DNA from: Geomonas ferrireducens | GTDB taxonomy: Bacteria; Desulfobacterota; Desulfuromonadia; Geobacterales; Geobacteraceae | DNA: 64,000 nt | Assembly: GCF_004917065.1 (NCBI RefSeq) | Contig: NZ_SSYA01000002.1 | Location: 845,897-909,896 of the forward strand | Reading direction: 5' to 3' | Shown: piece by piece, positions 1-64,000 of the stretch | Layout of the letters: each line of letters opens with the position of its first letter | How positions within the stretch are numbered: position 1 is the stretch's first letter | The notes under the pieces: generated by a model | Database searches by the model: none | Seen by the model: only the letters and a program-made list of their open reading frames with translations | Told to the model about the DNA's origin: nothing | Program-made: the position numbers and the translations under genes

Positions 1-1
1 C

Positions 2-799
2 GGACGTACAGGTAGGCCCATCGCACAAGGAAGATGCTGCTGCGGTTTCTACTTCTCTTTCTTTGGTACTGAGAAAGCTGACGCATCTATGCCTATCGTT
101 CATAGAATACAGCAGCACGGGCCAACATGGAAGCGAGAGATAAATCGCCTACGTAATGCTGGTTTCACCGTAACGAGAGTATGCAAGCAACTAAACATAA
201 ATGTGAGAGTGTTCTATTCGATCCAAAGAGGAACCAAATTTCAAGAACACCTTCAATCTCTTAGAAAACAGTGGCAAGACATTCTCGTCCATACAGAAAG
301 CAAGAATATTACTGAAGCTCGACGCCAAAATCCGCACCTATATCGGCAACTTAAAAGACGCGACCCTTGTTTTGTTTATCTTTCAACCAAAAGGAAACCA
401 TTCTCACATAAGAAAAGGAATATGGCAGGTTATTGGAAGAATCGTGACACAGTTTTGAGTTCACAGCTAAGAACAAAAGTTCGTGAAATAATGGAGTTGA
501 AACCGCCTGTTCGAGCAGCAGCTACTACTATACTGAGCAAATGTGATTTTTTAATGATTTTCAACATCCATCGCCGTAACCTGCCAATATGCGAAAAAAC
601 GCTTAAAGATGTGGCCGAGACCGCAGATGCCTTTCAAAAAAGACGTCTTAAGTACGTGCTAGAAAGGTCAAATAATGAAGATAAGTCCTTAACAAAAAGC
701 CAACTTTTTCAGAAAGCAGGAATTAGGCGAAAGGAGGATAAACAAAGACTAGAAAGTTATATTAATTCATTGCAATCAACACAGAGGAAGCAGAAATGA
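2..799 (+). CDS. TnsD/TniQ-family target selector, C-terminal part (5' end outside window)
   Basis: The reading frame is open from base 2, well before the first ATG at 89, so the gene almost surely begins upstream of the window. The upstream codons give a CCCGF motif, matching the CSCGF zinc-ribbon of the next protein and of TnsD proteins. After it come helix-turn-helix-like segments and a motif around ARRQNPHLYRQLKRRDP, which resembles the repeated TnsD C-terminal module (arginine-rich, LY-x-LxRxD). TnsD-type proteins bind a specific attachment site and recruit the TnsABC transposase. The stop overlaps the ATG of the next gene (ATGA at 796-799), so the two are translationally coupled. Family assignment is by motif and neighbour, not by alignment. 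Confidence 0.72.
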   Translation, partial: GRTGRPIAQGRCCCGFYFSFFGTEKADASMPIVHRIQQHGPTWKREINRLRNAGFTVTRVCKQLNINVRVFYSIQRGTKFQEHLQSLRKQWQDILVHTESKNITEARRQNPHLYRQLKRRDPCFVYLSTKRKPFSHKKRNMAGYWKNRDTVLSSQLRTKVREIMELKPPVRAAATTILSKCDFLMIFNIHRRNLPICEKTLKDVAETADAFQKRRLKYVLERSNNEDKSLTKSQLFQKAGIRRKEDKQRLESYINSLQSTQRKQK

Positions 800-2430
800 T
801 CCGGCCACGATTCATTTACCTTCCTTTCCCATATCAAGACGAACTGCTTTATAGCGTGTTAGCACGATACTGCTCCCGGTCCAATCAAAGACCTCATAAA
901 TTAGCATGCCTCATCTTTGATAAATGTTTTGTTATTCTCCGCGCTGACCTCCCGTGTGCCCTTTCTGCAGTGGCCCGGAAAACCAAGCCGACATGGGGAA
1001 TGACCGCAGAAACCATCCTGAAAGAACTGACCCTCTTCCCCTTCTACGAGCCGTTTCTACCAAAACCAGTGCGAGATAATCGAATGCATGCTCTTCTTTT
1101 GGGGCCATGTCGGTGCAACATAGGAACCAAAGCTTACCGTGTAAAATCACCTATATTTTTACGCTTGTGTGTGAAGTGCGCTGAAAGCGACCGGGAGGAA
1201 TTAGCAGAGACCTACTGGCGCAGGGTTCACCAGTTACCCGGTGTAATCGTCTGTCCGCAACACGGTACACCACTCGTTTCTACTTTGGCGCGTATTCAGC
1301 CAGGTCGTACCGAATGCGTAGATGCATCGTCGGCTACGTTTGGCAATACTGAACCTCTGGACAATCTTGATATAGAAATCATCCAGATGATTGCAATGCG
1401 GTGTAAGGATGTCCTATTTGGCAAAAAAAACGAATGGGATGGCAAGACATCTGCCACAGACTACCGCGACGCTGCTTTGAAAAGGGGAATTCAGAGACTA
1501 CCTGGCATTTGTTCACCCAATTTGTTTGTTGAAAAATTTCTCGCCCACTACGGAGCTCCTCTGCTCACGAAACTTGGCATGCTGGGGGCCGAAGGCAAGG
1601 CACCTTGGTTAAGGAACATGTTTCAGAATAACAGCAAGCAAATCTTCCATCCTATCGAGCACATACTTGTACAGCTGTACCTGGAGTCTTTGCCAGAGGT
1701 AGCATCAGCATATCCCTTCGGGCTAGGTCCATGGATGTGCCCCAACCCCTACGCCACTCACACAGAAAAATACCCTATCCAAAAATTGTCGATAAGGAGC
1801 AGGCAGGATAAGACCTATTATGGTCGTGCCAAGTGTTCGTGCGGTTTCACCTTTACTACCCATGGAACGGAAAGGGATAACCCTAGAATGCCAGTTGTGG
1901 AACAAATATCCTCGTACGGCTGTACCCGCTACCTGTACGCACAAAAATTATTGAGAGGAGGCTCTAGCACTGATCAAATCGCCAAGATACTTAAGGTTAA
2001 TCCTTGGTATTTACAGTGCATTCTCAGAGCCGGAAGCAGGAAATGTGAAGATCCGCGAGGTAAGATCCTCAAAGCACGGGAAGAGTGGCTGGACCTCCTT
2101 AAACAGGACCCAGAGTGTCGGGTAACTGTCGCTCGAAAGAAACATTGCGGTTTGTACCAGTTTTTAAGAAAGTACGACAGGGACTGGCTTCTCTGTCAGA
2201 AGGTTCCTCATAATGCTCACATTGATTGGCAAAAAAGAGACGTTGAGTGGAGCAACCTGATCGCCACCACGATGAAAACGCTAGGCCAAGGAGTTGCCAA
2301 GACGACCATTGCCAGAGTTGCAGGGCTAAATCTCAGAATTTTCAACCAGTTTGGAAAGCTGCCATTATGCGAGCAAGCCTTTAATAAAGCGAAACACTGC
2401 GGCAAAAGGAGACAAAACGATGAAAAATGA
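796..2430 (+). CDS. tnsD: TnsD/TniQ-family transposition target-selection protein
   Basis: A 544-residue protein with the TniQ N-terminus (PYQDELLYSVLARY, about residues 12-25), a zinc-binding region with CVKC near 126 and VCPQHGTPL near 152-160, then a second cysteine set (CPNPYATH near 315 and CSCGF near 348). The C-terminal third holds helix-turn-helix modules, including the TnsD-type YQFLRKYDRDWL motif. This full architecture is that of TnsD, which recognises the chromosomal attachment site, rather than of a short CRISPR-associated TniQ. It overlaps the preceding selector by four bases. Two full-type selectors in tandem suggest two alternative target sites. No CRISPR or Cas gene is visible nearby. 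Confidence 0.85.
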   Translation: MIRPRFIYLPFPYQDELLYSVLARYCSRSNQRPHKLACLIFDKCFVILRADLPCALSAVARKTKPTWGMTAETILKELTLFPFYEPFLPKPVRDNRMHALLLGPCRCNIGTKAYRVKSPIFLRLCVKCAESDREELAETYWRRVHQLPGVIVCPQHGTPLVSTLARIQPGRTECVDASSATFGNTEPLDNLDIEIIQMIAMRCKDVLFGKKNEWDGKTSATDYRDAALKRGIQRLPGICSPNLFVEKFLAHYGAPLLTKLGMLGAEGKAPWLRNMFQNNSKQIFHPIEHILVQLYLESLPEVASAYPFGLGPWMCPNPYATHTEKYPIQKLSIRSRQDKTYYGRAKCSCGFTFTTHGTERDNPRMPVVEQISSYGCTRYLYAQKLLRGGSSTDQIAKILKVNPWYLQCILRAGSRKCEDPRGKILKAREEWLDLLKQDPECRVTVARKKHCGLYQFLRKYDRDWLLCQKVPHNAHIDWQKRDVEWSNLIATTMKTLGQGVAKTTIARVAGLNLRIFNQFGKLPLCEQAFNKAKHCGKRRQNDEK

Positions 2431-2785
2431 GAAAGATGTCCTAGAGGAAGCTGGCGGAAGCATCTGGAAAACACCACCGGTGTCAGAACAGCCATGCGTT
2501 TACCTCACACGATGGTCTGTGATGGAAACCCAAGATGGGGCACGCCATTTGGTCGGTTACAACTCCGACAATTTCGAAGGCCGTGTAAGCACGCCTATCA
2601 AGAGCTTCGACTCCGTCACAGCTCGTGTTATCACGCAATCAGGTAGAATTTATGAACTTGTAGGCCCGCCTGGCTATGATCCTGACGCGGACTGGGTTTG
2701 GGCAAGATATGCATCAGCGATGAAGATTAAATGGCGTGACGTGACAGATGAGTTTTCTCAGTACTGCCCGAAAAGAGAGGCGTAG
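2420..2785 (+). CDS. Hypothetical protein, transposon cargo
   Basis: A 121-residue soluble protein of unknown function. I chose ATG 2420 because AAAGGAGA lies just ahead of it and because it overlaps the tail of the TnsD gene (stop 2428-2430), which suggests coupled translation; a longer frame from 2351 has no such site. No signal peptide or membrane segment is seen. The C-terminal half is rich in aromatic and charged residues (WVWARYASAMKIKW). Its tight coupling to the target selectors hints at either a transposition accessory or the first cargo gene. I do not recognise a domain. Confidence 0.6.
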   Translation: MKNEKDVLEEAGGSIWKTPPVSEQPCVYLTRWSVMETQDGARHLVGYNSDNFEGRVSTPIKSFDSVTARVITQSGRIYELVGPPGYDPDADWVWARYASAMKIKWRDVTDEFSQYCPKREA

Positions 2786-2850
2786 AAACTGTGATATTCT
2801 GGCTGCCACCAGTGGCTACTTTGCCGTAACCCATCCTAATTGAGGTCAAA

Positions 2851-3117
2851 ATGAGCACTAATAAAAGAGAAAAAAAGAACGTTTCTCGAGTGTATCTTTC
2901 ACGACGGAACCTACTCACGCTACTGTCAAAGCTGGATCGCAGAGCATCAGGCCAGCAAACAGCATGTACGATAGTAAAACGCGACAATGCCAACCGCCTT
3001 TACCCACAAACAATGAAAAATATTGAAGTCATTGCTGTTGAAGATGAAGAATATTACAAAGAGAGGGATCCAGGTCCTGTACTTGATGTAGATACCCCTG
3101 CACGAAAACGGTCATGA
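2851..3117 (+). CDS. Small hypothetical protein, transposon cargo
   Basis: An 88-residue protein beginning with a basic stretch, followed by RRNLLTLLSKLDRR and a segment ending in an acidic VEDEEYY motif. It looks like a small uncharacterised family often seen in phages and islands (RNLL-LLSKLDR, CTIVKRD, then VEDxxYY), but I know no function for it. GAGGTC six to eleven bases upstream supports the start. It lies between the selector operon and the nuclease-helicase pair, with its own gap on both sides, so it may be a separate transcription unit. Confidence 0.55.
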   Translation: MSTNKREKKNVSRVYLSRRNLLTLLSKLDRRASGQQTACTIVKRDNANRLYPQTMKNIEVIAVEDEEYYKERDPGPVLDVDTPARKRS

Positions 3118-3253
3118 ATCCTATATATTGCACTTACGGAATACTGCGAATGGGGGAACGCCGCCGCTTAAATGCTGTATTTGAATAAATGTTCATGGTA
3201 TAAGGCTTATGTCTACTGTGGCTACCTTCTAGGTCCCCAAAAAGGAGGGCATA

Positions 3254-5203
3254 TTGTACCTGCACCGCATCTACGCCGAAAATTTCCGTGCCTTTGGTGA
3301 TGGCACATCTTCTCCAGTCTTAGACTGGGAATTGAATAAAGGCCTTAACGTCCTCATTGGCGAAAATGATGCAGGCAAGTCAGCAATAATAGACGCAATC
3401 CGACAAGTCCTATGGACGACAAGCTTCGAAATAATCCGCATCTTAGATTACGACTTTCATGTGGCGGGTGCTGATCGCACTGACACTCTCATCATCGAGG
3501 CGACTCTTAAGGATCTTTCTCCTGAGCAAGAATCAGCAGTCCTAGAGTGGCTAACTTACGAGACGGACGGGTCGCGTAGCCTCATCTTGAACCTGGAAGC
3601 CAGGAGGTTACCTCCCCAAGGCAAACGACGCGGACGGGTGCAGACGGTTGTCCGTTCTGGAAAAAGCGGGACTGGCCCTGAAATCGGTTTTGCAGTAAGG
3701 GAGCTTGTACGGGCTACATATCTTCGCCCCCTTCGAGATGCTGAGGCTGAACTCAAGCCCGGCCGTCAGTCCCGTCTTTCCCAGATTCTAGGGGCCCACG
3801 AGAAGATAGCGGAACATGAAGAAAGTGATTTTGACCGTTCTGCCCCAGAAACGGTCCCCAAAACGCTTGTTGGCCTTATGGAGCATGCCCAACACCACAT
3901 CGGGGAGCACCCAGTTATCTCTGAAGTCGCGGGTGACATAAACGAAAACTACCTTAGCCGAATGAGCTTTGCCGGCGATGAACTGGCGTCCGCGATTCGC
4001 CTTGCGGGTGACACGAATCTCAATCAGATTCTCCAGCGATTCGAACTCACTTTGCTTCCGCCTGGGAGCGTTGCACCAAACGAACATTGTCAGCGGGGCC
4101 TCGGGTATAACAACGCTCTGTTTATGGCCACCGAATTGGTGCTGCTCCGCAGCGGGGAAGAATTAGGGTTACTCCTCGTGGAGGAACCTGAAGCCCATCT
4201 GCACCCGCAGTTGCAGGTCAGGGTTATGGAGCTTTTACACCAGCCTCCGCAGGCTGATGAGTACCAAGTGCAAGTGGTGATGAGTACTCATAGTCCAACC
4301 CTTGCTGCTGGTGGCAGGATAGAGTCGATGACTCTGGTGCATAAGGCAAGGACATACCCTCTACGGGCCAACTGCACACGCCTGGCTGCTTCCGATTATG
4401 AGTACTTGAGACGTTTCATTGACTCGACCAAGTCAAACCTCTTTTTTGCCAGAGGGGTAGCGATTGTAGAGGGACCTGCCGAGGCATTACTGCTTCCTGC
4501 TATCGCAGAAATGGCAGGTATTGCATTTTCTACTCACGGAGTTTCCATCGTCAATGTCGGGGATGTCGGACTCTATCACTATGCCCGGATCTTCCAAAGA
4601 AAGAAGCCTGAAGAATTTATACCAATCCCGGTAGCATGCATCACAGACCGAGATATCGTTCCAGACATTGCCAACAGCTACGTGGGAAAACCAGCCAAAG
4701 GGAAGCGCTTCCATAGCGATTATACTGAACTTGAGGCAAAGGCTGTCGTCACGCGCAAGATCGAACGAGTCGAGTCACCTGATGACGAAGGCGTAAAGGT
4801 ATTCGTGTCCGATTTCTGGACCCTTGAATACGATTTAGCAGAGGCTGGACTGGCTGAACTGATGTATCACGCCATAGCACTGGCGCGAAAAACCAGTGAA
4901 AAAGGGCTGGATGAGGCTACTGAAGCCACGATCCTGGCAGACGCTGCAACAGAATGGGCGAAACTTCTGGCGATGAAACTTCCCACGGAAACTCTCGCGG
5001 CCATGATATACCAACCGCTTTATGAGAAGGACGCATCAAAAGCGGTGACCGCACAATACGCAGCGAAATTGCTGCGAACGGGCAAGTACGGAACTGGGAA
5101 TGATCTACTTGAGTCGCTCCCTAGGTACCTACAGGCCGCCTTAGTTCATGTCACAGGTACTTCTTTAGAACAGATTCCAGGTGCCCCTGGAGAACTGCCA
5201 TGA
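3254..5203 (+). CDS. gajA: OLD-family ATPase/Toprim nuclease, Gabija GajA-like
   Basis: A 649-residue protein. The start is TTG 3254, set by a strong AAAGGAGGG four bases before it; no ATG fits. The N-terminal ABC-type ATPase has a Walker A motif GENDAGKS (about 36-43), a Walker B with VEEPEAHLHP (about 307-316) and an H-motif STHSP (about 343). The C-terminal Toprim nuclease has IVEGPAEA (about 403-410) and ITDRD (about 462-466). OLD nucleases placed directly before a UvrD helicase form the Gabija anti-phage system, in which GajA is an ATP-sensing DNA nickase. The frame runs into the helicase with an ATGA overlap. The protein is somewhat longer than the first-described GajA (about 580 residues). 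Confidence 0.82.
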   Translation: MYLHRIYAENFRAFGDGTSSPVLDWELNKGLNVLIGENDAGKSAIIDAIRQVLWTTSFEIIRILDYDFHVAGADRTDTLIIEATLKDLSPEQESAVLEWLTYETDGSRSLILNLEARRLPPQGKRRGRVQTVVRSGKSGTGPEIGFAVRELVRATYLRPLRDAEAELKPGRQSRLSQILGAHEKIAEHEESDFDRSAPETVPKTLVGLMEHAQHHIGEHPVISEVAGDINENYLSRMSFAGDELASAIRLAGDTNLNQILQRFELTLLPPGSVAPNEHCQRGLGYNNALFMATELVLLRSGEELGLLLVEEPEAHLHPQLQVRVMELLHQPPQADEYQVQVVMSTHSPTLAAGGRIESMTLVHKARTYPLRANCTRLAASDYEYLRRFIDSTKSNLFFARGVAIVEGPAEALLLPAIAEMAGIAFSTHGVSIVNVGDVGLYHYARIFQRKKPEEFIPIPVACITDRDIVPDIANSYVGKPAKGKRFHSDYTELEAKAVVTRKIERVESPDDEGVKVFVSDFWTLEYDLAEAGLAELMYHAIALARKTSEKGLDEATEATILADAATEWAKLLAMKLPTETLAAMIYQPLYEKDASKAVTAQYAAKLLRTGKYGTGNDLLESLPRYLQAALVHVTGTSLEQIPGAPGELP

Positions 5204-7122
5204 CGATCCCAGTTATCGAACAGGCTGATTTAGAGCTTCTGGCCACAGCCTATCCTGATCTGGATTTTACAGATCCAGAGCGGCAAGCTGTTTTGCTAGA
5301 AAATGCGACCAAAGATGTCCAGGCAGCTCCGGGCAGCGGCAAAACAACACTATTAGCAGCAAAGCTCTTCCTCCTGTCACAGAAATGGTGCCATAGTAAT
5401 CGTGGGATATGCGTCCTTAGCCATACAAATGTGGCAGGAGAAGAAATCAAGAAGCGCCTCAGCGTCACCCCCACAGGCGCTAAGCTTCTTGACTACCCAC
5501 ATTTCATTGGGACAATTCACGCCTTCGTCAATCATTTTCTGGCCTTGCCGCTTCTTCGGAGCCAAGGATCATCCGTCGATGTCATAGATAACGATATATT
5601 TGCAGCACGCGCCACCTCTCTCCTGCCAAGAAAATTCAAATTACATGAATGGGTAAAACGCAATCCGAACCAAGGTCCGGACGCCATAAAAACACTCCAT
5701 TATGAAGGTGCTGATTTGAAACTGGCGTGGGCGACCGGTAAACTACCAGGTGAGGGCTCAGCCTCCCACCGTTTAGCCTATGATCTAAAAAACGATCTCG
5801 CAGGACGTGGGGTCTTCTGTCACGATGACATGTTTGCCTTTGCAGAGCGGCTCTTGCGACAGTGGCCTGACATCACAAAGAGACTATCCTGGCGATTTCC
5901 ACTCCTGCTCATAGATGAAATGCAAGACACGAGTTGGGCACAAGAGGACCTTCTAACCCGCCTTTTCGACGATACTGTTGTAATACAGCGATATGGAGAT
6001 CGCAATCAACGCATCTTGAGTTCAGCGAAGGACTCCAATAAGCTCAGTTTTCCGAAGGCTGAATTCTTGAGTGTAAAGACAACAAAACGATTCCCGAAAT
6101 CGATTGCAGAAGCGGTGAGTGCAGTCCAAGAACATGGTGAGGCAGTAGAGGCTGCCCAGCGTCATAACGCACCCTCGCCGGTGCTTATGCTTTACGAGAC
6201 GCCATCAGCAACCTCGGTTATCGAGCAATTCGGCAAGATAGTTCTAAGAACGTTACCGGACGAAACTTTAAGACTGGGGGCGGTAAAAGCAATTTGTGCT
6301 CGTAAGCAAGGCGCCGCAAACGCGGACCCCGGACGGCACCTTATGGATTACTGGCCATCCTACATGCTCACGGGGCCCGCGGTAGCAGGGGAGGAAAGCG
6401 CATTTCGGTTGCTTTCTGCCCCCCCAGCTATGGGGGTATCACATCTCAATCTCGATCGCAGAGCCCGCGACGTGAAAAGGGCAATTCTTCTGGCTTTAAG
6501 AAAAGCCGGAAATAAGGCTGTCGCAGATGTGAGAGACGCATCCGGCCTTATACGAGCCCTTGAAGCTGCAGGTGAGGACTCCTCATCTGTTCGGCTACTG
6601 TGTCACGAATTGGCAGTCGGACGAGGACATGCGGTTGATGCTACGAGTTGGTCTGCCACATTGGATTTGATGTATACCAGACTCACCCCTCTACTGCCGG
6701 CCGGCTTGAATCGCATCGGTTTCCATGCCCTTCCCATCTTTGAAGTCCCCCAAGCGACCCCAACAGCGGCATTACCTGCTAATGAATGCGTGGCTAGAGT
6801 AGGCGACCGACAAGTCCGCGTGCAAATAGGGACTGTGGCATCGGTGAAAGGCGAAACCCATGTGGCAACCCTCGTCCTTGAAGCACATGGCGGCCTTGCC
6901 CGCTGCTTCGATCTGCAAACAGCGCTAGGCAATATTAGCGACGGAAACCGGATTGACGCGAGGACAACGGACACAGTGAGGGGGCTCTATCGAAATCTCT
7001 ACGTAGCCATGTCACGTCCGACACACTTACTATGCTTGGCTATGAATAGGGATAGAGCCAAAAAACAACACGTCGACAACTTGGCTGCGAAGGGGTGGAC
7101 TGTTGTGATTGTCCCGCCATAA
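5200..7122 (+). CDS. gajB: UvrD/Rep-like helicase, Gabija GajB-like
   Basis: A 640-residue superfamily 1 helicase coupled by a four-base overlap to the OLD nuclease. Visible motifs are Walker A AAPGSGKTT (about 42-50), motif II LLIDEMQDT (about 235-243), motif III-like YGDRNQRI, motif IV KTTKRF, motif V SVKGETH (about 548) and motif VI LYVAMSRPTH (about 600-609). In Gabija GajB senses DNA ends made by GajA and consumes nucleotides. The motif set looks intact. GajB described first is shorter (about 500 residues), so this pair may be a longer subtype. No further gene of the unit follows; the next 690 bases hold IS debris. Confidence 0.82.
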   Translation: MTIPVIEQADLELLATAYPDLDFTDPERQAVLLENATKDVQAAPGSGKTTLLAAKLFLLSQKWCHSNRGICVLSHTNVAGEEIKKRLSVTPTGAKLLDYPHFIGTIHAFVNHFLALPLLRSQGSSVDVIDNDIFAARATSLLPRKFKLHEWVKRNPNQGPDAIKTLHYEGADLKLAWATGKLPGEGSASHRLAYDLKNDLAGRGVFCHDDMFAFAERLLRQWPDITKRLSWRFPLLLIDEMQDTSWAQEDLLTRLFDDTVVIQRYGDRNQRILSSAKDSNKLSFPKAEFLSVKTTKRFPKSIAEAVSAVQEHGEAVEAAQRHNAPSPVLMLYETPSATSVIEQFGKIVLRTLPDETLRLGAVKAICARKQGAANADPGRHLMDYWPSYMLTGPAVAGEESAFRLLSAPPAMGVSHLNLDRRARDVKRAILLALRKAGNKAVADVRDASGLIRALEAAGEDSSSVRLLCHELAVGRGHAVDATSWSATLDLMYTRLTPLLPAGLNRIGFHALPIFEVPQATPTAALPANECVARVGDRQVRVQIGTVASVKGETHVATLVLEAHGGLARCFDLQTALGNISDGNRIDARTTDTVRGLYRNLYVAMSRPTHLLCLAMNRDRAKKQHVDNLAAKGWTVVIVPP

Positions 7123-7283
7123 CATCAGCCCCTATGAACGGCAGACACCGTAATTCAAGCGGCCATTCGCGCCTTGTCATGAGATATGGACGTTTCAAAA
7201 GGTGCATAGGATTGCAGAGCGGGAACTGTAAAGCACGGTGCGCAGACGGCGGAAACCACCATCCATTTTCACACCATCACTAT

Positions 7284-7303
7284 GTTTACATCGCGATGTA
7301 AAC
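7284..7303. repeat. Perfect 20-bp palindrome
   Basis: GTTTACATCGCGATGTAAAC is its own reverse complement. It lies about 70 bases from the end of the recognisable IS3 fragment. It could be an operator or the trace of a mobile-element end. There is no T-run, so it is not an ordinary terminator. Confidence 0.6.
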
Positions 7304-7370
7304 GCTCAAGGCGCCTCCCCCTCACAACAAGAGATTGATAGGAGAAGCTGATGTCATTAGCTGAACTGCG

Positions 7371-7553
7371 TCGGGTGATCGCCACCCCTCTGAGCAGGTA
7401 AGGATAGATCTTGTGCTCTGGATGCGGACGGCTGGTGTTGGGTCCCGGAGCCATCCCTGCGAGGCCCAGAATGCGCATCAATCGCTGTATTCTCTTACGG
7501 TTGACGATGTGCCCCAATTGGACCAGAAACACCACCATCCGTCGACTGCCGAA
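7371..7553 (-). pseudogene. IS3-family transposase (OrfB) fragment
   Basis: The minus strand encodes FGSRRMVVFL, then VNRKRIQRLMRILGL and a PNTSRPHPEHKIYPYLLRG stretch ending GVAITR. This is the conserved linker region of IS3-family OrfB just before its DDE catalytic core, where intact copies go on to WSTDITY. Here the match stops at ITR, and the whole catalytic core and the N-terminus are missing. It is a decayed relic of an insertion between two defence units, showing that they may have been joined in separate steps. Confidence 0.85.
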
Positions 7554-7811
7554 GAACAGAAGCCGAAAGGCTATATGGCAACAGAATAACAGGCTACTCG
7601 ATACCAACTGTAGAATTCCGAGCCGTTCCAGCGCCTTTCCTTCAAAAGCTTACGGTATAACAGCTACGATTTCCGTATATTCAGCAGTTTACTCGGGACG
7701 TAAAGTCTTATATAACGTCGTTGAGTCCGTTGAGTTACTGCAGAAGAAACATGGAAAGCGGTTAATATTTTTTTCTGCCCCATAACCGTCCCGAATGCGG
7801 AGTAAATAGAA

Positions 7812-10800
7812 ATGCGATTCCTTGCGAATGGTCCTTCTATACCAGATGAGCTCCTGGTTGCCAGAGATGAGGGACGAGTCATTTTTTTCTGTGGTGCAGG
7901 CGTGTCTCGTGCTCGTGCAGGGCTGTCAGATTTTTTCGGATTAGCTGAAAAAGTGACGGGTAACTTGAGGGTCCCCGCCGGCAGTCCGATACGAAAGCTG
8001 ATTTCCGAAGCACGAGAACTTGATGAAAGGCTTGGAATTAGCGGACTTATTTCTGCGGATAGGATTTTCGGGCTCCTCGAGAGAGATTTTCTCGTTCGCG
8101 AAATAGAAGCATCAGTCGCAAGGGCACTGAAACCAGAACCTGATGTTGACCTTTCGGCACATAAGATCATACTCGATCTGGCTAGGTTCCATGATGGGAA
8201 AACGACGCTAGTAACGACCAATTTCGACTTGCTTTTCGAGTCATGCGACACTTCAGTCCCCTACCACAAACCACCTCGTTTACCTGACCCGCAGTATACC
8301 GATGCCTTTGAAGGCATCATCCACCTACACGGACATGTCGATAGTGAGTATTGCACCTCGTCTGACGGCTTCGTATTATCAAGTTCTGAATTCGGTCACG
8401 CTTATCTGGCGGATGGCTGGGCCACCGAATTTATCCGCTCCGTTCTCGAACGATACACAGTAGTTTTTATTGGCTATGCTGCAGATGACCCACCAGTACT
8501 ATACCTACTGGAGGCTTTGAACAGGCATAGCAACGCTTCATACGTAATGTATGCCTTCCAGGCTGGTTCCCCAGATACTGCGGAAGCAAAATGGCGTCAT
8601 AAGGGTGTCACTCCCATACCCTACGAAGAGGCTGGCGGCCATAAAAGCCTGTGGGAAACCTTGGGTGCTTGGGCTACCAGAGCAAAGAACCCAGATCAAT
8701 GGTATGAAGATGTGATAGATATGGCCAGGAAAGGTCCCGAGGAACTACTTCCACATGAACGAGGGCAGGTGGCTCATGTTGTATCAACCCTTGCAGGGGC
8801 AAAAAAGTTCGCTTCTTCTGAAAATCCCCCCCCTGCCGCATGGCTATGTGTTTTTGACCCCCTCCTTCGCTATTTAAAGCCAGGCTATCTTGGGTCATAC
8901 ATAGACCGAGGTCCATATTTTGATCCTTTCCAGGCTTTTGGATTAGATAGCGATCCGAGACCTTCGGAAATTGATCCTGAAGATTACGGAGCCAAACGAG
9001 AAGTGCCGAAGGGTGTATGGGACTGTTTTGCTATTACTAAGCCTGACAGGCAGGATCTTGGTGAGGGGAATTTCGCTACATTAAGAGGCCATTATTCAAT
9101 CAATACAGCTATTTTGCCTAATAGATTACGGCAAATAGGCCTTTGGATAGGGGCCGTTTCATACCAGCCAGCGGCACCTTGGTGGGCATCTCATCAAACT
9201 GGAATACACCCCGATATACAAAGGCATGTAAGATATGAACTTGAGCGAAGGAAGCTAGATTCCACACCGGAAGTCCGGCGGGCATGGCGCTACATTTTTG
9301 CGGGATGGAAGAGCCCGAAGAAAAATTACCATGATTGGTTTCAACTAAAGCCATCCATCGATCTTGATGGTTGGTCGGACGCTGCCGTAAGAGAAGTTGC
9401 CTTAATTTGGCGACCATACTTAAGCATCGGATGGCCTTATAGCAGCGGTCCAAAACCACCTTCCACCACTGAAGATATCGACTTTAGACATTTGGTAAAT
9501 GCAACGGTGGAGTATCCCGATTTCCATGAAACGTTGGAGATACCCAACGAACATCTTCTAACCATTGTTCGTGAGTTTAGAAAGAATCTCGAATATTCTG
9601 TATCCCTTGAAAAGGAGCTCGATACCCTCTGTTTTCTCTCCTTGTGCCCAATAGAAGCTGACCCGGATCTGGAAGGTGAATCATCCGAGCGGCATTACGG
9701 ACTCTCACGGCTATTTCTCTTTTATGTCGAACTTGTTGATCGACTCACTCGATTGGACCCGAAAGCAGCGAAACGCGAGGCTCTGGCATGGTGGCAAGAG
9801 GATGAAAAAATCTTCGCTCGCTTACGAATTTGGGCCGCCGGTCGGCAAAGTCTCTTCTCCACCATAGAAGCTGGCGAACAACTTTGTAGCCTCACCGATG
9901 AGGTCTTTTGGGATAGTTATCACCAAAGAGACCTTATGCTTGTTCTTAGCCAGCTATGGAATCAATTACCGGTCCGTTTCCGAAAACGGCTTGAGAGAAG
10001 ATTGCTTCGGGGACGTCGGCGTTGGACGGGGGAAAAAACAAGTGAGCACCGCGTTAGACGTGCCTGGAATATTTTAAACCGCATACATTGGCTCTCTGAC
10101 AAGGGCTGCAAATTTAGTTTCGATATTGAAAAAGAATCGCTGAAATTACAGGATTTAGCGCCAGAATGGCAGCAACAATATTCAGCCAAGGCTGCGGCGT
10201 CCTTCGAAGGCCGTGGTGGAACTGTCGCTACCGATACAGACTATATAGAACTTCTCAACGAGCCCTTAGCCACTGTTCTCGATAGAGCTAGAGAGCTGAG
10301 TGGGCGATTCTCTGAGCGACTAGTCACCAAGGATCCATTCGCCGGCTTAGCTGCTGAGCGGCCTATTCGTGCCTTTTTGGCACTTAAGTTCTCAGCTAAG
10401 AAAAGCGGGGAAATGCAAGAATGGGCATGGAAAAAATTCCTATTTTCCCCGGCCAGAGAGCATGACAGACCACGTTTCTCTGCCTTAATTGCCCGTAGAC
10501 TGGCAGCAGCGGGCGCAAATGCTATTGCAGGACTGACATATGCGATATCTGATTGGTTTGTGAAATCTTGTCAAACTCTTTTTAGTCGGGACCAAGAGGG
10601 ATTTGAACAATTATGGTCTAAGATACTGAATGTGCTGGGGATAAACGTTGCCGTTGCTAAAACTGCTCTCGTCGGGGGGAATAAAGAACGAGCGTGGGCT
10701 ACCGAGGCATTGAATTCCCCTGTCGGAAAACTGGTACAGGGCATAATGTTGCATCCATTGAAAGAAAACTTGGTTGGAGGGAAAGGGCTGCCTTGTAAAT

Positions 10801-11639
10801 GGACGAGCTATGCTGAAGACCTACTTGCGCTGCCTGATGACCATCGACGCTATGCAATCGTAACTTTTACGTACAACCTCAGTTGGTTCTTCTTTATTGA
10901 TCCAGAGTGGACGGAAAAACATCTTCTTTCTGCTCTCGAGGGCGACAAGGAGGATCTAGAGGCATTCTGGGCTGGTTTTTTCTGGGCCGGCAAAGTCCCA
11001 GATATCAGTCTTTACATTCGGTTAAAGCAGGCTCTATTACAACTTGCATTAAAAAGGCCGCTAGTAGAGAAACGGGAGGCTAGCACTCTTCCGGCAATTC
11101 TTCTAGCCGGTTGGGCAACCTTACATCCTGGAACGGACGAGCGCCTTATCACAAGCGAAGAGATGCGTAATGTCTTGCTTTCCGCGGGTGATTCCTTCAG
11201 AGAGCAGGTACTCTGGCATTGGGAGCGGTGGTGTTCTGGTGGGAAAAATCCGGCGTGGAAGGCAACTCTCCCTCTATTCCTTAAAGAGGTTTGGCCACGA
11301 CAGAAACAGGCAAAGACCCCACGGACATCTGCAAGGCTTTGTGACCTAGCATTCTCGAGTGAAACCGACTTTCCTACCATTGCCGACGCCATCTTACCAC
11401 TGATAAGCAAGATTGATGTGGAAGAAATTATTTTCCCTCATCTCAGAGGTGCTAGTAACCAAATAGTCGAGAAATACCCGGAGGGTACCCTCACACTTCT
11501 TTGGGAAATACTCCCTGAAAATGCAACGAAATGGCCGTATGGGCTTGGTGAGGTCTTATCGAAACTTGGTGAAGCGAATTCGTCTCTGACAAGCGATAAC
11601 CGTTTGGCGTTATTAAAGCATCGATGGAACAACAGGTAA
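7812..11639 (+). CDS. dsr1: SIR2-domain anti-phage protein, DSR1-like
   Basis: A 1275-residue protein. The N-terminal SIR2 fold has the NAD-binding FFCGAGVSRARAGLSDF (about 26-42), TTNFD (about 135-139) and the catalytic-type HLHGH (about 171-175). The rest is a long helical region with many Trp and Leu residues and no membrane segment, as in defence-associated sirtuins, where it senses phage proteins. DSR-type proteins deplete cellular NAD+ on infection and abort phage growth. The sequence FLANGPSIPDELLVARDEGR at the start resembles entries I recall under the name Dsr1; this was not checked by search. A GGAG at 7799-7802 supports the ATG. It is the last gene of the transposon. Confidence 0.78.
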   Translation: MRFLANGPSIPDELLVARDEGRVIFFCGAGVSRARAGLSDFFGLAEKVTGNLRVPAGSPIRKLISEARELDERLGISGLISADRIFGLLERDFLVREIEASVARALKPEPDVDLSAHKIILDLARFHDGKTTLVTTNFDLLFESCDTSVPYHKPPRLPDPQYTDAFEGIIHLHGHVDSEYCTSSDGFVLSSSEFGHAYLADGWATEFIRSVLERYTVVFIGYAADDPPVLYLLEALNRHSNASYVMYAFQAGSPDTAEAKWRHKGVTPIPYEEAGGHKSLWETLGAWATRAKNPDQWYEDVIDMARKGPEELLPHERGQVAHVVSTLAGAKKFASSENPPPAAWLCVFDPLLRYLKPGYLGSYIDRGPYFDPFQAFGLDSDPRPSEIDPEDYGAKREVPKGVWDCFAITKPDRQDLGEGNFATLRGHYSINTAILPNRLRQIGLWIGAVSYQPAAPWWASHQTGIHPDIQRHVRYELERRKLDSTPEVRRAWRYIFAGWKSPKKNYHDWFQLKPSIDLDGWSDAAVREVALIWRPYLSIGWPYSSGPKPPSTTEDIDFRHLVNATVEYPDFHETLEIPNEHLLTIVREFRKNLEYSVSLEKELDTLCFLSLCPIEADPDLEGESSERHYGLSRLFLFYVELVDRLTRLDPKAAKREALAWWQEDEKIFARLRIWAAGRQSLFSTIEAGEQLCSLTDEVFWDSYHQRDLMLVLSQLWNQLPVRFRKRLERRLLRGRRRWTGEKTSEHRVRRAWNILNRIHWLSDKGCKFSFDIEKESLKLQDLAPEWQQQYSAKAAASFEGRGGTVATDTDYIELLNEPLATVLDRARELSGRFSERLVTKDPFAGLAAERPIRAFLALKFSAKKSGEMQEWAWKKFLFSPAREHDRPRFSALIARRLAAAGANAIAGLTYAISDWFVKSCQTLFSRDQEGFEQLWSKILNVLGINVAVAKTALVGGNKERAWATEALNSPVGKLVQGIMLHPLKENLVGGKGLPCKWTSYAEDLLALPDDHRRYAIVTFTYNLSWFFFIDPEWTEKHLLSALEGDKEDLEAFWAGFFWAGKVPDISLYIRLKQALLQLALKRPLVEKREASTLPAILLAGWATLHPGTDERLITSEEMRNVLLSAGDSFREQVLWHWERWCSGGKNPAWKATLPLFLKEVWPRQKQAKTPRTSARLCDLAFSSETDFPTIADAILPLISKIDVEEIIFPHLRGASNQIVEKYPEGTLTLLWEILPENATKWPYGLGEVLSKLGEANSSLTSDNRLALLKHRWNNR

Positions 11640-11725
11640 CCCTTTGGCAGTGTAGTTTTGGCACTGAGAGGGGGACGCCCCTGCGTTATGCGTTCCCGTA
11701 ACCACACGGGCGTTAGCCTCCGTTA

Positions 11726-11882
11726 CCCAAAACGTAAGGACTTTATTGTCTTGGGAAATGGCCCTTTAATGATGGGAACAGGGAAAAAGTAAGGACTTTG
11801 CATTAGGCACGACGGGACAGCTATCACCGAAAACCAAATACCTAGACCATCTTTTTGTTAAGGACCTAATTGCCTCCCGACA
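11726..11882. repeat. Tn7-like right terminus: three TnsB-site-like repeats and ACA end
   Basis: Three direct copies of a roughly 20-bp motif lie at 11726-11750, 11781-11810 and 11851-11882. The shared core is TAAGGAC (11735, 11790, 11859), extended to GTAAGGACTTT in the two inner copies. Read toward the element they have the form CAATAAAGTCCTTACG and CAATTAGGTCCTTAAC. Spacings of 55 and 69 bases match the loose array typical of the cargo-side end of Tn7 elements. The outer copy runs to ACA at 11880-11882, giving a TGT terminus. The assignment is by arrangement; binding was not shown. Confidence 0.68.
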
Positions 11883-12193
11883 CGTCTCTGTTGTCGTATC
11901 GCCCCCCTACCCCTTTTCCCCCCCCTAATGCCTATAGTGGCCGAGCTCCGTGGTCCGACCACGTTCTTCGTCATGACGACCTTGTTCTTCAACGACCGCG
12001 TTCTTCGTCCTAGCGACCGCGCATCACTACGCTCTCCCCTTCGCAGAAATTCTTAGCACCCTTCCACCTGAGGCCCAACTGTTGACACCGTAACCAGAGG
12101 GGCTATCATCTTCGCTGTCTTAAATAAAACTAACCCATAGCATTTAAGCCAGGCGGTCCCACTGCGACATCGGATCAACCCAAATCCAGGGAA
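11883..12193. other. Intergenic spacer with degenerate 17-21 bp tandem repeat
   Basis: No gene is seen. At 11963-12020 a unit like GTTCTTCGTCCTAGCGACC recurs three times in tandem with small changes (starts about 11963, 11983, 12000). The preceding DNA has long C-runs. The promoter of the exopolysaccharide genes should lie in the AT-richer part near 12100-12160, but I cannot point to clear -35 and -10 boxes. Confidence 0.45.
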
Positions 12194-12199
12194 ATGATT

Positions 12200-13657
12200 A
12201 TGAAAACCGAGGAAACCCAGATCAGACAGGATGCGGCTTTCAGCGCCAGAGACCTGCTCGTCATCCTTTTCCGGTTCAGATACAGGATGCTGATGGCGTT
12301 CACAGCGACGACCCTCGCACTGACCGCGCTCCCCCTTTCAAAGCCCCCCGTCTACGAAGCGAAGTCCACGCTGCTTATCAAGATCGGCAGGGAGTTCCGC
12401 AACCGTACCGAGGTGGACGGTGGCAGGCAGTTGACGATCAGCCAGGACGGAATCATCAATTCCGAGATCCAGGTCCTGACCAGCCTCGATTCCGTGAAGA
12501 AGGTGATCAACACCATAAAGCTGGAAAACCTCTACCCGGAACTCCTCGACCTCCCAGACCAGAAAGACAGGCTGGAGGCCGCAGCCTTGAACTTCAACCG
12601 GAGTCTCACGGTGCAGGAGGTTAAGAATTCCAACGTGATAGAGATCTCCTTCAAGCACCAGAATCCCCAACTCGCAGCTCTCGCGGTGAACCTTATGGTG
12701 GAGGCCTTCAAGGAGAAGCATCTCGAGGTCTTCAGCGATGCGGATACCGCATTCATCGAAAACCAGTTGGCCCGCTACCAGTCGAAACTCCTCGATTCGG
12801 GCAACACGCTGCAAAAGTACAAAGAAAGTAACGGCATCGTTTCGCAGGAAGAGCAGGCGCGGCTCCTGCTTACCAGATCAGCTTCGATCGAGAGTGAAAA
12901 GATAGAAGTAGAAAACCGCATCAATGCGCTGGCAGCCCGTGTTCCCATCCTCAAATCCAGAGCGCAAAAGGTGCTGGCGTTGGGTTCAACCGCCTCGGAA
13001 CCAGGGACTCAGAGGCCGATGGACGAGGCTGAGGCAAAGCTGCTCAACATGCAGCTGGAAGAGGAGCAGTTGCTGGCAAGCTATCCCGACTCAAGCCCGC
13101 TGGTACCGATCGCCAAAGAGCGACTGGCAGCGGTGAAAGCATCGCTTAAAGAGCTGGAAGCCAGAAGAAATCGCAGGCCGGGAGAGGCGGACCCGGCGTA
13201 CCGGAGCGCAGAAGCGGAGTTGGTCAACGCGGAAACCGAACTCAAGGCGCTGAGGGCAAAGCTTGTCGCGTTGCAAGAAGAAGGTAAAAGCGTGTCCCAG
13301 CGAATTCAACTGTTGGAACAGAGTTCTGAGGAAATCCAGAGGCTGAAACGACAGCAGGAGATCGATGAAAAGAACTACCAATCATTCGTTGCCCGTGCGG
13401 AAGAGGCCCGCATCTCCAACGCCATGGACAGACTTAAGTTAGCCAATGTAAGCGTGATACAGAAGGCCAGTGTTCCCGTTGAGCCGGTAGAGCCCAAGGT
13501 CTTGAAGGTTCTGTTGCTGGGCCTGGGCCTCGGCCTCGCGGCAGGGGTCGGGCTTGCCATCGTGTCGGAGTTTTACACCCCCGGTCTCGCCACCCCTCAG
13601 GCGGTGGAAAGGCGTTTAGGACTCAAGGTTCTGCTGAGCATACGGCAGCGGCTCTAG
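12200..13657 (+). CDS. Wzz/GumC-family polysaccharide chain-length determinant
   Basis: A 485-residue inner-membrane protein that sets chain length in Wzx/Wzy-type polysaccharide export. The N-terminal Wzz domain follows a first membrane segment (about residues 30-48), a long periplasmic coiled coil fills residues 170-410 (many Glu, Lys, Gln, Leu), and a second membrane segment LGLGLGLAAGVGLAIV lies near the C-terminus. It lacks a fused kinase, which is supplied by the next gene. ATG 12200 is preferred over ATG 12194 because AGGGA at 12188-12192 is seven bases before it and only one before the other. It is the first gene of a plus-strand operon to 18430. Confidence 0.85.
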   Translation: MKTEETQIRQDAAFSARDLLVILFRFRYRMLMAFTATTLALTALPLSKPPVYEAKSTLLIKIGREFRNRTEVDGGRQLTISQDGIINSEIQVLTSLDSVKKVINTIKLENLYPELLDLPDQKDRLEAAALNFNRSLTVQEVKNSNVIEISFKHQNPQLAALAVNLMVEAFKEKHLEVFSDADTAFIENQLARYQSKLLDSGNTLQKYKESNGIVSQEEQARLLLTRSASIESEKIEVENRINALAARVPILKSRAQKVLALGSTASEPGTQRPMDEAEAKLLNMQLEEEQLLASYPDSSPLVPIAKERLAAVKASLKELEARRNRRPGEADPAYRSAEAELVNAETELKALRAKLVALQEEGKSVSQRIQLLEQSSEEIQRLKRQQEIDEKNYQSFVARAEEARISNAMDRLKLANVSVIQKASVPVEPVEPKVLKVLLLGLGLGLAAGVGLAIVSEFYTPGLATPQAVERRLGLKVLLSIRQRL

Positions 13658-13684
13658 CCGCCAAGCGATGTCAAAGGAGCGAGA

Positions 13685-14428
13685 TTGAAGATGATCCATT
13701 GGCCATGGCAGCACGACAAAAAAGTTGAGCCGGAGGCCTGCGATTGCCAGGAGCAGGGCGCCGGGCCGATGAAAAATGCGGATAGCTGGGGCAGGTTCAC
13801 GACGGACACGGAGATGCTCACGCTTTGTCGCAGCATCGACAACCTTGTGCCGGCGCACGCCCCGAGGGTCATCCAGTTCATCGGCATCAAGGGCAAGGAA
13901 GGCGTTTCCACCGTGGTCCGCGAGCTTGCGGTTGCGGCGACTCGCATGCTCAAGAAGCGGGTTCTGATCCTGGATGCGGCACACCACGCCCCTTCACAGC
14001 ACGCCCACTTCGGACTGGATGAGCCATATGGCTGGATCGAGGCAATGGCAAATGGGGAGCCGGTGACCAGGGCCTGCTATCCGGTTGAAGCGGAGGAGCA
14101 GTCCCTTCATCTGGCACCGATAGCCCCCAAAGCTTCACTCCCCCATTGGTGCGCGGACGGCGCGACACTCGCTCCACTTTTTCGCGGACTCAAAGAGAGC
14201 TTCGATCTTGTCCTGATCGACTCGGCACCTGCCCTACTCTCTGCCGATACCCTCGCCACCTGCCGGTTCTGCGACGGGGTGATCCTGGTGTTCGCCGCGG
14301 AAGGGAGCTGGCGTCTAGCTGAGGCCGCGAAAATGAGGATCGCCGAGCATGGAGGCGCCATCCTCGGCGTGGTCTTCAACAAAAGGACCTTCCACATCCC
14401 CGAGTGCATCTACAAGCGTCTGTACTGA
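13685..14428 (+). CDS. CpsD/CapB-like P-loop protein of the exopolysaccharide operon, altered Walker A
   Basis: A 247-residue cytoplasmic protein of the BY-kinase/ParA fold. The phosphate loop reads GKEGVST where canonical kinases have GEGKST, so the catalytic lysine is replaced by valine. Walker A' (VLILDAA) and the late LVLIDSAP motif remain. The C-terminus has only two tyrosines (ECIYKRLY) rather than a Tyr-rich tail. With the Wzz partner directly upstream it probably works as the cytoplasmic half of the chain-length system, perhaps without classical kinase activity. TTG 13685 lies five bases after AAGGAG; ATG 13691 is an alternative start. Confidence 0.75.
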   Translation: MKMIHWPWQHDKKVEPEACDCQEQGAGPMKNADSWGRFTTDTEMLTLCRSIDNLVPAHAPRVIQFIGIKGKEGVSTVVRELAVAATRMLKKRVLILDAAHHAPSQHAHFGLDEPYGWIEAMANGEPVTRACYPVEAEEQSLHLAPIAPKASLPHWCADGATLAPLFRGLKESFDLVLIDSAPALLSADTLATCRFCDGVILVFAAEGSWRLAEAAKMRIAEHGGAILGVVFNKRTFHIPECIYKRLY

Positions 14429-14459
14429 ACGGCTGCAGTTGGCCTACCGGAGGGAACCG

Positions 14460-15566
14460 ATGCAATGGAAGCTGCCACTGACCGTGCTTTTCGCCCCGAT
14501 CGAGCGGGCGATCAGTTCACGATGGCCCATCCAGGTGCTCTTCGTGGTGCGGGGTGATCCCCTCGACGCTCCGAGCAGCAGGTACCGCGTCTTCCAGTAC
14601 CTCCAGGATTTCGACCGAAACGCCATCTCCTACCGCGTCGTGAAGCCCCCCAGGCGCAAGAGGGTCCATTGCCACCTCTGGATTCCGTGGTTTTGGCGCA
14701 CCTTCTTCTGGGGGCTACGCAGCAGGTCCATCTTCATTCAGAAAGACATCTTCTGGCTTCCGTTGTGGAGTTTCTTCAAAAGGCTCGGCAAAAGAGTCCT
14801 CTACGATTTCGACGATGCCGTCTTCGCCGAGCAGCCCGGGCAGGTTTACAACCTGCCGCTGGAGCGCAGGCCCGGGTGGGAGACGGTAAGAGAAATGGTG
14901 CGTCTGAGCGACGTCACCATGGTCGCTAACGACTACCTCGCAGGTTTCGCCCGTCCCCATGGGGCGAACGTGATGGTGGTCCCCATGGTGCTCGACCTTG
15001 AGAGTTACCCGGTAAAGACACATCGCCCAGCTGCGAAGGTGATCATCGGGTGGATCGGGTCCCCGCAGACATCAGGGTTTCTGGAGCTGGTGCAGGTTGC
15101 CTTGGAGCGGCTCGGCGAAAGGCTGGGCGAGAGGGTGGAAATAAGGATCGTAACCAACGGCGAGGTGGCGCTGCCTCGTGTGCCCCATACCCGCATGAGG
15201 TGGGAGGCAGCCAGGGAGATGTCCGATCTCCTCTCCTTCGACATCGGTATCGTGCCGCTGCCGGAGACCCCCTTCACCCTCGGAAAGAGCAGTTTCAAAC
15301 TCCTCCAGTTCATGGGGTGCGGTCTTCCCGTCGTCTGCTCACGGATGGGCTTCAATGTTGAGGCGATTAACGACGGGGAGAACGGTTTCCTGGCGGACGG
15401 TAGCGAGGAGTGGTGCGAGAAGCTATCGCTGCTGGTAACCCACGAAGAGATGAGGCGGGCCATGGGGGCTCAGGCGCGCCGCACGGTCGAGGAAAGATAT
15501 TCGCTGCAAAGCCAGGCCCCCGTGGTACGTCAGGTAGTGATGCCCGTCGATGCCAGACCGGCGTAG
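14460..15566 (+). CDS. Glycosyltransferase, GT4-like
   Basis: A 368-residue cytoplasmic glycosyltransferase. The start is ATG 14460, with CGGAGGG six bases before it; the longer frame from 14349 runs into the previous gene. The C-terminal GT-B half has the donor-binding pattern GIVPLPETPFTLGKSSFKLL followed by a glycine-rich loop MGCGLPVV, as in GT4 enzymes. The N-terminal half, with many aromatic and basic residues (FWRTFFWGLRSRSIFIQKD), suggests contact with the membrane and a lipid-linked acceptor. The sugar cannot be told from sequence. Confidence 0.8.
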   Translation: MQWKLPLTVLFAPIERAISSRWPIQVLFVVRGDPLDAPSSRYRVFQYLQDFDRNAISYRVVKPPRRKRVHCHLWIPWFWRTFFWGLRSRSIFIQKDIFWLPLWSFFKRLGKRVLYDFDDAVFAEQPGQVYNLPLERRPGWETVREMVRLSDVTMVANDYLAGFARPHGANVMVVPMVLDLESYPVKTHRPAAKVIIGWIGSPQTSGFLELVQVALERLGERLGERVEIRIVTNGEVALPRVPHTRMRWEAAREMSDLLSFDIGIVPLPETPFTLGKSSFKLLQFMGCGLPVVCSRMGFNVEAINDGENGFLADGSEEWCEKLSLLVTHEEMRRAMGAQARRTVEERYSLQSQAPVVRQVVMPVDARPA

Positions 15567-15590
15567 CGGCATGGCAACCGGGGCATAATC

Positions 15591-16847
15591 ATGATCAAGC
15601 CGATACTATTTCTCGCCATCTTCGCCATCCCGATCTCCATAGACTACACGCTATTCGAGCCGTCCAGGGACGCGTTCAGCGGATGGGCCGGGGGGATGCT
15701 GCTTACCCTGTCGGACCTGATCTTTCTGAGCCTGCTCGTGGCATGGAAGCTTGAGACCCTGCACCTCCCCCGCCCCCGCACGAGGATCGTCTTCTGGCGC
15801 CCGATCGCCTTTTTCATCGCAGCCTGCCTGATCTCCGTCCCCGGCTCGATCTGGTCCGTCTACGGATACATCGCCGTGTTCCAGCTCGGAAAATTGGCGC
15901 TGATATACTACGGCATCAGCCGGGTCGTGCTCCAGGATCGCAGGTACATCCCGATCGCCTGCTCCGCACTCATCGCCGCACTCTTCTTCCAATCCTGCCT
16001 GGCGACCGTGCAGTTCGTCACCCAGGATTACTACAGCTTCCTGCGCACCGGATCCCATGCCGCTCTCACGCGCTTCGGCGACCTGATCCGCAGCCATGGC
16101 ACCATCGGGGTCCCCAACGCGCTCGCCGCCTTCATCATCCCGGTTCTGCTTCTCGTAGTGGTGAAGTTGCTTCTTGATGATCAGGCAAACCGGCCAGCCT
16201 ACTTTTTCATCCTCTGCATCGGCTCGGCGGCCCTACTTTTCACCTTCTCCCGGAGCGGCTGGTGCACCTTCGCTCTCAGCGCTTTGGCCCTTTTCGTGCG
16301 CAGCGCCCGCTTCAAGCGCCCCCCACCCTACGTCTACCCGCTGCTGGCGATAGGCGTCGCCGTGGTGCTTTTGTCCGGCATCGTCGACTCACGCATTTCC
16401 TCGGACGACCAGGGGTCCGCCCAGGACAGATGGTATCTGATGCTGATCGCCGCCCGGATGATCCGCGCCCACTTCGTGACCGGTGTCGGCATAAATAACT
16501 ACTGGTTCGCCATGAACCACTACATCCCCCCGGATTACGGTTGGTCTTTCGTCTATGTCGTGCACAACGTATTTCTTTTGGTCTTCGCCGAGACCGGCAT
16601 CATAGGGTTCATCGCCGTCATCCTTCTGTTCGCGACGCCGGTTATCAGGCTTTACCCGCTTGCCCGGAGCAGCACCGACGAGCAAGGACGCCTCGCGCTC
16701 TGGATCGTCACCTCCATCGTCGGTATCGCCTTTCTGAACCTGGTCGAATTCACCTGGGCCTCATCGATCATCTGTTCCTTTTATTTCCTGATGCTCGGAC
16801 TGGGTGACGCCCTGGTGAACACGGCAGAAGGCGCCGCCAAGGAGTGA
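15591..16847 (+). CDS. O-antigen ligase / Wzy-type polymerase
   Basis: A 418-residue polytopic inner-membrane protein with about ten to twelve predicted hydrophobic segments and one large periplasmic loop (about 265-320), the general shape of WaaL/Wzy enzymes. A motif near 289-320, MIRAHFVTGVGINNY followed by VVHNVFLLV, is the conserved ligase-like region (GxGxNNY, HNxxL). It should polymerise repeat units delivered by the flippase of the next gene. The ATG of that gene comes two bases after this stop. Confidence 0.82.
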   Translation: MIKPILFLAIFAIPISIDYTLFEPSRDAFSGWAGGMLLTLSDLIFLSLLVAWKLETLHLPRPRTRIVFWRPIAFFIAACLISVPGSIWSVYGYIAVFQLGKLALIYYGISRVVLQDRRYIPIACSALIAALFFQSCLATVQFVTQDYYSFLRTGSHAALTRFGDLIRSHGTIGVPNALAAFIIPVLLLVVVKLLLDDQANRPAYFFILCIGSAALLFTFSRSGWCTFALSALALFVRSARFKRPPPYVYPLLAIGVAVVLLSGIVDSRISSDDQGSAQDRWYLMLIAARMIRAHFVTGVGINNYWFAMNHYIPPDYGWSFVYVVHNVFLLVFAETGIIGFIAVILLFATPVIRLYPLARSSTDEQGRLALWIVTSIVGIAFLNLVEFTWASSIICSFYFLMLGLGDALVNTAEGAAKE

Positions 16848-16849
16848 TC

Positions 16850-18430
16850 ATGAATGACACGAAGGGACAACAAAGACGCGGCGTGCGGCGCCTGGTGCAC
16901 TCATCGGCGGGGATCACCCTCTGCACGCTTCTCTCCACCGCCATCGGTTTTGCCACCCAGGTGATCCTCGCGTCCTACTTCGGCACCACCGAACAGATGG
17001 ACGCCTACCTCGTTTCGCTGACCATCCCGGCCATGGTGGTGGCGGTCTTCGGCGGTTCACTGAACTACACCTTCATCCCCGTCTTCGTGGAGAAACTCTC
17101 TTCCGGGGAAGAGTCCGCGGCGTGGCGCATAGTGAACGACATGTTCAGCATCTCCCTGATGGTGCTCCTGCCGATCACCTTGTTGAGCTCCCTCTTGGCG
17201 CTGGACGTCATCGGGGCGACTGCTCCCGGACTCGCCAACTCCACCAAGGGAGAGGCTGCCTCCTTTTTCCGTGTGCAGACGCCGGTTATCGTCTTCTCCG
17301 GCCTCTCAGCGCTTCTGGGCAGTACCTACTATGCCCGGAAACGCTTTCTCTACCCCGCGTTCGCCCAGGTCGCAAACAGCGCCACCATCCTGCTCGTCGT
17401 CTCGCTTTTCGCCAAGGGGTTCGGCATCAGGGCCGCCGCATGGGGAGGGCTTGCCGGCAGCGCGCTCGCCTTTTTCATGCTGGTCCCGGTGCTGCGGCAC
17501 ATACCGCGCTTTCGTCTCTCCCCTTTCCCCCTGACCCAGGGCACCCGCAGGGTGATCAGGCTCATCATGCCCCTTTTATGCGGCGCGCTCTTCTACCGGG
17601 GAGACGACCTCATTCAGCGCTTCATCGCCTCCTCGTTCACCGCCGGAAGCATCTCCTCGCTTGCCTACGCCTTCAAGCTGGTAACCACGTGCAGCAGCCT
17701 GGTCGTCTCGGGGATATCCATCGTTTTGCTGCAGCACGTCTCCGAGCTCGCCTCACGAAAGGAGGAGGGTGAGATCGGCGGCACCTTCGGCGGTACCTTC
17801 CGCTGGCTTACCTTCTTCATGATGCTGGTGATATGCTGTGCCGTGGTGAGCGGCGAGGACGGGATCGCCGTTCTTTTCCAGCGGGGCAAGTTCGACGCAG
17901 CCTCCTCGCACCTCACCTGGCAGTGCCTCGTTCTCTACGCCGGGGTCATGTACGGCGGCGTCATCGGCGCCATCACCACTCCCGTCTTCTACGCCTACAA
18001 GGACACCATGCTGGTGGTGAAGGTCGGCATCGCCGGGGCGCTCCTGCAACTCGCCTTCTCATTTCTTCTCTCTAGAATCTGGTCGGAGCTTGGGCTACCC
18101 CTGGCCTATTCCCTCTCGAGCCTTGCCACCATTTCGGCCTTCCTGGCGATTCTGAACCGCAAGTACGTAGCCCTCCCCTTGCGTGAGATGGGACGATCTC
18201 TTCTCACTTCTGGGCTCGCGGCGGCCGTCGCGATGCCGTTTTTGCGCCTTGCGGGAAACGCCTTCCTCCCTCCCCTCGCCCCGCTGGCGAGGCTTGCCAT
18301 CATGGTTCCCCTCACCTCCCTCGCCTACCTCACCCTGGCGATACTCCTGAAAAATGAAGAGGCCATGCAAACCGCACGGGGAGCCGCCATGATGCGGCAG
18401 AGAAAACCCGCGCGCTCCCTCCTCAAATGA
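16850..18430 (+). CDS. MurJ/MviN-family lipid-linked flippase (Wzx role likely)
   Basis: A 526-residue protein with about fourteen membrane segments and the MurJ/MviN family signature (N-terminal ASYFGTTEQMDAYLVSL, then LLGSTYYARKRFLYPAFAQ). MurJ flips lipid II, and family members inside polysaccharide operons act as Wzx-type flippases; its position between a Wzy-like gene and glycosyltransferases favours the latter here. ATG 16850 is chosen because AAGGAG is six bases before it; GTG 16844 overlaps the ribosome-binding site. A bidirectional terminator follows. Confidence 0.82.
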   Translation: MNDTKGQQRRGVRRLVHSSAGITLCTLLSTAIGFATQVILASYFGTTEQMDAYLVSLTIPAMVVAVFGGSLNYTFIPVFVEKLSSGEESAAWRIVNDMFSISLMVLLPITLLSSLLALDVIGATAPGLANSTKGEAASFFRVQTPVIVFSGLSALLGSTYYARKRFLYPAFAQVANSATILLVVSLFAKGFGIRAAAWGGLAGSALAFFMLVPVLRHIPRFRLSPFPLTQGTRRVIRLIMPLLCGALFYRGDDLIQRFIASSFTAGSISSLAYAFKLVTTCSSLVVSGISIVLLQHVSELASRKEEGEIGGTFGGTFRWLTFFMMLVICCAVVSGEDGIAVLFQRGKFDAASSHLTWQCLVLYAGVMYGGVIGAITTPVFYAYKDTMLVVKVGIAGALLQLAFSFLLSRIWSELGLPLAYSLSSLATISAFLAILNRKYVALPLREMGRSLLTSGLAAAVAMPFLRLAGNAFLPPLAPLARLAIMVPLTSLAYLTLAILLKNEEAMQTARGAAMMRQRKPARSLLK

Positions 18431-18455
18431 AGAATTTCGGCTGCGGGCGATGAAC

Positions 18456-18492
18456 AAAAAAGAGGCCCCGAAGTAAGTTCCGGGGCCTCTTT
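18456..18492. terminator. Bidirectional rho-independent terminator
   Basis: A perfect 10-bp stem, AGAGGCCCCG and CGGGGCCTCT (18461-18470 and 18481-18490), encloses a 10-base loop. A run of A precedes it and TT follows, so it can stop both the plus-strand operon ending at 18430 and the minus-strand gene ending at 18541. Confidence 0.85.
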
Positions 18493-18540
18493 GGTCTGTG
18501 CCGGCGGCTCGCGCCGCCTCAATCGGCTCTCAACCGGTTA

Positions 18541-20265
18541 TCAGGATGCGGAGAGAAGTACCGGGGCGGAGGGGGTCTTGGCGGAGGTAGTCGGTGCCTT
18601 GATCACCCCGATGTCGAGCTTCTGGTTCGGCCACGGCATCCATACGCCTTTGCCGCTCTGCCATGTCGCCACCGTGGTGAGGGTGACCTGGTTAGCGCTC
18701 GGAACGGAGGCGATCTGGTACCTACCGCTCCCCTCGATCTGGATGGTGTCGCCGGGGCGGAAAACCATGCGCGCGTCGATGTCGGAGACCAACTTGTTCA
18801 GCGTGATGGTCGTGCCGGACCCGGAGGCCGAGGTGGTGAAGGGGAACACCCCCTTGTTTAACGCCGGAGAACTCGACTGCAGTTGCAGGTTCGTGGTGTC
18901 CCAGGTCGACCCGAGCAAGGTGTAGAGCGGGTCGGAGGACATGCAGGACACCCCATTCCATCCACCGGTTGCACTGACTACGTTGGATGAAGTGTAGTTT
19001 GCAGACTTGTCGGTGACCACGTAGCCGCCATATGTGGAGTTGAAAAGGCTGTTGTAGTATTTGACCGAGTAACTTCTGCCGGAGTAGTCGTTCTCCACCT
19101 GCACGCTCTTGCCGGTGTCGCCGGAAGAGACGTTGTTAATCAGGTAGATGTTGTAGGTGCCGGAAGCGAGATTGTAATAGGCACCCCACCAGGCGATGCC
19201 GTAGCCGAAGTCGTTGCTCGCGGCGCTTGTGTTGTTGATGAAGAAGACCCTGTTACCCCCTTCGTACACCTGGAAGTTGCCGTCCCCCTTCTCGCTCTCG
19301 GCGGTATCCCAGGCGGTGTTGTTGATGAAGTAGATGTCGCGGGAGGAGGAGTTGGAATCGAAGTTCTGCTTGTAGTTGCTGTAGCCGATGCAGTCCCTCA
19401 CCGTCACATTCCAGGAGTCGTCGCGGTACTTGTTGTCACCGTCCTTGGAGACGTCGACCCCCTGCTCGCCGTTGTTGTGCACGATGCAGTTAAGCACCCA
19501 GCTGTTGGTGCAGGAGCCCAGGTGGATACCGTCGGAACCTGTGTTGGAATCATACGCGGTGCAGTTGGAGATCACGGCGTTGTTGACGTAAGTTAGGAAG
19601 ATGTTGGCGGCCCAGTCGTCGTTGATCCCGGTTTTGTGGGCGACGACGCGTTCGATGGTTGCTCCCTGCAAGAAGGTGGTCGGGTAGCTGGGGGAGACGA
19701 AGATCACGTTCGCCCATATCGAGTTGTACACCTCCACGTTACGCAGGGTGTTGTAATTGCCGGTGGTCTGGAAACCGTTGTAGCCGGAGTTCTGCACCTT
19801 GATACCGTTGGCCCCGCCATCGAAGACGATGTAATCCCTTTTCGAGATGTTGACGAGCCCGGACCAGTTGGGGACGGTAATGCCGGAACCGTCGATTATG
19901 CTCTGTCCGGTCCCCCAGGTGGGGTCCCCCTTGATGGTGATCGGGCTGGAGGCTGTGCCGTTATCGTACCAGGTGGAGTCGATCTGGATCATGCCGCCGC
20001 CCTGCGAGGTGTGCTTCGTCCCTCCCTTCACAACCAGCACGTCCCCGGCCACCAGGCGTTTCCAGCCGCCGGCGCTCAGAAAGCCGCCGTTGCCGGTGGT
20101 TTTGGTCCCGGGAATGTTCTTCCAGCTCGAGGTGGTGGCGAGGCCGTTCGCGGCGTCGCTGCCGTAGTCGAAATCGACGTAGTAAGTGGTTGCCTGGGCC
20201 TGCTGCAGGTAGCCGAACAGCATGAAACCGAGCAACATCATGGAAAGTCTCAACGACTTCTTCAT
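18541..20265 (-). CDS. Secreted right-handed beta-helix protein
   Basis: A 574-residue protein with a Sec signal peptide (MKKSLRLSMMLLGFMLFGYL then AQA). It goes on with repeated short Asn-rich rungs such as NNTAWDT, NNTSAAS and NNVSSG, typical of pectate-lyase-like parallel beta-helices (NosD/PbH1 type). Catalytic lyase residues cannot be recognised with certainty. The start ATG 20265 follows AAGGAGA; the frame extending to 20322 lies in the leader. It is downstream of the Fn3 gene on the same strand with a 72-base gap, so both likely share the riboswitch-controlled transcript. It may act as a polysaccharide-binding or -processing surface protein. Confidence 0.8.
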   Translation of the reverse strand: MKKSLRLSMMLLGFMLFGYLQQAQATTYYVDFDYGSDAANGLATTSSWKNIPGTKTTGNGGFLSAGGWKRLVAGDVLVVKGGTKHTSQGGGMIQIDSTWYDNGTASSPITIKGDPTWGTGQSIIDGSGITVPNWSGLVNISKRDYIVFDGGANGIKVQNSGYNGFQTTGNYNTLRNVEVYNSIWANVIFVSPSYPTTFLQGATIERVVAHKTGINDDWAANIFLTYVNNAVISNCTAYDSNTGSDGIHLGSCTNSWVLNCIVHNNGEQGVDVSKDGDNKYRDDSWNVTVRDCIGYSNYKQNFDSNSSSRDIYFINNTAWDTAESEKGDGNFQVYEGGNRVFFINNTSAASNDFGYGIAWWGAYYNLASGTYNIYLINNVSSGDTGKSVQVENDYSGRSYSVKYYNSLFNSTYGGYVVTDKSANYTSSNVVSATGGWNGVSCMSSDPLYTLLGSTWDTTNLQLQSSSPALNKGVFPFTTSASGSGTTITLNKLVSDIDARMVFRPGDTIQIEGSGRYQIASVPSANQVTLTTVATWQSGKGVWMPWPNQKLDIGVIKAPTTSAKTPSAPVLLSAS

Positions 20266-20337
20266 CTTTTCTCCTTCTGCCGCAGTTTTCACAGCGGTCA
20301 AGTCTAGCGTATTTTCCTTCATCTTACAGGCTGCAGG

Positions 20338-21447
20338 TTACTGGATGTACATGCTAGCGTTGAGGAGCTTGCCGCCCCACCTTCCCGAGGGTAATGCCGC
20401 GGGAAGCCCGCTGCCGTAAGAGTTGGGCGCCTCGTACCCGCCCGTAGTCGACCCGCAGGCGAACCGGTACAACATGCTTGATGCGGCCTGAGCAGCTATG
20501 TAGTAGGTCGCCCCTTGGGTAACGTATGCCGCAGGAACGGACACAGTGGCATAGCCAGCCGCTGCGACGGTCATGGTCCCCTCAGTGAGCTTCGCGCCGC
20601 CCGCCGAGTAAAGCGCCAGCCGGATCGCGGTCGGGGCACCGTACTGGTAGATTCTCACCCGCAGTGCGGTCACCTTGCCGGTAGTGTCGGCCGTCATCGG
20701 GCTGAACTCCATGTAACTCGGTGTGGCGTCCTGGTAAGCGGAGGTGCCGGTGGTGATGTCGTCCCAGTGCCCCGTCGGAGTGGTGGTCGTGGTCGAGGTG
20801 GTGGTCGATGCGAAGGTTGCCGATACCGTATGGTTGGCTATGACGTTGCTGAAGGTGTAGCTGGAGACCGCGCCGACCGAGGCACCATCAACGGTGACCC
20901 CGGAAATGGCGTACCCCGATGCCGGAGCAACGGAGAGGCTAAGGCTGCCTCCTTGTGGTACCGAGGCGGTCTTGATGACGGAGCTGCCGCTGGTGGCAGT
21001 ACTTACGCTGACGCCCGAGGGGAAGTTGATGCTTCCGCCAGGCCCGGAGGTGGCCGTAATGGAATAGGTCGCACCGAAAGACTTGGACATCTCGTTGGAA
21101 TAGGCGCTTTCCGTTTTGGCCCCGTCATAGGCGGTGACGGCGAAGTAATAGGTCGACCCGTTCACGAGGTTTGCGAGCGTGTAGCTGGTCTGATTGCCAA
21201 CGTCGACGCTTTGCGTGTAGGACCCTTTCGCAGTGCCCTGGTAGACCTTGTAGCCGTTCACCGTCATCGCGGTGCCGTCGGCGTAGGTAGAAGGCGCAGA
21301 CCAGGACAGGGTGGTCTGAGCGGCGCTGGCTTTTGAAGCTGGGATGAGCGAGATACACGCGAGGAAAAAGGCGGCAATGGTGAGGAATGTTACAGGGTTA
21401 ACTGGAAAACGTTGCCACAGTGGCAGCTTACACTTCTTTGTTTGCAC
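20338..21447 (-). CDS. Secreted Fn3 / beta-sandwich surface protein under a riboswitch
   Basis: A 369-residue exported protein. The start is GTG 21447, with AGGGAGGT at 21452-21459; the longer frame upstream would include the riboswitch leader. After a hydrophobic signal segment (FLTIAAFFLACISLIPASKA) come a fibronectin type III domain (about 45-120, with YTLANLVNGSTYYFAVTAYD), a bacterial repeat domain with IxAxxGPGGxIxxxG style (about 130-210), a Thr-rich linker STTTSTTTTTPT and a C-terminal beta-sandwich that could bind carbohydrate. It probably sits on the cell surface or in the matrix. The next gene on the same strand is the beta-helix protein. Confidence 0.78.
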   Translation of the reverse strand: MQTKKCKLPLWQRFPVNPVTFLTIAAFFLACISLIPASKASAAQTTLSWSAPSTYADGTAMTVNGYKVYQGTAKGSYTQSVDVGNQTSYTLANLVNGSTYYFAVTAYDGAKTESAYSNEMSKSFGATYSITATSGPGGSINFPSGVSVSTATSGSSVIKTASVPQGGSLSLSVAPASGYAISGVTVDGASVGAVSSYTFSNVIANHTVSATFASTTTSTTTTTPTGHWDDITTGTSAYQDATPSYMEFSPMTADTTGKVTALRVRIYQYGAPTAIRLALYSAGGAKLTEGTMTVAAAGYATVSVPAAYVTQGATYYIAAQAASSMLYRFACGSTTGGYEAPNSYGSGLPAALPSGRWGGKLLNASMYIQ

Positions 21448-21623
21448 TTCTACCTCCCTGGTGCTGGGTTTGTCCGGGAGGTACCTCGTATCGCCGGGGA
21501 CGGAGCCGTCGGCCGCAGTTATTGAAGGTAAAGGAATTGTCCGTAACGGGCGGGGGGGTGTTCCCGAGCTCCAGATGGACCGAACCTGATCTGCGGCGGC
21601 AGACGTGAATCGTCTGAGGGCGA

Positions 21624-21700
21624 TAGTTCGGCATCCCGGCTGTCTCGGTGAGACCCTATAGGCTTTCCGTCCCACCCTCGCGGGTGGTCTAGTCTTATCG
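21624..21700 (-). promoter_or_regulatory. GEMM-I-type cyclic dinucleotide riboswitch (c-di-GMP or 3',3'-cGAMP)
   Basis: On the minus strand the leader reads GACCACCC-GCGA-GGGTGG, then GGGACGGAAAGCC, GGGTCTCACCGAGAC, and AGCCGGGATGCCGAA. These are the paired helices, the GAAAGCC receptor-type core and the 3' GCCGAA segment of GEMM-I aptamers. It lies about 175 bases upstream of the GTG of the Fn3 gene. A short hairpin, CAGACG-attca-CGTCTG (21600-21616), follows directly and may belong to the expression platform. GEMM-I variants of Geobacter include cGAMP-selective ones; which ligand applies here cannot be told safely by eye. Confidence 0.85.
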
Positions 21701-21856
21701 TTATCGGCGTATTCGTTTGTGTTCGTTGCATGGGTACCTTAGTAGACTTTCGCGCCCCCGCTGGTGACGACCGTCACACTTAGGGCAGCTTTTTGGACCT
21801 ACGCGGCTGGTGAACCGCTGCTCACTTCCGAACCGAGAACCATCGCCAGGGCTCTC

Positions 21857-21884
21857 TTGACACACTGAGGGGTAAGGATATACT
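21857..21884 (+). promoter_or_regulatory. Sigma-70-like promoter for the 22003 operon
   Basis: A perfect TTGACA (21857-21862) and TATACT (21879-21884) are 16 bases apart, about 120 bases before the ATG at 22003. The rest of the 555-base gap (21448-22002) holds the riboswitch leader on the minus strand and no gene. Confidence 0.65.
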
Positions 21885-22002
21885 CGCCACGGTGAATTTA
21901 TTTTAATCTTTTTTAGCCGTCATGAATGAGGGCCTATCGTCATCCAGCGGTGCTGGAAGATCCCTTTGCGGGCTGACGCTTCGCGGCCGGAGGAGGAACT
22001 CG

Positions 22003-23217
22003 ATGCAAGGGTCGAAAGAGAAACAACTGCGGGCCTGCTTCGTTTACTACCAAAGCTTCTCACAACTCCTTTATCGAGAAGCTATCACGCTTAAAAGAGG
22101 TGGGTTCTACGTGGACGTCATCTGTCTCAGGGCGAATCCCGGTGAGGAGGTCGACAGCCTCTTCGAAGGAATGCGGGTGCGGAAGATAGTGCCGCGGTAC
22201 GGTGCCGAAAAAAGCACCTTCGCCTATTTTGCCAGGCTCATCTACTTTTTCACAAAGACCTTCCTGCTGCTTTCCTATCTGAGTTTCAGCAAGAGATACC
22301 ATCTGATTCACATCACGGCACCGCCTGACGCCGCAATATTCACCACAGTGATCGGGAAGCTGCTTGGCGCAAAGGTCATCCTCGACATCCACGATATCGG
22401 ACCGGAACTCTATATGCGCAAGCTGGGTGTCAAGGAAAGTCATCCGGTAGTACGCATGCTGAAGGCAATGGAGAAAGCTTCCGCATCTTTTGCAGACCAC
22501 GTAATCACGGTGACCCATCTATGGCGAAACGCACTCATCTCTCGCTCGACCACTCCGGAAAAATGCTCGGTCATGCTGAACGTGCCGGACAACGGGATTT
22601 TCCGCTTCGTCGAACGCGAGCCACGTGCCGAGAGATTTAACCTCTTCTACCACGGCTCCGTCGAGGAGCACTTTGGAGTCGACACCCTGTTGGACGCCAT
22701 GCCGCTCATCAAGCTGCAAATTCCGCATGTGAAGCTCCACATCTACCCGGCCAAGAGGGGAAGACTGCTCGAATCGCTTCAAACCAAAAACGAGGCCCTC
22801 AAACTGCAGGACTCCGTTTTCTTTCACGAATCGGTTCCCTTCTACGAGCTTCCAGGGGTGCTCGCAGACGCGGATTTAGGCATCGTCCCCACCAAAAACC
22901 ACATATTTTCCGATGACGCGGTGAGCAGCAAGTCCTTCGACTACATCTTCTCCGGCATCCCCATCGTCATATCCAGGACCGCCGGCCACAGCTTCTACTA
23001 CACCGATGATATGGTGAAGTTCTTCGAGCCGTGCAACAGTGCGGATCTCGCGGCTGCAGTGACCGATCTATACAGGAACAAGGAAATGCGCCAGAGACAG
23101 GTGCGGCAATCACTTAAATTCATCGAGGACAACAGCTGGGACCGCATTCAGTTGAGCTACCTGAACATAGTTAAGGAATTGATCGATCCGGCCGCCCCTG
23201 GCGCCGACAGGACCTAG
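22003..23217 (+). CDS. Glycosyltransferase, GT4-like
   Basis: A 404-residue GT-B enzyme. The ATG at 22003 follows GGAGGAGG; the frame from 21922 lies in the leader. The N-terminal half has the acceptor-side pattern with LIHITAPPDAAIFTTVIGKL and ILDIHDIGPELY, as in family 4 enzymes, and the C-terminal half has ADLGIVPTK and a short glycine-poor donor loop (SSKSFDYIFSGIPIVISR). The first gene of a second plus-strand operon to 26410, followed after three bases by a deacetylase gene. Donor and acceptor are unknown. Confidence 0.8.
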   Translation: MQGSKEKQLRACFVYYQSFSQLLYREAITLKRGGFYVDVICLRANPGEEVDSLFEGMRVRKIVPRYGAEKSTFAYFARLIYFFTKTFLLLSYLSFSKRYHLIHITAPPDAAIFTTVIGKLLGAKVILDIHDIGPELYMRKLGVKESHPVVRMLKAMEKASASFADHVITVTHLWRNALISRSTTPEKCSVMLNVPDNGIFRFVEREPRAERFNLFYHGSVEEHFGVDTLLDAMPLIKLQIPHVKLHIYPAKRGRLLESLQTKNEALKLQDSVFFHESVPFYELPGVLADADLGIVPTKNHIFSDDAVSSKSFDYIFSGIPIVISRTAGHSFYYTDDMVKFFEPCNSADLAAAVTDLYRNKEMRQRQVRQSLKFIEDNSWDRIQLSYLNIVKELIDPAAPGADRT

Positions 23218-23220
23218 GAA

Positions 23221-24075
23221 ATGACTGCGGAAAAAGAGATATCCGTACTGCTCTCCGAGGCACGCAATTTGATCAACATCCTCCCTGCCCCGGTCGCCAC
23301 CATGCTGGTCTACCACCGCATCGAGGACGGTAGTGCCCCCTCGCTGCCCGATTCGGTATTGCTTACCGAATTCCAGGAGCAGATGAGGTACATAACCGAG
23401 GAGGGGTATTCTCCGATGACCGTGCGGGAACTGGCCGCGCTGGTGGAGGCTGGCGAGGAACCGCCCGAGAAAAGCGTAGTGGTTACCTTCGACGACGGGT
23501 ATCTCGATACCTACACCCACGCGTTTCCAGAGCTCGACTTCTTCAGAATGCCAGCCACCGTCTTCCTGGCGACCGGGCATATCGGCGCCTCCACACCTTT
23601 CCCATGGCTTGGTGGCAACGGCGGCAAACCGATGGATTGGCAACAGGTCAGCAAGCTGCACAGGGCGGGGATCGAGATCGCCTCCCATACCTATTCACAC
23701 CCCTTCACCCCGAACCTCACAAAAAGGGAGCTGTGCCTCGAACTTGAACGCTCGAAAGGGAAGATCGAGGAAAAGCTCGGGGCCCAGGTTCATTCGCTTG
23801 CGCTCCCTTACTCTTTTCCGCTGCGCCATCCACGCTGGCCGTCTTTCAAGGCCCGCCTGAGGGAAGCGCTGAACGCCAACGGCTACGTTTGCTGCTGCAC
23901 GATGCAAAGGGGGCACATTAGTCCCAAAGACGACGTGTTCGCACTGAGAAGGATACCCGTGGGCCGTGACGATGACCTGCCGCTGTTCCGGGCCAAGCTC
24001 GAGGGTTGCTTCGCATGGACCGCCCCGCTGCAGGCCTTCTACCAGAGGTTCCTCAAGAGTTATCCCACGCCATGA
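23221..24075 (+). CDS. Polysaccharide deacetylase (NodB domain, CE4)
   Basis: A 284-residue protein with the NodB metal-dependent deacetylase motifs TFDDGY (about residues 89-94, with the catalytic Asp and the metal Asp) and SHTYSH (about 155-160, metal His pair). It removes N- or O-acetyl groups from a polymer or precursor. No signal peptide or membrane anchor is seen, so it may act on a cytoplasmic lipid-linked sugar. It starts three bases after the previous stop and is followed by two glycosyltransferase genes, which places it in exopolysaccharide assembly. Confidence 0.85.
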   Translation: MTAEKEISVLLSEARNLINILPAPVATMLVYHRIEDGSAPSLPDSVLLTEFQEQMRYITEEGYSPMTVRELAALVEAGEEPPEKSVVVTFDDGYLDTYTHAFPELDFFRMPATVFLATGHIGASTPFPWLGGNGGKPMDWQQVSKLHRAGIEIASHTYSHPFTPNLTKRELCLELERSKGKIEEKLGAQVHSLALPYSFPLRHPRWPSFKARLREALNANGYVCCCTMQRGHISPKDDVFALRRIPVGRDDDLPLFRAKLEGCFAWTAPLQAFYQRFLKSYPTP

Positions 24076-24135
24076 CAGAGCTTTCGTCGGCGCAGGCAGG
24101 CCGGCCGCAATCCCCCTCAGCTCGACGGAGACCGC

Positions 24136-25392
24136 ATGAAAAGGCTCGCCTACCTCGCCAATTACTTCCCATCCCTCACGGAAACCTTCATCTATCGCGA
24201 AGTTATAGAGCTGAAAAGGCGCAACGTCGCGGTGACCCTGTATTCACTACGTAAACCCGGTGAAACCGAAGTCTCCGAAGAGGCCCTAAAGCTGCGAGAG
24301 GAGACTTCCTACCTGCTGCCGGTACCAGCCGGCGAGCTGCTGGCAAGCCATGCGTGGTTTTTCAGCCGCGCGCCTCTCACCTATATCGGGACCGTGTTGA
24401 AGATGGTCACCGGCACGCACAACAGTTTCCGCGACCGGGTCCGCAGCCTCACTCATTTCGGGGAGGGGACGGTGCTCGCCCGCCGCATGTTGCGCGAAGG
24501 AATCACTCACATCCACTCACATTACGCCTCGCAGTCCACCTCCGTAGCCCGGGTGGTGCACCTGCTGACCGGCATCCCCTACAGCTTCACCGGCCACGCC
24601 CACGACATCTGGCATGACCGGCTGCTTCTTCCAGAGAAACTGAGGGAAGCCGCCTTCGTGGCGACATGCTCCACCTTCGCCAAAGAGTTCATCGCGCGGG
24701 AAGACAAGACGTGTGATGAAAAGATCCACGTCGTCTACCACGGCCTGGACGTGAGGAAGTTCACCCCGCCGGCCGGGGAGAAACTGAGGATTCGCAACCG
24801 GATCCTCAGCGTGGGGAGCCTGGGACCTACCAAAGGGTTCCCGGACCTGATCAGGGCATGTGCCATGCTGCGGCAAAAGCTGACTGACTTCGAATGCGTG
24901 ATCGTCGGCGAGGGACCGATGCGGGAGGAACTGGAACGGCTCATCTCCGATATGGGGCTTTCCGGGACGGTCCGGCTGGTAGGGAGCGTACCGCAGGAAG
25001 GGCTCATCGATTTTTACCACGAGGCCTGGATCTTCGTCCTTCCCTGCGTCATAGCCGATGACGGTAGACGCGACGGCCTCCCCAACGTTCTCATGGAGGC
25101 GATGGCGACAGGACTGCCGGTCATCACCACCAGAAGCACCGCACAGGAAGAGCTGATCGAAGAAGGCAGGCATGGGATGTTGGTAGCGCCGCACGCCCCG
25201 GAGGAACTTGCTTCGGCGATCTGCACGCTTTGTCGCGACGACGGGTTGCGGGAGAGCCTGGGGACGGGGGGACGCAGGAGGATAGTGAGGGATTTCGACA
25301 ACCGGACCACCATCGAGCCGCTGCTGAGACTTTTCGACAAGTACGTTTTCGGTGCGGACAGGAGTTCGGCGGGGGTGCCATATGAACGCTAA
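24136..25392 (+). CDS. Glycosyltransferase, GT4-like (colanic-acid WcaL type)
   Basis: A 418-residue GT-B enzyme. The N-terminus YLANYFPSLTETFIYREVI matches the WcaL/AmsK-like group, which adds sugars to the repeat unit of colanic-acid-like polymers. The C-terminal donor domain has LPNVLMEAMATGLPVITT with the E-x7-E type signature. CGGAGA lies ahead of the ATG. The next gene overlaps by eleven bases, indicating coupled translation. Confidence 0.82.
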   Translation: MKRLAYLANYFPSLTETFIYREVIELKRRNVAVTLYSLRKPGETEVSEEALKLREETSYLLPVPAGELLASHAWFFSRAPLTYIGTVLKMVTGTHNSFRDRVRSLTHFGEGTVLARRMLREGITHIHSHYASQSTSVARVVHLLTGIPYSFTGHAHDIWHDRLLLPEKLREAAFVATCSTFAKEFIAREDKTCDEKIHVVYHGLDVRKFTPPAGEKLRIRNRILSVGSLGPTKGFPDLIRACAMLRQKLTDFECVIVGEGPMREELERLISDMGLSGTVRLVGSVPQEGLIDFYHEAWIFVLPCVIADDGRRDGLPNVLMEAMATGLPVITTRSTAQEELIEEGRHGMLVAPHAPEELASAICTLCRDDGLRESLGTGGRRRIVRDFDNRTTIEPLLRLFDKYVFGADRSSAGVPYER

Positions 25393-26410
25393 CGGCAGGG
25401 AGCGGGGGATCGTCTTTCTCAAGTGGTTTCCCTATGACAAGAGAAACGAAACCATCGCGGCGGCTCTGGGCGCGGAATGCCATTTCATCTGCTCGCTGAA
25501 GAGGAGAACGCCCTGGAACGCTCCGCTTCGCTACCTGGTGCAGATCTTCAAGACGTTGTTTTTATTGTGGCGCAAGCGTCCCGGAACGATCCTCATCACC
25601 AATCCTCCCGTATTCGCTGCCGCGACGGTCGCTTTGCACTGCGCGATCTTCGGTGGCCGTTTCATCATGGACAGCCATTCCGGCGCGCTGGCGGAGCGAT
25701 GGCGCCTCTTCCAGGGACTGCACCGCCTTGTCGCCCGCAAGGCGGCTCTCGTTGTGATCACCAACGAGACCTTTCAGGCTGTGTACCGCGAATGGGGTGC
25801 GCAGACGCGCATCATCTCCGATATCGTGATGAACATACCGTGCCGCAAGCCCACCGCGCTCGGCGACGGCTTCCATGTCATGGTCATCTGCTCCTTCGAT
25901 CCCGACGAGCCGATCGCCGAGATACTCGCCGCCGCGGCGGGGCTTCCCGAGGTCTCGTTCATGGTCACCGGGAACTTCGGGCGCCTCGACCCGGAGCTGA
26001 TTGGAAGCAGTACTCCGAACGTCACCTTCACCGGTTTCCTGCCCGATGACGCATATTTCGCCCTTTTGCATGCCTGCAACGCGGTGATGGTCCTCGTGGA
26101 CACGGAGGACACCATGCAGCAGGGAGCCTACGAGGCGGTCTCGGTGAAAAAGCCCATGGTGCTCTCGGACTGGCGTCTGCTGCGGGAGAGTTATCCAAGC
26201 GGCGCGGTCTTCGTGGCCAACGAGCCAGAGGCGATCCGGGCCGGGGTGCTTCACCTCATCGAGCAGTACGACGAGTACCTTGCCGGAGCTGAGCGAACAT
26301 ACAGGGAACGTGTCGCGATCTGGGAGGAGAATTGCCATTTCCTGGCTGGTTTTTGCATGGAAGCTCCCGCCGGTAACAGGGACACTTCCGCGACCTCGCT
26401 CGACGCCTAG
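25382..26410 (+). CDS. Glycosyltransferase, GT-B-like
   Basis: A 342-residue protein whose N-terminal half has LFLLWRKRPGTILITNPPVF and FIMDSHSG, resembling the acceptor domain of family 4-like glycosyltransferases, with a donor half that is less typical. The ATG at 25382 overlaps the end of the previous gene. Its stop overlaps the stop of the convergent gene: both TAG codons share the tetranucleotide CTAG at 26407-26410, so no terminator fits between the two genes. Confidence 0.72.
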   Translation: MNANGRERGIVFLKWFPYDKRNETIAAALGAECHFICSLKRRTPWNAPLRYLVQIFKTLFLLWRKRPGTILITNPPVFAAATVALHCAIFGGRFIMDSHSGALAERWRLFQGLHRLVARKAALVVITNETFQAVYREWGAQTRIISDIVMNIPCRKPTALGDGFHVMVICSFDPDEPIAEILAAAAGLPEVSFMVTGNFGRLDPELIGSSTPNVTFTGFLPDDAYFALLHACNAVMVLVDTEDTMQQGAYEAVSVKKPMVLSDWRLLRESYPSGAVFVANEPEAIRAGVLHLIEQYDEYLAGAERTYRERVAIWEENCHFLAGFCMEAPAGNRDTSATSLDA

Positions 26411-28713
26411 GGCGCATACTCCTTCCAGACGAGCCCGGTGTCTGAGATAAATTTGGTGACCCCGTCGGAGTCCTGCATGCTGCCGGTAAAAGCGCCATCG
26501 TCTTCCCAGACGATCCCATCCGGCATGAGCACCCTCGCCACCACGGTCTTGCCGGTAATCGCCTTGGAACCAAGCCGTCTGGTTTTCCCAGTCTTGCTTT
26601 TTTCGTAGACCTTCACGATGCAGCTCGCCTGGGCAGCGCTTCCTCCTTCACCTTCTGCGACAAAGGTGTAGATACCTTCCGCGGTCTTCTCGACGATGGC
26701 CTCCTCGGCATGATCGGGGGTCTTCACGACGATGGGGGACAGCTTCTGCTCGCGCCGCGACTCGTTGCGGGAAAGCGGCCTGCTTCGTTTCGACCTCGGG
26801 TACTCCCTGAAAAGAACCGTGAGCTTTAGATCGCCGGCACTCTGCACGATGACTTTCAAGTCCCCATAAATGATCGGCAATACAAGCCCTTTCTCCTCAG
26901 CAGGTTTCGGTTTCTGGGTAACGGTTTCCGCCGATTTTGATGCCGGTTTGGGAGGCTGCGATGCCTGTTTTGGCGCGGTGCCGGAGGCAGAACCGGAAAC
27001 TGCAGGACTGCTGGCCTGGGCGACACGCAGCTTGCGCTCCATTGCGGCAACACGTTCCCGTTCAGCTTTCTCGGCCGCAAGACGCTCGCGCTCACGGGCG
27101 AGACGCTCCGCTTCCGCCTTCTGTGCAGCCTTTCTCTCCTGTTCCGCCCTCAACCTTTCCTGCAGCGCCTGCTCGGCCTGTCTCTTCTTCTCAAGGGCGG
27201 CACCCCGCTCCCGCTCCGTCTTCTCGGCGGCTAACCGCTCGCGCTCACGAGCGAGACGCTCCGCTTCCGCCTTCTGTGCCGCCTTTCTCTCCTGCTCCGC
27301 CTTCTTCTTTTCCTGCAACGCCTGTTCGGCGGCTTTCTTCTTCTCGAGCGCTGCAACCCGTTCCAGCTCCGTCTTCTCGGCGGCAAGCCGCTCGCGCTCA
27401 CGGGCCAACCGTTCCGCTTCCGCCTTCTGTGCAGCCTTCTTCTCTTGTTCCGCCCTCAATTTTTCCTGCAAAGCCAGTTCTTTGATCTTCTTTTTCTGTG
27501 CTGCGAGGATCCGCTCCTGCTCGGCCTGTTCTGCCGCCGCCCGCTTGCGCATCCGGGACAGCCTCTCTTTTTCCTCTCGCTCCGCAGCCCTCTGCTCCTG
27601 TTCGGCGAGGCGTTTTTGCAACTCCTGCTCTTCCTGCCTTTTCCTCTCCGCCGCCGCCAAGCGCTCCAGAGCAGCTTTTTCCTCAGCGCGCACACGCGCG
27701 AGCTTTTCCTGCTCAGCACGTTCGGCGATTCGTTGCTCCTGCTCCAACCTGGTCTTCTCGCGACGCGCCAGCTCAGCCTTTTTGGATCGATCTGAAGCAG
27801 CCAAACGCTCCTGTTCAGCCTTTTCCTCAGCCATACGTTCACGTTCACGGGCAATACGTTTCTGCTCCGCCAGTGCCGCAGCTTTTCGTTCCAGCTCCGC
27901 CATCCTCTTATCCTGCAGTTCCTGCTCGGCACGCTTTTTCTGCAGCGCCGCGGCACGCTCCTTTTCCGCCTTTTCCGCGGCGACCCGTTCCCTCTCCTGG
28001 GCAAGCCGCTGCCGCCGCTCACGTTCCGCAGCCTTGCGCTCCTCGGCAGCTTTTTTCTTCTCTTGCGCCTGCTGTTCCTTGCGCTGGCGTTCGGCTGTCT
28101 TGCGCTCCTCTAACGCCCGGGCCTTCGCCGCCGCAGCCGCCGCGCGTTCGGCTTCTTTCTGCTCCGCATCGGCCTTTGCTGCAGGAGTCTCGTCTTCGGT
28201 CGTCGCTTCAGACTGCTCTTCGTCCTCTTCTTCATCGGTGGACTTCGCGGTCAGTGCAGCGACCTTCTTAGGCTCAGGAGGCGGCGCTTTCTGCAGCAGC
28301 GCTTTTTTAACCACCAACCGCGTGGTCGTCACCTCCATCGCCGGCTCAGCATCAGGAGTATCCTGCTGCAAGAGTGGGTCGGATGCAGGAGGAGTAGCCG
28401 CCGTTTCAGATGTGGCCGTTTCAGGAGGTGCCACGTCAGTTTTTTCCGACGCATCCGCCGCCAGAACAGCATCAGAGGAGGCCGCCGTTTGGGAAACCGG
28501 GGTAACATTGGGAGCGGGTGGTACTTCGGATGGAATAGACGAGGCGGAGAGCCAGAGTACATCGAACCTGGGGGTGTTGCCGGTCTGGGGATAATAGAGG
28601 GAACTGACCGACGCCATGGCAATAAGCATCGTGTGCACGGCAATCGATCCCAAAACCGCCCACCACACGTCTTGTCGCGCTACCCTTCTTGTGAGCCAGA
28701 CACGGTCTTCCAT
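26407..28713 (-). CDS. Large single-pass membrane protein with charged coiled coil and 51-residue repeats
   Basis: A 768-residue protein. One N-terminal membrane segment (VWWAVLGSIAVHTMLIAMASV) is followed by an acidic, Pro/Ala-rich linker (to about 175), then about 390 residues of nearly unbroken Arg/Glu/Ala/Lys helix, and a globular C-terminal domain (about 600-768). The plan recalls TonB/TolA-type proteins that span the periplasm, but no TonB C-terminal motif is seen and I do not recognise the last domain. Three tandem 51-residue units at about 430-582 are nearly identical in sequence and in DNA. Lies at the end of the minus-strand block, with no sign of a signal peptide cleavage site. Confidence 0.75.
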   Translation of the reverse strand: MEDRVWLTRRVARQDVWWAVLGSIAVHTMLIAMASVSSLYYPQTGNTPRFDVLWLSASSIPSEVPPAPNVTPVSQTAASSDAVLAADASEKTDVAPPETATSETAATPPASDPLLQQDTPDAEPAMEVTTTRLVVKKALLQKAPPPEPKKVAALTAKSTDEEEDEEQSEATTEDETPAAKADAEQKEAERAAAAAAKARALEERKTAERQRKEQQAQEKKKAAEERKAAERERRQRLAQERERVAAEKAEKERAAALQKKRAEQELQDKRMAELERKAAALAEQKRIARERERMAEEKAEQERLAASDRSKKAELARREKTRLEQEQRIAERAEQEKLARVRAEEKAALERLAAAERKRQEEQELQKRLAEQEQRAAEREEKERLSRMRKRAAAEQAEQERILAAQKKKIKELALQEKLRAEQEKKAAQKAEAERLARERERLAAEKTELERVAALEKKKAAEQALQEKKKAEQERKAAQKAEAERLARERERLAAEKTERERGAALEKKRQAEQALQERLRAEQERKAAQKAEAERLARERERLAAEKAERERVAAMERKLRVAQASSPAVSGSASGTAPKQASQPPKPASKSAETVTQKPKPAEEKGLVLPIIYGDLKVIVQSAGDLKLTVLFREYPRSKRSRPLSRNESRREQKLSPIVVKTPDHAEEAIVEKTAEGIYTFVAEGEGGSAAQASCIVKVYEKSKTGKTRRLGSKAITGKTVVARVLMPDGIVWEDDGAFTGSMQDSDGVTKFISDTGLVWKEYAP
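26977..27435 (-). repeat. 153-bp tandem repeat, three copies, inside the coiled-coil gene
   Basis: The landmark CGCTCGCGCTCACG recurs at 27083, 27236 and 27389, exactly 153 bases (51 codons) apart, and the flanking bases agree closely. The outer bounds are approximate. Such in-frame repeats can expand or contract by recombination, changing the length of the helix without breaking the frame. Confidence 0.8.
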
Positions 28714-28801
28714 AGTTCCCCACAGCTAAGGTGCCACCCTTTTCAAGAGATAGCCGTTAGATGATGGGGCGAATGGTTAACGCCCCCCCTAACGTGTCAC
28801 C

Positions 28802-30397
28802 TCAAGCAGGTTCTTTCTTGTCGTCCACGATGACAGGCGTCACGGCGGGGTACCTGTCGATCAGATTTTTATACTGCGGGATGTTCTTGACGAAGATGTT
28901 GGCAGCCCGGTCCGCATAGATCAGCTTCCAGTCCCTGTTCTTCAGCAGATAGCGAGACAGGTGCGAATCCGCCTCGAATATGACCCACGTCATGCCGTAC
29001 TTCTCAAAAACCTTTTCCCACCCCTGGTGAAACCCCGTCACTTGACGAAATTCCTTCAGGCGGTCTGCGCCGTACATATCGAGCCTGCCGTCAACGAACA
29101 CCTTGTACGCCGGAGCGGCCGCGTAGATAAGGTAGTCCCCGAACTCGTCGCTGTTAAACATGTTGCCGGCTATTCGCTCTTTTTTTATGAATTCGGTGGC
29201 AGCCACCGGCTTGCTTTTCGGATCGAAACCGTAAGTGATCCTCCCGGTTGCAGCGAAATACGCGACAAGAACAACAGAGGCCGCAGGCCACAGATACCTC
29301 ACGGCCTTGGCATCGAGTCTGGAGATGTTCTCCGACCGCCTTTGCATGAAGCGGGAGAAGCGATTGTCTTTTTCGTAGAGATTATCGTTAAGCATGCCCG
29401 AAAGGATGCGAGCGGCTACGATGGCGAAGAGCGGGATGTATCGTGCGGAGTAGAGTGACATGTGCAGAAAGAGAGCGACCAACATCACGTCGATGAAGTC
29501 GAGCTTTTTCCTCGACCAGGCAAAAGCCGCGACCAAGAGCACCAGGTAGAGCTCGAATCCCTTTGCGTACTTCTCGTGGAAGTTGGGAGACATGAATTCG
29601 GATATTGAATCCATGAGATAGCCGGAGGATGTGAGTTTGAAGGGGAAAAGAAGTATGTAGTAGCCGTAAGGGTTCACAAGACATACCGCCAAGCACGCTG
29701 CTGCCGCTACCGCAAGCGCCTTGAGCCTTACCAGGGCCGTTTGCCTATCTTCGACGGAAAAGAGCGCTTTGATGGCGTTCCCCGCGACGAAGATGAAAAG
29801 CACGATGAAACCGCCCATAAATCCGCCATGGAGGTTGACCCACAAAAGCATGAGCAAAGGAAGCGCGTAGAGCAAGTTCCTGTTTTTGTACTGGTACAGA
29901 CAAAGGATGTGATACCACGCAAGAGTGAGGATAAAGGAAAAGATGTGCGGCCTAGCGAGCCAGTGCAGTCCGGAAGAGGCCGTAGCCAGTATCACCACCG
30001 CAAGAGAAATAAGGATGTTCTTGTCCCTTGCATGGATCGTTTCGAAGAGGAGCATGGCGGTCAGGGCGATGAAAAAGCTGAAGAAGACGACGACTCCGGT
30101 CAGGCCGAAGGCGCTGTGGACGAGGGCCATGATCACCTCGGAGAGCCATTCGTGGGCGGTCCAGGGCAAGGGAGGCGTCAGGTAGGAGAACATGTCGTGC
30201 TGCGGCACCTTCATCGTCTTCATGATGTATTCGCCGGCGCGAATGTGGTATCCGGTGTCGCCGTCGTTCAGCAGGCTCTGTCCCAAATGCACAGAGACCA
30301 GCAAAAAAATCGCGACAAAGAGAAAGTCCGCGATGGACGGAAGCAAAGAAGTGCGTTTGGTAGTCTCTGTAGTGGTCAATAGAATCACCTTTTGCAA
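28802..30397 (-). CDS. Polytopic membrane protein, glycosyltransferase-like
   Basis: A 531-residue inner-membrane protein with about ten to twelve hydrophobic segments. It has an early acidic loop with LLNDGDTGYHIRAGEYIMKT followed by AHEWLSEV; such acidic first loops are seen in GT-C-type membrane glycosyltransferases, and the C-terminal soluble region has NMFNSDEFGDYLIY and FVDGRLDMYG. I infer a lipid-sugar-using transferase, but the family is not certain. The 88 bases before the next gene hold a GGGGCG...CGCCCC hairpin without T-run (28766-28786). Confidence 0.68.
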   Translation of the reverse strand: MQKVILLTTTETTKRTSLLPSIADFLFVAIFLLVSVHLGQSLLNDGDTGYHIRAGEYIMKTMKVPQHDMFSYLTPPLPWTAHEWLSEVIMALVHSAFGLTGVVVFFSFFIALTAMLLFETIHARDKNILISLAVVILATASSGLHWLARPHIFSFILTLAWYHILCLYQYKNRNLLYALPLLMLLWVNLHGGFMGGFIVLFIFVAGNAIKALFSVEDRQTALVRLKALAVAAAACLAVCLVNPYGYYILLFPFKLTSSGYLMDSISEFMSPNFHEKYAKGFELYLVLLVAAFAWSRKKLDFIDVMLVALFLHMSLYSARYIPLFAIVAARILSGMLNDNLYEKDNRFSRFMQRRSENISRLDAKAVRYLWPAASVVLVAYFAATGRITYGFDPKSKPVAATEFIKKERIAGNMFNSDEFGDYLIYAAAPAYKVFVDGRLDMYGADRLKEFRQVTGFHQGWEKVFEKYGMTWVIFEADSHLSRYLLKNRDWKLIYADRAANIFVKNIPQYKNLIDRYPAVTPVIVDDKKEPA

Positions 30398-30419
30398 AAG
30401 ATTGCGGCAACGGTCGAGG

Positions 30420-31472
30420 TTAACCTTGCAAAGGATCTCGTTGTGTCAATTGACGGGGCGCTCTGGGCTTTCTCCACCCCGCAACAAGCCCGAATATCAT
30501 CCTGCTCCCAACCGCCAGGGCCTTCAGATTACTGGAATTTCCGCCTTTGCTGAGGCCGACCCGGTTGTGGAAGGTGATCGGACACTCAACGACCGCGAGA
30601 CCTTGAGCCAGCGCGGTATCAAGAAAATGGGCGTTGAATTCCAGGTTGATCTCAGGGTTCAGGTACGGCATGAGGACCTCAAGCGCCTGGTTCCTGCAGA
30701 GCTTGTAGGTGGTTCCCACGTCGGTGAAAGTCCCACGTCCCAGATGCTTCACCTCGAGCAGCTTTCCAGCGAAGAAATTGCCGTAGTACATGAAGGTGCT
30801 GAGCTGCGTGCGCCGCTCGCGCAGTTGCTCGCTTATGCGTGTTCCGTTGACGATATCGGCGTGCGGCAGGTATGCCAGGAACTTCTCGATGTCGTAGGCC
30901 CGGAAGGTCATATCACCTTCGCATAAAAGGGTCAGCTCGGTATCTTTAAAGCTGAGCCCCTCGCTCAAGGCGCGATAGACGCAGTTGCCGTACCCCTGGA
31001 GCGGTTCGTTCACGACGAGCGCTCCTGCGGTTCGCGCGCATTGTGAGGTTCTGTCCGAGCTGTTGTTGTCCACCACGATGACGCGCCTGACCAACGGGTG
31101 CGCTTTGAAGTCCTCAACCGCGGCACCGATGCTGAGCTCGTCGTTGTAGGCCGAAAGCACAACGGTCACGCCGCAGTTGGAGGGTGGAGCCCAGCGAACC
31201 GGCGTCGTGCGGCGCTTGGAAGGGAAGAGCACGAAGAGGTCGTAACAGATGAGCAGTCCCCCGGCGACCACGGGCATGCCGCTGTACCAGACGACCCGAT
31301 CGGCCACCCATAGCCACTGCCCGTCGCCTTGGCACAGCAGTCTTAGGAAACCGATGAAAACGCCGGTCAGATACACGCACATCCCGGCCAGCGCGAGCAA
31401 TATCCCGTACAGAAAAGCGGGAAAGGTCGCAATTTGGTGCAGCGCGGACTTTAGAGGGGAGTGTTCTCTCAT
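30420..31472 (-). CDS. Family 2 glycosyltransferase with membrane segments
   Basis: A 350-residue protein. ATG 31472 overlaps the preceding stop (ATGA), so it replaces the longer frame from 31493. Two N-terminal hydrophobic segments precede a GT-A domain with VTVVLSAYND (about 100), VVDNNSSD (about 134) and a metal site ending EGDMTF in place of the usual DxD. It resembles dolichyl-phosphate-mannose-type synthases that make a lipid-linked sugar, which would feed the GT-C-like proteins on either side. Same strand and spacing suggest one operon 33082-28802. Confidence 0.78.
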   Translation of the reverse strand: MREHSPLKSALHQIATFPAFLYGILLALAGMCVYLTGVFIGFLRLLCQGDGQWLWVADRVVWYSGMPVVAGGLLICYDLFVLFPSKRRTTPVRWAPPSNCGVTVVLSAYNDELSIGAAVEDFKAHPLVRRVIVVDNNSSDRTSQCARTAGALVVNEPLQGYGNCVYRALSEGLSFKDTELTLLCEGDMTFRAYDIEKFLAYLPHADIVNGTRISEQLRERRTQLSTFMYYGNFFAGKLLEVKHLGRGTFTDVGTTYKLCRNQALEVLMPYLNPEINLEFNAHFLDTALAQGLAVVECPITFHNRVGLSKGGNSSNLKALAVGSRMIFGLVAGWRKPRAPRQLTQRDPLQG

Positions 31473-33082
31473 CGTCTTTTGTACAGAAACCACATGTCTG
31501 ATTCGGCCGCGAGGAAAAACCTGTGGTCAAGTCCGGACCGGTAGTTCTTGAGTAACCCGTCAATGGGGGAAGCCGGCCGCTTCGGAACCATGACGATGTC
31601 GGCATCGCCGAAATACCACGCCTCGGATGGGCGATGCCCGTCGCTGAAGGTGTAATTGTAGGTCGCAGCAGCCATCCCCCCCCTCGGAGCGCTTCTTCCC
31701 ATGGAGTACGGGAACGGGTTCATCATGTCCATGGTCAGGACCTTGTCGGACGGACGGGAATGCTCAAGCAAGATGCGGATGCCGCTGTTGACGTATTCCA
31801 CGTATCTTTTCCCGTTGCTGTTTGGCTCCCACTTGTCGTCATACATAAGCAGGGGACTCAGGCGCGGTTCGGTGAACCTCACGAGCGAAGAGCTGTCCGA
31901 AGGCCAGGTTTTCTGTACAAGACCGTAGGCGAGACCGTAGAACTGGGTGAAGAATGAAATGAAAAAGAACGTTACGCCGGCAACCAGCGCGAGCCTTTCC
32001 ACACGAAACGGGGCCTTCTTCCGCGCACGAAACTTATTGCCGCTGCGCCGGTGCACCTCGATGACCAGCAAGAAGGAGTAAAGAACGGTGAGAGGCAGTT
32101 CGGTGTATTGCTGGTTGCTGCAAAGAAGCACCATGTCCAGTGCAAAAAAGAAAAAGCCCAGCAACACATAGGTAAAGCCGGGAGCATCGCTGCCTTGACG
32201 GCTCATCGTTATCGAGCTTTGCCAGGACAACAGGACGATGAAAAGCAGGTAGACCGCGTTGCCTGATAATTTGATCAACAACTCCTTATAGCTGAAGCTC
32301 ATCGCTCTGGCCCCTGCCGCAAGCTGAAGATCGTGATAAAAGGCGGCTGCGTCGAAGTCAAGGTACGTCAGAAAAGCCAGAGACGTCAGGAAGAACCCGA
32401 GCGTCATGGCAGACAGACGCGCTTTCGAACGCCGGCCGAGCAAAAAGGAGGCCCCGATCATCAGCACCACCACCCCGAAGTAATTCGCCTTGAGAAACAG
32501 CAGCAGTGCGGCAACCACCCCCGTCGATGCACCGCCGATCTTTTCCTCCCATTCAGTAGCCGCTCTCAGCCGGAACGCCTCGATCATCACAAGCCCCAGC
32601 AGTACGTACCCGTAACGGTTGTAGTACATCGCGTGGCTGGAATTGACCGTCCCCCACCCGAGAGGATAGGGAGAAACCAGCAGCAAGGCGAGGTAAAGGC
32701 AGATGAAGAATCTAGGAACAAACGAAACGGCATCGCGGCTCAGGCGATACCCCCAAAGTGACAGGACAAACGCGAAGAGCGCGTTAGCGTACCCGATCGC
32801 GTTCACCGAACCGTGCGAAAGGGCCATCCCGGCGCCCACCACCAGGAAGGAGAGCGCCCCCCATGGGCTGGTGAAGTCCAGGTGCGGACGCTGGCCGTTG
32901 AACACGCGCCACCCATTATCAAGCAGGAAAAAGAGGTCGTGCCCGAACTTGCGTGTGGGAACCGCGCCCACATACGCGGCGGCAGCGCACACCGCACCGA
33001 GACAGGCGAGAAAGAGCACATTCCGGCGTTGCCTGGCCGCGCCGTAACCGTCTCGTGATGGATTTGTGAGGTCACTGCGCAT
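31469..33082 (-). CDS. Polytopic membrane protein, GT-C-like, polysaccharide region
   Basis: A 537-residue protein with a Lys/Arg N-terminus, about ten hydrophobic segments and a C-terminal soluble tail (about 410-537). An early loop has FLLDNGWRVFNGQRPHLDF, again with acidic residues as in GT-C enzymes. No family is certain. It is translationally coupled to the GT2 gene, which fits a model in which that enzyme supplies a lipid-linked sugar and this protein uses it on the periplasmic side. Confidence 0.68.
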   Translation of the reverse strand: MRSDLTNPSRDGYGAARQRRNVLFLACLGAVCAAAAYVGAVPTRKFGHDLFFLLDNGWRVFNGQRPHLDFTSPWGALSFLVVGAGMALSHGSVNAIGYANALFAFVLSLWGYRLSRDAVSFVPRFFICLYLALLLVSPYPLGWGTVNSSHAMYYNRYGYVLLGLVMIEAFRLRAATEWEEKIGGASTGVVAALLLFLKANYFGVVVLMIGASFLLGRRSKARLSAMTLGFFLTSLAFLTYLDFDAAAFYHDLQLAAGARAMSFSYKELLIKLSGNAVYLLFIVLLSWQSSITMSRQGSDAPGFTYVLLGFFFFALDMVLLCSNQQYTELPLTVLYSFLLVIEVHRRSGNKFRARKKAPFRVERLALVAGVTFFFISFFTQFYGLAYGLVQKTWPSDSSSLVRFTEPRLSPLLMYDDKWEPNSNGKRYVEYVNSGIRILLEHSRPSDKVLTMDMMNPFPYSMGRSAPRGGMAAATYNYTFSDGHRPSEAWYFGDADIVMVPKRPASPIDGLLKNYRSGLDHRFFLAAESDMWFLYKRR

Positions 33083-33108
33083 GGAGAATGGTACCTGCCT
33101 CGCGGAGT

Positions 33109-33450
33109 CTAAGTGATTTCAATCCGATTACCGATGACGGTGGCGGCGGCGTCAAGGACGCCGACGGGGAGTTCGAGGACGCTGTAGGCCTTGACCGGGG
33201 GAGCCGATACCCGGCCGGGTCGAAGCCCCTTCGTCATCGCCACCACCCGCATGTCGCGATCCAGGAACACCACGTCGATGGGGAATTTCATTCCGAAGCT
33301 GTGGACGCTGCGGCAGGGCCTGATCCACATCGCTTCTCCAGGCGGGAGCTCCTCCCTGCCGAGGAGCCCCTTTAGCCTGGAGAAAAAAGTGTCGGCGACC
33401 GCGACGCGGCTGGCGATCTCTCTCCCTGAGGTCGCGTCGATCGCCCTCAT
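33109..33450 (-). CDS. DUF192 family protein
   Basis: A 113-residue protein of the DUF192 family, recognised by ADTFFSRLKGLLGREELPPGEAMWI, CRSVHSFGMKFPIDVVFLD and the end LELPVG. Its role is unknown; members are often exported. ATG 33450 overlaps the end of the beta-barrel gene, with AGGTGA directly before it. No signal peptide is seen, unusual for exported members, so it may be cytoplasmic. Confidence 0.8.
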   Translation of the reverse strand: MRAIDATSGREIASRVAVADTFFSRLKGLLGREELPPGEAMWIRPCRSVHSFGMKFPIDVVFLDRDMRVVAMTKGLRPGRVSAPPVKAYSVLELPVGVLDAAATVIGNRIEIT

Positions 33451-33451
33451 G

Positions 33452-34057
33452 TCACCTGAACATGTTCTCGGGGAGAAAAAGCCTGACACCTACCGCGCCG
33501 AGGAAGCTGGTCGGATCATACTCACTGGCAGTGCCCTTGACGTCACCCTTCGGCGCGAAGACCCCCTTGACTTCAGCGGTGAGCGCGACCCCCTTGGTGA
33601 CGAAATAATCCACACCCGCATTTATGTGCCCACCCGTGGTCCACTCGAAATCAAACTTCTGGCCGGACTGGTACTGGAAATCGCCGGTGATGAAATCGAC
33701 TCCTGCCCCGAGGTAAGGGACCAGGCGGTTATCCGGGTTGAACCGGTACTGAAGCCCGAGGGAGACATCGGTGAAAGCAGCCTCGCCGACTTTCAATCCG
33801 TTCACCTCGAGATCTATGGTCGGCACCTGGGTGATATCAAGCTCGGCCGCGAGGTTTTTGCTCAAGCCGTAGATGAGACCTCCTCCTGCAGCCAGTCCGG
33901 TTTTCGAATCGGTGGCCCCGGTGATGAAATCGTCCTGCAGAGGAACGGCGAAACCGACCTTTCCGGTGATACCCAACCTGCCGTCAATGTCTGCCGCCAT
34001 GACACTCCCCGCCGAGAGTGAAAAGATAAAAAATACCAAGAAAATGAATTTGCGCAT
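33452..34057 (-). CDS. Outer-membrane beta-barrel protein, OmpW-like
   Basis: A 201-residue outer-membrane protein. It has a signal peptide ending SVMA-AD, then alternating beta strands such as GLAAGGGLIYGLS and GAVGVRLFLP, and ends in Phe-Arg rather than a C-terminal aromatic. The spread of strands and length point to an eight-strand barrel of the OmpW/OprG group. ATG 34057 lies four bases after AGGAGG; ATG 34060 is a nearby alternative. It shares its strand with the Ig-repeat lipoprotein upstream by about 30 bases. Confidence 0.75.
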   Translation of the reverse strand: MRKFIFLVFFIFSLSAGSVMAADIDGRLGITGKVGFAVPLQDDFITGATDSKTGLAAGGGLIYGLSKNLAAELDITQVPTIDLEVNGLKVGEAAFTDVSLGLQYRFNPDNRLVPYLGAGVDFITGDFQYQSGQKFDFEWTTGGHINAGVDYFVTKGVALTAEVKGVFAPKGDVKGTASEYDPTSFLGAVGVRLFLPENMFR

Positions 34058-34091
34058 CATGCCTCCTGTAGCTGTAGGTTCAGAGGGAAAC

Positions 34092-36005
34092 TTACGGCGT
34101 GGTCGCAGCCGCCTTCTCCTGGGTGAGCGAGGCTATAAATCCTCCATAAGACCTCAGTGTTATTCCATCGACGGTGGCCGTCGCCTGGTAAATGATGGAC
34201 TCAGCGTTGAACCCACCAGGTCCTGGCGCCTCCAGCGACACATTGCAGGTGAATATTCCCATGCCGTGATCGTCGGTCCTGACCGTTACGATTAAGGGGT
34301 CGGCGCCCGGGTATGTCACAGGCAAGCCCGGCAGCGGCGGTATCAGTTGAATCAGGGTATCCGGATTCCTCCCGGTGTTGTTTATCTCTATGGAGACGTC
34401 GAGATTCGGCAAAGGAACACCGTTGTTGTCGAGCGCCTGGAAAGGCACGAGTTGCTTGAAGGTGAAAAGTCCGGCGGCATCGGCGGGCAGGGACGCGGAA
34501 AGCGTGTTCAGGGTGCCGTCGGGATCGGTAGGCGCTTTCGAGGTGAGGAAATTTATCACATAGCTGTTCTGACGCACGACTTCGATGGTGGTGTACGCGG
34601 TCACGAGAGTGTCGTTCACGGTTGTGGTGGCCTGAACGATGATACTGGAGCTGGAATTAACGGTTCCCGACCTCAGGCGGCAAACCGCATTGCCAACGGA
34701 GTCGGTGCTTGCGAGGGTGGCGACACCCTGCGCCAAAACGTTGCCTGAGTAATCCACCATGTTGCCCGGGCCTGCCAGGACTTTGAAGGAAACCTCCTTG
34801 TTTTGCACCGGCTTCGGAGGAGACTGCAAGTCGGTGACGGAGGCGGTTAAAATGACGTCGCTGTTGACACCCACCGAAGCCTTGTCGCTGACCAGCGTCA
34901 TCTTGATGATGGACGCGGACAAAGGCTGCGTTGTTATCTGCACCGGCGCCAACGCCGTGACCGTGGTGTTATCAATGGTGGCTGATGCCTGCAAGATGAC
35001 GGCAGAGGTAGAGGCGGGGTTTAATGCGCGAATGCGTGCGAAGCACTCGCCTGACGAACCAGTGGTGGCGGCGGCGGTTATGACGGAGGCTTCGCCGGTA
35101 GCGACGCTGAAGTTGACCGTTTTGCCGGGAACCGGGGTTCCTCCGCTGTCTTTCAGAAAAGCGGTGACGTAAAACTCCTCGTTGTTGTCTACAACCTGCT
35201 TGCTCGGAGTCATGGTCAACCGGTAACTGACCGTCGAGTTCGCCGTAGGTACCACCTGGAATGGAACGTTGGCGACGATCTGATCGGTATTTACCGTGGT
35301 CGTCGCTTCGACGATAACGTTCGCTACGGCTGACGGGTTACCGGCTTTCACTATCGCCGTAGCCTGACCGTTGGAATCGGTGACGGAACTTGCCGTGAGC
35401 ATCGTGGCAGGTCCGGCGGCGACTCTGAAGCTCACGGGGAGATTGGCAACCGGATTGTTCGAGCCGTCGCGAGCGGTCGCGGTGATAAGGAGTTCCTGGT
35501 TGGGGCTGACCGCGCTGGAACTGGTGGCAAGGGACAACCGGGCGCTGTTGAGGTTGACGTCCGCCGGTGAGACCTGGAAGCTTCCGTAGCCGACAACGCT
35601 CTTTCCGGAAACGGTGGACGCTCCCTGAACTATGACGTTGGTCGTGACGGCGGTTGCGCCGGCCTTTATGAAGGCCAGAGCGACGCCGTTGGAATCGGTC
35701 TTGGCGGATGCGATGACAGCCGTCGCGGGTCCCGCCGCTATGGAGAAGTTGACGGTCTGATCGGCAACGGGACGGCTGTTGGCGTCCTTAAGGGTCGCCG
35801 TCACTATCATCTCCTCGTTGACCAACGCCGCTGTCTTGGCCGGAATAAGGGTCAGAGTATAAGGGGCGGTTCCCGTGTCGGTCCCGCCGATGGTCCCGCC
35901 AGGATTGAACGGATCGGCATTTCCGCTGGAACTACTGCCACACCCCGCCAAAGTCAGCACCAGAACCGGCAACAGTAGCAGTGCCGCCCTCACTATGTAT
36001 CGCAT
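34092..36005 (-). CDS. Lipoprotein with repeated bacterial Ig-like (Big-1) domains
   Basis: A 637-residue secreted lipoprotein with lipobox LTLAGC (Cys22) and a Ser/Gly linker. Four to five repeats follow, each about 100 residues, with the Big-1/invasin pattern: AxLKDxxxxPVxxxxVNFxVAxGxA, then TDSxGxAxAxIKAG and xxVIVQAxxTVxxxx. Such domains form rigid rods on the cell surface. It lies next to the tad pilus operon and a barrel gene, so a role in adhesion or matrix contact is possible. No C-terminal anchor or catalytic domain is seen. Confidence 0.82.
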   Translation of the reverse strand: MRYIVRAALLLLPVLVLTLAGCGSSSSGNADPFNPGGTIGGTDTGTAPYTLTLIPAKTAALVNEEMIVTATLKDANSRPVADQTVNFSIAAGPATAVIASAKTDSNGVALAFIKAGATAVTTNVIVQGASTVSGKSVVGYGSFQVSPADVNLNSARLSLATSSSAVSPNQELLITATARDGSNNPVANLPVSFRVAAGPATMLTASSVTDSNGQATAIVKAGNPSAVANVIVEATTTVNTDQIVANVPFQVVPTANSTVSYRLTMTPSKQVVDNNEEFYVTAFLKDSGGTPVPGKTVNFSVATGEASVITAAATTGSSGECFARIRALNPASTSAVILQASATIDNTTVTALAPVQITTQPLSASIIKMTLVSDKASVGVNSDVILTASVTDLQSPPKPVQNKEVSFKVLAGPGNMVDYSGNVLAQGVATLASTDSVGNAVCRLRSGTVNSSSSIIVQATTTVNDTLVTAYTTIEVVRQNSYVINFLTSKAPTDPDGTLNTLSASLPADAAGLFTFKQLVPFQALDNNGVPLPNLDVSIEINNTGRNPDTLIQLIPPLPGLPVTYPGADPLIVTVRTDDHGMGIFTCNVSLEAPGPGGFNAESIIYQATATVDGITLRSYGGFIASLTQEKAAATTP

Positions 36006-36041
36006 GTCCCCTCCTCGTAATGCAGTTGAACCTGCAAAAAG

Positions 36042-36125
36042 TTACTTCCTGCAAAGCCGCGAATAGATGAGAGCCAGTTCCACGGCGATAACCAGTAGAA
36101 TTACGCTGTCGAAATCGATGTGCAT
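36042..36125 (-). CDS. 27-residue single-pass membrane peptide
   Basis: A tiny frame starting at ATG 36125, with AAAGGAGG fifteen bases ahead. It encodes MHIDFDSVILLVIAVELALIY followed by SRLCRK, a single membrane helix with a basic tail. The strong ribosome-binding site and the placement between tadC and the Ig lipoprotein support a real gene. Its role is unknown; small helices of this kind often bind a larger membrane partner. Confidence 0.6.
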   Translation of the reverse strand: MHIDFDSVILLVIAVELALIYSRLCRK

Positions 36126-36156
36126 CGTGTGCGCCTCCTTTCTAGGTGCAGTTCCG

Positions 36157-37068
36157 TCATTTAAGCAGAGTCCTGCTGATCTGTACGTAAGCCGGCCCGA
36201 GGATGACAACCAGAAGAGCGGGGAAGACAAACAGGATCAGCGGGAAGATCATCTTGATGGTGGTCTTTGCGGCGGCCTCCTCGGCGATCTGCCTCCTCTT
36301 GGTGCGCAAGGTGTCGGCATGGACGGCAAGCGCCTGGCTGAGGCTTGTGCCGAAGCGCTCGGTCTGAGCCAGCATGGTGACGAAGGACTTCACGTCGTCG
36401 ACCATGGTCCGCTCTGCCATGTCCTTTAACGATTCTATGCGCGGCTTGCCCGCCCGCGTCTCCATAGTCGCCACCTTGATCTCTTTCGCCAGAGGGTCTT
36501 CAGCGAACTGCGGGGTTTCCGTCGTCTTGATGAGGGCGGCGTCCATGCTGAGCCCCGCGTCGACGCAGACGGTCAGAAGATCGAGGATGTCCGGCAGGGT
36601 ATGGAAGATCTTCAGCTGACGTTCGTTGTACTGGTGGTAGAGCCAGTAACTGGGTGCCAGATACCCCACTATCGCGAGGATGATGAGAACCAGCAGCAGT
36701 TGCAAATCGAGCTCGAGCCCCTTGGCCATGACGTAGACCAGGAAGAAAGCGCCGGGCAAAAGGCAGGTGAGCAGCAGCTTCGCCCCGAAGAAGACATAGA
36801 CGCTCTCCTTGCGGTAACCGGCGGCGACGAGCATCTTCGAGTACTTCCCCTGCTCCTTGGAGGAGAGGCTCAGCATCTTCCCCAGCTCTCCCAGTTGGTC
36901 GTACCACTGCGGGGCTTCCTCGACCAGTTCGACCTTGCTCACAGGCTTCACCTCAAACTTGTCGAGCCTGTTCTGTACGATGCTGCGCCGCGACATGTAC
37001 GGGTAGACCAGGGCCGCCGTCAGGAGCAGTATGGCGATGAATACCGTTGCGGTAATTGCGTAGACCAT
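36157..37068 (-). CDS. tadC: Tad pilus inner-membrane protein TadC
   Basis: A 303-residue GspF-family protein with hydrophobic segments near the N-terminus, around 100-140 and at the C-terminus, and the family stretch FAEDPLAKEIKVATMETRAG. It pairs with TadB as the inner-membrane base of the Flp pilus. AGGAGGA lies ahead of the ATG. It is the last tad gene of the operon; the 27-residue peptide follows after 32 bases. Confidence 0.9.
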   Translation of the reverse strand: MVYAITATVFIAILLLTAALVYPYMSRRSIVQNRLDKFEVKPVSKVELVEEAPQWYDQLGELGKMLSLSSKEQGKYSKMLVAAGYRKESVYVFFGAKLLLTCLLPGAFFLVYVMAKGLELDLQLLLVLIILAIVGYLAPSYWLYHQYNERQLKIFHTLPDILDLLTVCVDAGLSMDAALIKTTETPQFAEDPLAKEIKVATMETRAGKPRIESLKDMAERTMVDDVKSFVTMLAQTERFGTSLSQALAVHADTLRTKRRQIAEEAAAKTTIKMIFPLILFVFPALLVVILGPAYVQISRTLLK

Positions 37069-37078
37069 CGAGCTCCTC

Positions 37079-38044
37079 CTAGATCCTTATCCTGATGATC
37101 TTTCTAATGACGAACAGCCCTACGACCTGCAGGCAGACGGCAAGGCCCAGGACGTAAAGCCCTCTGGTTTCCTTGTATAGGACCGACTCGTAATGCGGGT
37201 TCAGGATGTTGAACATGAAGAAGGTGAATACCGGCAGAACGCCGAGCACGTACCCGGTCATGCGCCCCTGGGCGGTGTAGACCCTGACCTGCCGCCTTAT
37301 CTTCAACCGTTCCCGGATCGTCTTGGCCAGATTTTCCAGGATCTCCGAGAGGTTGCCGCCGACGTCGTTGTTGATGGCGATCGCGGTGGTGAAGAACCTG
37401 AGATCCAGGCTCTCGATCCTCTCGTTCATGTTGTTCAGGCTCTCGGTAATCCTCAAGCCCAAAAGCTGCTGATCATATGCGGTTTTGAAAAGCTCACCCA
37501 CGGGGTTCTGGATCTCCTCACCCACGAGTTGGATGGCGCTCGTAAAGGAGTGCCCCGCGCGCAGCGAGCGTGAGATCATGGTGAGGGCATCAGGAAAAAG
37601 CTCGGTGAACTTTTCAAAGCGCTGTGTGATCTTGAAGTTCAGGAAGATGAACGGAGAGAGCGAGAACCCCACCGCAATGAGCAGGGAAATGAGGATGGAC
37701 TTGATCATAAAGAGCGAGATGACGAAGCCGAACAGGATAAGCCCGGCCGTCAGCATGACAAAGCGCGACGAGGTGATCTCAAGGCCTGCGTGGTCGAGCT
37801 TCTTGTCCAGGTCACGGGTGAGAGGGAAAGAGGCAAGGATACGGTCTAGGGGCGGGGTCTCCCTGATGATCTCGGCGCGCAGATCCTCGGGTATCCCCTG
37901 GGCGTCTGTATCGCGGGCGAGACGCTGCAGGCGCCTTTTGAGCTCGTACTTGGGCGAGGTCCTGACCGCTGCGACGCCGAGATAGACGGTGAGGCAGAGG
38001 CAGAAGACCGCCAGGAAGGTCACGATCACGATCGGTAGCAGCAA
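37079..38044 (-). CDS. tadB: Tad pilus inner-membrane protein TadB
   Basis: A 321-residue GspF-family protein with an N-terminal membrane helix and three further ones, and the central motif LFPDALTMISRSLRAGHSF. TTG at 38044 follows GGAGGAGG by five bases. Ten bases separate it from tadC and twelve from tadA, as in most tad operons. Works with TadA and TadC in pilus extrusion. Confidence 0.9.
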   Translation of the reverse strand: MLLPIVIVTFLAVFCLCLTVYLGVAAVRTSPKYELKRRLQRLARDTDAQGIPEDLRAEIIRETPPLDRILASFPLTRDLDKKLDHAGLEITSSRFVMLTAGLILFGFVISLFMIKSILISLLIAVGFSLSPFIFLNFKITQRFEKFTELFPDALTMISRSLRAGHSFTSAIQLVGEEIQNPVGELFKTAYDQQLLGLRITESLNNMNERIESLDLRFFTTAIAINNDVGGNLSEILENLAKTIRERLKIRRQVRVYTAQGRMTGYVLGVLPVFTFFMFNILNPHYESVLYKETRGLYVLGLAVCLQVVGLFVIRKIIRIRI

Positions 38045-38056
38045 GGCTCCCTCCTC

Positions 38057-39361
38057 CTAGTTCTCGAAGATCCCCTGGGGGAGTTCGAAGCCGTAGACCC
38101 TGAAGCGCTCGGCGAACATGGGGCGCACCCCGGTCGCGCGATACACGCCGACCACCCTCCCCTCCTTGTCGATGCCGCGCTGGTCGAAGACGAATATGTC
38201 GTGCATGACGATGGTGTTTCCTTCCATGCCGGTTATCTCGGAGAGCTTGACCACCTTCCTGGTCCCGTCCGAGAAACGCACGAGCTGAACGACTATGTTC
38301 AGTGCCGAGGCCACCTGTTCCCGGATGGCGCGTTCCGGCAGATCCATGCCGGCCATGAGCACCATGGTCTCGATACGTGCGAGCGCGTCCCTCGTGGTGT
38401 TCGCGTGGACCGTGGATATCGAGCCGTCGTGACCGGTGTTCATCGCCTGGAGCATGTCGAGCGCCTCGCCGCCACGGATCTCGCCAAGGATGATACGGTC
38501 CGGCCGCATCCTGAGGGCGTTGCGCACGAGATCGCGCTGGGTGACTTCTCCACGACCCTCGATGTTCGCTGGGCGCGTTTCGAGCCGCACCACGTGGTCC
38601 TGTTTCAGGTGGAGCTCGGCGGAGTCCTCTATGGTGATCACACGCTCGTCATGGGGGATGTATTCGGACAGGACGTTCAGCATGGTCGTCTTACCGGTAC
38701 CGGTACCCCCGGAAACGAGGATGTTGAGCCTGGTCTTCACCGCCCCTTCGAGCATTTTCTCCATGCGGGCGTCGAGCGTGCCGAGGTTCAAAAGATCGCT
38801 CATCTTGAGCGGGTCCTGCCCGAAGCGGCGGATGGAGAGGACGGGGCCGTCCAGGGCCAGCGGCGGGATGATGGCGTTCACGCGCGAGCCGTCAGGGAGC
38901 CTCGCGTCGACGTAGGGTGAGGACTCGTCGATGCGCCTTCCCACCTTAGAGACGATACGCTCGATGATCTGGAGCAGATGGGCGTTGTCCTTGAAGCAGA
39001 CCTCGGAGCGGACCAGCTTGCCGAAGCGCTCGACGTAGACCTGCGAACTTTTGTTCACCAGGATATCGGAGACGTGCGGGTCGGCGAGCAGGGGTTCCAG
39101 TGGGCCCAGACCGAAGGTCTCGTGCTGGATCTCGACGACCAGGCGGTCCCTCTCGAACTGGTTGAGGGGAACCCCTTCCTCGATGATCAGGTTTTCAATG
39201 ACGAAACCGATCTCCCGGTTCAGTTCGTTGGCGCCAAGCAGGTCCAGTTTGGCGAGGTCGAGCCTCTCGATCAGGCGCCGGTGGATGCGGCTTTTGAGGT
39301 CCTGGAAGAATTCCTGGTCCTTCATGCTGCCCGGCATTTGAAATGGGTTGTTGGGAACCAT
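38057..39361 (-). CDS. tadA: Tad secretion ATPase TadA/CpaF
   Basis: A 434-residue type II/IV secretion ATPase. It has an N-terminal domain, a Walker [10 protein letters not shown] (about 217-225), an Asp box [12 protein letters not shown] (about 244-255), Walker [16 protein letters not shown] (about 290-304) and the His box [13 protein letters not shown]. It powers Flp pilus assembly. The reading frame has GAGG upstream of the ATG and continues in register to tadB with twelve spare bases. Confidence 0.93.
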
Positions 39362-39422
39362 AGAAGAACCTCTCGTTTTCCGGCAGCCGCGGGAAGCCTC
39401 ACCTTTGGTGAGGCCGCGGGCG

Positions 39423-40550
39423 CTACTGTTTCGTCATCATCTCGGCCAGGTTGAGGATCGCCTTACTCACGGCGGAGCCGGGGGAAATCCTGACCACGGG
39501 CATCCCCTTGTTGATCGACCCCACCACATCCATGTAATCGTTGGGTATGGTCTGGTAGACGGTATGGCCTAGCACCTTTTCGGCGTCCTTCACCTGGATG
39601 TCCGCCTTCGGCAGGTAGCGGTTCACCACGAGCTTCACACGGTCCTTTCTCAGCCCCTTTCTTTCCATCGCCGAGAGGTAACGCTTGCTGTTTTTGAGCG
39701 CGGGGAGGCTGAGCGTAGTGGTGAAGAGAATCAGGTCGGAGGATTCGAAAATCGCCATGTTGCATCCGATAAGCGGGCCGCCGCAATCCACGACGACATA
39801 GGTGAAGACCCCCCGCAGGAACTCGAGGATGCGGCGCACCTGGTCCGGGGTGATCAAGATGGCGTCGTCCACCTCGTTGGGTTCCGTGAGAACGAAGGGA
39901 CCGGAACTGTGCCTGGTCATCACCGTCATGAGGAAGTTCGCGTCGAGTCGATCTATGTTGCTCGTGACGCTGCTCAGCGTGTAGGTCGGGCTGACATCGA
40001 GAAAGGTGCTGATGTCGCCGGAGTAGAGGTTCAGGTCGACAAGGGCGACCCTGGTCCCTTCCGAGGCAAGGCTCGCGGCGAGGTTTACCGCTACCGTCGT
40101 GGTACCTACCCCTCCGGTCGGGTAGTAGACCGAGAAGATCCTCCCCCTGGGGGTGTCGTCGGCGCCCTTGGCGAAGAGGAAGCGTCCCACCTTCTGCAGC
40201 GCCTGTTTAAGTTCCTCCTGGGTGATGGGGCGCAGCATGTATTCCACGGCACCGGCGCGCATGAGCGACAGGATCCAGTCCGAGCTCTTCTCGGCGGCGC
40301 TCACGATGACCGAGGTCCTCGGGAACTTGGCGCAGATGAGCTGCACTTCCTGCATACCCTTTTGTATGTCGTCCACCTCGAGCATGACGACGTTCGGGGA
40401 TGACTTCTCGATCATCCGCAGCCCCTCGGAGAAGTCGCTCGCCGAGCCGACTATCCCTATCGTTTCCGAAAAAGGGCGCAGGGTGGCTTCTATCGCGGTC
40501 CTGGCGGAGTGATCGCTATCTATGATGACCAGTGAGATGTGTGGCTGCAT
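39423..40550 (-). CDS. tadZ: Tad pilus localisation ATPase TadZ/CpaE
   Basis: A 375-residue protein of the CpaE/TadZ type. The N-terminal third is a receiver-like domain ([20 protein letters not shown]), the rest a MinD-like ATPase with the deviant P-loop [20 protein letters not shown] and [13 protein letters not shown]. The loop has Thr where most P-loops have Lys. Members direct the pilus machine to a cell pole. It sits directly upstream of tadA, as usual. Confidence 0.9.
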
Positions 40551-40574
40551 GCAACGGTCCTTTTGGCTGCGGCG

Positions 40575-41633
40575 TTATTTCACGAGTACCGGAGATTTCC
40601 CCATGAGGGAGGGATCTCCGCAGGGAAGACAATCGAGCCTGCTAAAGGTGACCCCCGGGGTGGCACCTCGGTCCACGTCGACGATCCAGGCGATGGCGAA
40701 GGTGTTCAGCGGGTACGGGATGGGCTGATCGCCAGGCGGGCAGGAAGGAACCGGCGCCCCGTACTTGTCGACGCCCGGGCTAAGTATCGGGACAATGACC
40801 TCCCATTTGCCGTCGGCGTCTTTTTGGCTGTTGAATTCATCCTGCAGTTCCTTAACCGCCTCCCCCACACCGTTGTTGGTGTAAATCCCCTTGTTGCAGA
40901 CATCGGCAGGGTGCATTTCGCCGTGGATGTACTTGGCGATGTCGCTTTGCGGCCCGAGATCGGTCGCCGCCGAGGTGAAGGAAAAATCGGTCCACCCGAC
41001 GGTGAGCTCAGGCGGGGGTGCGGTGGCCCCGGACTGCTTGAAGAAGAACTTGACCGGCGCCGCAACGCTCGGAGGCGTGGGCATGCTGCACGGCGTCAGG
41101 CAAAGGGCGATCGGAATGGTCGGCCTCGGCGGCCGCATGGCAATCGCCTCTGCGGAAGCGGACATCTCGGGCCACCCCTCCCCTCCGCCCGGCAAGAGGG
41201 CGAAGATCTTGCCGAAAAAAAGCTGCACCTTGCCCTGTTCAGCGGCGCTTGCTCCGGCAACCGTCCTGCGCGCAACCACCCGGACGGCGTTGATCGGAAA
41301 TCTGGCCGTTGAGAAGCTCGGCGTCGCGGTGGCGGTCCAGTTCCCGATGGTTACGTCCCCTTCGGTGACCGCCACATCGTCTCCCGCCGCCTTGTTCTTC
41401 GCCGCGAATTCGATCGCCTTCTGCTTTACCGACGCGCTGTCGCCAAGGTTCATGGCAGCACCGGCCAAAGCCGCGGCATCGGCAGCATTTTGCAGCTGCC
41501 CTCGCGTCACGTACATGTAGCCCAGGTCGACGGCGAGACTGACGAAGCCGACCAGCACCACGATCATGAGCGCAAGGTAGACGACGGCAAATCCCCTATG
41601 ATCGCTTTTTCTTATTCGCCTGTTGGCATCCAT
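40575..41633 (-). CDS. TadG-like pilus protein (Tad domain)
   Basis: A 352-residue protein with the N-terminal TadE-like signal helix (GFAVVYLALMIVVLVGFVSL) followed by the Tad domain start VDLGYMYVTRGQLQNAADAA. The C-terminal 200 residues are unlike other proteins I recognise and lie probably in the periplasm. In tad loci such proteins are minor pilins or pilus anchors. Its start codon lies inside the end of the secretin gene (overlap 41612-41633). Confidence 0.78.
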   Translation of the reverse strand: MDANRRIRKSDHRGFAVVYLALMIVVLVGFVSLAVDLGYMYVTRGQLQNAADAAALAGAAMNLGDSASVKQKAIEFAAKNKAAGDDVAVTEGDVTIGNWTATATPSFSTARFPINAVRVVARRTVAGASAAEQGKVQLFFGKIFALLPGGGEGWPEMSASAEAIAMRPPRPTIPIALCLTPCSMPTPPSVAAPVKFFFKQSGATAPPPELTVGWTDFSFTSAATDLGPQSDIAKYIHGEMHPADVCNKGIYTNNGVGEAVKELQDEFNSQKDADGKWEVIVPILSPGVDKYGAPVPSCPPGDQPIPYPLNTFAIAWIVDVDRGATPGVTFSRLDCLPCGDPSLMGKSPVLVK

Positions 41634-43066
41634 GACAGTTCCCTCTCCTGTTCAGGAGTAAGCTTCTTGTCGGTAGGCAGTGCGGTCTTTACTCCCGGCG
41701 CCGTCGGTTTCACGATCTTCGGTGTGATGAAGAAAACAAGTTCCTTCTCTTTCATGTCCTTGGTGCTGGAACGAAACAACGCGCCCAGGATCGGGATATC
41801 TCCGAGCAGCGGGATCTTGGACATGTTCTTGATCTCCTCCTCCTGAAGCAGCCCGGCAAGGACCAGGCTCTCGCCGTCCTTGAGCTCCACGCTCGTATCC
41901 ACGTTTCTCGTATCGATGATCGGATACCCGTTCACTGGGAGATATCCCTGGATGCTGCTCACCTCGGCGGGGTTGATCTTCAACGAGATCAAGCCGTTCT
42001 CCATGACTTCAGGCTTGAACTTGAGCTTGATGCCGACCGTCTCGTACCGGATGGTCGTTGCCGCGGTACCGTTGGAGCTTTCGACTACGCTGAGAGGTAT
42101 CTTGGTCCCGGCAAGGAAGTTCCCCTCCTGGTTGCTTTTGACCAGCAGGTTCGGTTCCGCCAGCACCTTGGCCAGCCCCTTGGTGCTAAGGGCCTGGAGG
42201 ACCGCGCCGATGCCGGCGGGAAAGTAGGAGACCCCGGCCTGGAAGGCCCCCAACGAGGCGAGGTCTCCCATGGCGGGTGAGGTTCCCGTAAGAGCCCCGT
42301 CAGGCCCGGCAACGAGGTTCGAGTACCCCTCGGCGGAACTTCCTTTCACCAGGAAACTGATGCCGAGTTTTTTGAGGGATGTTTTGTCGACCTGGGCCAC
42401 TTTCACCTGAAGCAGCACCTGCTGTGGCTCGTTCACCGTGATGTTGTTGATCACCTTCCCCGAGTAGGCCTTGGCGAGCTCGAACGCCTTCGTCCTTGTC
42501 TGGTCGTTGGCGACGTTGCCGGAGAGGACCACGGTGTCGTTGGCGTACTGGACCTCGATGCCGTCGCCGGGTGCCATTTCCTTCAACTGGGCCTGGATCG
42601 CATCACGGTCGCCGACCACCCTGAGGTCGAAGAAGGTCGGGACCGGACGTTCGTCGCCGTCCCCCTTGGTCCATATGATCATGCTGGTGTTGCCGATGGA
42701 AATCCCGTCCAGTTTCAGCACGTACTCGGACAGGATCTCGGGCACGACGAACTTATTGGTGTTTCCCGCATCCGCTTCGGAACTTCTTTTTCTCGCGGCG
42801 GCGGCGGGGACGACGTTAGATGCGTCGGCAGTCCCGGGTCGGGCGGCGGCCACCGTCACTTCCGTATCCCTGTCCGTCGCCTCTTTCCTCGTGTTGGCCA
42901 GCGTCACAAGCACGATCCTCTTGTTCTGGCTTTTGAAGTCCACCAGGATGCTCTTGTACAGGCCGACCTCCAGGGGAACGCCGGCACGCGCCACGGTCAC
43001 ATATGTGCAGGTCACCAACAACGCCCAGACCAAAAGCCGCAGTTGTTTTTTCAGGACGGTTATCAT
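41612..43066 (-). CDS. rcpA: Tad outer-membrane secretin RcpA/CpaC
   Basis: A 484-residue secretin with signal-like N-terminus, a BON-like domain (about 150-215) and the C-terminal secretin domain with PLLGDIPILGALFRS near residues 432-446 and the VPVxxxG-type ring motifs. Forms the outer-membrane pore for the Flp pilus. ATG 43066 has GAGGTG five bases before it. It overlaps the following TadG-like gene. Confidence 0.92.
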   Translation of the reverse strand: MITVLKKQLRLLVWALLVTCTYVTVARAGVPLEVGLYKSILVDFKSQNKRIVLVTLANTRKEATDRDTEVTVAAARPGTADASNVVPAAAARKRSSEADAGNTNKFVVPEILSEYVLKLDGISIGNTSMIIWTKGDGDERPVPTFFDLRVVGDRDAIQAQLKEMAPGDGIEVQYANDTVVLSGNVANDQTRTKAFELAKAYSGKVINNITVNEPQQVLLQVKVAQVDKTSLKKLGISFLVKGSSAEGYSNLVAGPDGALTGTSPAMGDLASLGAFQAGVSYFPAGIGAVLQALSTKGLAKVLAEPNLLVKSNQEGNFLAGTKIPLSVVESSNGTAATTIRYETVGIKLKFKPEVMENGLISLKINPAEVSSIQGYLPVNGYPIIDTRNVDTSVELKDGESLVLAGLLQEEEIKNMSKIPLLGDIPILGALFRSSTKDMKEKELVFFITPKIVKPTAPGVKTALPTDKKLTPEQERELSWMPTGE

Positions 43067-43100
43067 CAATGCACCTCATTTGAGCTTATGTGGTTAGCAC

Positions 43101-44027
43101 CTATTGAAGAACGAACTCCTTGGTCGTGCGGACACCGCCGTCGATCAAGGTGACGGTGTGTCCTGACCGCTGCGGCTGGACCTGCACCTGGGCCTTGGGC
43201 TTTGGCGCCGATACCGGGCGCGGGGCCTTGCGCACCGGGCGCTTGGCAACTGCCTTCACAGGTTGTGGTGCGGCCGGGGGGGCCTCCGCCTGAACGGGGG
43301 GCATCGAGGAGCCGGCAAGAACCTTCGCTACGGTGGCCCCCTTGGCGTAGATGGGGCCGGTGTCGGCGATGTTTCTCAACAGAAGCTGAAGCGAGCCCTT
43401 GCTGCCACCGACGACGAGTTTCTCCGCGTCGTCCGGCACGAGGTCGAGGGTGACCGTCGGGACGACGACGGGCTTGCCCTCTTTCTGGTCGGTGATTTGC
43501 CCGGTGGCGAGCACCGGGATGTTCTGGAGGATGATCTTGCTGATGTTCTCGCCTTGAGATCCTGGCAGGGGGGTGGTGAGGACTACGTCGACGCGGTCAT
43601 TGGGCGTGATGAAACCGGCGACCCCGGCGACCTCGTTCACAGCGACGGTAACGGCTCGGTGCCCAAGGGGGATGATGTAGGTCATGAAGCCGGACCCGGG
43701 AACACCGGCCCTCGGCTTCAGCTTCTGCTCGGTTACCGCGTCACCGCTTGAGATGGGGCGTATGGCCACGCGCCCGACCAGGGACTTTACCTCGGAGCTG
43801 CTGCCGGGGGGAATGCTGTCCTTTGGCCAAGTCGTCACCTTCAACTGCGGCTCGGTAATGGTGCCGCCAATGGGGATGTCACCTGCGGCCACCACGATAC
43901 TCTGTGGCTGGACCGCCTTGGTCTTATTCATCTCCGTTTGCAGATAGTGGAAGGTGAGCCAGGCCGCGATTCCCGCGAAAACAAGCGCAAGAACCGCTAC
44001 AACGATTACCGCCTTCGGTCGAGTCAT
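43101..44027 (-). CDS. rcpC: Tad pilus assembly protein RcpC/CpaB
   Basis: A 308-residue periplasmic protein with an N-terminal membrane anchor (VIVVAVLALVFAGIAAWLTF), a SAF domain at about 40-110 and a CpaB-type domain to about 250, then a Pro/Ala/Lys-rich stretch. CpaB proteins help the secretin contact the peptidoglycan or modify the pore. It is 34 bases upstream of the secretin gene. Confidence 0.9.
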   Translation of the reverse strand: MTRPKAVIVVAVLALVFAGIAAWLTFHYLQTEMNKTKAVQPQSIVVAAGDIPIGGTITEPQLKVTTWPKDSIPPGSSSEVKSLVGRVAIRPISSGDAVTEQKLKPRAGVPGSGFMTYIIPLGHRAVTVAVNEVAGVAGFITPNDRVDVVLTTPLPGSQGENISKIILQNIPVLATGQITDQKEGKPVVVPTVTLDLVPDDAEKLVVGGSKGSLQLLLRNIADTGPIYAKGATVAKVLAGSSMPPVQAEAPPAAPQPVKAVAKRPVRKAPRPVSAPKPKAQVQVQPQRSGHTVTLIDGGVRTTKEFVLQ

Positions 44028-44050
44028 AGCACCTCCTGAGGGTAGGCAGA

Positions 44051-44533
44051 TTATTCATAACGCATCGAGGCCTCACCGGTGACAATGTTGGTGATGGGTA
44101 TCAGTTTGGGGAGGATTGCCTCGTATTTATCCCAGGTTACTTCTACGCTGACGCTGTCGCCGGCGCTAAGCCCCGCAGGAGTCGCCAGTTCGGCATATGC
44201 GATATTGACGACCACTTCGTTTTTCGGAATGCCATTGTAGATGGATTCGCAGATGGTCTTGTACACTGCACCATTGCCGGGGGATGCGACAAACTCGGCA
44301 TCGGTGCAGGACAGGGTGTGGGTGGTGGCACTGGCCGCCATGCCATCCTTATGTGTCGTTGCGTCGTACTTAGGGGTGACGACCGCGGTCCTTGCCGCCG
44401 CCCGCGCGGCATTGTTGAGCGTGTTCTTCAGATACATGTATCTGCCGAACTCGAATAGTCCCATGATCAATAAAATCAGCACGGGAAGTATTATTGCTGT
44501 CTCAACTATTGCTTGACCTTTTTGCCGGTTCAT
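44051..44533 (-). CDS. tadE: TadE-like minor pilin
   Basis: A 160-residue pseudopilin with the start KGQAIVETAIILPVLILLIM and a following GLFEFGRYMYLKNTLNNAAR, the TadE signature with Glu at position 5 of the processed helix. The rest is a small periplasmic domain. AGGGA lies ahead of the ATG. It is separated from flp by a hairpin terminator and about 190 bases. Confidence 0.88.
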   Translation of the reverse strand: MNRQKGQAIVETAIILPVLILLIMGLFEFGRYMYLKNTLNNAARAAARTAVVTPKYDATTHKDGMAASATTHTLSCTDAEFVASPGNGAVYKTICESIYNGIPKNEVVVNIAYAELATPAGLSAGDSVSVEVTWDKYEAILPKLIPITNIVTGEASMRYE

Positions 44534-44621
44534 TATTTTTCCCTAACAACATATGTCGGCTACTGTATTTGTATTGGTAAACTTTTATACAAATAAACAA
44601 AGATGTCAAGTGATATGGGAC

Positions 44622-44682
44622 AAAAAAAGGAGAACCGGACTTTATGAAAGATTAATACTCTCTCAGTACGTCCAGTTCTCCG
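44622..44682 (-). terminator. Terminator or attenuator between flp and tadE
   Basis: GGAGAACcGGAC (44629-44640) pairs with GTCCaGTTCTCC (44670-44681) in an 11-pair stem with one mismatch and a 29-base loop; on the minus strand the 3' side runs into seven T residues. It is placed so that most flp transcripts stop here and a part reads on into the assembly genes, a common way to make more pilin than machinery. Confidence 0.75.
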
Positions 44683-44724
44683 TCTTGAGTGATAGGCCCG
44701 TCAAAAACAGTCGTCAACGACAGG

Positions 44725-44925
44725 CTATTTGACAGTCATCGAGCTGTCGACCTTGCTGAAGACCTGACTCGTCTTATTCCCCAGAGAGGTCATGATGGCG
44801 ATAACCACGACCGCGATGAGCACGAGGATGAGGGCGTACTCGACAAGCCCTTGGCCCTTCTGGCTCTTAAGGGCTGCAAATCCGGCAAGCAGGCGAACGT
44901 ACAAAGCTTTGATCCATTCAGTCAT
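44725..44925 (-). CDS. flp: Flp-type IVb pilin
   Basis: A 66-residue prepilin. ATG 44925 follows AAAAGGAGA; the frame that starts at 44964 lies in the leader. After a leader of about 26 residues comes the cleavage motif GQG-LVEYALILVLIAVVVI with the Glu5-Tyr6 pair, typical of Flp pilins. It is polymerised into a thin surface fibre used for adhesion. The second Flp gene lies 65 bases upstream, on the same transcript. Confidence 0.9.
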   Translation of the reverse strand: MTEWIKALYVRLLAGFAALKSQKGQGLVEYALILVLIAVVVIAIMTSLGNKTSQVFSKVDSSMTVK

Positions 44926-44989
44926 GGCACATCTCCTTTTCGGCTTGATATATTCCGCACTCAAAAGTTGAGATGCAGGCGAATCAGGT

Positions 44990-45184
44990 TCATTTTATAG
45001 TGCTTGCCACACTGGAGTTGATGACCTCGTATGTGTCATTAACTCGGTTACCGAACCCTAAGACGGCAAGGAAAACGGTTACGGCTACGAGAAAGAGAAT
45101 CAGCGCATACTCAACAAGTCCCTGCCCACTACTGTCAAACCGAAAACGCGTCTTGGCAAATTCTTTGAGGTTGACTGCTGGCAT
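44990..45184 (-). CDS. flp: Second Flp-type IVb pilin
   Basis: A 64-residue prepilin with the same motif, GQG-LVEYALILFLVAVTVFL, and a different tail (ending VASTIK). The core agrees with the other Flp, so it probably arose by duplication. CGGAG lies about five bases before the ATG. It is the first gene of the tad operon; its leader begins at the sigma-54-like promoter near 45364-45379. Confidence 0.88.
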   Translation of the reverse strand: MPAVNLKEFAKTRFRFDSSGQGLVEYALILFLVAVTVFLAVLGFGNRVNDTYEVINSSVASTIK

Positions 45185-45363
45185 AAATCTCCGTGGTCGT
45201 GCGCGGCTGCCGGTTCGGGTAACTTGTAAATCAGTTATTAAATTAAGTCAACTTAGTGGGCTAAAATAATAAAATTATTTTTTTATAATATCACCGTATA
45301 CGACTTATATTTTATTAAATATGTTTAAAACTGTACTGTAATTGTTAGATTCAGTATATCCTG

Positions 45364-45379
45364 AGCACATTGTGTGCCG
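45364..45379 (-). promoter_or_regulatory. Candidate sigma-54 promoter of the tad operon
   Basis: Read on the minus strand the DNA is CGGCAC-ACAAT-GTGCT, which fits the -24/-12 pattern TGGCAC-N5-TTGCW with one mismatch in each box and the required GG-N10-GC spacing. It lies about 180 bases before the first flp ATG. The neighbouring gene encodes a sigma-54 activator. The rest of 45185-45546 shows no gene; 45240-45340 is very AT-rich. Confidence 0.6.
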
Positions 45380-45476
45380 CCGAAGCAGCGCACCGAACAG
45401 GTACACGGCAAGCCACTGATATCATGCTGTTTTACAGTTGATAAGTGGGGATGAGTTTGAAAGAATGACCAGGCGG

Positions 45477-45530
45477 GTGTAAGCGAACTGTAACGGAAAA
45501 GTGTAAAGAGAGTGTAAAGCTGTTGTAAAC
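45477..45530 (-). promoter_or_regulatory. Five direct repeats of TTTACA, helically phased
   Basis: On the minus strand the sequence runs GTTTACA, CTTTACA, CTTTACA, CGTTACA, GCTTACA, with starts 11, 11, 13 and 11 bases apart. Repeats on one face of the helix are a common operator form for PhoB/OmpR-type winged-helix regulators. They lie 100-165 bases upstream of the -24 box, the usual place of a sigma-54 activator site. The binding protein is unknown. Confidence 0.6.
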
Positions 45531-45546
45531 AGCCCCAGCGGCGTCG

Positions 45547-47031
45547 TTACTTCGCGCCGTCCTTTTTTATGCCGTATTTCTTGATGAGGGCGTACATGCT
45601 CGGTCTGCTTATCTGAAGCTGGCGTGCGGCCCTTGCGACGACGTAGTCATTTTGCTCAAGCGCACGAACGACGCTCTCGCGCCTGGTCTCAGCACGGTGA
45701 GGCCCCGGCTGCGGATCAGGTGAAGGCTGCGCAGCAGCATAGTGGCAGTCCTCTTCCAGTTCCATGCACGCAGGCTCGATGAGCCCCTCGCTGGCCATCA
45801 GGAACCCCCTGCGCACCTTGTTTTCAAGCTCCCTCACATTACCCGGCCATCGGTGTTGACGGATCGCCTCGACGGAAGCGGCGGAGAAATCGATGCGCCG
45901 GTTCTCGGCAGCGGCAAATCTCTCCAGGAAATGCCTGGCCAGGCGGATCTTATCCTCGCCTCTCTCCCTCAGCGGGGGGAGCTTGATGGTAAAGGAGTTC
46001 AGGCGGTAGTAGAGGTCGGCCCTGAAGCCCCCTTCGGCCATCGCCTTCTGCAGGTCGCGGTTGGTTGCGGCGACGATCCTCACGTCGATCTTTCTGGAGC
46101 CGGAGCCGCCGACCCTTTCGATGAGCCTGTCTTCGAGAAAGCGCAGGAGCTTCGCCTGGAGCGTCGCGGGGATGTCGCCGATCTCGTCGAGGAAGAGCGT
46201 GCCGCCATCGGCGGCCTCGAAGCGCCCCTTTTTCGTGGCGTAAGCTCCCGTGAACGCGCCCTTCTCGTAACCGAAGAGCTCCGCCTCAAGCAGGGTTTCA
46301 GGGATGGCTGCGCAGTTGACCGCGACAAACGGCCCATCCCTGCGCGCGCTCAGGTCGTGCAGGGCCTTTGCCGTCAGTTCCTTCCCGGTGCCGCTTTCGC
46401 CAAGAAGGAGGACACTCATCTCGGTCGGGGCAACCTTGCGGATCATCGCGAAGACGGAGAGCATCCCCTCCGAAGTGCCTATGAACTCGCTGTCGGGAGA
46501 GCGATGTTTGATCTTCAGCAGCTTGGAATCCACGAAATCGATGATCTTATCGATGTGCTCGAGGTTGAGCCGATTCAGGCGTATGTTTAGGCGCTGCGCG
46601 AAGGTGTTCTCGATGTGGCGTTCCAGGTAGCTGTCCTTGCCGAAATTGAGGTACAGGTTGCATCTGTCGCAGGAGCCTTCACGGGAATCGTCGGGATGGC
46701 CGCAATACGGGCAATCATCACTCGGCGCGAGCTTCCCCTTGATGTGCTCCCAAAGCGCCTGCATGGTTTTCTTGTCGGAATAGAAAATACGGATGGCGGC
46801 GCCGTTTTCGCTACGTCGCACCAACCTGGCCCGCAGTTCCACCTTGCCTGCTCCTGGCAGTACCGGTCGGATGGCGAAGAGCTCGGGGAGCTGGGTGGTG
46901 AGGCCGGACACCAAAGCCCCGCTGAGGCTCAGCTCCTTGATGGTCACCGCTTCGCAGTGGCGCTCATCCCTTGAGATGTATTGAACGACAGAGTCCAGGT
47001 TAGTCCGGACTCTCACATCGAGTCTGCCCAT
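45547..47031 (-). CDS. Sigma-54-dependent activator with PilZ-like and zinc-ribbon N-terminus
   Basis: A 494-residue enhancer-binding protein. ATG 47031 has GGGGA ahead; the longer frame to 47070 begins before it. N-terminal about 100 residues resemble PilZ: RLDVR (an RxxxR motif) and ELSLSG, where the second motif has Glu for Asp/Asn. Then CPYCGH...CDRC, a zinc-ribbon, and after a linker the AAA domain with [11 protein letters not shown] (Walker A), GAFTGAY (sigma-54 loop) and LFLDEIGD. The C-terminus has a Fis-type helix-turn-helix ([18 protein letters not shown]). No receiver domain. It probably drives the tad operon in answer to c-di-GMP. Confidence 0.85.
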
Positions 47032-47220
47032 ATGGTCCCCGCACGATTTCACTGTATCAGGTGGACGCAAGCGTTAAAATATGTCAACATATCTCTCGGC
47101 TTTTGTGTACCACGTTAAGACAGGAATCAGCCGACCCTGTCTCACACCCTTTACATATAGCGGATTTGATCTAGAATTCTACCCGTCGACACAGAATTAT
47201 CCCCACATTTGAGGACACCA

Positions 47221-48633
47221 ATGCTAGTACTCGGCGAAAAATTGCTTAAGGAAAACGTGATAACGAAGGCCCAACTTGATGCGGGGGTGGAGAGACAGCG
47301 CCACTACGGCGGGAGACTGGGGCAGAACCTCATCGCGCTCGGCTTTGTGACTGAGAGAGACATCAAAAAGCTGTACCAGAAGGACCCCCCTCCCCCGCGC
47401 ACCGTTGAAGACACCGGGCTCGACCTCTCCTTCATCGCCGACCTGATCACGAAGCACATCCTCTTCATGGGGGAGTTCCGGATGGCCGACGTGGTCGAGC
47501 GGGTGAAGCTCCCTCTCTCCGTGGTGGGGGCGGTGCTGGAAGTGCTTAAGCGGGAGCGCCTGGTCGAGATCAAGGGAGCCACAAGCTACGCTTCGGCAAC
47601 CTACACCTTCAAGATCACCGAACTCGGACAGAAGAGGAGTTCCGAGCTCATGGAGCTCTGCCGGTACGCGGGCCCGGCACCGGTATCGATCGAGGACTAC
47701 CGGAACATGGTGGAACTGCAGACGATAAGATCGGTGGCGATAAACGACGCCAGCCTGCGGCAAGGTTTCTCGCACCTCGTGTGCAGCGAGGACCTCTTCA
47801 AACGCCTTGGACCTGCCGTCACCTCGGGCAAGACCGTTTTCATCTACGGCCCCCCAGGAAACGGCAAGACCGCCATCGCCGAGGCGATCGGGCACGTACC
47901 GGAGGACCTCGTCTACGTCCCGTACGCCATCGACATAGGCGGGCAGATCATCACCGTGTACGACCCGGTGAACCACATGCCGGTGGTGCCGGTGCTGCCG
48001 CAGGAAAGCGTCGACCAGCGCTGGGTCCTCGTGCGCCGGCCGGTGGTCATGGTGGGGGGCGAGCTCACCATGAGGATGCTCGACCTGGACTTCAACGTCA
48101 TCTCGAAGTACTACGAGGCGTCGCTGCAGTTGAAGGCGAACAACGGCATCTTCATCCTCGACGACTTCGGACGCCAGCAGGTGGAGCCGAGGCAGATCCT
48201 GAACCGCTGGATCGTCCCCCTCGATCGCAACATCGACTTCATGACGCTGCACACGGGTATGAAGTTCGTCGTTCCCTTCGACATGCTGGTCCTCTTCGCC
48301 ACGAACCTCGACCCGAACAGCCTGCTGGACGAGGCGTTTCTGCGCAGGATCAGGTACAAGGTCGCCATCGACCGTCCCACAAAGGAGCAGTTTCAGCTCA
48401 TATTCAAGATGGTCTGTCAGGGCGCCGAGGTCCCTTACGACCAGGCGGTGTTCGATTATCTGATGAACGAGTGCTACCCGAGGTACGGGGCGGTTCCGAA
48501 TGCGTGTCACCCGCGCGACCTCATCGAGCAGATCGTGGTTGAATCCAGGTACAACAGCGTCCCGGCGAGGCTCACCCGGGAAAACATCGACATGGCATGC
48601 GCCAACTACTTCGTCAAAGGCGGCGTCGAGTGA
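47221..48633 (+). CDS. AAA ATPase with GspE/MshE-type N-terminal domain
   Basis: A 470-residue protein. ATG 47221 follows GAGGAC; the frame from 47209 is possible. Its first about 55 residues (LGEKLLKENVITKAQLDAGV, GGRLGQNLIALGFVT) match the N-terminal domain of GspE/PilB ATPases. A winged-helix-like part follows, then an AAA domain with FIYGPPGNGKTAIAEA (about 213-228), GIFILDDFGR (about 308) and the sensor/arginine region LLDEAFLRRIRYKV. Some relatives are annotated as MoxR-like ATPases. It is divergent from the sigma-54 activator, so it may share its control region, 47032-47220. Function unknown. Confidence 0.7.
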   Translation: MLVLGEKLLKENVITKAQLDAGVERQRHYGGRLGQNLIALGFVTERDIKKLYQKDPPPPRTVEDTGLDLSFIADLITKHILFMGEFRMADVVERVKLPLSVVGAVLEVLKRERLVEIKGATSYASATYTFKITELGQKRSSELMELCRYAGPAPVSIEDYRNMVELQTIRSVAINDASLRQGFSHLVCSEDLFKRLGPAVTSGKTVFIYGPPGNGKTAIAEAIGHVPEDLVYVPYAIDIGGQIITVYDPVNHMPVVPVLPQESVDQRWVLVRRPVVMVGGELTMRMLDLDFNVISKYYEASLQLKANNGIFILDDFGRQQVEPRQILNRWIVPLDRNIDFMTLHTGMKFVVPFDMLVLFATNLDPNSLLDEAFLRRIRYKVAIDRPTKEQFQLIFKMVCQGAEVPYDQAVFDYLMNECYPRYGAVPNACHPRDLIEQIVVESRYNSVPARLTRENIDMACANYFVKGGVE

Positions 48634-48696
48634 TCACATGAAGCTATCCGTTCAGCAGGCCTACAGGCAAACAGGCTGACAGGAAAGGAGTTGAAC

Positions 48697-48795
48697 ATGG
48701 GGGGCAGGTTCCAACCGTCATCTAGCACGTGGAGCTTCGCCCCCTTTGTCATGCCCGCAAAGCGCCCGGGGGACACCGGTTACCGTCATGGATAG
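48697..48795 (+). CDS. Possible 32-residue leader peptide of the ATPase operon
   Basis: A short frame with the strongest ribosome-binding site in the area, AAAGGAG seven bases before ATG 48697. It encodes 32 residues and ends at TAG 48793-48795, out of frame with and overlapping the next start at 48788 by eight bases. That next gene lacks a clear site of its own, so this frame may serve for translational coupling. The peptide itself resembles nothing I know. Confidence 0.4.
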   Translation: MGGRFQPSSSTWSFAPFVMPAKRPGDTGYRHG

Positions 48796-49105
48796 CGAGA
48801 TACTGGCAAAAGTCGTCGCGGCGGAGCGCGAGATACAGAAGGGTCTCGAAGCGGAGGAACTTGCCGCAGCATGCATGCTGGAGGAGCTTCGCCAGGAGCT
48901 GGACCGGCGGACCGGGCAGGAAGAGGAGGCACTCGCGGCCGAGCGCGGCGAGGCACTGGCGGGTGCGCGACGCGATGTGGCCGCAAAAGCGCGGCAGACG
49001 ATCGCGGAGGCGCGGCAAAAAGCGCGGCGCTTGGCAGAACTCCCCGCCCCGCTCCTTGAACGCCACGTGCTGCGCCATATAGTGGGCATCATTCCGGAGC
49101 GGTAG
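48788..49105 (+). CDS. A/V-type ATPase peripheral-stalk coiled-coil subunit (H/G-like)
   Basis: A 105-residue protein that is nearly all coiled coil (KVVAAEREIQKGLEAEELAA, then Ala/Arg/Glu-rich helix). In A/V-type operons a small helical protein in this position before subunit I is the G/H-type stalk subunit pairing with E. The start at ATG 48788 is uncertain; the overlap with the leader peptide favours it. The gene for subunit I follows after two bases. Confidence 0.65.
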   Translation: MDSEILAKVVAAEREIQKGLEAEELAAACMLEELRQELDRRTGQEEEALAAERGEALAGARRDVAAKARQTIAEARQKARRLAELPAPLLERHVLRHIVGIIPER

Positions 49106-49107
49106 CG

Positions 49108-50985
49108 ATGATCGCCAGAATGGTAAAAGTCGAGATCGTGGGCCCGGCGGGCCTGGCGGTCGAAGTCCTCTCTCTTTTGCGGGAACTCGGCGTATTCCAG
49201 ATCGAGCCGGACAGCGCCGCTTTCATCTCCGTCGAGGACCGGGACAAGGTGCACTCGCTGCTGCTTGACGAGAAAACCATGGGCGAGCGGATGTACTACG
49301 AGGAGCTGAAAGAGAGGATCGACGAGCTCTTCGCCTGTCTTCCGCGCGGCGAGCCCCGGCGCAGTTACCTCGCACCGCTCACCGTGCTCGACTCCGTCGC
49401 CCAGACGGTGCGCAGACACCTGGGGTTGTGCCGCGAGTGGTGCCGCGCCAGGGAGTCGCTGCAGCGGGAACTGATCGAGCTCGAGCGCTACGGCACCGTT
49501 TTGGACGCGCTCGAGCCGCACCTGGCCGGGCTGGACGGCAGAAGCGGCCTCGAATTCATCGCCGTGACGCTCACCGGCCGCGACGCGCTCGAGGAGTTCG
49601 TGCGCATGCTGGCGCACCTCACCCAGAACCGGTTCGAGATCGCCACCCCGCGCACGGACGACGGCACCCTGATGGCTCTCGTCACCCTGGAGAAGGGGGC
49701 GGCGGACAGGGTACGCACGGCCCTGGGAGAGCAGCGCGTGCCGGAACTCACCCCGCCTGCGACGCTGGCGGCGGTCCCCCTCGCCGAGAAGGCGACGGCG
49801 CTTCGACGCAGAAAGGAGGCGCTCGGCCGCGAGTTGAGCGACATTGACAAAAAGCGCGCGGCTTTTGCCGCCCAGTGGGGGGCGCTCTACTGGGGGGTCC
49901 GCAACTGGCTCGATGAGCGCCTCACACTGATGAAAAACATCCCCTACCTCATGCAGAGCGACATGTGCTTTTTCATCCACGGCTGGACCCCGGAACAGGA
50001 GCTTGAGCGTCTGGAGGAGGAAGCAGGCAGGCGCTTCGTCGGTGCCGTGGTGGTCGAGCGCAGGGAGATCCTGGAACAGGACCTGGACCAGGTGCCGGTA
50101 ACCCTGCGCAACCCCCCGTTTCTTCGCCCCTTCGAACTCTTTGCAAGGCTGCTGCCCCTCCCCCGCTACGCGACCCTCGACCCGACACCTTTTTTGGCGA
50201 TAGGCTTCCCGCTCTTTTTCGGGATGATCCTCGGAGACGCGGGGTACGGCCTCTTGCTGCTGCTCCTCTCCCTTGTCGTAGTGAGGCGCACGCCGCGGGG
50301 GGACCTACGGGACGCCAGCAAGATCCTGCTCATCTGTTCCTGCTACGCCATCGTCTTCGGGTTCCTCTACGGGGAGTGTTTCGGCGCGTGGGGGGCGCAA
50401 CTGCTCGGGATGGAAAAGGCGCTTCTGGTCGAGAGGCGCCAGGCCATCCTCCCCATGCTCCTTCTGGCCGTATCGATCGGAGCGGTCCACGTCGTCATCG
50501 GCCTGGCGCTGGGGGTCGTGACGGCGCTGCGGCGCAGGACCGGAAAGGAAGCTCTTTTCAAGGTGGTGAACATCGCCGCCATCCTCTGCATGGCAGGGGC
50601 GATCCTTTCGCTCGTCGAGATCTTCCCAAGGGCGTTTGCGCCCCCGCTCGTCTTCGCCCTGCTCGCGCTCATACCGGCGCTTATCTTCTCCGGGGGGATC
50701 CTGGCACCGCTCGAGCTCATGAAACACGTCGGCAACATCGTCTCGTACACGCGGATCATGGCGATCGGGCTCGCCTCGGTGCTCCTCGCGCGCGTCGCCA
50801 ACAGCTTCGCCGGGCTCACCGGCAACGTGGTGGCCGGGGTGCTGCTCGCCCTGCTCTTTCACGCCATTAATCTGGTGCTCGGGGTCTTCTCGCCCGCGCT
50901 CCACGCCCTGCGCCTGCACTACGTGGAGTTTTACAGCAAGTTCATGATCAGCGGCGGCAGGAAGTTCGAACCGCTGAAGAAGTAG
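49108..50985 (+). CDS. ntpI: A/V-type ATPase subunit I (a-like)
   Basis: A 625-residue protein. The N-terminal about 330 residues are cytoplasmic and rich in helix; the C-terminal half has seven to eight membrane segments, beginning with FLAIGFPLFFGMILGDAGYG (about 358-377), the subunit I landmark. It forms half of the ion channel with the K ring. The start lies 2 bases after the previous stop. Followed by K after 26 bases. Confidence 0.88.
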   Translation: MIARMVKVEIVGPAGLAVEVLSLLRELGVFQIEPDSAAFISVEDRDKVHSLLLDEKTMGERMYYEELKERIDELFACLPRGEPRRSYLAPLTVLDSVAQTVRRHLGLCREWCRARESLQRELIELERYGTVLDALEPHLAGLDGRSGLEFIAVTLTGRDALEEFVRMLAHLTQNRFEIATPRTDDGTLMALVTLEKGAADRVRTALGEQRVPELTPPATLAAVPLAEKATALRRRKEALGRELSDIDKKRAAFAAQWGALYWGVRNWLDERLTLMKNIPYLMQSDMCFFIHGWTPEQELERLEEEAGRRFVGAVVVERREILEQDLDQVPVTLRNPPFLRPFELFARLLPLPRYATLDPTPFLAIGFPLFFGMILGDAGYGLLLLLLSLVVVRRTPRGDLRDASKILLICSCYAIVFGFLYGECFGAWGAQLLGMEKALLVERRQAILPMLLLAVSIGAVHVVIGLALGVVTALRRRTGKEALFKVVNIAAILCMAGAILSLVEIFPRAFAPPLVFALLALIPALIFSGGILAPLELMKHVGNIVSYTRIMAIGLASVLLARVANSFAGLTGNVVAGVLLALLFHAINLVLGVFSPALHALRLHYVEFYSKFMISGGRKFEPLKK

Positions 50986-51011
50986 AGCCGCCGAAACCAC
51001 AGGAGGTCGAC

Positions 51012-51224
51012 ATGGAAAAGTGCTACCTGGCTCTTGCAGCCGCCCTGGCCGTCGGGCTTTCGGCCATAGCCACCGCGTGGGCGCAGTCGCGCATCGGCGC
51101 GGCCGGTGCGGGCACCATCGCGGAAAAACCCGAACTGACCGGTACGGTGATCATCATGCTCGCCATACCGGAAACCATGGTGATCCTCGGTTTCGTCGTG
51201 GCGGTCATGATCCTTGGGGGCTAG
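51012..51224 (+). CDS. ntpK: A/V-type ATPase ring subunit K
   Basis: A 70-residue two-helix proteolipid, much shorter than the four-helix K of some species and like the bacterial c subunit. Glu54 in IPETMVILGF is the ion-carrying carboxylate. Gln25 (WAQSRIGAA) aligns in position with the Gln of Na+-binding rings, and Thr55 directly after the Glu is where Na+ rings have Ser or Thr. These three suggest a possible Na+ ligand set, to be treated as a hypothesis. AGGAGG lies ahead of the ATG. Confidence 0.87.
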   Translation: MEKCYLALAAALAVGLSAIATAWAQSRIGAAGAGTIAEKPELTGTVIIMLAIPETMVILGFVVAVMILGG

Positions 51225-51235
51225 CGGGAGGGGAC

Positions 51236-51799
51236 GTGGGGACCGAAGAGCTGCTGGCCGCCCTGCGCCAGGAAGGGGAGCGCAAGGCGCGTGAGATAAG
51301 GGACCAAGCCGAGGCCTCGGCGCAGCGCCTGAGGGAAGAGGCGAAGGAGCGGTCCGCCAACGTTCGGGAGGCGCACCGGCGCGAACTGGAGGCCATGGTC
51401 AACTCCGAGCGGCAGCGGTGCGACGCCGCCGCACGGCGGGCCGCGCGACTACTCCTTCTGAAGGGGTACGACGGGCTCGCCCGAAGGCTCTGGGACATCT
51501 CCGTGGAGCTTTTGCCGGCGCTGCGGAACGAGGGGTACCCGGAACTCTTCGAACGCCTGGCCGCCGAGCTTCCTCCCAGGGAGTGGCGCACGGTCCGGGT
51601 GAACCCTCAGGACGTGGATTTAGCCGCCGTGCTCTTCCCCGATGCGGATATCGTCGCGGACTGGGAGATCAGCGGAGGCCTTGTCGCCGTCTCCCAAAAA
51701 GAGGAGCTGCAGGTCATCAACACCCTGGAAAAGCGCCTCGAGCGGGGATGGGCCGAACTGCTCCCATTGATCCTCAAGGAGGTGGACGCGGATGCATGA
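51236..51799 (+). CDS. ntpE: A/V-type ATPase subunit E
   Basis: A 187-residue stalk subunit. GTG 51236 follows GGGAGGGG. The N-terminal about 75 residues are a charged helix (LRQEGERKAREIRDQAEASA), the C-terminal half is globular with DWEISGGLVAV, as in subunit E (cf. SGGV). It pairs with the G/H-type helical subunit. The last eight bases overlap the next gene. Confidence 0.85.
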   Translation: MGTEELLAALRQEGERKAREIRDQAEASAQRLREEAKERSANVREAHRRELEAMVNSERQRCDAAARRAARLLLLKGYDGLARRLWDISVELLPALRNEGYPELFERLAAELPPREWRTVRVNPQDVDLAAVLFPDADIVADWEISGGLVAVSQKEELQVINTLEKRLERGWAELLPLILKEVDADA

Positions 51800-52733
51800 C
51801 GGCACGGCCTTTCTGGCGTCGCCTCCGGAAGGGTTCCCCACGGACTACCTTCTGGCAAGGCTGAAAAGAAGGCGCCATCGCCTCGATGTGTCGCAGTCCC
51901 CGGGCATCAGGGAGCGCGCCCTCACCCGGGAAACGCAGTCATCTCCGGAGGTGCCGCAGGACGGGGTGCGCGAGGAGTACCGCTGGGTCTACCGGCAGAT
52001 GAACCCGTGTCTTAGAAAACGGTTCGCCCCCTACTTCCTCTGGTTTGAACTGAGAAGCATCCTCATCGCACTGCGGCACCTGAGGTCCGGGGAGAAGGAA
52101 CTGGCCGACCTGTCCCTTGCCGGGAGCATGCTTTCGCCCGACGTGCGCGTACTCTTCTCCTCCGCCGCCGCTCCCTTTGCCGATGCGAGCCCCCTGATCC
52201 GCATCCTGCAGGCGCAGGTAAGCGAGGCGCGTCAGCTGGCCGCGTGGTATCGCGAGGGCAAGGGTCGGGAATACGAGCGTAAGATGGTCTCCCTTTACCT
52301 CGAAGGGGTTGGCCGGGAACAGCTTTCCCCACCCGTGGGGTTGTTCTTCGCCCTGCTGACCGACGTGAAGAACCTCGTGGCGCTCGCCAAGCAGCTGCGC
52401 TGGGGCGTCCCCGACGCCGCCGCCTTCATGGACGGCGGAACCATCCACCGGCGGCTGCTGTGCGAGGAGCTCCAAAAGGGGGGGCGGGAGCTGGGCCAAC
52501 TGCTGCGCAAGACGCTCCGGCGCGGTACTCCCGAGTCGGTGCCGGAAAGGGTCGAGCACGCGCTCTTGACGCACCTTACCGGCCGGATACGCAGGGAAGC
52601 GAGGACGCGATCAGGGGAAGCGTTCATCCTCGCCTACCTCTGGGAGTGCCACCTGCGCGCGACAAACGAGGCGCTGCGCTTTCGCGCAGGGAGTTTCGGA
52701 GAGGAAGGACTGGCAACGGAGTTAATCGCATGA
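51792..52733 (+). CDS. ntpC: A/V-type ATPase subunit C (d-like)
   Basis: A 313-residue helical protein at the C position of the operon. It connects the K ring with the central shaft (F, D). Sequence identity in this family is low; the assignment rests mostly on position, helical content and length. The start codon at 51792 overlaps subunit E and the stop overlaps subunit F (ATGA). Confidence 0.7.
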   Translation: MHDGTAFLASPPEGFPTDYLLARLKRRRHRLDVSQSPGIRERALTRETQSSPEVPQDGVREEYRWVYRQMNPCLRKRFAPYFLWFELRSILIALRHLRSGEKELADLSLAGSMLSPDVRVLFSSAAAPFADASPLIRILQAQVSEARQLAAWYREGKGREYERKMVSLYLEGVGREQLSPPVGLFFALLTDVKNLVALAKQLRWGVPDAAAFMDGGTIHRRLLCEELQKGGRELGQLLRKTLRRGTPESVPERVEHALLTHLTGRIRREARTRSGEAFILAYLWECHLRATNEALRFRAGSFGEEGLATELIA

Positions 52734-53047
52734 AGAGAATCGTGGTGATAACGCCTCCGGACGCGCTCTTTGGCTTCACAATGGCCGGGGTGTCCCAGAC
52801 GGTCACCTCTTCCGACGAGGCGGAGGCCGCGGTGCGCCGCCACATCGAAGACCCTGAATGCGGCGTGGTGATCGTGGACGAACGGCTTCTTTCCGGGATC
52901 GATGAGGCGCACCTGCAGGAGATGGAGAAACGCTGGTTCGGGGTGCTGGTGATTCTCCCTGCCCCTGAAAAGGGTGCGGTGGAGGAGGACTACGCTGAAC
53001 GCCTGATCCGCAGGGTGATCGGCTACCACGTGAGGCTCGCGCCGTGA
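52730..53047 (+). CDS. ntpF: A/V-type ATPase subunit F
   Basis: A 105-residue protein with the Rossmann-like fold of subunit F, with VVITPPDALFGFTMAGV at the start and GVVIVDERLL. It belongs to the central shaft. ATG 52730 overlaps the stop of C and its own stop overlaps the GTG of A (GTGA), a compact arrangement that favours stoichiometric translation. Confidence 0.85.
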   Translation: MKRIVVITPPDALFGFTMAGVSQTVTSSDEAEAAVRRHIEDPECGVVIVDERLLSGIDEAHLQEMEKRWFGVLVILPAPEKGAVEEDYAERLIRRVIGYHVRLAP

Positions 53048-54663
53048 CAGGGCGGATCCTCGGCATAGCGGGGCCGACGGTCGCCGTCGATCTGCCCGGG
53101 CTCAGGCTGTACGACCTGGTGCAGGTAGGCGAGTCGCGCCTGATCGGAGAGGCAGTGCGGCTCGAGCCGGGACGGGCGATCCTCCAGGTGTACGAGGACA
53201 CGCGCGGCCTGGCCGTGGGCGAGCCCGCCGCGAGCCTCGGGCGGCCCCTCACCGTGCAGCTCGGCCCCGGGCTACTGTCCGGGATGTACGACGGTCTGCA
53301 GCGCCCCCTGGAGCGCCTGGCGCGCATCACCGGGCCGTTCGTCGCCAGCGGGGCGTCCCTCTCCCCGCTCGACCCTGAGCTGCGCTGTCGCTTTACCACG
53401 GACCGAAAGCCCGGCGACGTGGTGCGCGCCGGGGAGTGCCTGGGCGAGCTGCACGAAGGACGTTTCCGGCACCCGGTGCTCGCACAGGCATCGGGCACCA
53501 TCGCCGCCATCGCGGAGGGCGAAGTGAACCCGGCGCAGGGTGTGGGGCACATGACCGACGGCAGCAGCATCTCCGCCTGCACCTTTTGGCCGGTGCGCCG
53601 CCCCCGCCCCTGCCTAAAAAAGCTCTCCCCCTCCCTGCCGCTCGTTACCGGGCAGCGCGTCATCGACTTCCTGTTTCCCATGGCACGTGGCGGGACGGCG
53701 ATCTTCCCCGGCGGCTTCGGGACCGGAAAGACCATCCTGGAACAGAACATAGCGAAGTTCGCTTCGGTGGACGTCGTGGTGTACGTCGGCTGCGGCGAGC
53801 GCGGCAACGAGATGGCGGAACTCCTAGAGGAGTTCGCTGGACTGAGCGACCCATGGAGCAGCAGACCGCTCATGGAGCGGACCGTGGTCATCGCGAACAC
53901 CTCGAACATGCCGGTCGCAGCGCGCGAGGCCTCCATCTACACGGCGGTCGCCATGGCCGAGTACTACCGCGATCTCGGGTGCCACGTGCTGCTTCTGGCC
54001 GACAGCATCTCCCGCTGGGCCGAGGCTCTGAGAGAGATCTCAGCCTCCCTAGAGGAGATGCCCGGGGAGGAGAGCTATCCCACCTACCTGAGCTCCCGGC
54101 TCGCCGCCTTCTTCGAGCGAGCGGGGACGGTGCGGACCCTGGACGGCAGAACGGGCTCCCTCTCCATGATCCTCTCCGTCTCGCCGCCAGGAGGTGACTT
54201 CACCGAGCCGGTGACCCAGGCCTGCCTGCGCACCGCGGGGGCGTTCTTCATGCTGGACACCTCCCTCGCCCACCGCCGCCACTTCCCCGCCATCAACTGG
54301 TTCCAGAGCTACTCCCTCTACACGGCGGAAATGGTGCGGCATTTCTCGGACGAGATCTCGGCGCAATGGGGAGAACTGCGCGGCCGTTGTCTGGATCTGC
54401 TCCAGCGCGAGGAGGCCCTGCGCGAGGTGGCAGAGATCGTGGGGGTCGAGGGGTTGCAGGATGCGGACCGGCTGCTGATGCGGCTGGCCGAGCGCATCCG
54501 GCAGGAGTTTCTCTGCCAGAACGCCTACGGCCAAGATGCCTTCTCCCCGCCGGAGCACACCGTCGCCCTGATCCGAAAGCTGGTGGAGCGCTACGACGCG
54601 GCACTGGCAAGGCTGAAAGAGGGGGCGCTGCCGGACGAACTGCTGAGCACCGAAACGGAGTGA
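53044..54663 (+). CDS. ntpA: A/V-type ATPase catalytic subunit A
   Basis: A 539-residue catalytic subunit. It starts at GTG 53044. The P-loop reads GGFGTGKT (usual GPFGSGKT) at about residues 229-236, followed by VYVGCGERGNEMAE with the catalytic Glu, and the later PTYLSSRLAAFFERAG and PPGGDFTEPVTQ. The bulge domain seen in most A subunits (about 90-170) is present but shortened, so the protein is about 40-50 residues shorter than usual. Hydrolyses or makes ATP at the A/B interface. Confidence 0.92.
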   Translation: MTGRILGIAGPTVAVDLPGLRLYDLVQVGESRLIGEAVRLEPGRAILQVYEDTRGLAVGEPAASLGRPLTVQLGPGLLSGMYDGLQRPLERLARITGPFVASGASLSPLDPELRCRFTTDRKPGDVVRAGECLGELHEGRFRHPVLAQASGTIAAIAEGEVNPAQGVGHMTDGSSISACTFWPVRRPRPCLKKLSPSLPLVTGQRVIDFLFPMARGGTAIFPGGFGTGKTILEQNIAKFASVDVVVYVGCGERGNEMAELLEEFAGLSDPWSSRPLMERTVVIANTSNMPVAAREASIYTAVAMAEYYRDLGCHVLLLADSISRWAEALREISASLEEMPGEESYPTYLSSRLAAFFERAGTVRTLDGRTGSLSMILSVSPPGGDFTEPVTQACLRTAGAFFMLDTSLAHRRHFPAINWFQSYSLYTAEMVRHFSDEISAQWGELRGRCLDLLQREEALREVAEIVGVEGLQDADRLLMRLAERIRQEFLCQNAYGQDAFSPPEHTVALIRKLVERYDAALARLKEGALPDELLSTETE

Positions 54664-54666
54664 TCC

Positions 54667-55989
54667 ATGCGTCTTTCCGAGCACATATACAAGACCGTCG
54701 CCTCGATCCGTGGGCCGCTGCTCTTCGCGGAGCGGATCGCCTGCGCGCGCATCGGCGAGGTGGTCCGCATCGCGTGCCCCGGCGGGGATACCGTTGAAGG
54801 CGAGATCCTGAAGATCGAGGGCGAGACCGTGCTCATACAGGTATTCGGGGAGACCAGAGGGCTGAGCCTCGGCGCGAGCGTCGTCTTTACCGACCAGGTG
54901 AAGAAGGCTCCCCTCTCCGATGAGGCGATCGGCCGTATCTTCGACGGCTCCTTCACCCCCATCGACGGCGCCCCCATGTACGCGGCGAAACAATGGGGCG
55001 CCATCACCGGCGCGCCGATCAACCCGACCTCGCGCGCACGCCCCGAGGAGTTCATCGAAACCGGGATCACCTCGATCGACCTTTTGAACACCCTGGTGAA
55101 GGGACAGAAGCTCCCGATCTTCTCCTGCGCCGGCCTTCCCGCCAAAGAGATGGCGGCGGCGATCCTGCGCAACGCGCGCCTTCCCGCCGGGGGCTCCTTC
55201 GTCACCGTCTTCGTGGCCCTCGGCCTGCCGCACCACGAGTTCTCCTTCTACATGGACGTCCTCTCGGGGATGCAGGGGAACTTCGTCGCCTTCATCAACC
55301 GCGCCGGCGAGCCGGTAATGGGGAGGCTCCTCGCGCCGCGCCTTGGCCTCGCGGTGGCAGAGTACCTCGCCTTCGCGCACGGCATGGACGTCCTGGTCCT
55401 CATCACCGACATGACCAACTACTGCGACGCGCTGCGCGAGGTTTCCACGGCCCGGGAGGAGCTTCCAGGCAGGCGCGGGTACCCGGGTTACATGTACTCC
55501 GATCTCGCCTCGCTCTACGAGAGGGCCGGGCGCATCAAGGGTGTCGCCGGTTCGGTCACCATGCTCCCGGTGGTGACCATGCCCGAAGACGACATCACTC
55601 ACCCGATCCCGGACCTCACCGGCTACATCACCGAGGGGCAGATCGTCCTGTCAAGGGAGCTGCACCGCAGGGGTATCTTCCCGCCGGTGGACGTGCTCCC
55701 GTGCCTCTCCAGGCTGATGCAGCGCGGCATCGGCGCCGGGCGGACCAGGGAGGATCACCGGGCCATAGCCGACACGCTTTACAAGCTCTACGCCAAGGGG
55801 CGCGACCTGCGCAGGCTGGAGGCGATCGTCGGTCGCGAGGGGATGGCCGAGGGGGATCGCGCCCTCCTGGACTTCGCGGAAAAGATGGAGCGCGAACTGG
55901 TGCACCAGGGCGACGAGCGCCGCGATATCGTGGAAAGCCTTGACAAGGGAGCCGCCCTGGCGGCGAGGTTCGCCGGGAGAGGGCCATGA
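54667..55989 (+). CDS. ntpB: A/V-type ATPase regulatory subunit B
   Basis: A 440-residue subunit B. Typical stretches are GAPINPTSRARPEEFIETGI, SCAGLPAKEMAA (which replaces the P-loop in the non-catalytic subunit) and YPGYMYSDLASLYERAGRI. It forms the ring with subunit A. Starts three bases after A and overlaps the D gene by four bases. Confidence 0.93.
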   Translation: MRLSEHIYKTVASIRGPLLFAERIACARIGEVVRIACPGGDTVEGEILKIEGETVLIQVFGETRGLSLGASVVFTDQVKKAPLSDEAIGRIFDGSFTPIDGAPMYAAKQWGAITGAPINPTSRARPEEFIETGITSIDLLNTLVKGQKLPIFSCAGLPAKEMAAAILRNARLPAGGSFVTVFVALGLPHHEFSFYMDVLSGMQGNFVAFINRAGEPVMGRLLAPRLGLAVAEYLAFAHGMDVLVLITDMTNYCDALREVSTAREELPGRRGYPGYMYSDLASLYERAGRIKGVAGSVTMLPVVTMPEDDITHPIPDLTGYITEGQIVLSRELHRRGIFPPVDVLPCLSRLMQRGIGAGRTREDHRAIADTLYKLYAKGRDLRRLEAIVGREGMAEGDRALLDFAEKMERELVHQGDERRDIVESLDKGAALAARFAGRGP

Positions 55990-56654
55990 TTCCCCCGACC
56001 CGCACCAACCTGCTGCTGTCCCGGGAAAAGATCCGATCGGTCTCCGGGAGCATCGCGATCCTGAAGGCGCGCAGGCTCGCCCTGATCCGGGAATTCCTTG
56101 CGATGTCGGCCCCGTTTCTCCGCTCGCGCGAGGAGGTGAAGGGGGCATACGGCCTGGCCCTGGCACGGCTGCATCTGGCCCTGGGGCACGAGGGGGAGGA
56201 ATTCATCGCCTCGCTGGCGTCCCCCACGGCAAGGCCCCTTGACGTGGAGGTAGTAGAGCGAAGCGTGATGGGACTTTCCTACCGCGAGATCAGGGTGGCC
56301 GGGGAAACGGTGCGTCCTCCCGACCGGCGCGGTTACGACCACCTTTCGACAAGCCCACACCTGGAGGAGGCCATAGCCGGTTTCGAGGCGATTCTCGCGG
56401 AGATGCTGCAGGTCGCCATATTCGAAAGCAGGATGAAAAGGATCGGCGAGGAGATCCTGCGCGGTTCCCGCCGCATCCGGGTACTGGAAGAGCGGCACCT
56501 CCCGTCGCTGCGAAGCGACGTCAAGAAGATCGCCGAATACATCGGCGAACGGGAGAGGGAGTCGTACTGCCGTCTCAAGCAGTTCAAGCAGCTCATGATC
56601 GAGCGATGCCCCCAGGGTACCGGCTCTGAACGCGCCTGTCCCCCTTCCGGGTGA
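55986..56654 (+). CDS. ntpD: A/V-type ATPase subunit D
   Basis: A 222-residue central-shaft subunit. The start is typical (PPTRTNLLLSREKIRSVSG), and long antiparallel helices make up the rest, with a central EVVERSVMGLSYREIRV region. It couples ring rotation to the A3B3 head. It is the last gene of the operon. Confidence 0.9.
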   Translation: MIPPTRTNLLLSREKIRSVSGSIAILKARRLALIREFLAMSAPFLRSREEVKGAYGLALARLHLALGHEGEEFIASLASPTARPLDVEVVERSVMGLSYREIRVAGETVRPPDRRGYDHLSTSPHLEEAIAGFEAILAEMLQVAIFESRMKRIGEEILRGSRRIRVLEERHLPSLRSDVKKIAEYIGERERESYCRLKQFKQLMIERCPQGTGSERACPPSG

Positions 56655-56677
56655 AGGTGGGAGGAGACGGAACCGAA

Positions 56678-56998
56678 ATGACCACGAACCTTTACCAGAT
56701 AGGCATGGGGCTGAGAAGCATACGGCGCCGCCGCAAGATGCTCTGGATCGTTATCGGAATCTACTTCCCCCAGATCTGGCTGACCATCGAGTTCAGTGGT
56801 TCCAACACTGCCGTCACCATCGTCTTCATCGTATGGTTCATCATGCTCTGGAACTGCGTCATGCTGGTTGCATTTGCCAAGTGCCCGAGCTGCGACAACT
56901 ACTTCCACATCAAGTCCTTCTTCCCCACCTATCACAAGCGCCACTGCCTGCACTGCGGACTCTCGCTGCGCGCAGACCTCGATTCCAAGTCCATCTGA
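56678..56998 (+). CDS. Small membrane protein with C-terminal zinc ribbon
   Basis: A 106-residue protein. ATG 56678 has GAGGAGA ahead. Two hydrophobic segments (about 22-38 and 45-72) are followed by CPSCDNYFHIKSFFPTYHKR and HCLHCG, a C-x2-C...C-x2-C zinc ribbon. Role unknown. It starts just after the ATPase operon and is separated from the injection-system genes by a palindromic repeat. Confidence 0.6.
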   Translation: MTTNLYQIGMGLRSIRRRRKMLWIVIGIYFPQIWLTIEFSGSNTAVTIVFIVWFIMLWNCVMLVAFAKCPSCDNYFHIKSFFPTYHKRHCLHCGLSLRADLDSKSI

Positions 56999-57020
56999 AA
57001 TCCAACCAAGGCAAATCCCC

Positions 57021-57113
57021 CCCGTCCCCCCTTCGCGGAGGCGCTACGGGGGGCAGGCTCCCCCTTCGCAAAGGGGGGAACGCTAGGTCACCTGCGGCGC
57101 TTCGTGGACATAC
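57021..57113. repeat. Short palindromic repeat element, copy 1
   Basis: CCCCCCTTCGCGGAGG and GCTCCCCCTTCGCAAAGGGGGGAACG lie close together and can form hairpins. The tail AACGCTAGGTCACCTGCGGCGCTTCGTGGACA is similar to that of copy 2 at 60531 (GCGCATTGTGGACA). The rest of 57001-57334 is AT-rich leader DNA holding the promoter. Confidence 0.7.
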
Positions 57114-57145
57114 TTTTCGCCTGAATCCTTTTTTTGTCGGTGTAG

Positions 57146-57173
57146 TTGACATCTTTTCGAGTCGCGTTATTTT
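57146..57173 (+). promoter_or_regulatory. Candidate sigma-70 promoter of the injection-system genes
   Basis: TTGACA (57146-57151) and TATTTT (57168-57173) with 16 bases between. This lies about 160 bases before the DUF4255 ATG in AT-rich DNA. A second possibility in the AT-rich stretch after it cannot be excluded. Confidence 0.5.
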
Positions 57174-57334
57174 TAACCAATATTAATTATTTTATTCAAA
57201 TCCAACTCTTCATTACCACGTCGGCACATTCGCTCGTACCTTTCGCGATGCGCAGTTTGGTCCATACGGCACCAAAGAGAGCAGGATTTATATCGTATTT
57301 CACCCAGGCAGCGCCCGGCGCAGCGAGAGAAGCC

Positions 57335-57970
57335 ATGATATCCCACGCCCTCACCATCATAATGAACGAGCTGAACAAACATCTTCATGATGTGTACAAC
57401 ATGACCGACGGCGTGAACCTTGGCAACGTTTCCGACATCTTCGCATCAGGCGGGGGCAGCGGCAGCGTATCGCGGGACAAGTTGTATATCTCGGCGGTGA
57501 ACGTTAAGGAGGAGAAGACGCTCAAGAACGTCCCCAACTACGTGCGCAACGAGGCAACGCTCAAGGCAACCTACGAGAACCCGCCGGTATTCCTGAACTT
57601 CCTGATCCTGATGACGGCAACGCACAGCGACTACGTGAACGCCCTTTCGATACTCTCCCGCGTAATCCGGTACTTCCAGTTCAGAAACGTTTTCACTGAA
57701 ACAAGCGTCGATCCTTCCTCCATCACCACTTCCAGCGTTCCGATCAACCCACTCGATCAGTTACAGAGCTTCAGGCTGATCCTCGACATATACTCGCCGA
57801 CACTGGAAGAGGTGAACCATCTATGGGGGACACTCGGAGGCAAACAGTATCCGTTCGTCCTCTACGTCCTGCGCATGCTCGACCTGAAGTTCGCCTTCGT
57901 GGAACGGGAAGAGAGCCTGATCCTGGAGATAGTGCGCAATATACATCACAAACCGGCGGTAACGGTATAA
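57335..57970 (+). CDS. DUF4255 tail-terminator-like protein of eCIS (Afp16/Pvc16 type)
   Basis: A 211-residue protein. ATG 57335 is chosen because the DUF4255 start ISHALTIIMNELNKHL begins there and GAGAG lies ahead; the upstream frame (from 57146) runs through the promoter. It has the DUF4255 middle PPVFLNFLILMTATHSDYVNAL and FRNVFTETS. In contractile injection systems of the Afp/PVC group it caps the tube. It opens the operon and is followed after 51 bases by the sheath gene. Confidence 0.82.
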   Translation: MISHALTIIMNELNKHLHDVYNMTDGVNLGNVSDIFASGGGSGSVSRDKLYISAVNVKEEKTLKNVPNYVRNEATLKATYENPPVFLNFLILMTATHSDYVNALSILSRVIRYFQFRNVFTETSVDPSSITTSSVPINPLDQLQSFRLILDIYSPTLEEVNHLWGTLGGKQYPFVLYVLRMLDLKFAFVEREESLILEIVRNIHHKPAVTV

Positions 57971-58021
57971 CGGCTGGCGCTTCAAGCACAAAGCCTCTCA
58001 CGCAAAAAGGAGGAAGCACCC

Positions 58022-59458
58022 ATGGCCACACTTTACAAAACACCGGGAGTCTACATCGAAGAGATACCCAAGTTTCCTCCTTCCGTGGCCCCGGTAGAAA
58101 CCGCGATTCCGGCCTTCGTCGGCTACACGGAAAAGGCGGAAGACGTCACTCCCGGTGACCTCACCCTGAAACCGACGCGCATCTCATCGCTGGTCGAGTA
58201 CGAGAAGTATTTCGGCGGACCTCAGAAAGAACAGGACATCAACGTTGACGTCCAGGAAACACAGGTAAACAGCGTCACCGTCGACCTGAAGTCGACCGCT
58301 ACCGTGGCGGAGAGCGCGCGCTCCAAGCACATCATGTACTACGCGATGCAGATGTTTTTCGCCAACGGCGGAGGCCCCTGCTACATCGTCTCGGTGGGCG
58401 CCTACAAGGCGACTTTCGGGGGTGCACTAGTCGAAACCGAGCTGAAGGCGGGACTGGACACCCTGGCGAAAAAAGACGAACCGACCCTCATCATCTTCCC
58501 GGAGGCCCAGAGTCTCTCCATCGCCGACTTCAAGGCGCTGCACGACGCGGCCCTTGCGCAATGCGCCGACCTGAAGGACCGCTTCGTGATCATGGACCTT
58601 CACGGCGACTCAATCTCGCTCTCCGATCCGGGGGCGAACCTTTTGAACGCGGTGAACAACTTCCGCTCCAACGGCATCGGCGTGAACAACCTGAAGTACG
58701 GAGCGGTGTACGCGCCGAACATCGACACCATCCTCGATTTCGCTTACGACGACACCGCGGTTGACGTCACCATAACGACGAACGGTACCGCTGCCGCGCC
58801 GGTGAAGCTGGACACCCTCAAGGGTGGTAACAACAGGGTCTATGAGCAGGCGAAGGCGGCGATCACCGACATGGCCTGCAGGCTCCCCCCGTCCACGACG
58901 ATGGCCGGGATCTACGCTGCGGTCGACAACAGCCGCGGCGTCTGGAAGGCGCCCGCCAACGTGAGCGTGAACTCGGTGATCCAGCCGACCATTGAGTTCT
59001 CCAACGTGGAACAGGACCAGATGAACGTCGACCCCGTGGCGGGAAAATCTGTCAACGCGATCCGCGCCTTCACCGGCAAGGGGACCCTGGTCTGGGGAGC
59101 GCGTACCCTCGCCGGCAACGACAACGAATGGCGCTACGTGAACGTGCGCCGGCTCTTCAATTTCGTGGAGGAGTCGGTCAAGCGCTCCACCGAGCCCTTC
59201 GTTTTCGAGGCGAACGACGCCAACACATGGGTCCGTGTGCAGGGGATGGTGGAGAATTTCCTCACCGTGATCTGGCGCCAAGGGGCGCTGCAAGGAATTA
59301 AACCGGAGCACGCGTTTTTCGTGGCGGTGGGGCTTGGCAAGACCATGACAGCGATCGACATCCTGGAGGGGCGCATGATCGTCGAGGTGGGACTCGCCGC
59401 CGTGCGCCCCGCCGAATTCATAATCTTCCGGTTCTCGCACAAGATGGCGGAATCCTGA
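58022..59458 (+). CDS. Contractile sheath protein of eCIS
   Basis: A 478-residue sheath protein. The start is typical (KTPGVYIEEIPKFPPSVAPV) and the C-terminus has WRYVNVRRLFNFVEESVKRS with INTIRAFTGKGTLVWGARTL-like sequence, the common tail-sheath signature. It contracts to drive the inner tube. AGGAGG precedes the ATG. Only one sheath gene is seen here, although Afp and PVC have three or more. Confidence 0.92.
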   Translation: MATLYKTPGVYIEEIPKFPPSVAPVETAIPAFVGYTEKAEDVTPGDLTLKPTRISSLVEYEKYFGGPQKEQDINVDVQETQVNSVTVDLKSTATVAESARSKHIMYYAMQMFFANGGGPCYIVSVGAYKATFGGALVETELKAGLDTLAKKDEPTLIIFPEAQSLSIADFKALHDAALAQCADLKDRFVIMDLHGDSISLSDPGANLLNAVNNFRSNGIGVNNLKYGAVYAPNIDTILDFAYDDTAVDVTITTNGTAAAPVKLDTLKGGNNRVYEQAKAAITDMACRLPPSTTMAGIYAAVDNSRGVWKAPANVSVNSVIQPTIEFSNVEQDQMNVDPVAGKSVNAIRAFTGKGTLVWGARTLAGNDNEWRYVNVRRLFNFVEESVKRSTEPFVFEANDANTWVRVQGMVENFLTVIWRQGALQGIKPEHAFFVAVGLGKTMTAIDILEGRMIVEVGLAAVRPAEFIIFRFSHKMAES

Positions 59459-59585
59459 TCCTCCTCCCCCCGGAGGGGGGAGGTCGGGAGGGGGGAAGGA
59501 AGCAGGGTGCCGACGCTACGCGCCCCCTCCCTGCCCTCCCCCTCCGGGGGCGGGAACATGAGTTCAACACTGAAAGGAGAAAGAC
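59459..59585. repeat. GC-rich intergenic hairpin between sheath and tube genes
   Basis: CCTCCCCCCGGAGGGGGGAGG at about 59463-59483 can form a tight stem, and CCCTCCCCCTCCGGGGGCGGG (about 59538-59558) a second one. No T-run follows, so this is not a standard terminator. It may adjust the sheath-to-tube ratio by affecting RNA stability. Confidence 0.6.
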
Positions 59586-60023
59586 ATGGCGCAAGAATAC
59601 CCACTACCGCGGTTTCATTTCCAGGTCGACTGGGGCGGGGCGAAGATCAGCTTCACCGAGGTGACCGGGCTCGTCATGGAGCGGGAAAAGATCGAATACC
59701 GCCACAGCGACAGCCGGGATTTCAACAAGATCGCCATGCCCGGCCTGGTGAAGAACAACAACCTCACCCTGAAGCGCGGCAAGTTCGAGAAGGACTTCGA
59801 CTACAATACATGGCTCGAGGCGGTGGCCAACGAGCGGGTTGATGGGCGGCGCGACATCATCATCAGGCTTTTGAACGAGAAGCACGAACCGGTGGCGGCG
59901 TGGACCGCGACCCGCTGTTTCCCCGTCAAGGTCACCGCCCCGGATCTTAAGTCGGACGCGAACGAGGCGGCCATAGAGACCCTTGAGGTCGCCCACGAGG
60001 GGCTGAAGTTGATGAAGGTCTAG
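59586..60023 (+). CDS. Inner tube protein 1 of eCIS (gp19-like)
   Basis: A 145-residue tail-tube protein (T4 gp19-like). Landmarks are RFHFQVDWGGAKISFTEVTG at the start, LTLKRGKFEKD, and the end EAAIETLEVAHEGLKLM. Stacked rings form the tube inside the sheath. AAAGGAGAAAGAC lies before the ATG. Confidence 0.9.
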   Translation: MAQEYPLPRFHFQVDWGGAKISFTEVTGLVMEREKIEYRHSDSRDFNKIAMPGLVKNNNLTLKRGKFEKDFDYNTWLEAVANERVDGRRDIIIRLLNEKHEPVAAWTATRCFPVKVTAPDLKSDANEAAIETLEVAHEGLKLMKV

Positions 60024-60033
60024 GGGTACCGTC

Positions 60034-60471
60034 ATGGTGGACTACTATCCCCCTTGGGCCTTCTATTTCCGGGTCGAGTTCGGCATCAGCAAGAAGAAGG
60101 ACGACGTCCGTTTCCAGATGGTCTCAGGGCTGTCGGTCGAGTACGACACCGAGGAATACAAGGAGGGGGGCGAGAACCGCTTCACCCATAAGCTCCCGGT
60201 GCGCACGAAGTACGCCGACCTGGTGTTGAAGCGCGGCATGCTGATCGATTCCGAAGTGATCAAGTGGTTCTTGCGGGCCTTCCGGGACCGGCAATTCGAG
60301 CCCACCGACCTGAACGTCATCCTGATGAACGAAAAGGGTGAGCCGTTGAAGACGTGGCAGGTATCGCACGCCATACCGAGGAAGTGGCAGGTGAGCGACC
60401 TGAATTCGGGGGAAAACGCGCTGGTGATCGAGACGCTGGAGCTTACCTATCGGTATTTCACCGTGGCGTAG
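60034..60471 (+). CDS. Inner tube protein 2 of eCIS (gp19-like)
   Basis: A second 145-residue tube protein with the same fold, marked by FYFRVEFGISKKKDDVRFQM and LVLKRGMLIDSEVIKWF. It is clearly related to, but not a copy of, the first; Afp/PVC systems likewise use a special tube protein near the baseplate. ATG 60034 lies ten bases after the first stop. Confidence 0.9.
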   Translation: MVDYYPPWAFYFRVEFGISKKKDDVRFQMVSGLSVEYDTEEYKEGGENRFTHKLPVRTKYADLVLKRGMLIDSEVIKWFLRAFRDRQFEPTDLNVILMNEKGEPLKTWQVSHAIPRKWQVSDLNSGENALVIETLELTYRYFTVA

Positions 60472-60494
60472 CCGGAAATCCGTTCAGTTGTGTC

Positions 60495-60553
60495 CCCTTT
60501 TAAAAAGGGAGGCCTTCAAGCTCCCCCCTTCGCGAAGGGGGGAACGCTAGGGC
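60495..60553. repeat. Short palindromic repeat element, copy 2
   Basis: CTCCCCCCTTCGCGAAGGGG (60531-60550 region) followed by GGAACGCTAGGG and GCGCATTGTGGACA. It repeats the core and tail of copy 1. A further inverted run CCCCTTTTAAAAAGGG lies just before it. Confidence 0.7.
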
Positions 60554-60639
60554 AGATTCAGCGCATTGTGGACACTGTTACTGTACGTTCACGTGCATTC
60601 TCGGAAAGACATTGCAGGGACTAAGTGCCGGAGCAATTC

Positions 60640-60795
60640 ATGCCCATCGAGATCAAGGAACTGCACATCCGGGTCGCGCTGACCACCTCCCCTGCCCCAC
60701 CTCCTTCAGCGGGAGGCGGCGCAGAACGGGACGCGATCGTGAGCGAGTGCATCGAACAGGTGCTGCAGATCCTGCAAAACAAGGCGGAACGCTGA
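60640..60795 (+). CDS. Small DUF5908-like eCIS protein (Afp6/Pvc6 position)
   Basis: A 51-residue frame starting at ATG 60640, with GGAG before it. It begins MPIEIKELHIRVAL, the typical start of the DUF5908 family, and has an Ala/Pro linker and a C-terminal helix. It shares its last base with the ATG of the next gene (TGATG). It lies between the tube and LysM-like genes, where Afp6 and Pvc6 lie. Too short to appear in many annotations. Confidence 0.78.
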   Translation: MPIEIKELHIRVALTTSPAPPPSAGGGAERDAIVSECIEQVLQILQNKAER

Positions 60796-61502
60796 TGGCG
60801 GACAACGGCAAGCTGGAAAAACTCCTGATCCTCGCCTTCGACACCTCGGAGGATGCGGAGCGCGGCAGCAAGGCAGAGGCGAAGGAGAGCTTCGAGGCCC
60901 TCATCAACCCGGAGAGCTACACCCTCGAGTACAAGGTGAAGACCTCGGACGGCCAGGGCCAAGGGACCAGCGGCGCACAGGCGAAGTACGAATTCACCCT
61001 GCCGGAGGAGCTCACCTTCGAGTTCCTCTTCGACAACACCGGCATCATCGACGGCAAGCCGAACAAGGAAGGGGTGCAAAAGGACGTCGACCGGCTGCGC
61101 AAGATGCTGACCGGCTACCAGGGTAAATCGCACGAGCCTTACCATTTGAAACTTGTATGGGGGAGCCTCGTCTTCACCGGCCGCGCCACGGAACTTTCCC
61201 TGACGCACAAGCTGTTCAACCCGGACGGACAGCCGATACGCACCGTCGCCAAGGTCAAATTCAAGAAGAGCATTGAGGAGAAGAAACGCGCGCGGAAAGA
61301 GGATAAGTCCTCCCCGGACCTGACCCACAAGCGCACCGTGAAGGCGGGCGACACCCTGCCGCTTCTCTGTTACCGGATCTACGGCGACCCGAGGTACTAC
61401 CTGCAGGTGGCGCAGGTGAACGGGCTCGACAACTTCAGGAAGCTAACGCCGAACACGAGCCTCCTCTTTCCCCCCATCGACAAGAAAGGCGCCAACCCGT
61501 GA
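60795..61502 (+). CDS. LysM-type tail protein of eCIS (Afp7/Pvc7-like)
   Basis: A 235-residue protein. The start ATG 60795 is the right one because it overlaps the previous stop; the longer frame reads through the small gene. The N-terminal domain has FEALINPESYTLEYKVKT and the end carries a LysM-like motif (KRTVKAGDTLPLLCYRIYGD then YYLQVAQVNGL). Members connect the tube to the spike. It overlaps the spike gene by four bases. Confidence 0.85.
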   Translation: MADNGKLEKLLILAFDTSEDAERGSKAEAKESFEALINPESYTLEYKVKTSDGQGQGTSGAQAKYEFTLPEELTFEFLFDNTGIIDGKPNKEGVQKDVDRLRKMLTGYQGKSHEPYHLKLVWGSLVFTGRATELSLTHKLFNPDGQPIRTVAKVKFKKSIEEKKRARKEDKSSPDLTHKRTVKAGDTLPLLCYRIYGDPRYYLQVAQVNGLDNFRKLTPNTSLLFPPIDKKGANP

Positions 61503-63268
61503 GCACCGAATCGACCATCCCCACTCCAGCCACGCCGGACGTCTGCACGATCGAACTTCTCATGGACGGGGCGGCGGTGCCGGGGGAATACCACGTGATG
61601 TCGGTGGCGGTCAGAAAAGAGGTGAACCGCATCCCGACTGCGACGATCCGGATCCGGGACGGCGAGGCGGCGAAGGCGACTTTCAGCGCCAGCAACGCCG
61701 ACCTCTTCCTTCCCGGGAAGAAGATCGAGATCAAGCTAGGTTACCGCTCGAAGAACGACACCGTCTTCAAGGGGGTCGTGGTCAGGCACGGCATCAGCGT
61801 GCGCAAAAGCGGCAGCCTCCTCACCCTCGAGTGCCGGGACGAGGCTGTAAAGATGAGCGCGGGGCTTAAGAGCCGCTACTTCGTGGACATGAAGGACAGC
61901 GACGTCATCGAGCAGATCATCGACTCCTACAAGCTCGGAAAAGAGGTCGATGCGACGAAGCCCGACCTCAAGGAAGTCACGCAGTACAACTCGACCGACT
62001 GGGACTTCCTGCAGCTTCGTGCTGAGGCGAACGGGCTCGTGGTAATCGCTAGCGACGGCAAGGTGACCGTGACGGCGCCCGGCACAAGCACCGATCCGGT
62101 CCTGACCGTCGGCTTCGGCTCCACGCTACTTGAGCTCGACGCCGACATCGACGCGCGCAGGCAGAGCAAGGGAATCGTGGCGAAAAGCTGGGACGCGTCG
62201 GAACAGAAGGTCCTTGAGGCGGAAGCTCGGGAACCATCGGCTTCTTCCAGCGGCAACCTCAAACCCGCCGATCTCGCGTCCATCTTGGGCAGCGACCCGC
62301 ACGAACTCCGACACGGCGGCAGACTGGGACAGCCCGAGCTGCAGGCCTGGGCGGATGGGAGGCTGCGGACCGAGCGTTTGGCGCAGGTGCGGGGGCGGGC
62401 GAGGTTTCAGGGCTTCGCCGCCGTCGCCCCCGGCAAGGTCATCGAGATCACCGGCGTGGGGGAGCGGTTTCAAGGAAAAGTGTACGTCTCCGGCGTGCGC
62501 CACCAGGTGGACAACGGCAACTGGGAGACCGATGTGCAGTTCGGTCTCTGCACCGAGACCTTCGCCGAGAGCTTCGAGGTGAGGCCCTTACCCGCCGCCG
62601 GTCTCATACCGGGGGTGACCGGGCTGCAGATGGGTGTGGTCACCGTTTTGGAAAAGGACCCGCAGGGGGAGGACCGCATCAAGGTGCGGCTGCCGCTCGT
62701 CAGCAAGGCCGAGGAAGGGCTCTGGGCGCGGCTTGCCACCCTCGACGCCGGAAAGGAGCGCGGCACCTTTTTCAGGCCCGAGATCGGCGACGAGGTCGTG
62801 GTCGGCTTTCTTTGGGACGACCCGCGCCACCCGGTGGTCCTCGGGATGTGCCACAGCTCCGCGAAGCCCGCGCCCGAAGCAGCCAAAGACAAGAACCACC
62901 GCAAGGGGTACGTGAGCCGCTCCAAGATGAAGTTCACCTTCGATGACGAGAAGAAGTCGGTGCAGATGGAGACCCCCAAGGGAAACCGGCTGACGCTCTC
63001 CGAGGATAAAAAGGGCGTGGTGATAGAGGACCAAAACGGCAACAAGATCACCATGGACGACCAGGGGGTGCGCATTGAAAGCGCCAAGGACCTCACCCTG
63101 AAGGCAGCCAAGAACCTGAAGATCGAGTGCGGCTCCAATCTGGATTTGAGCGCGCAGGCCGCGCTGAAGGCAGCCGGTGCCTCGAGCGCCGAGGTGTCCG
63201 GCGCGAGCACGACGATCAAGGGAAGCGCGAAAACCGTGATCCAGGGGGGGATCGTGCAGATCAACTAG
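61499..63268 (+). CDS. VgrG-like spike / baseplate protein of eCIS (Afp8/Pvc8-like)
   Basis: A 589-residue spike protein starting at GTG 61499 (GTGA overlap). The N-terminal half resembles the gp27-like hub (EVNRIPTATIRIRDGEAAKA; LFLPGKKIEIKLGYRSKND), the middle has the gp5/OB-like RIKVRLPLVSKAEEGLWARL followed by FFRPEIGDEVVVGFLWDDPR, and the last 150 residues form a beta-helix needle (DQGVRIESAKDLTLKAAKNL). A PAAR tip gene follows. No C-terminal effector extension is seen. Confidence 0.88.
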   Translation: MSTESTIPTPATPDVCTIELLMDGAAVPGEYHVMSVAVRKEVNRIPTATIRIRDGEAAKATFSASNADLFLPGKKIEIKLGYRSKNDTVFKGVVVRHGISVRKSGSLLTLECRDEAVKMSAGLKSRYFVDMKDSDVIEQIIDSYKLGKEVDATKPDLKEVTQYNSTDWDFLQLRAEANGLVVIASDGKVTVTAPGTSTDPVLTVGFGSTLLELDADIDARRQSKGIVAKSWDASEQKVLEAEAREPSASSSGNLKPADLASILGSDPHELRHGGRLGQPELQAWADGRLRTERLAQVRGRARFQGFAAVAPGKVIEITGVGERFQGKVYVSGVRHQVDNGNWETDVQFGLCTETFAESFEVRPLPAAGLIPGVTGLQMGVVTVLEKDPQGEDRIKVRLPLVSKAEEGLWARLATLDAGKERGTFFRPEIGDEVVVGFLWDDPRHPVVLGMCHSSAKPAPEAAKDKNHRKGYVSRSKMKFTFDDEKKSVQMETPKGNRLTLSEDKKGVVIEDQNGNKITMDDQGVRIESAKDLTLKAAKNLKIECGSNLDLSAQAALKAAGASSAEVSGASTTIKGSAKTVIQGGIVQIN

Positions 63269-63309
63269 AGGCAGAGCGTACAGTTGCATCAATGGCTGCA
63301 CAAGCCCTA

Positions 63310-63340
63310 GCGTCCCCCCCTTCGCAAAGGGGGGAACGTA
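63310..63340. repeat. Short palindromic repeat element, copy 3
   Basis: CCTAGCG, then TCCCCCCCTTCGCAAAGGGG and GGAACG. It has the CTAGCG arm on its left side, where copies 1 and 2 have it on the right, as expected for a palindrome of the form CCTAGCG(T)CCCCCC-TTCGCAAA-GGGGGGAACGCTAGG. Confidence 0.65.
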
Positions 63341-63402
63341 ATAGCCGCGTTACCGCAAAAAAGCTCGCGTTCTCGTTTCAATGCCGTTTAAGGAGCCCCA
63401 AC

Positions 63403-63672
63403 ATGCTTCCTGCCGCACGCATCACCGATCTCATCGTCAGCACGGCCACGCAGGGGGTGCCGACGCCGATCATACCGCCGGGGGCTACCACCGTGCTTAT
63501 CGGGGGACTTCCCGCGGCGCGCATGGGGGACTCCTGCGGCGCGGACGCCATCATCAAGGGCTCGGCCACGGTAATGATCGGCGGACTGCCTGCGGCACGC
63601 ATGTCGGACTCGACCGCGGGCGGAGGGCTCATCCTCCCGCCATGCGCCCTCACCGTGCTGATCGGAGGCTAA
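63403..63672 (+). CDS. PAAR-domain spike tip of eCIS
   Basis: An 89-residue protein with AARITDLI at the start, GGLPAARMGDSCGAD and GGLPAARMSDSTAG repeats and a final TVLIGG; these are PAAR-type sequences that form a sharp cone at the end of the spike. AAGGAG precedes ATG 63403. The baseplate gene follows after two bases. Confidence 0.88.
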   Translation: MLPAARITDLIVSTATQGVPTPIIPPGATTVLIGGLPAARMGDSCGADAIIKGSATVMIGGLPAARMSDSTAGGGLILPPCALTVLIGG

Positions 63673-63674
63673 CC

Positions 63675-64000
63675 ATGAACCTCGACTTTTTGGGCCGCGG
63701 CTGGTCCTTTCCTCCCGAATTCGACAAGTCACTCCCCGGTGTCGCCATGCTGGAAGAGGAGGCGGACATCGTCGCAAGCCTGCAGACCTTACTCAGCACC
63801 TCGCAGGGGGAGCGGGCCATGCTTCCGCAGTACGGCTGCAACCTGGACGACCTGATCTTCGAAAGCCTCGACACCGGCACCAAGGCGCTCATGGCGGACA
63901 AGATCGAGACTGCGATCCTCTACCACGAGCCGCGCATCGAGTTGGAGAGCATCAACCTGGACGATACCCGCGAGCTCGAAGGGGTCGTCCTCATCGAGGT
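63675..64000 (+). CDS. gp25-like baseplate protein of eCIS, 5' part (continues past window)
   Basis: ATG 63675 opens a frame that runs to the window end. It encodes FLGRGWSFPPEFD, LLSTSQGERAMLPQYGCNL and ETAILYHEPRIELESI, the GPW/gp25 baseplate signature. Position after PAAR fits Afp9. Only about 108 residues are visible, close to the usual length. Confidence 0.88.
   Translation, partial: MNLDFLGRGWSFPPEFDKSLPGVAMLEEEADIVASLQTLLSTSQGERAMLPQYGCNLDDLIFESLDTGTKALMADKIETAILYHEPRIELESINLDDTRELEGVVLIE

Follow-up and report, generated by a model that had tools for sequence, protein, structure and literature searches.

The closest described system is Tn7 of Escherichia coli, whose TnsABCD proteins act at glmS. 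The element analysed here shares with Tn7 the homologues of TnsA, TnsB, TnsC and TnsD, the repeats at both ends, and the use of a conserved gene's 3' end, where a selector acts and the insertion falls just after the gene. It differs from Tn7 by its two TnsD-type proteins, with no TnsE noticed, by the gene of a sigma-54 response regulator (RR) that replaces glmS, the insertion being 9-13 bp after the stop codon, and by the internal position of its tns operon, which 34 kb separate from the right end.

Dual TnsD/TniQ elements are already a known kind. Excerpts of Faure 2023 (PMC10293859) give counts of 998 loci for dual TniQ-TnsD proteins and of 50 for larger numbers; the proposal made there is duplication in place followed by a new function. 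The tandem selector genes, two-tnsD pairs included, and the in-place duplication are common to these loci and to ours; as the same excerpts describe them, however, the second protein is usually substantially smaller, whereas both are long here (598 and 544 aa). In the available part of the 2012 report on a Salmonella Tn7-like element (PMC3401170), recognition of a new site is tentatively ascribed to one of two TnsDs. That element resembles ours by its two TnsDs and by a target other than glmS, also a gene's 3' end, and differs in that the gene encodes an NAD-utilizing dehydrogenase and the host is enteric. Two relatives identified in this work, G008 at the RR site and G449 at glmS, have ends of like kind, TnsABC and a TnsD of the same clade, but each has only one selector, and their sites differ. 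As a detail, the RR attachment site appears to be new: word searches of the open-licence papers of PubMed Central listed none that describes it, and no description stands in the portions seen of PMC6537148 and PMC3401170.

The element and its two selectors

The window, that is the whole stretch of 64,000 nucleotides under analysis (G000:C2:845897-909896), opens inside a Tn7-family transposon with two full-length selectors, which is real and occupies C2:806119-857778, 51,660 bases (51.7 kb). The original prediction took the first frame for the C-terminal part of a TnsD-like protein overlapping the ATG of a second, complete one, and both Pfam and the coordinates agree with it. Frame 2..799 is open and encodes a TnsD-like C-terminal part (PF15978, 3.7e-24); it is the 3' part of tniQ1 (window 1..799, forward strand), whose start at C2:844899 is about 1 kb to the left of the window. 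Read with the upstream contig, this TnsD-like gene encodes 598 aa with no stops; it is intact and not a decayed copy. The second gene, tniQ2 (796..2430, forward strand), encodes a TnsD-like protein of 544 aa, the probable selector of the RR site; the stop of tniQ1 and the ATG of tniQ2 overlap, with shared bases within 796-799. The idea of two full-type selectors is supported by the presence of both domains in each protein (Pfam TniQ 2.8e-13 and TnsD 5.3e-44 for full-length TniQ1, TniQ 3.2e-17 and TnsD 1.3e-46 for TniQ2), and no other TniQ-domain place came up in the genome at E 0.001. TniQ1 matches the Tn7 TnsD structure 8glu over residues 5-293 (E 1e-13), and a profile of the TniQ2 group matches it with E 3.4e-27. 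C119, C122, C147 and H150 (TniQ1 numbering) are kept in both proteins, and we equate them with the TnsD zinc motif described in the consulted part of PMC2918618. The C-terminal halves had been said to differ strongly, in line with different DNA targets. They do differ (59/215 identical residues, 27%), but barely more than the N-terminal halves (102/315, 32%), and this nearly equal divergence weakens the argument drawn from it. The larger difference at this terminus is an extension of about 60 residues, which TniQ1 has and TniQ2 lacks. The AlphaFold models were too poor for use (pLDDT 39.7 for TniQ2, 58.6 for the C-terminal part of TniQ1).

Directly after tniQ2 comes a small ORF of 121 aa (2420..2785, forward strand), to which no family is assigned: no Pfam family over its cut-off and no NCBIfam or PADLOC family was found. 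It is also located 3' of tniQ2 in the other dual element, that of G017, with 81 of 111 aligned residues identical, and has a relative in G022 (L046:6245-6580; score 320, the next frame scoring 39). It might be cargo or an accessory factor. The G022 relative adjoins a different Tn7-like operon (L046:7061-12091), which lies near the 3' end of larC on the opposite strand and is called TnsA, TnsB, TnsC and TniQ by size and order only (245, 640, 306 and 474 aa).

Extension to the left revealed tnsA (C2:840265), tnsB and tnsC upstream of the window, followed by tniQ1 and tniQ2, all on one strand, as the prediction of a Tn7-like element had implied. TnsA contains both TnsA domains (PF08722 2.6e-13, PF08721 5.2e-07). 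TnsB has no Pfam match at useful scores; it aligns with nearly all of Tn7 TnsB (7pik; residues 13-662, E 3.4e-79), and the positions that correspond to the catalytic residues are D, D and E. The tnsC gene (L003:17277-18877 = C2:843277-844877) is in two pieces in different frames, which match residues 7-213 and 245-473 of Tn7 TnsC; the break occurs just before the Walker B region (our own label, from the sequence), and the gene is in a single frame in the relatives G017 and G008. The break is either a real frameshift or a sequence error, and because of it the copy as read is probably not mobile by itself.

The left end of the transposon is at 11857..11882 of the window, on the reverse strand, with its outermost base at 11882 (C2:857778) and 4 mismatches to the end pattern; 11734..11750, also on the reverse strand, is an inner end repeat, a TnsB-site-like box. 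The right end, at C2:806119 outside the window, comes from the end-pattern search. The repeat of 11734-11750 recurs near elements in related genomes. The G019 copies are part of a pair of ends that face each other, with the 5-bp duplication GTCTC. Perfect 5-bp target duplications also frame the elements of G028 (GCAGC) and G008 (CCCTC; C11:233555-253885). For the studied element and that of G017 (C1:330033-408785), the search within the mismatch limits gave two ends each and none in between; their 5-bp flanks do not match, for which reason they may be recombinants of more than one insertion. The tns operon has DNA within the ends on both sides, and so has that of G008, where the duplication is perfect.

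Two other boundaries were considered and rejected. One is the end of larC, beyond which the similarity to G022 and G023 is lost, as if at a right end; the true ends, however, are much further out, and the lar genes belong to the interior of the element. The own sequence, G022 and G023 part company in the last codons of the part-length larC or shortly downstream of them (L003:13705). An 18-base inverted match near tnsA of G008 has flanks without duplication, and the ends with a duplication in this element are elsewhere. The elements of G019 C17 (L049:5143-11152) and of G028 (L078:6178-12314), with their perfect 5-bp duplications, are small, about 6 kb; no transposase gene was recognised inside the former, which may be moved in trans.

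The cargo extends on both sides of the operon. Behind the selectors are a GajA-like OLD nuclease (3254..5203; PADLOC GajA 2.6e-221) and a GajB-like UvrD helicase (5200..7122; PADLOC GajB 1.4e-218), which make up a Gabija system, and a Dsr1-like SIR2-domain protein (7812..11639; PADLOC Dsr1 2.3e-78, Pfam SIR2_2 3.3e-16), all on the forward strand; the Dsr1 likeness is mainly N-terminal, the best stretch being residues 1-349. The upstream cargo comprises larE, larB and a part-length larC (positions 4-229 of 375), aldo-keto reductases and an MFS transporter, named by eye from their translations, cytochrome c proteins and an efflux set. A large serine recombinase is encoded just inside the right end (L005:773-2386 = C2:806773-808386). 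Gabija and sirtuins are listed among the more frequent defence cargo of Tn7-like elements in the part seen of Benler 2021, and the cargo is in this respect ordinary. The original prediction had no CRISPR genes in view, and the scans made of the element agree with it: a simple exact-repeat scan of the 51.7 kb found no CRISPR-like array, 20 of the protein frames, scanned with Pfam, gave no Cas family, and no 14-mer is common to the element and the last 260 bp before it.

The attachment site at the response-regulator gene

The studied element lies 11 bp after the stop codon of the RR gene. The search for the 26-base end at no more than 3 mismatches in 48 genomes of the host family resulted in 15 places in 10 genomes. 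Nine are RR-side ends, all 9-13 bp after the RR stop (the own element, G017, G019, G028, G025, G008, G010, G006 and G038), and four are the far ends of the elements of G008, G017, G019 and G028. In G015 a left-type end stands alone, some 0.75 kb past the same RR gene, and G019 has an orphan end (C10:611073 = L084:9073), for which no partner was found and which adjoins a sequence encoding NLATLVDKMRRL, resembling the 3' end of the RR gene. Measured from a fixed codon (the N of NRTTLVEKM), the end is 60-63 bp away in eight of the nine and 67 bp away in G006. From our reading of the flanks, the right-type end, with its closely spaced boxes, faces the RR gene in eight of the nine; G019 is inverted, with its left-type end facing the gene. 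The RR gene itself was found in 45 of the 48 genomes at the cut-off used, and the best named models for its protein are AtoC and NtrC, both below their curated cut-offs. A tRNA target was also considered and dropped, as the window and seven flanking loci contain no tRNA gene.

The RR 3' end and about 4 kb beyond it were fetched for 18 genomes and searched for boxes at no more than 2 mismatches. Sixteen of these 3' ends have no end box within this limit; the other two are G015, with its known end, and G016, whose end is at the same place with one extra base. In G009, of the same genus as G008, the RR gene is without an end box nearby, and the far-flank sequence of G008 is found from 7 bp past the RR stop onwards; a stretch of about 100 bp adjoining G008's left end has no equivalent in G009. 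A class-wide search for one box gave 11 of 277 genomes. Among them, G228 and G256 belong to another family; their ends follow the stop of the homologous gene at 5 and 13 bp, and their distances from the fixed codon are 56 and 58 bp. G190 has a second orphan end with two boxes (C12:60338 = L143:8338), with no RR gene beside it and no partner end in the 18 kb searched.

One element able to enter two different attachment sites was the central idea of the original prediction, and the insertion points do not bear it out: the nine host-family RR-side ends are all at one site, whether the element has two selectors (the own one and G017) or one (G008). The proposed comparison of insertion points did reveal a recurring target, the RR gene, but not the expected pair; apart from one orphan end, it is the only site that recurs for this group in the 48 genomes. 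No insertion could be attributed to TniQ1. Since almost all host-family relatives are at one spot after the RR gene, a second landing site for this element remains a guess.

The probable reader of the site and the possible role of TniQ1

The model we propose, which we hold to be likely as a whole, is that of a Tn7-family element brought to the RR site by TniQ2, with TniQ1 as an old duplicate that has, or once had, another target, in a copy that is probably immobile. Both ends, the RR site, tnsA, tnsB and tnsC, the two selectors and the cargo on both sides are read directly from the sequence, and the cutting, the linking and the targeting by TniQ2 are what we infer from them. TnsB, with TnsA, would cut at the TGTCGGGAGACAATTAAG ends, and TnsC would join the transposase to the selector. 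TniQ2 would bind the RR gene at its last codons, which encode NRTTLVEKMRRLGM, and direct the insertion to about 60 bp from the start of the NRTTLVEKMRRLGM codon run, leaving the RR gene intact. TniQ1, in this model an old duplicate of TniQ2, would have kept the ancestral C-terminal module, and for that reason would most likely serve, or have once served, a different target.

The assignment of the RR site to TniQ2 comes from the relatives. TnsB matches were found in 8 of the 48 host-family genomes, and a TniQ2-type profile matched 13 of the 277 genomes of the class at E 1e-30: the own genome and G017, each with a pair of selectors of this group, G008 with a single one, and ten genomes with more distant proteins, among which G041 and G018 also have two. 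For the remaining six genomes with RR-side ends, the same profile search came up without a selector of this group. In a tree that included the glmS-site relative G449 and E. coli TnsD, TniQ1 (own, G017; 100/100) and TniQ2 (own, G017, G008; 95/95) form separate groups. G008 has a single TnsD, of the TniQ2 clade, at the RR site, and it is mainly from this one single-selector relative that we take TniQ2, and not TniQ1 or both, as the protein that probably reads the RR gene. The unmatched 5-bp flanks of the own element and of G017, the inverted element of G019, the unexplained orphan ends G019 C10:611073 and G190 C12:60338 and the additional 100 bp or so of G008 also count against the model as a whole.

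A possible target of TniQ1 is suggested by G449, a distant relative from another class of the phylum, which was found in a phylum-wide sample, where 3 of 395 genomes match, the others being the own genome and G008; in its class, 1 of 26 genomes has an element of this kind, G449 itself, and no second one was found. Its element (C13:84019-130357; L148:14332-14357), with like ends and CCTTA as its duplication, is separated by 25 bp from the stop codon of glmS (NCBIfam TIGR01135, E 1.9e-249), the classical Tn7 site, which it follows. Its single TnsD of 606 aa is of the same clade as TniQ1 and TniQ2 (99/97), so the selector clade uses at least two target genes, in different elements. Furthermore, the TniQ1 extension gives with this protein a local score of 65 (maximum of 42 in 1000 shuffles). 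As the G449 TnsD with the extra C-terminal module of TniQ1 sits after glmS, this gene is the best testable guess for TniQ1. The extension also resembles more distant TnsDs, with scores of 72 for G263, 65 for G011, 54 for G018_a, 47 for G041_b and 45 for E. coli TnsD, and of 32-41 for the TniQ2-type proteins. Judged from these sequence scores, it is thus an ancestral feature, which marks ancestry and is no proof of glmS targeting.

If TniQ1 were functional as a second selector and served a further site on the chromosome, glmS being the most plausible one, one element would have two homes. The intact tniQ1 of the studied element, the insertion of G449 after glmS and the new functions that Faure 2023 proposes for duplicates, in the excerpts seen, are in its favour. 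We nevertheless consider it unlikely: none of the 15 end places in the 48 family genomes is beside glmS, the extension is shared with more distant TnsDs, and TniQ1 is no nearer to the G449 TnsD (29% over 623 columns) than are TniQ2 (30% over 553) or the G008 protein (31% over 569). That TniQ1 is a fading duplicate with no present target is a possibility we rate as rather unlikely. It evolves faster than TniQ2 (tips of 0.90 and 1.26 against 0.45 and 0.40), and G008 has no TniQ1. In G017, its frame ends at 476 aa and the gap after it contains a 3' remnant with stops (score 48; maximum of 42 in 300 shuffles), so that TniQ1 is not needed everywhere. The studied copy, however, has its 598 aa without stops, both Pfam domains and the zinc residues.

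The overlap of the genes, which probably results in coupled translation, and the presence of both dual elements of the group at the RR site would be compatible with a single complex of the two selectors acting there, as Tn6022, in the available text of Faure 2023, uses TniQ and a partner. This is very doubtful, for G008 reaches the same site with a perfect duplication and a TniQ2-type protein only. Equally improbable is an insertion into plasmids or other mobile DNA directed by TniQ1 in the manner of Tn7 TnsE. Tn7-like elements do often combine a chromosomal and a plasmid pathway, according to the part seen of the review PMC11406308, but in 72,556 plasmid records all the matches found are distant (67 records for TniQ1, 159 for TniQ2, every one below 60% identity), and among the 20 matches listed per search those covering most of the query are about 22-27% identical.

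Selectors and a recurrent landing place

To our knowledge, the role of the second gene in the common tandem TnsD/TniQ pairs is rarely known outside CRISPR-associated elements. The elements found here form a small natural series: G449 has a single selector at glmS, G008 a single one at the RR gene, and the own element and G017 have two at the RR gene. With this series, the switch of a selector from one target to another can be tested directly. The RR site itself is a recurrent landing place of these elements in the host family, loaded here with defence genes. Could TniQ2 have lost the terminal module and moved to the RR gene after an old duplication, and TniQ1, with its ancestral architecture, still read glmS? 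We offer this as a tentative and decidedly unlikely scenario. If so, the element would be caught between its old and its new chromosomal home.
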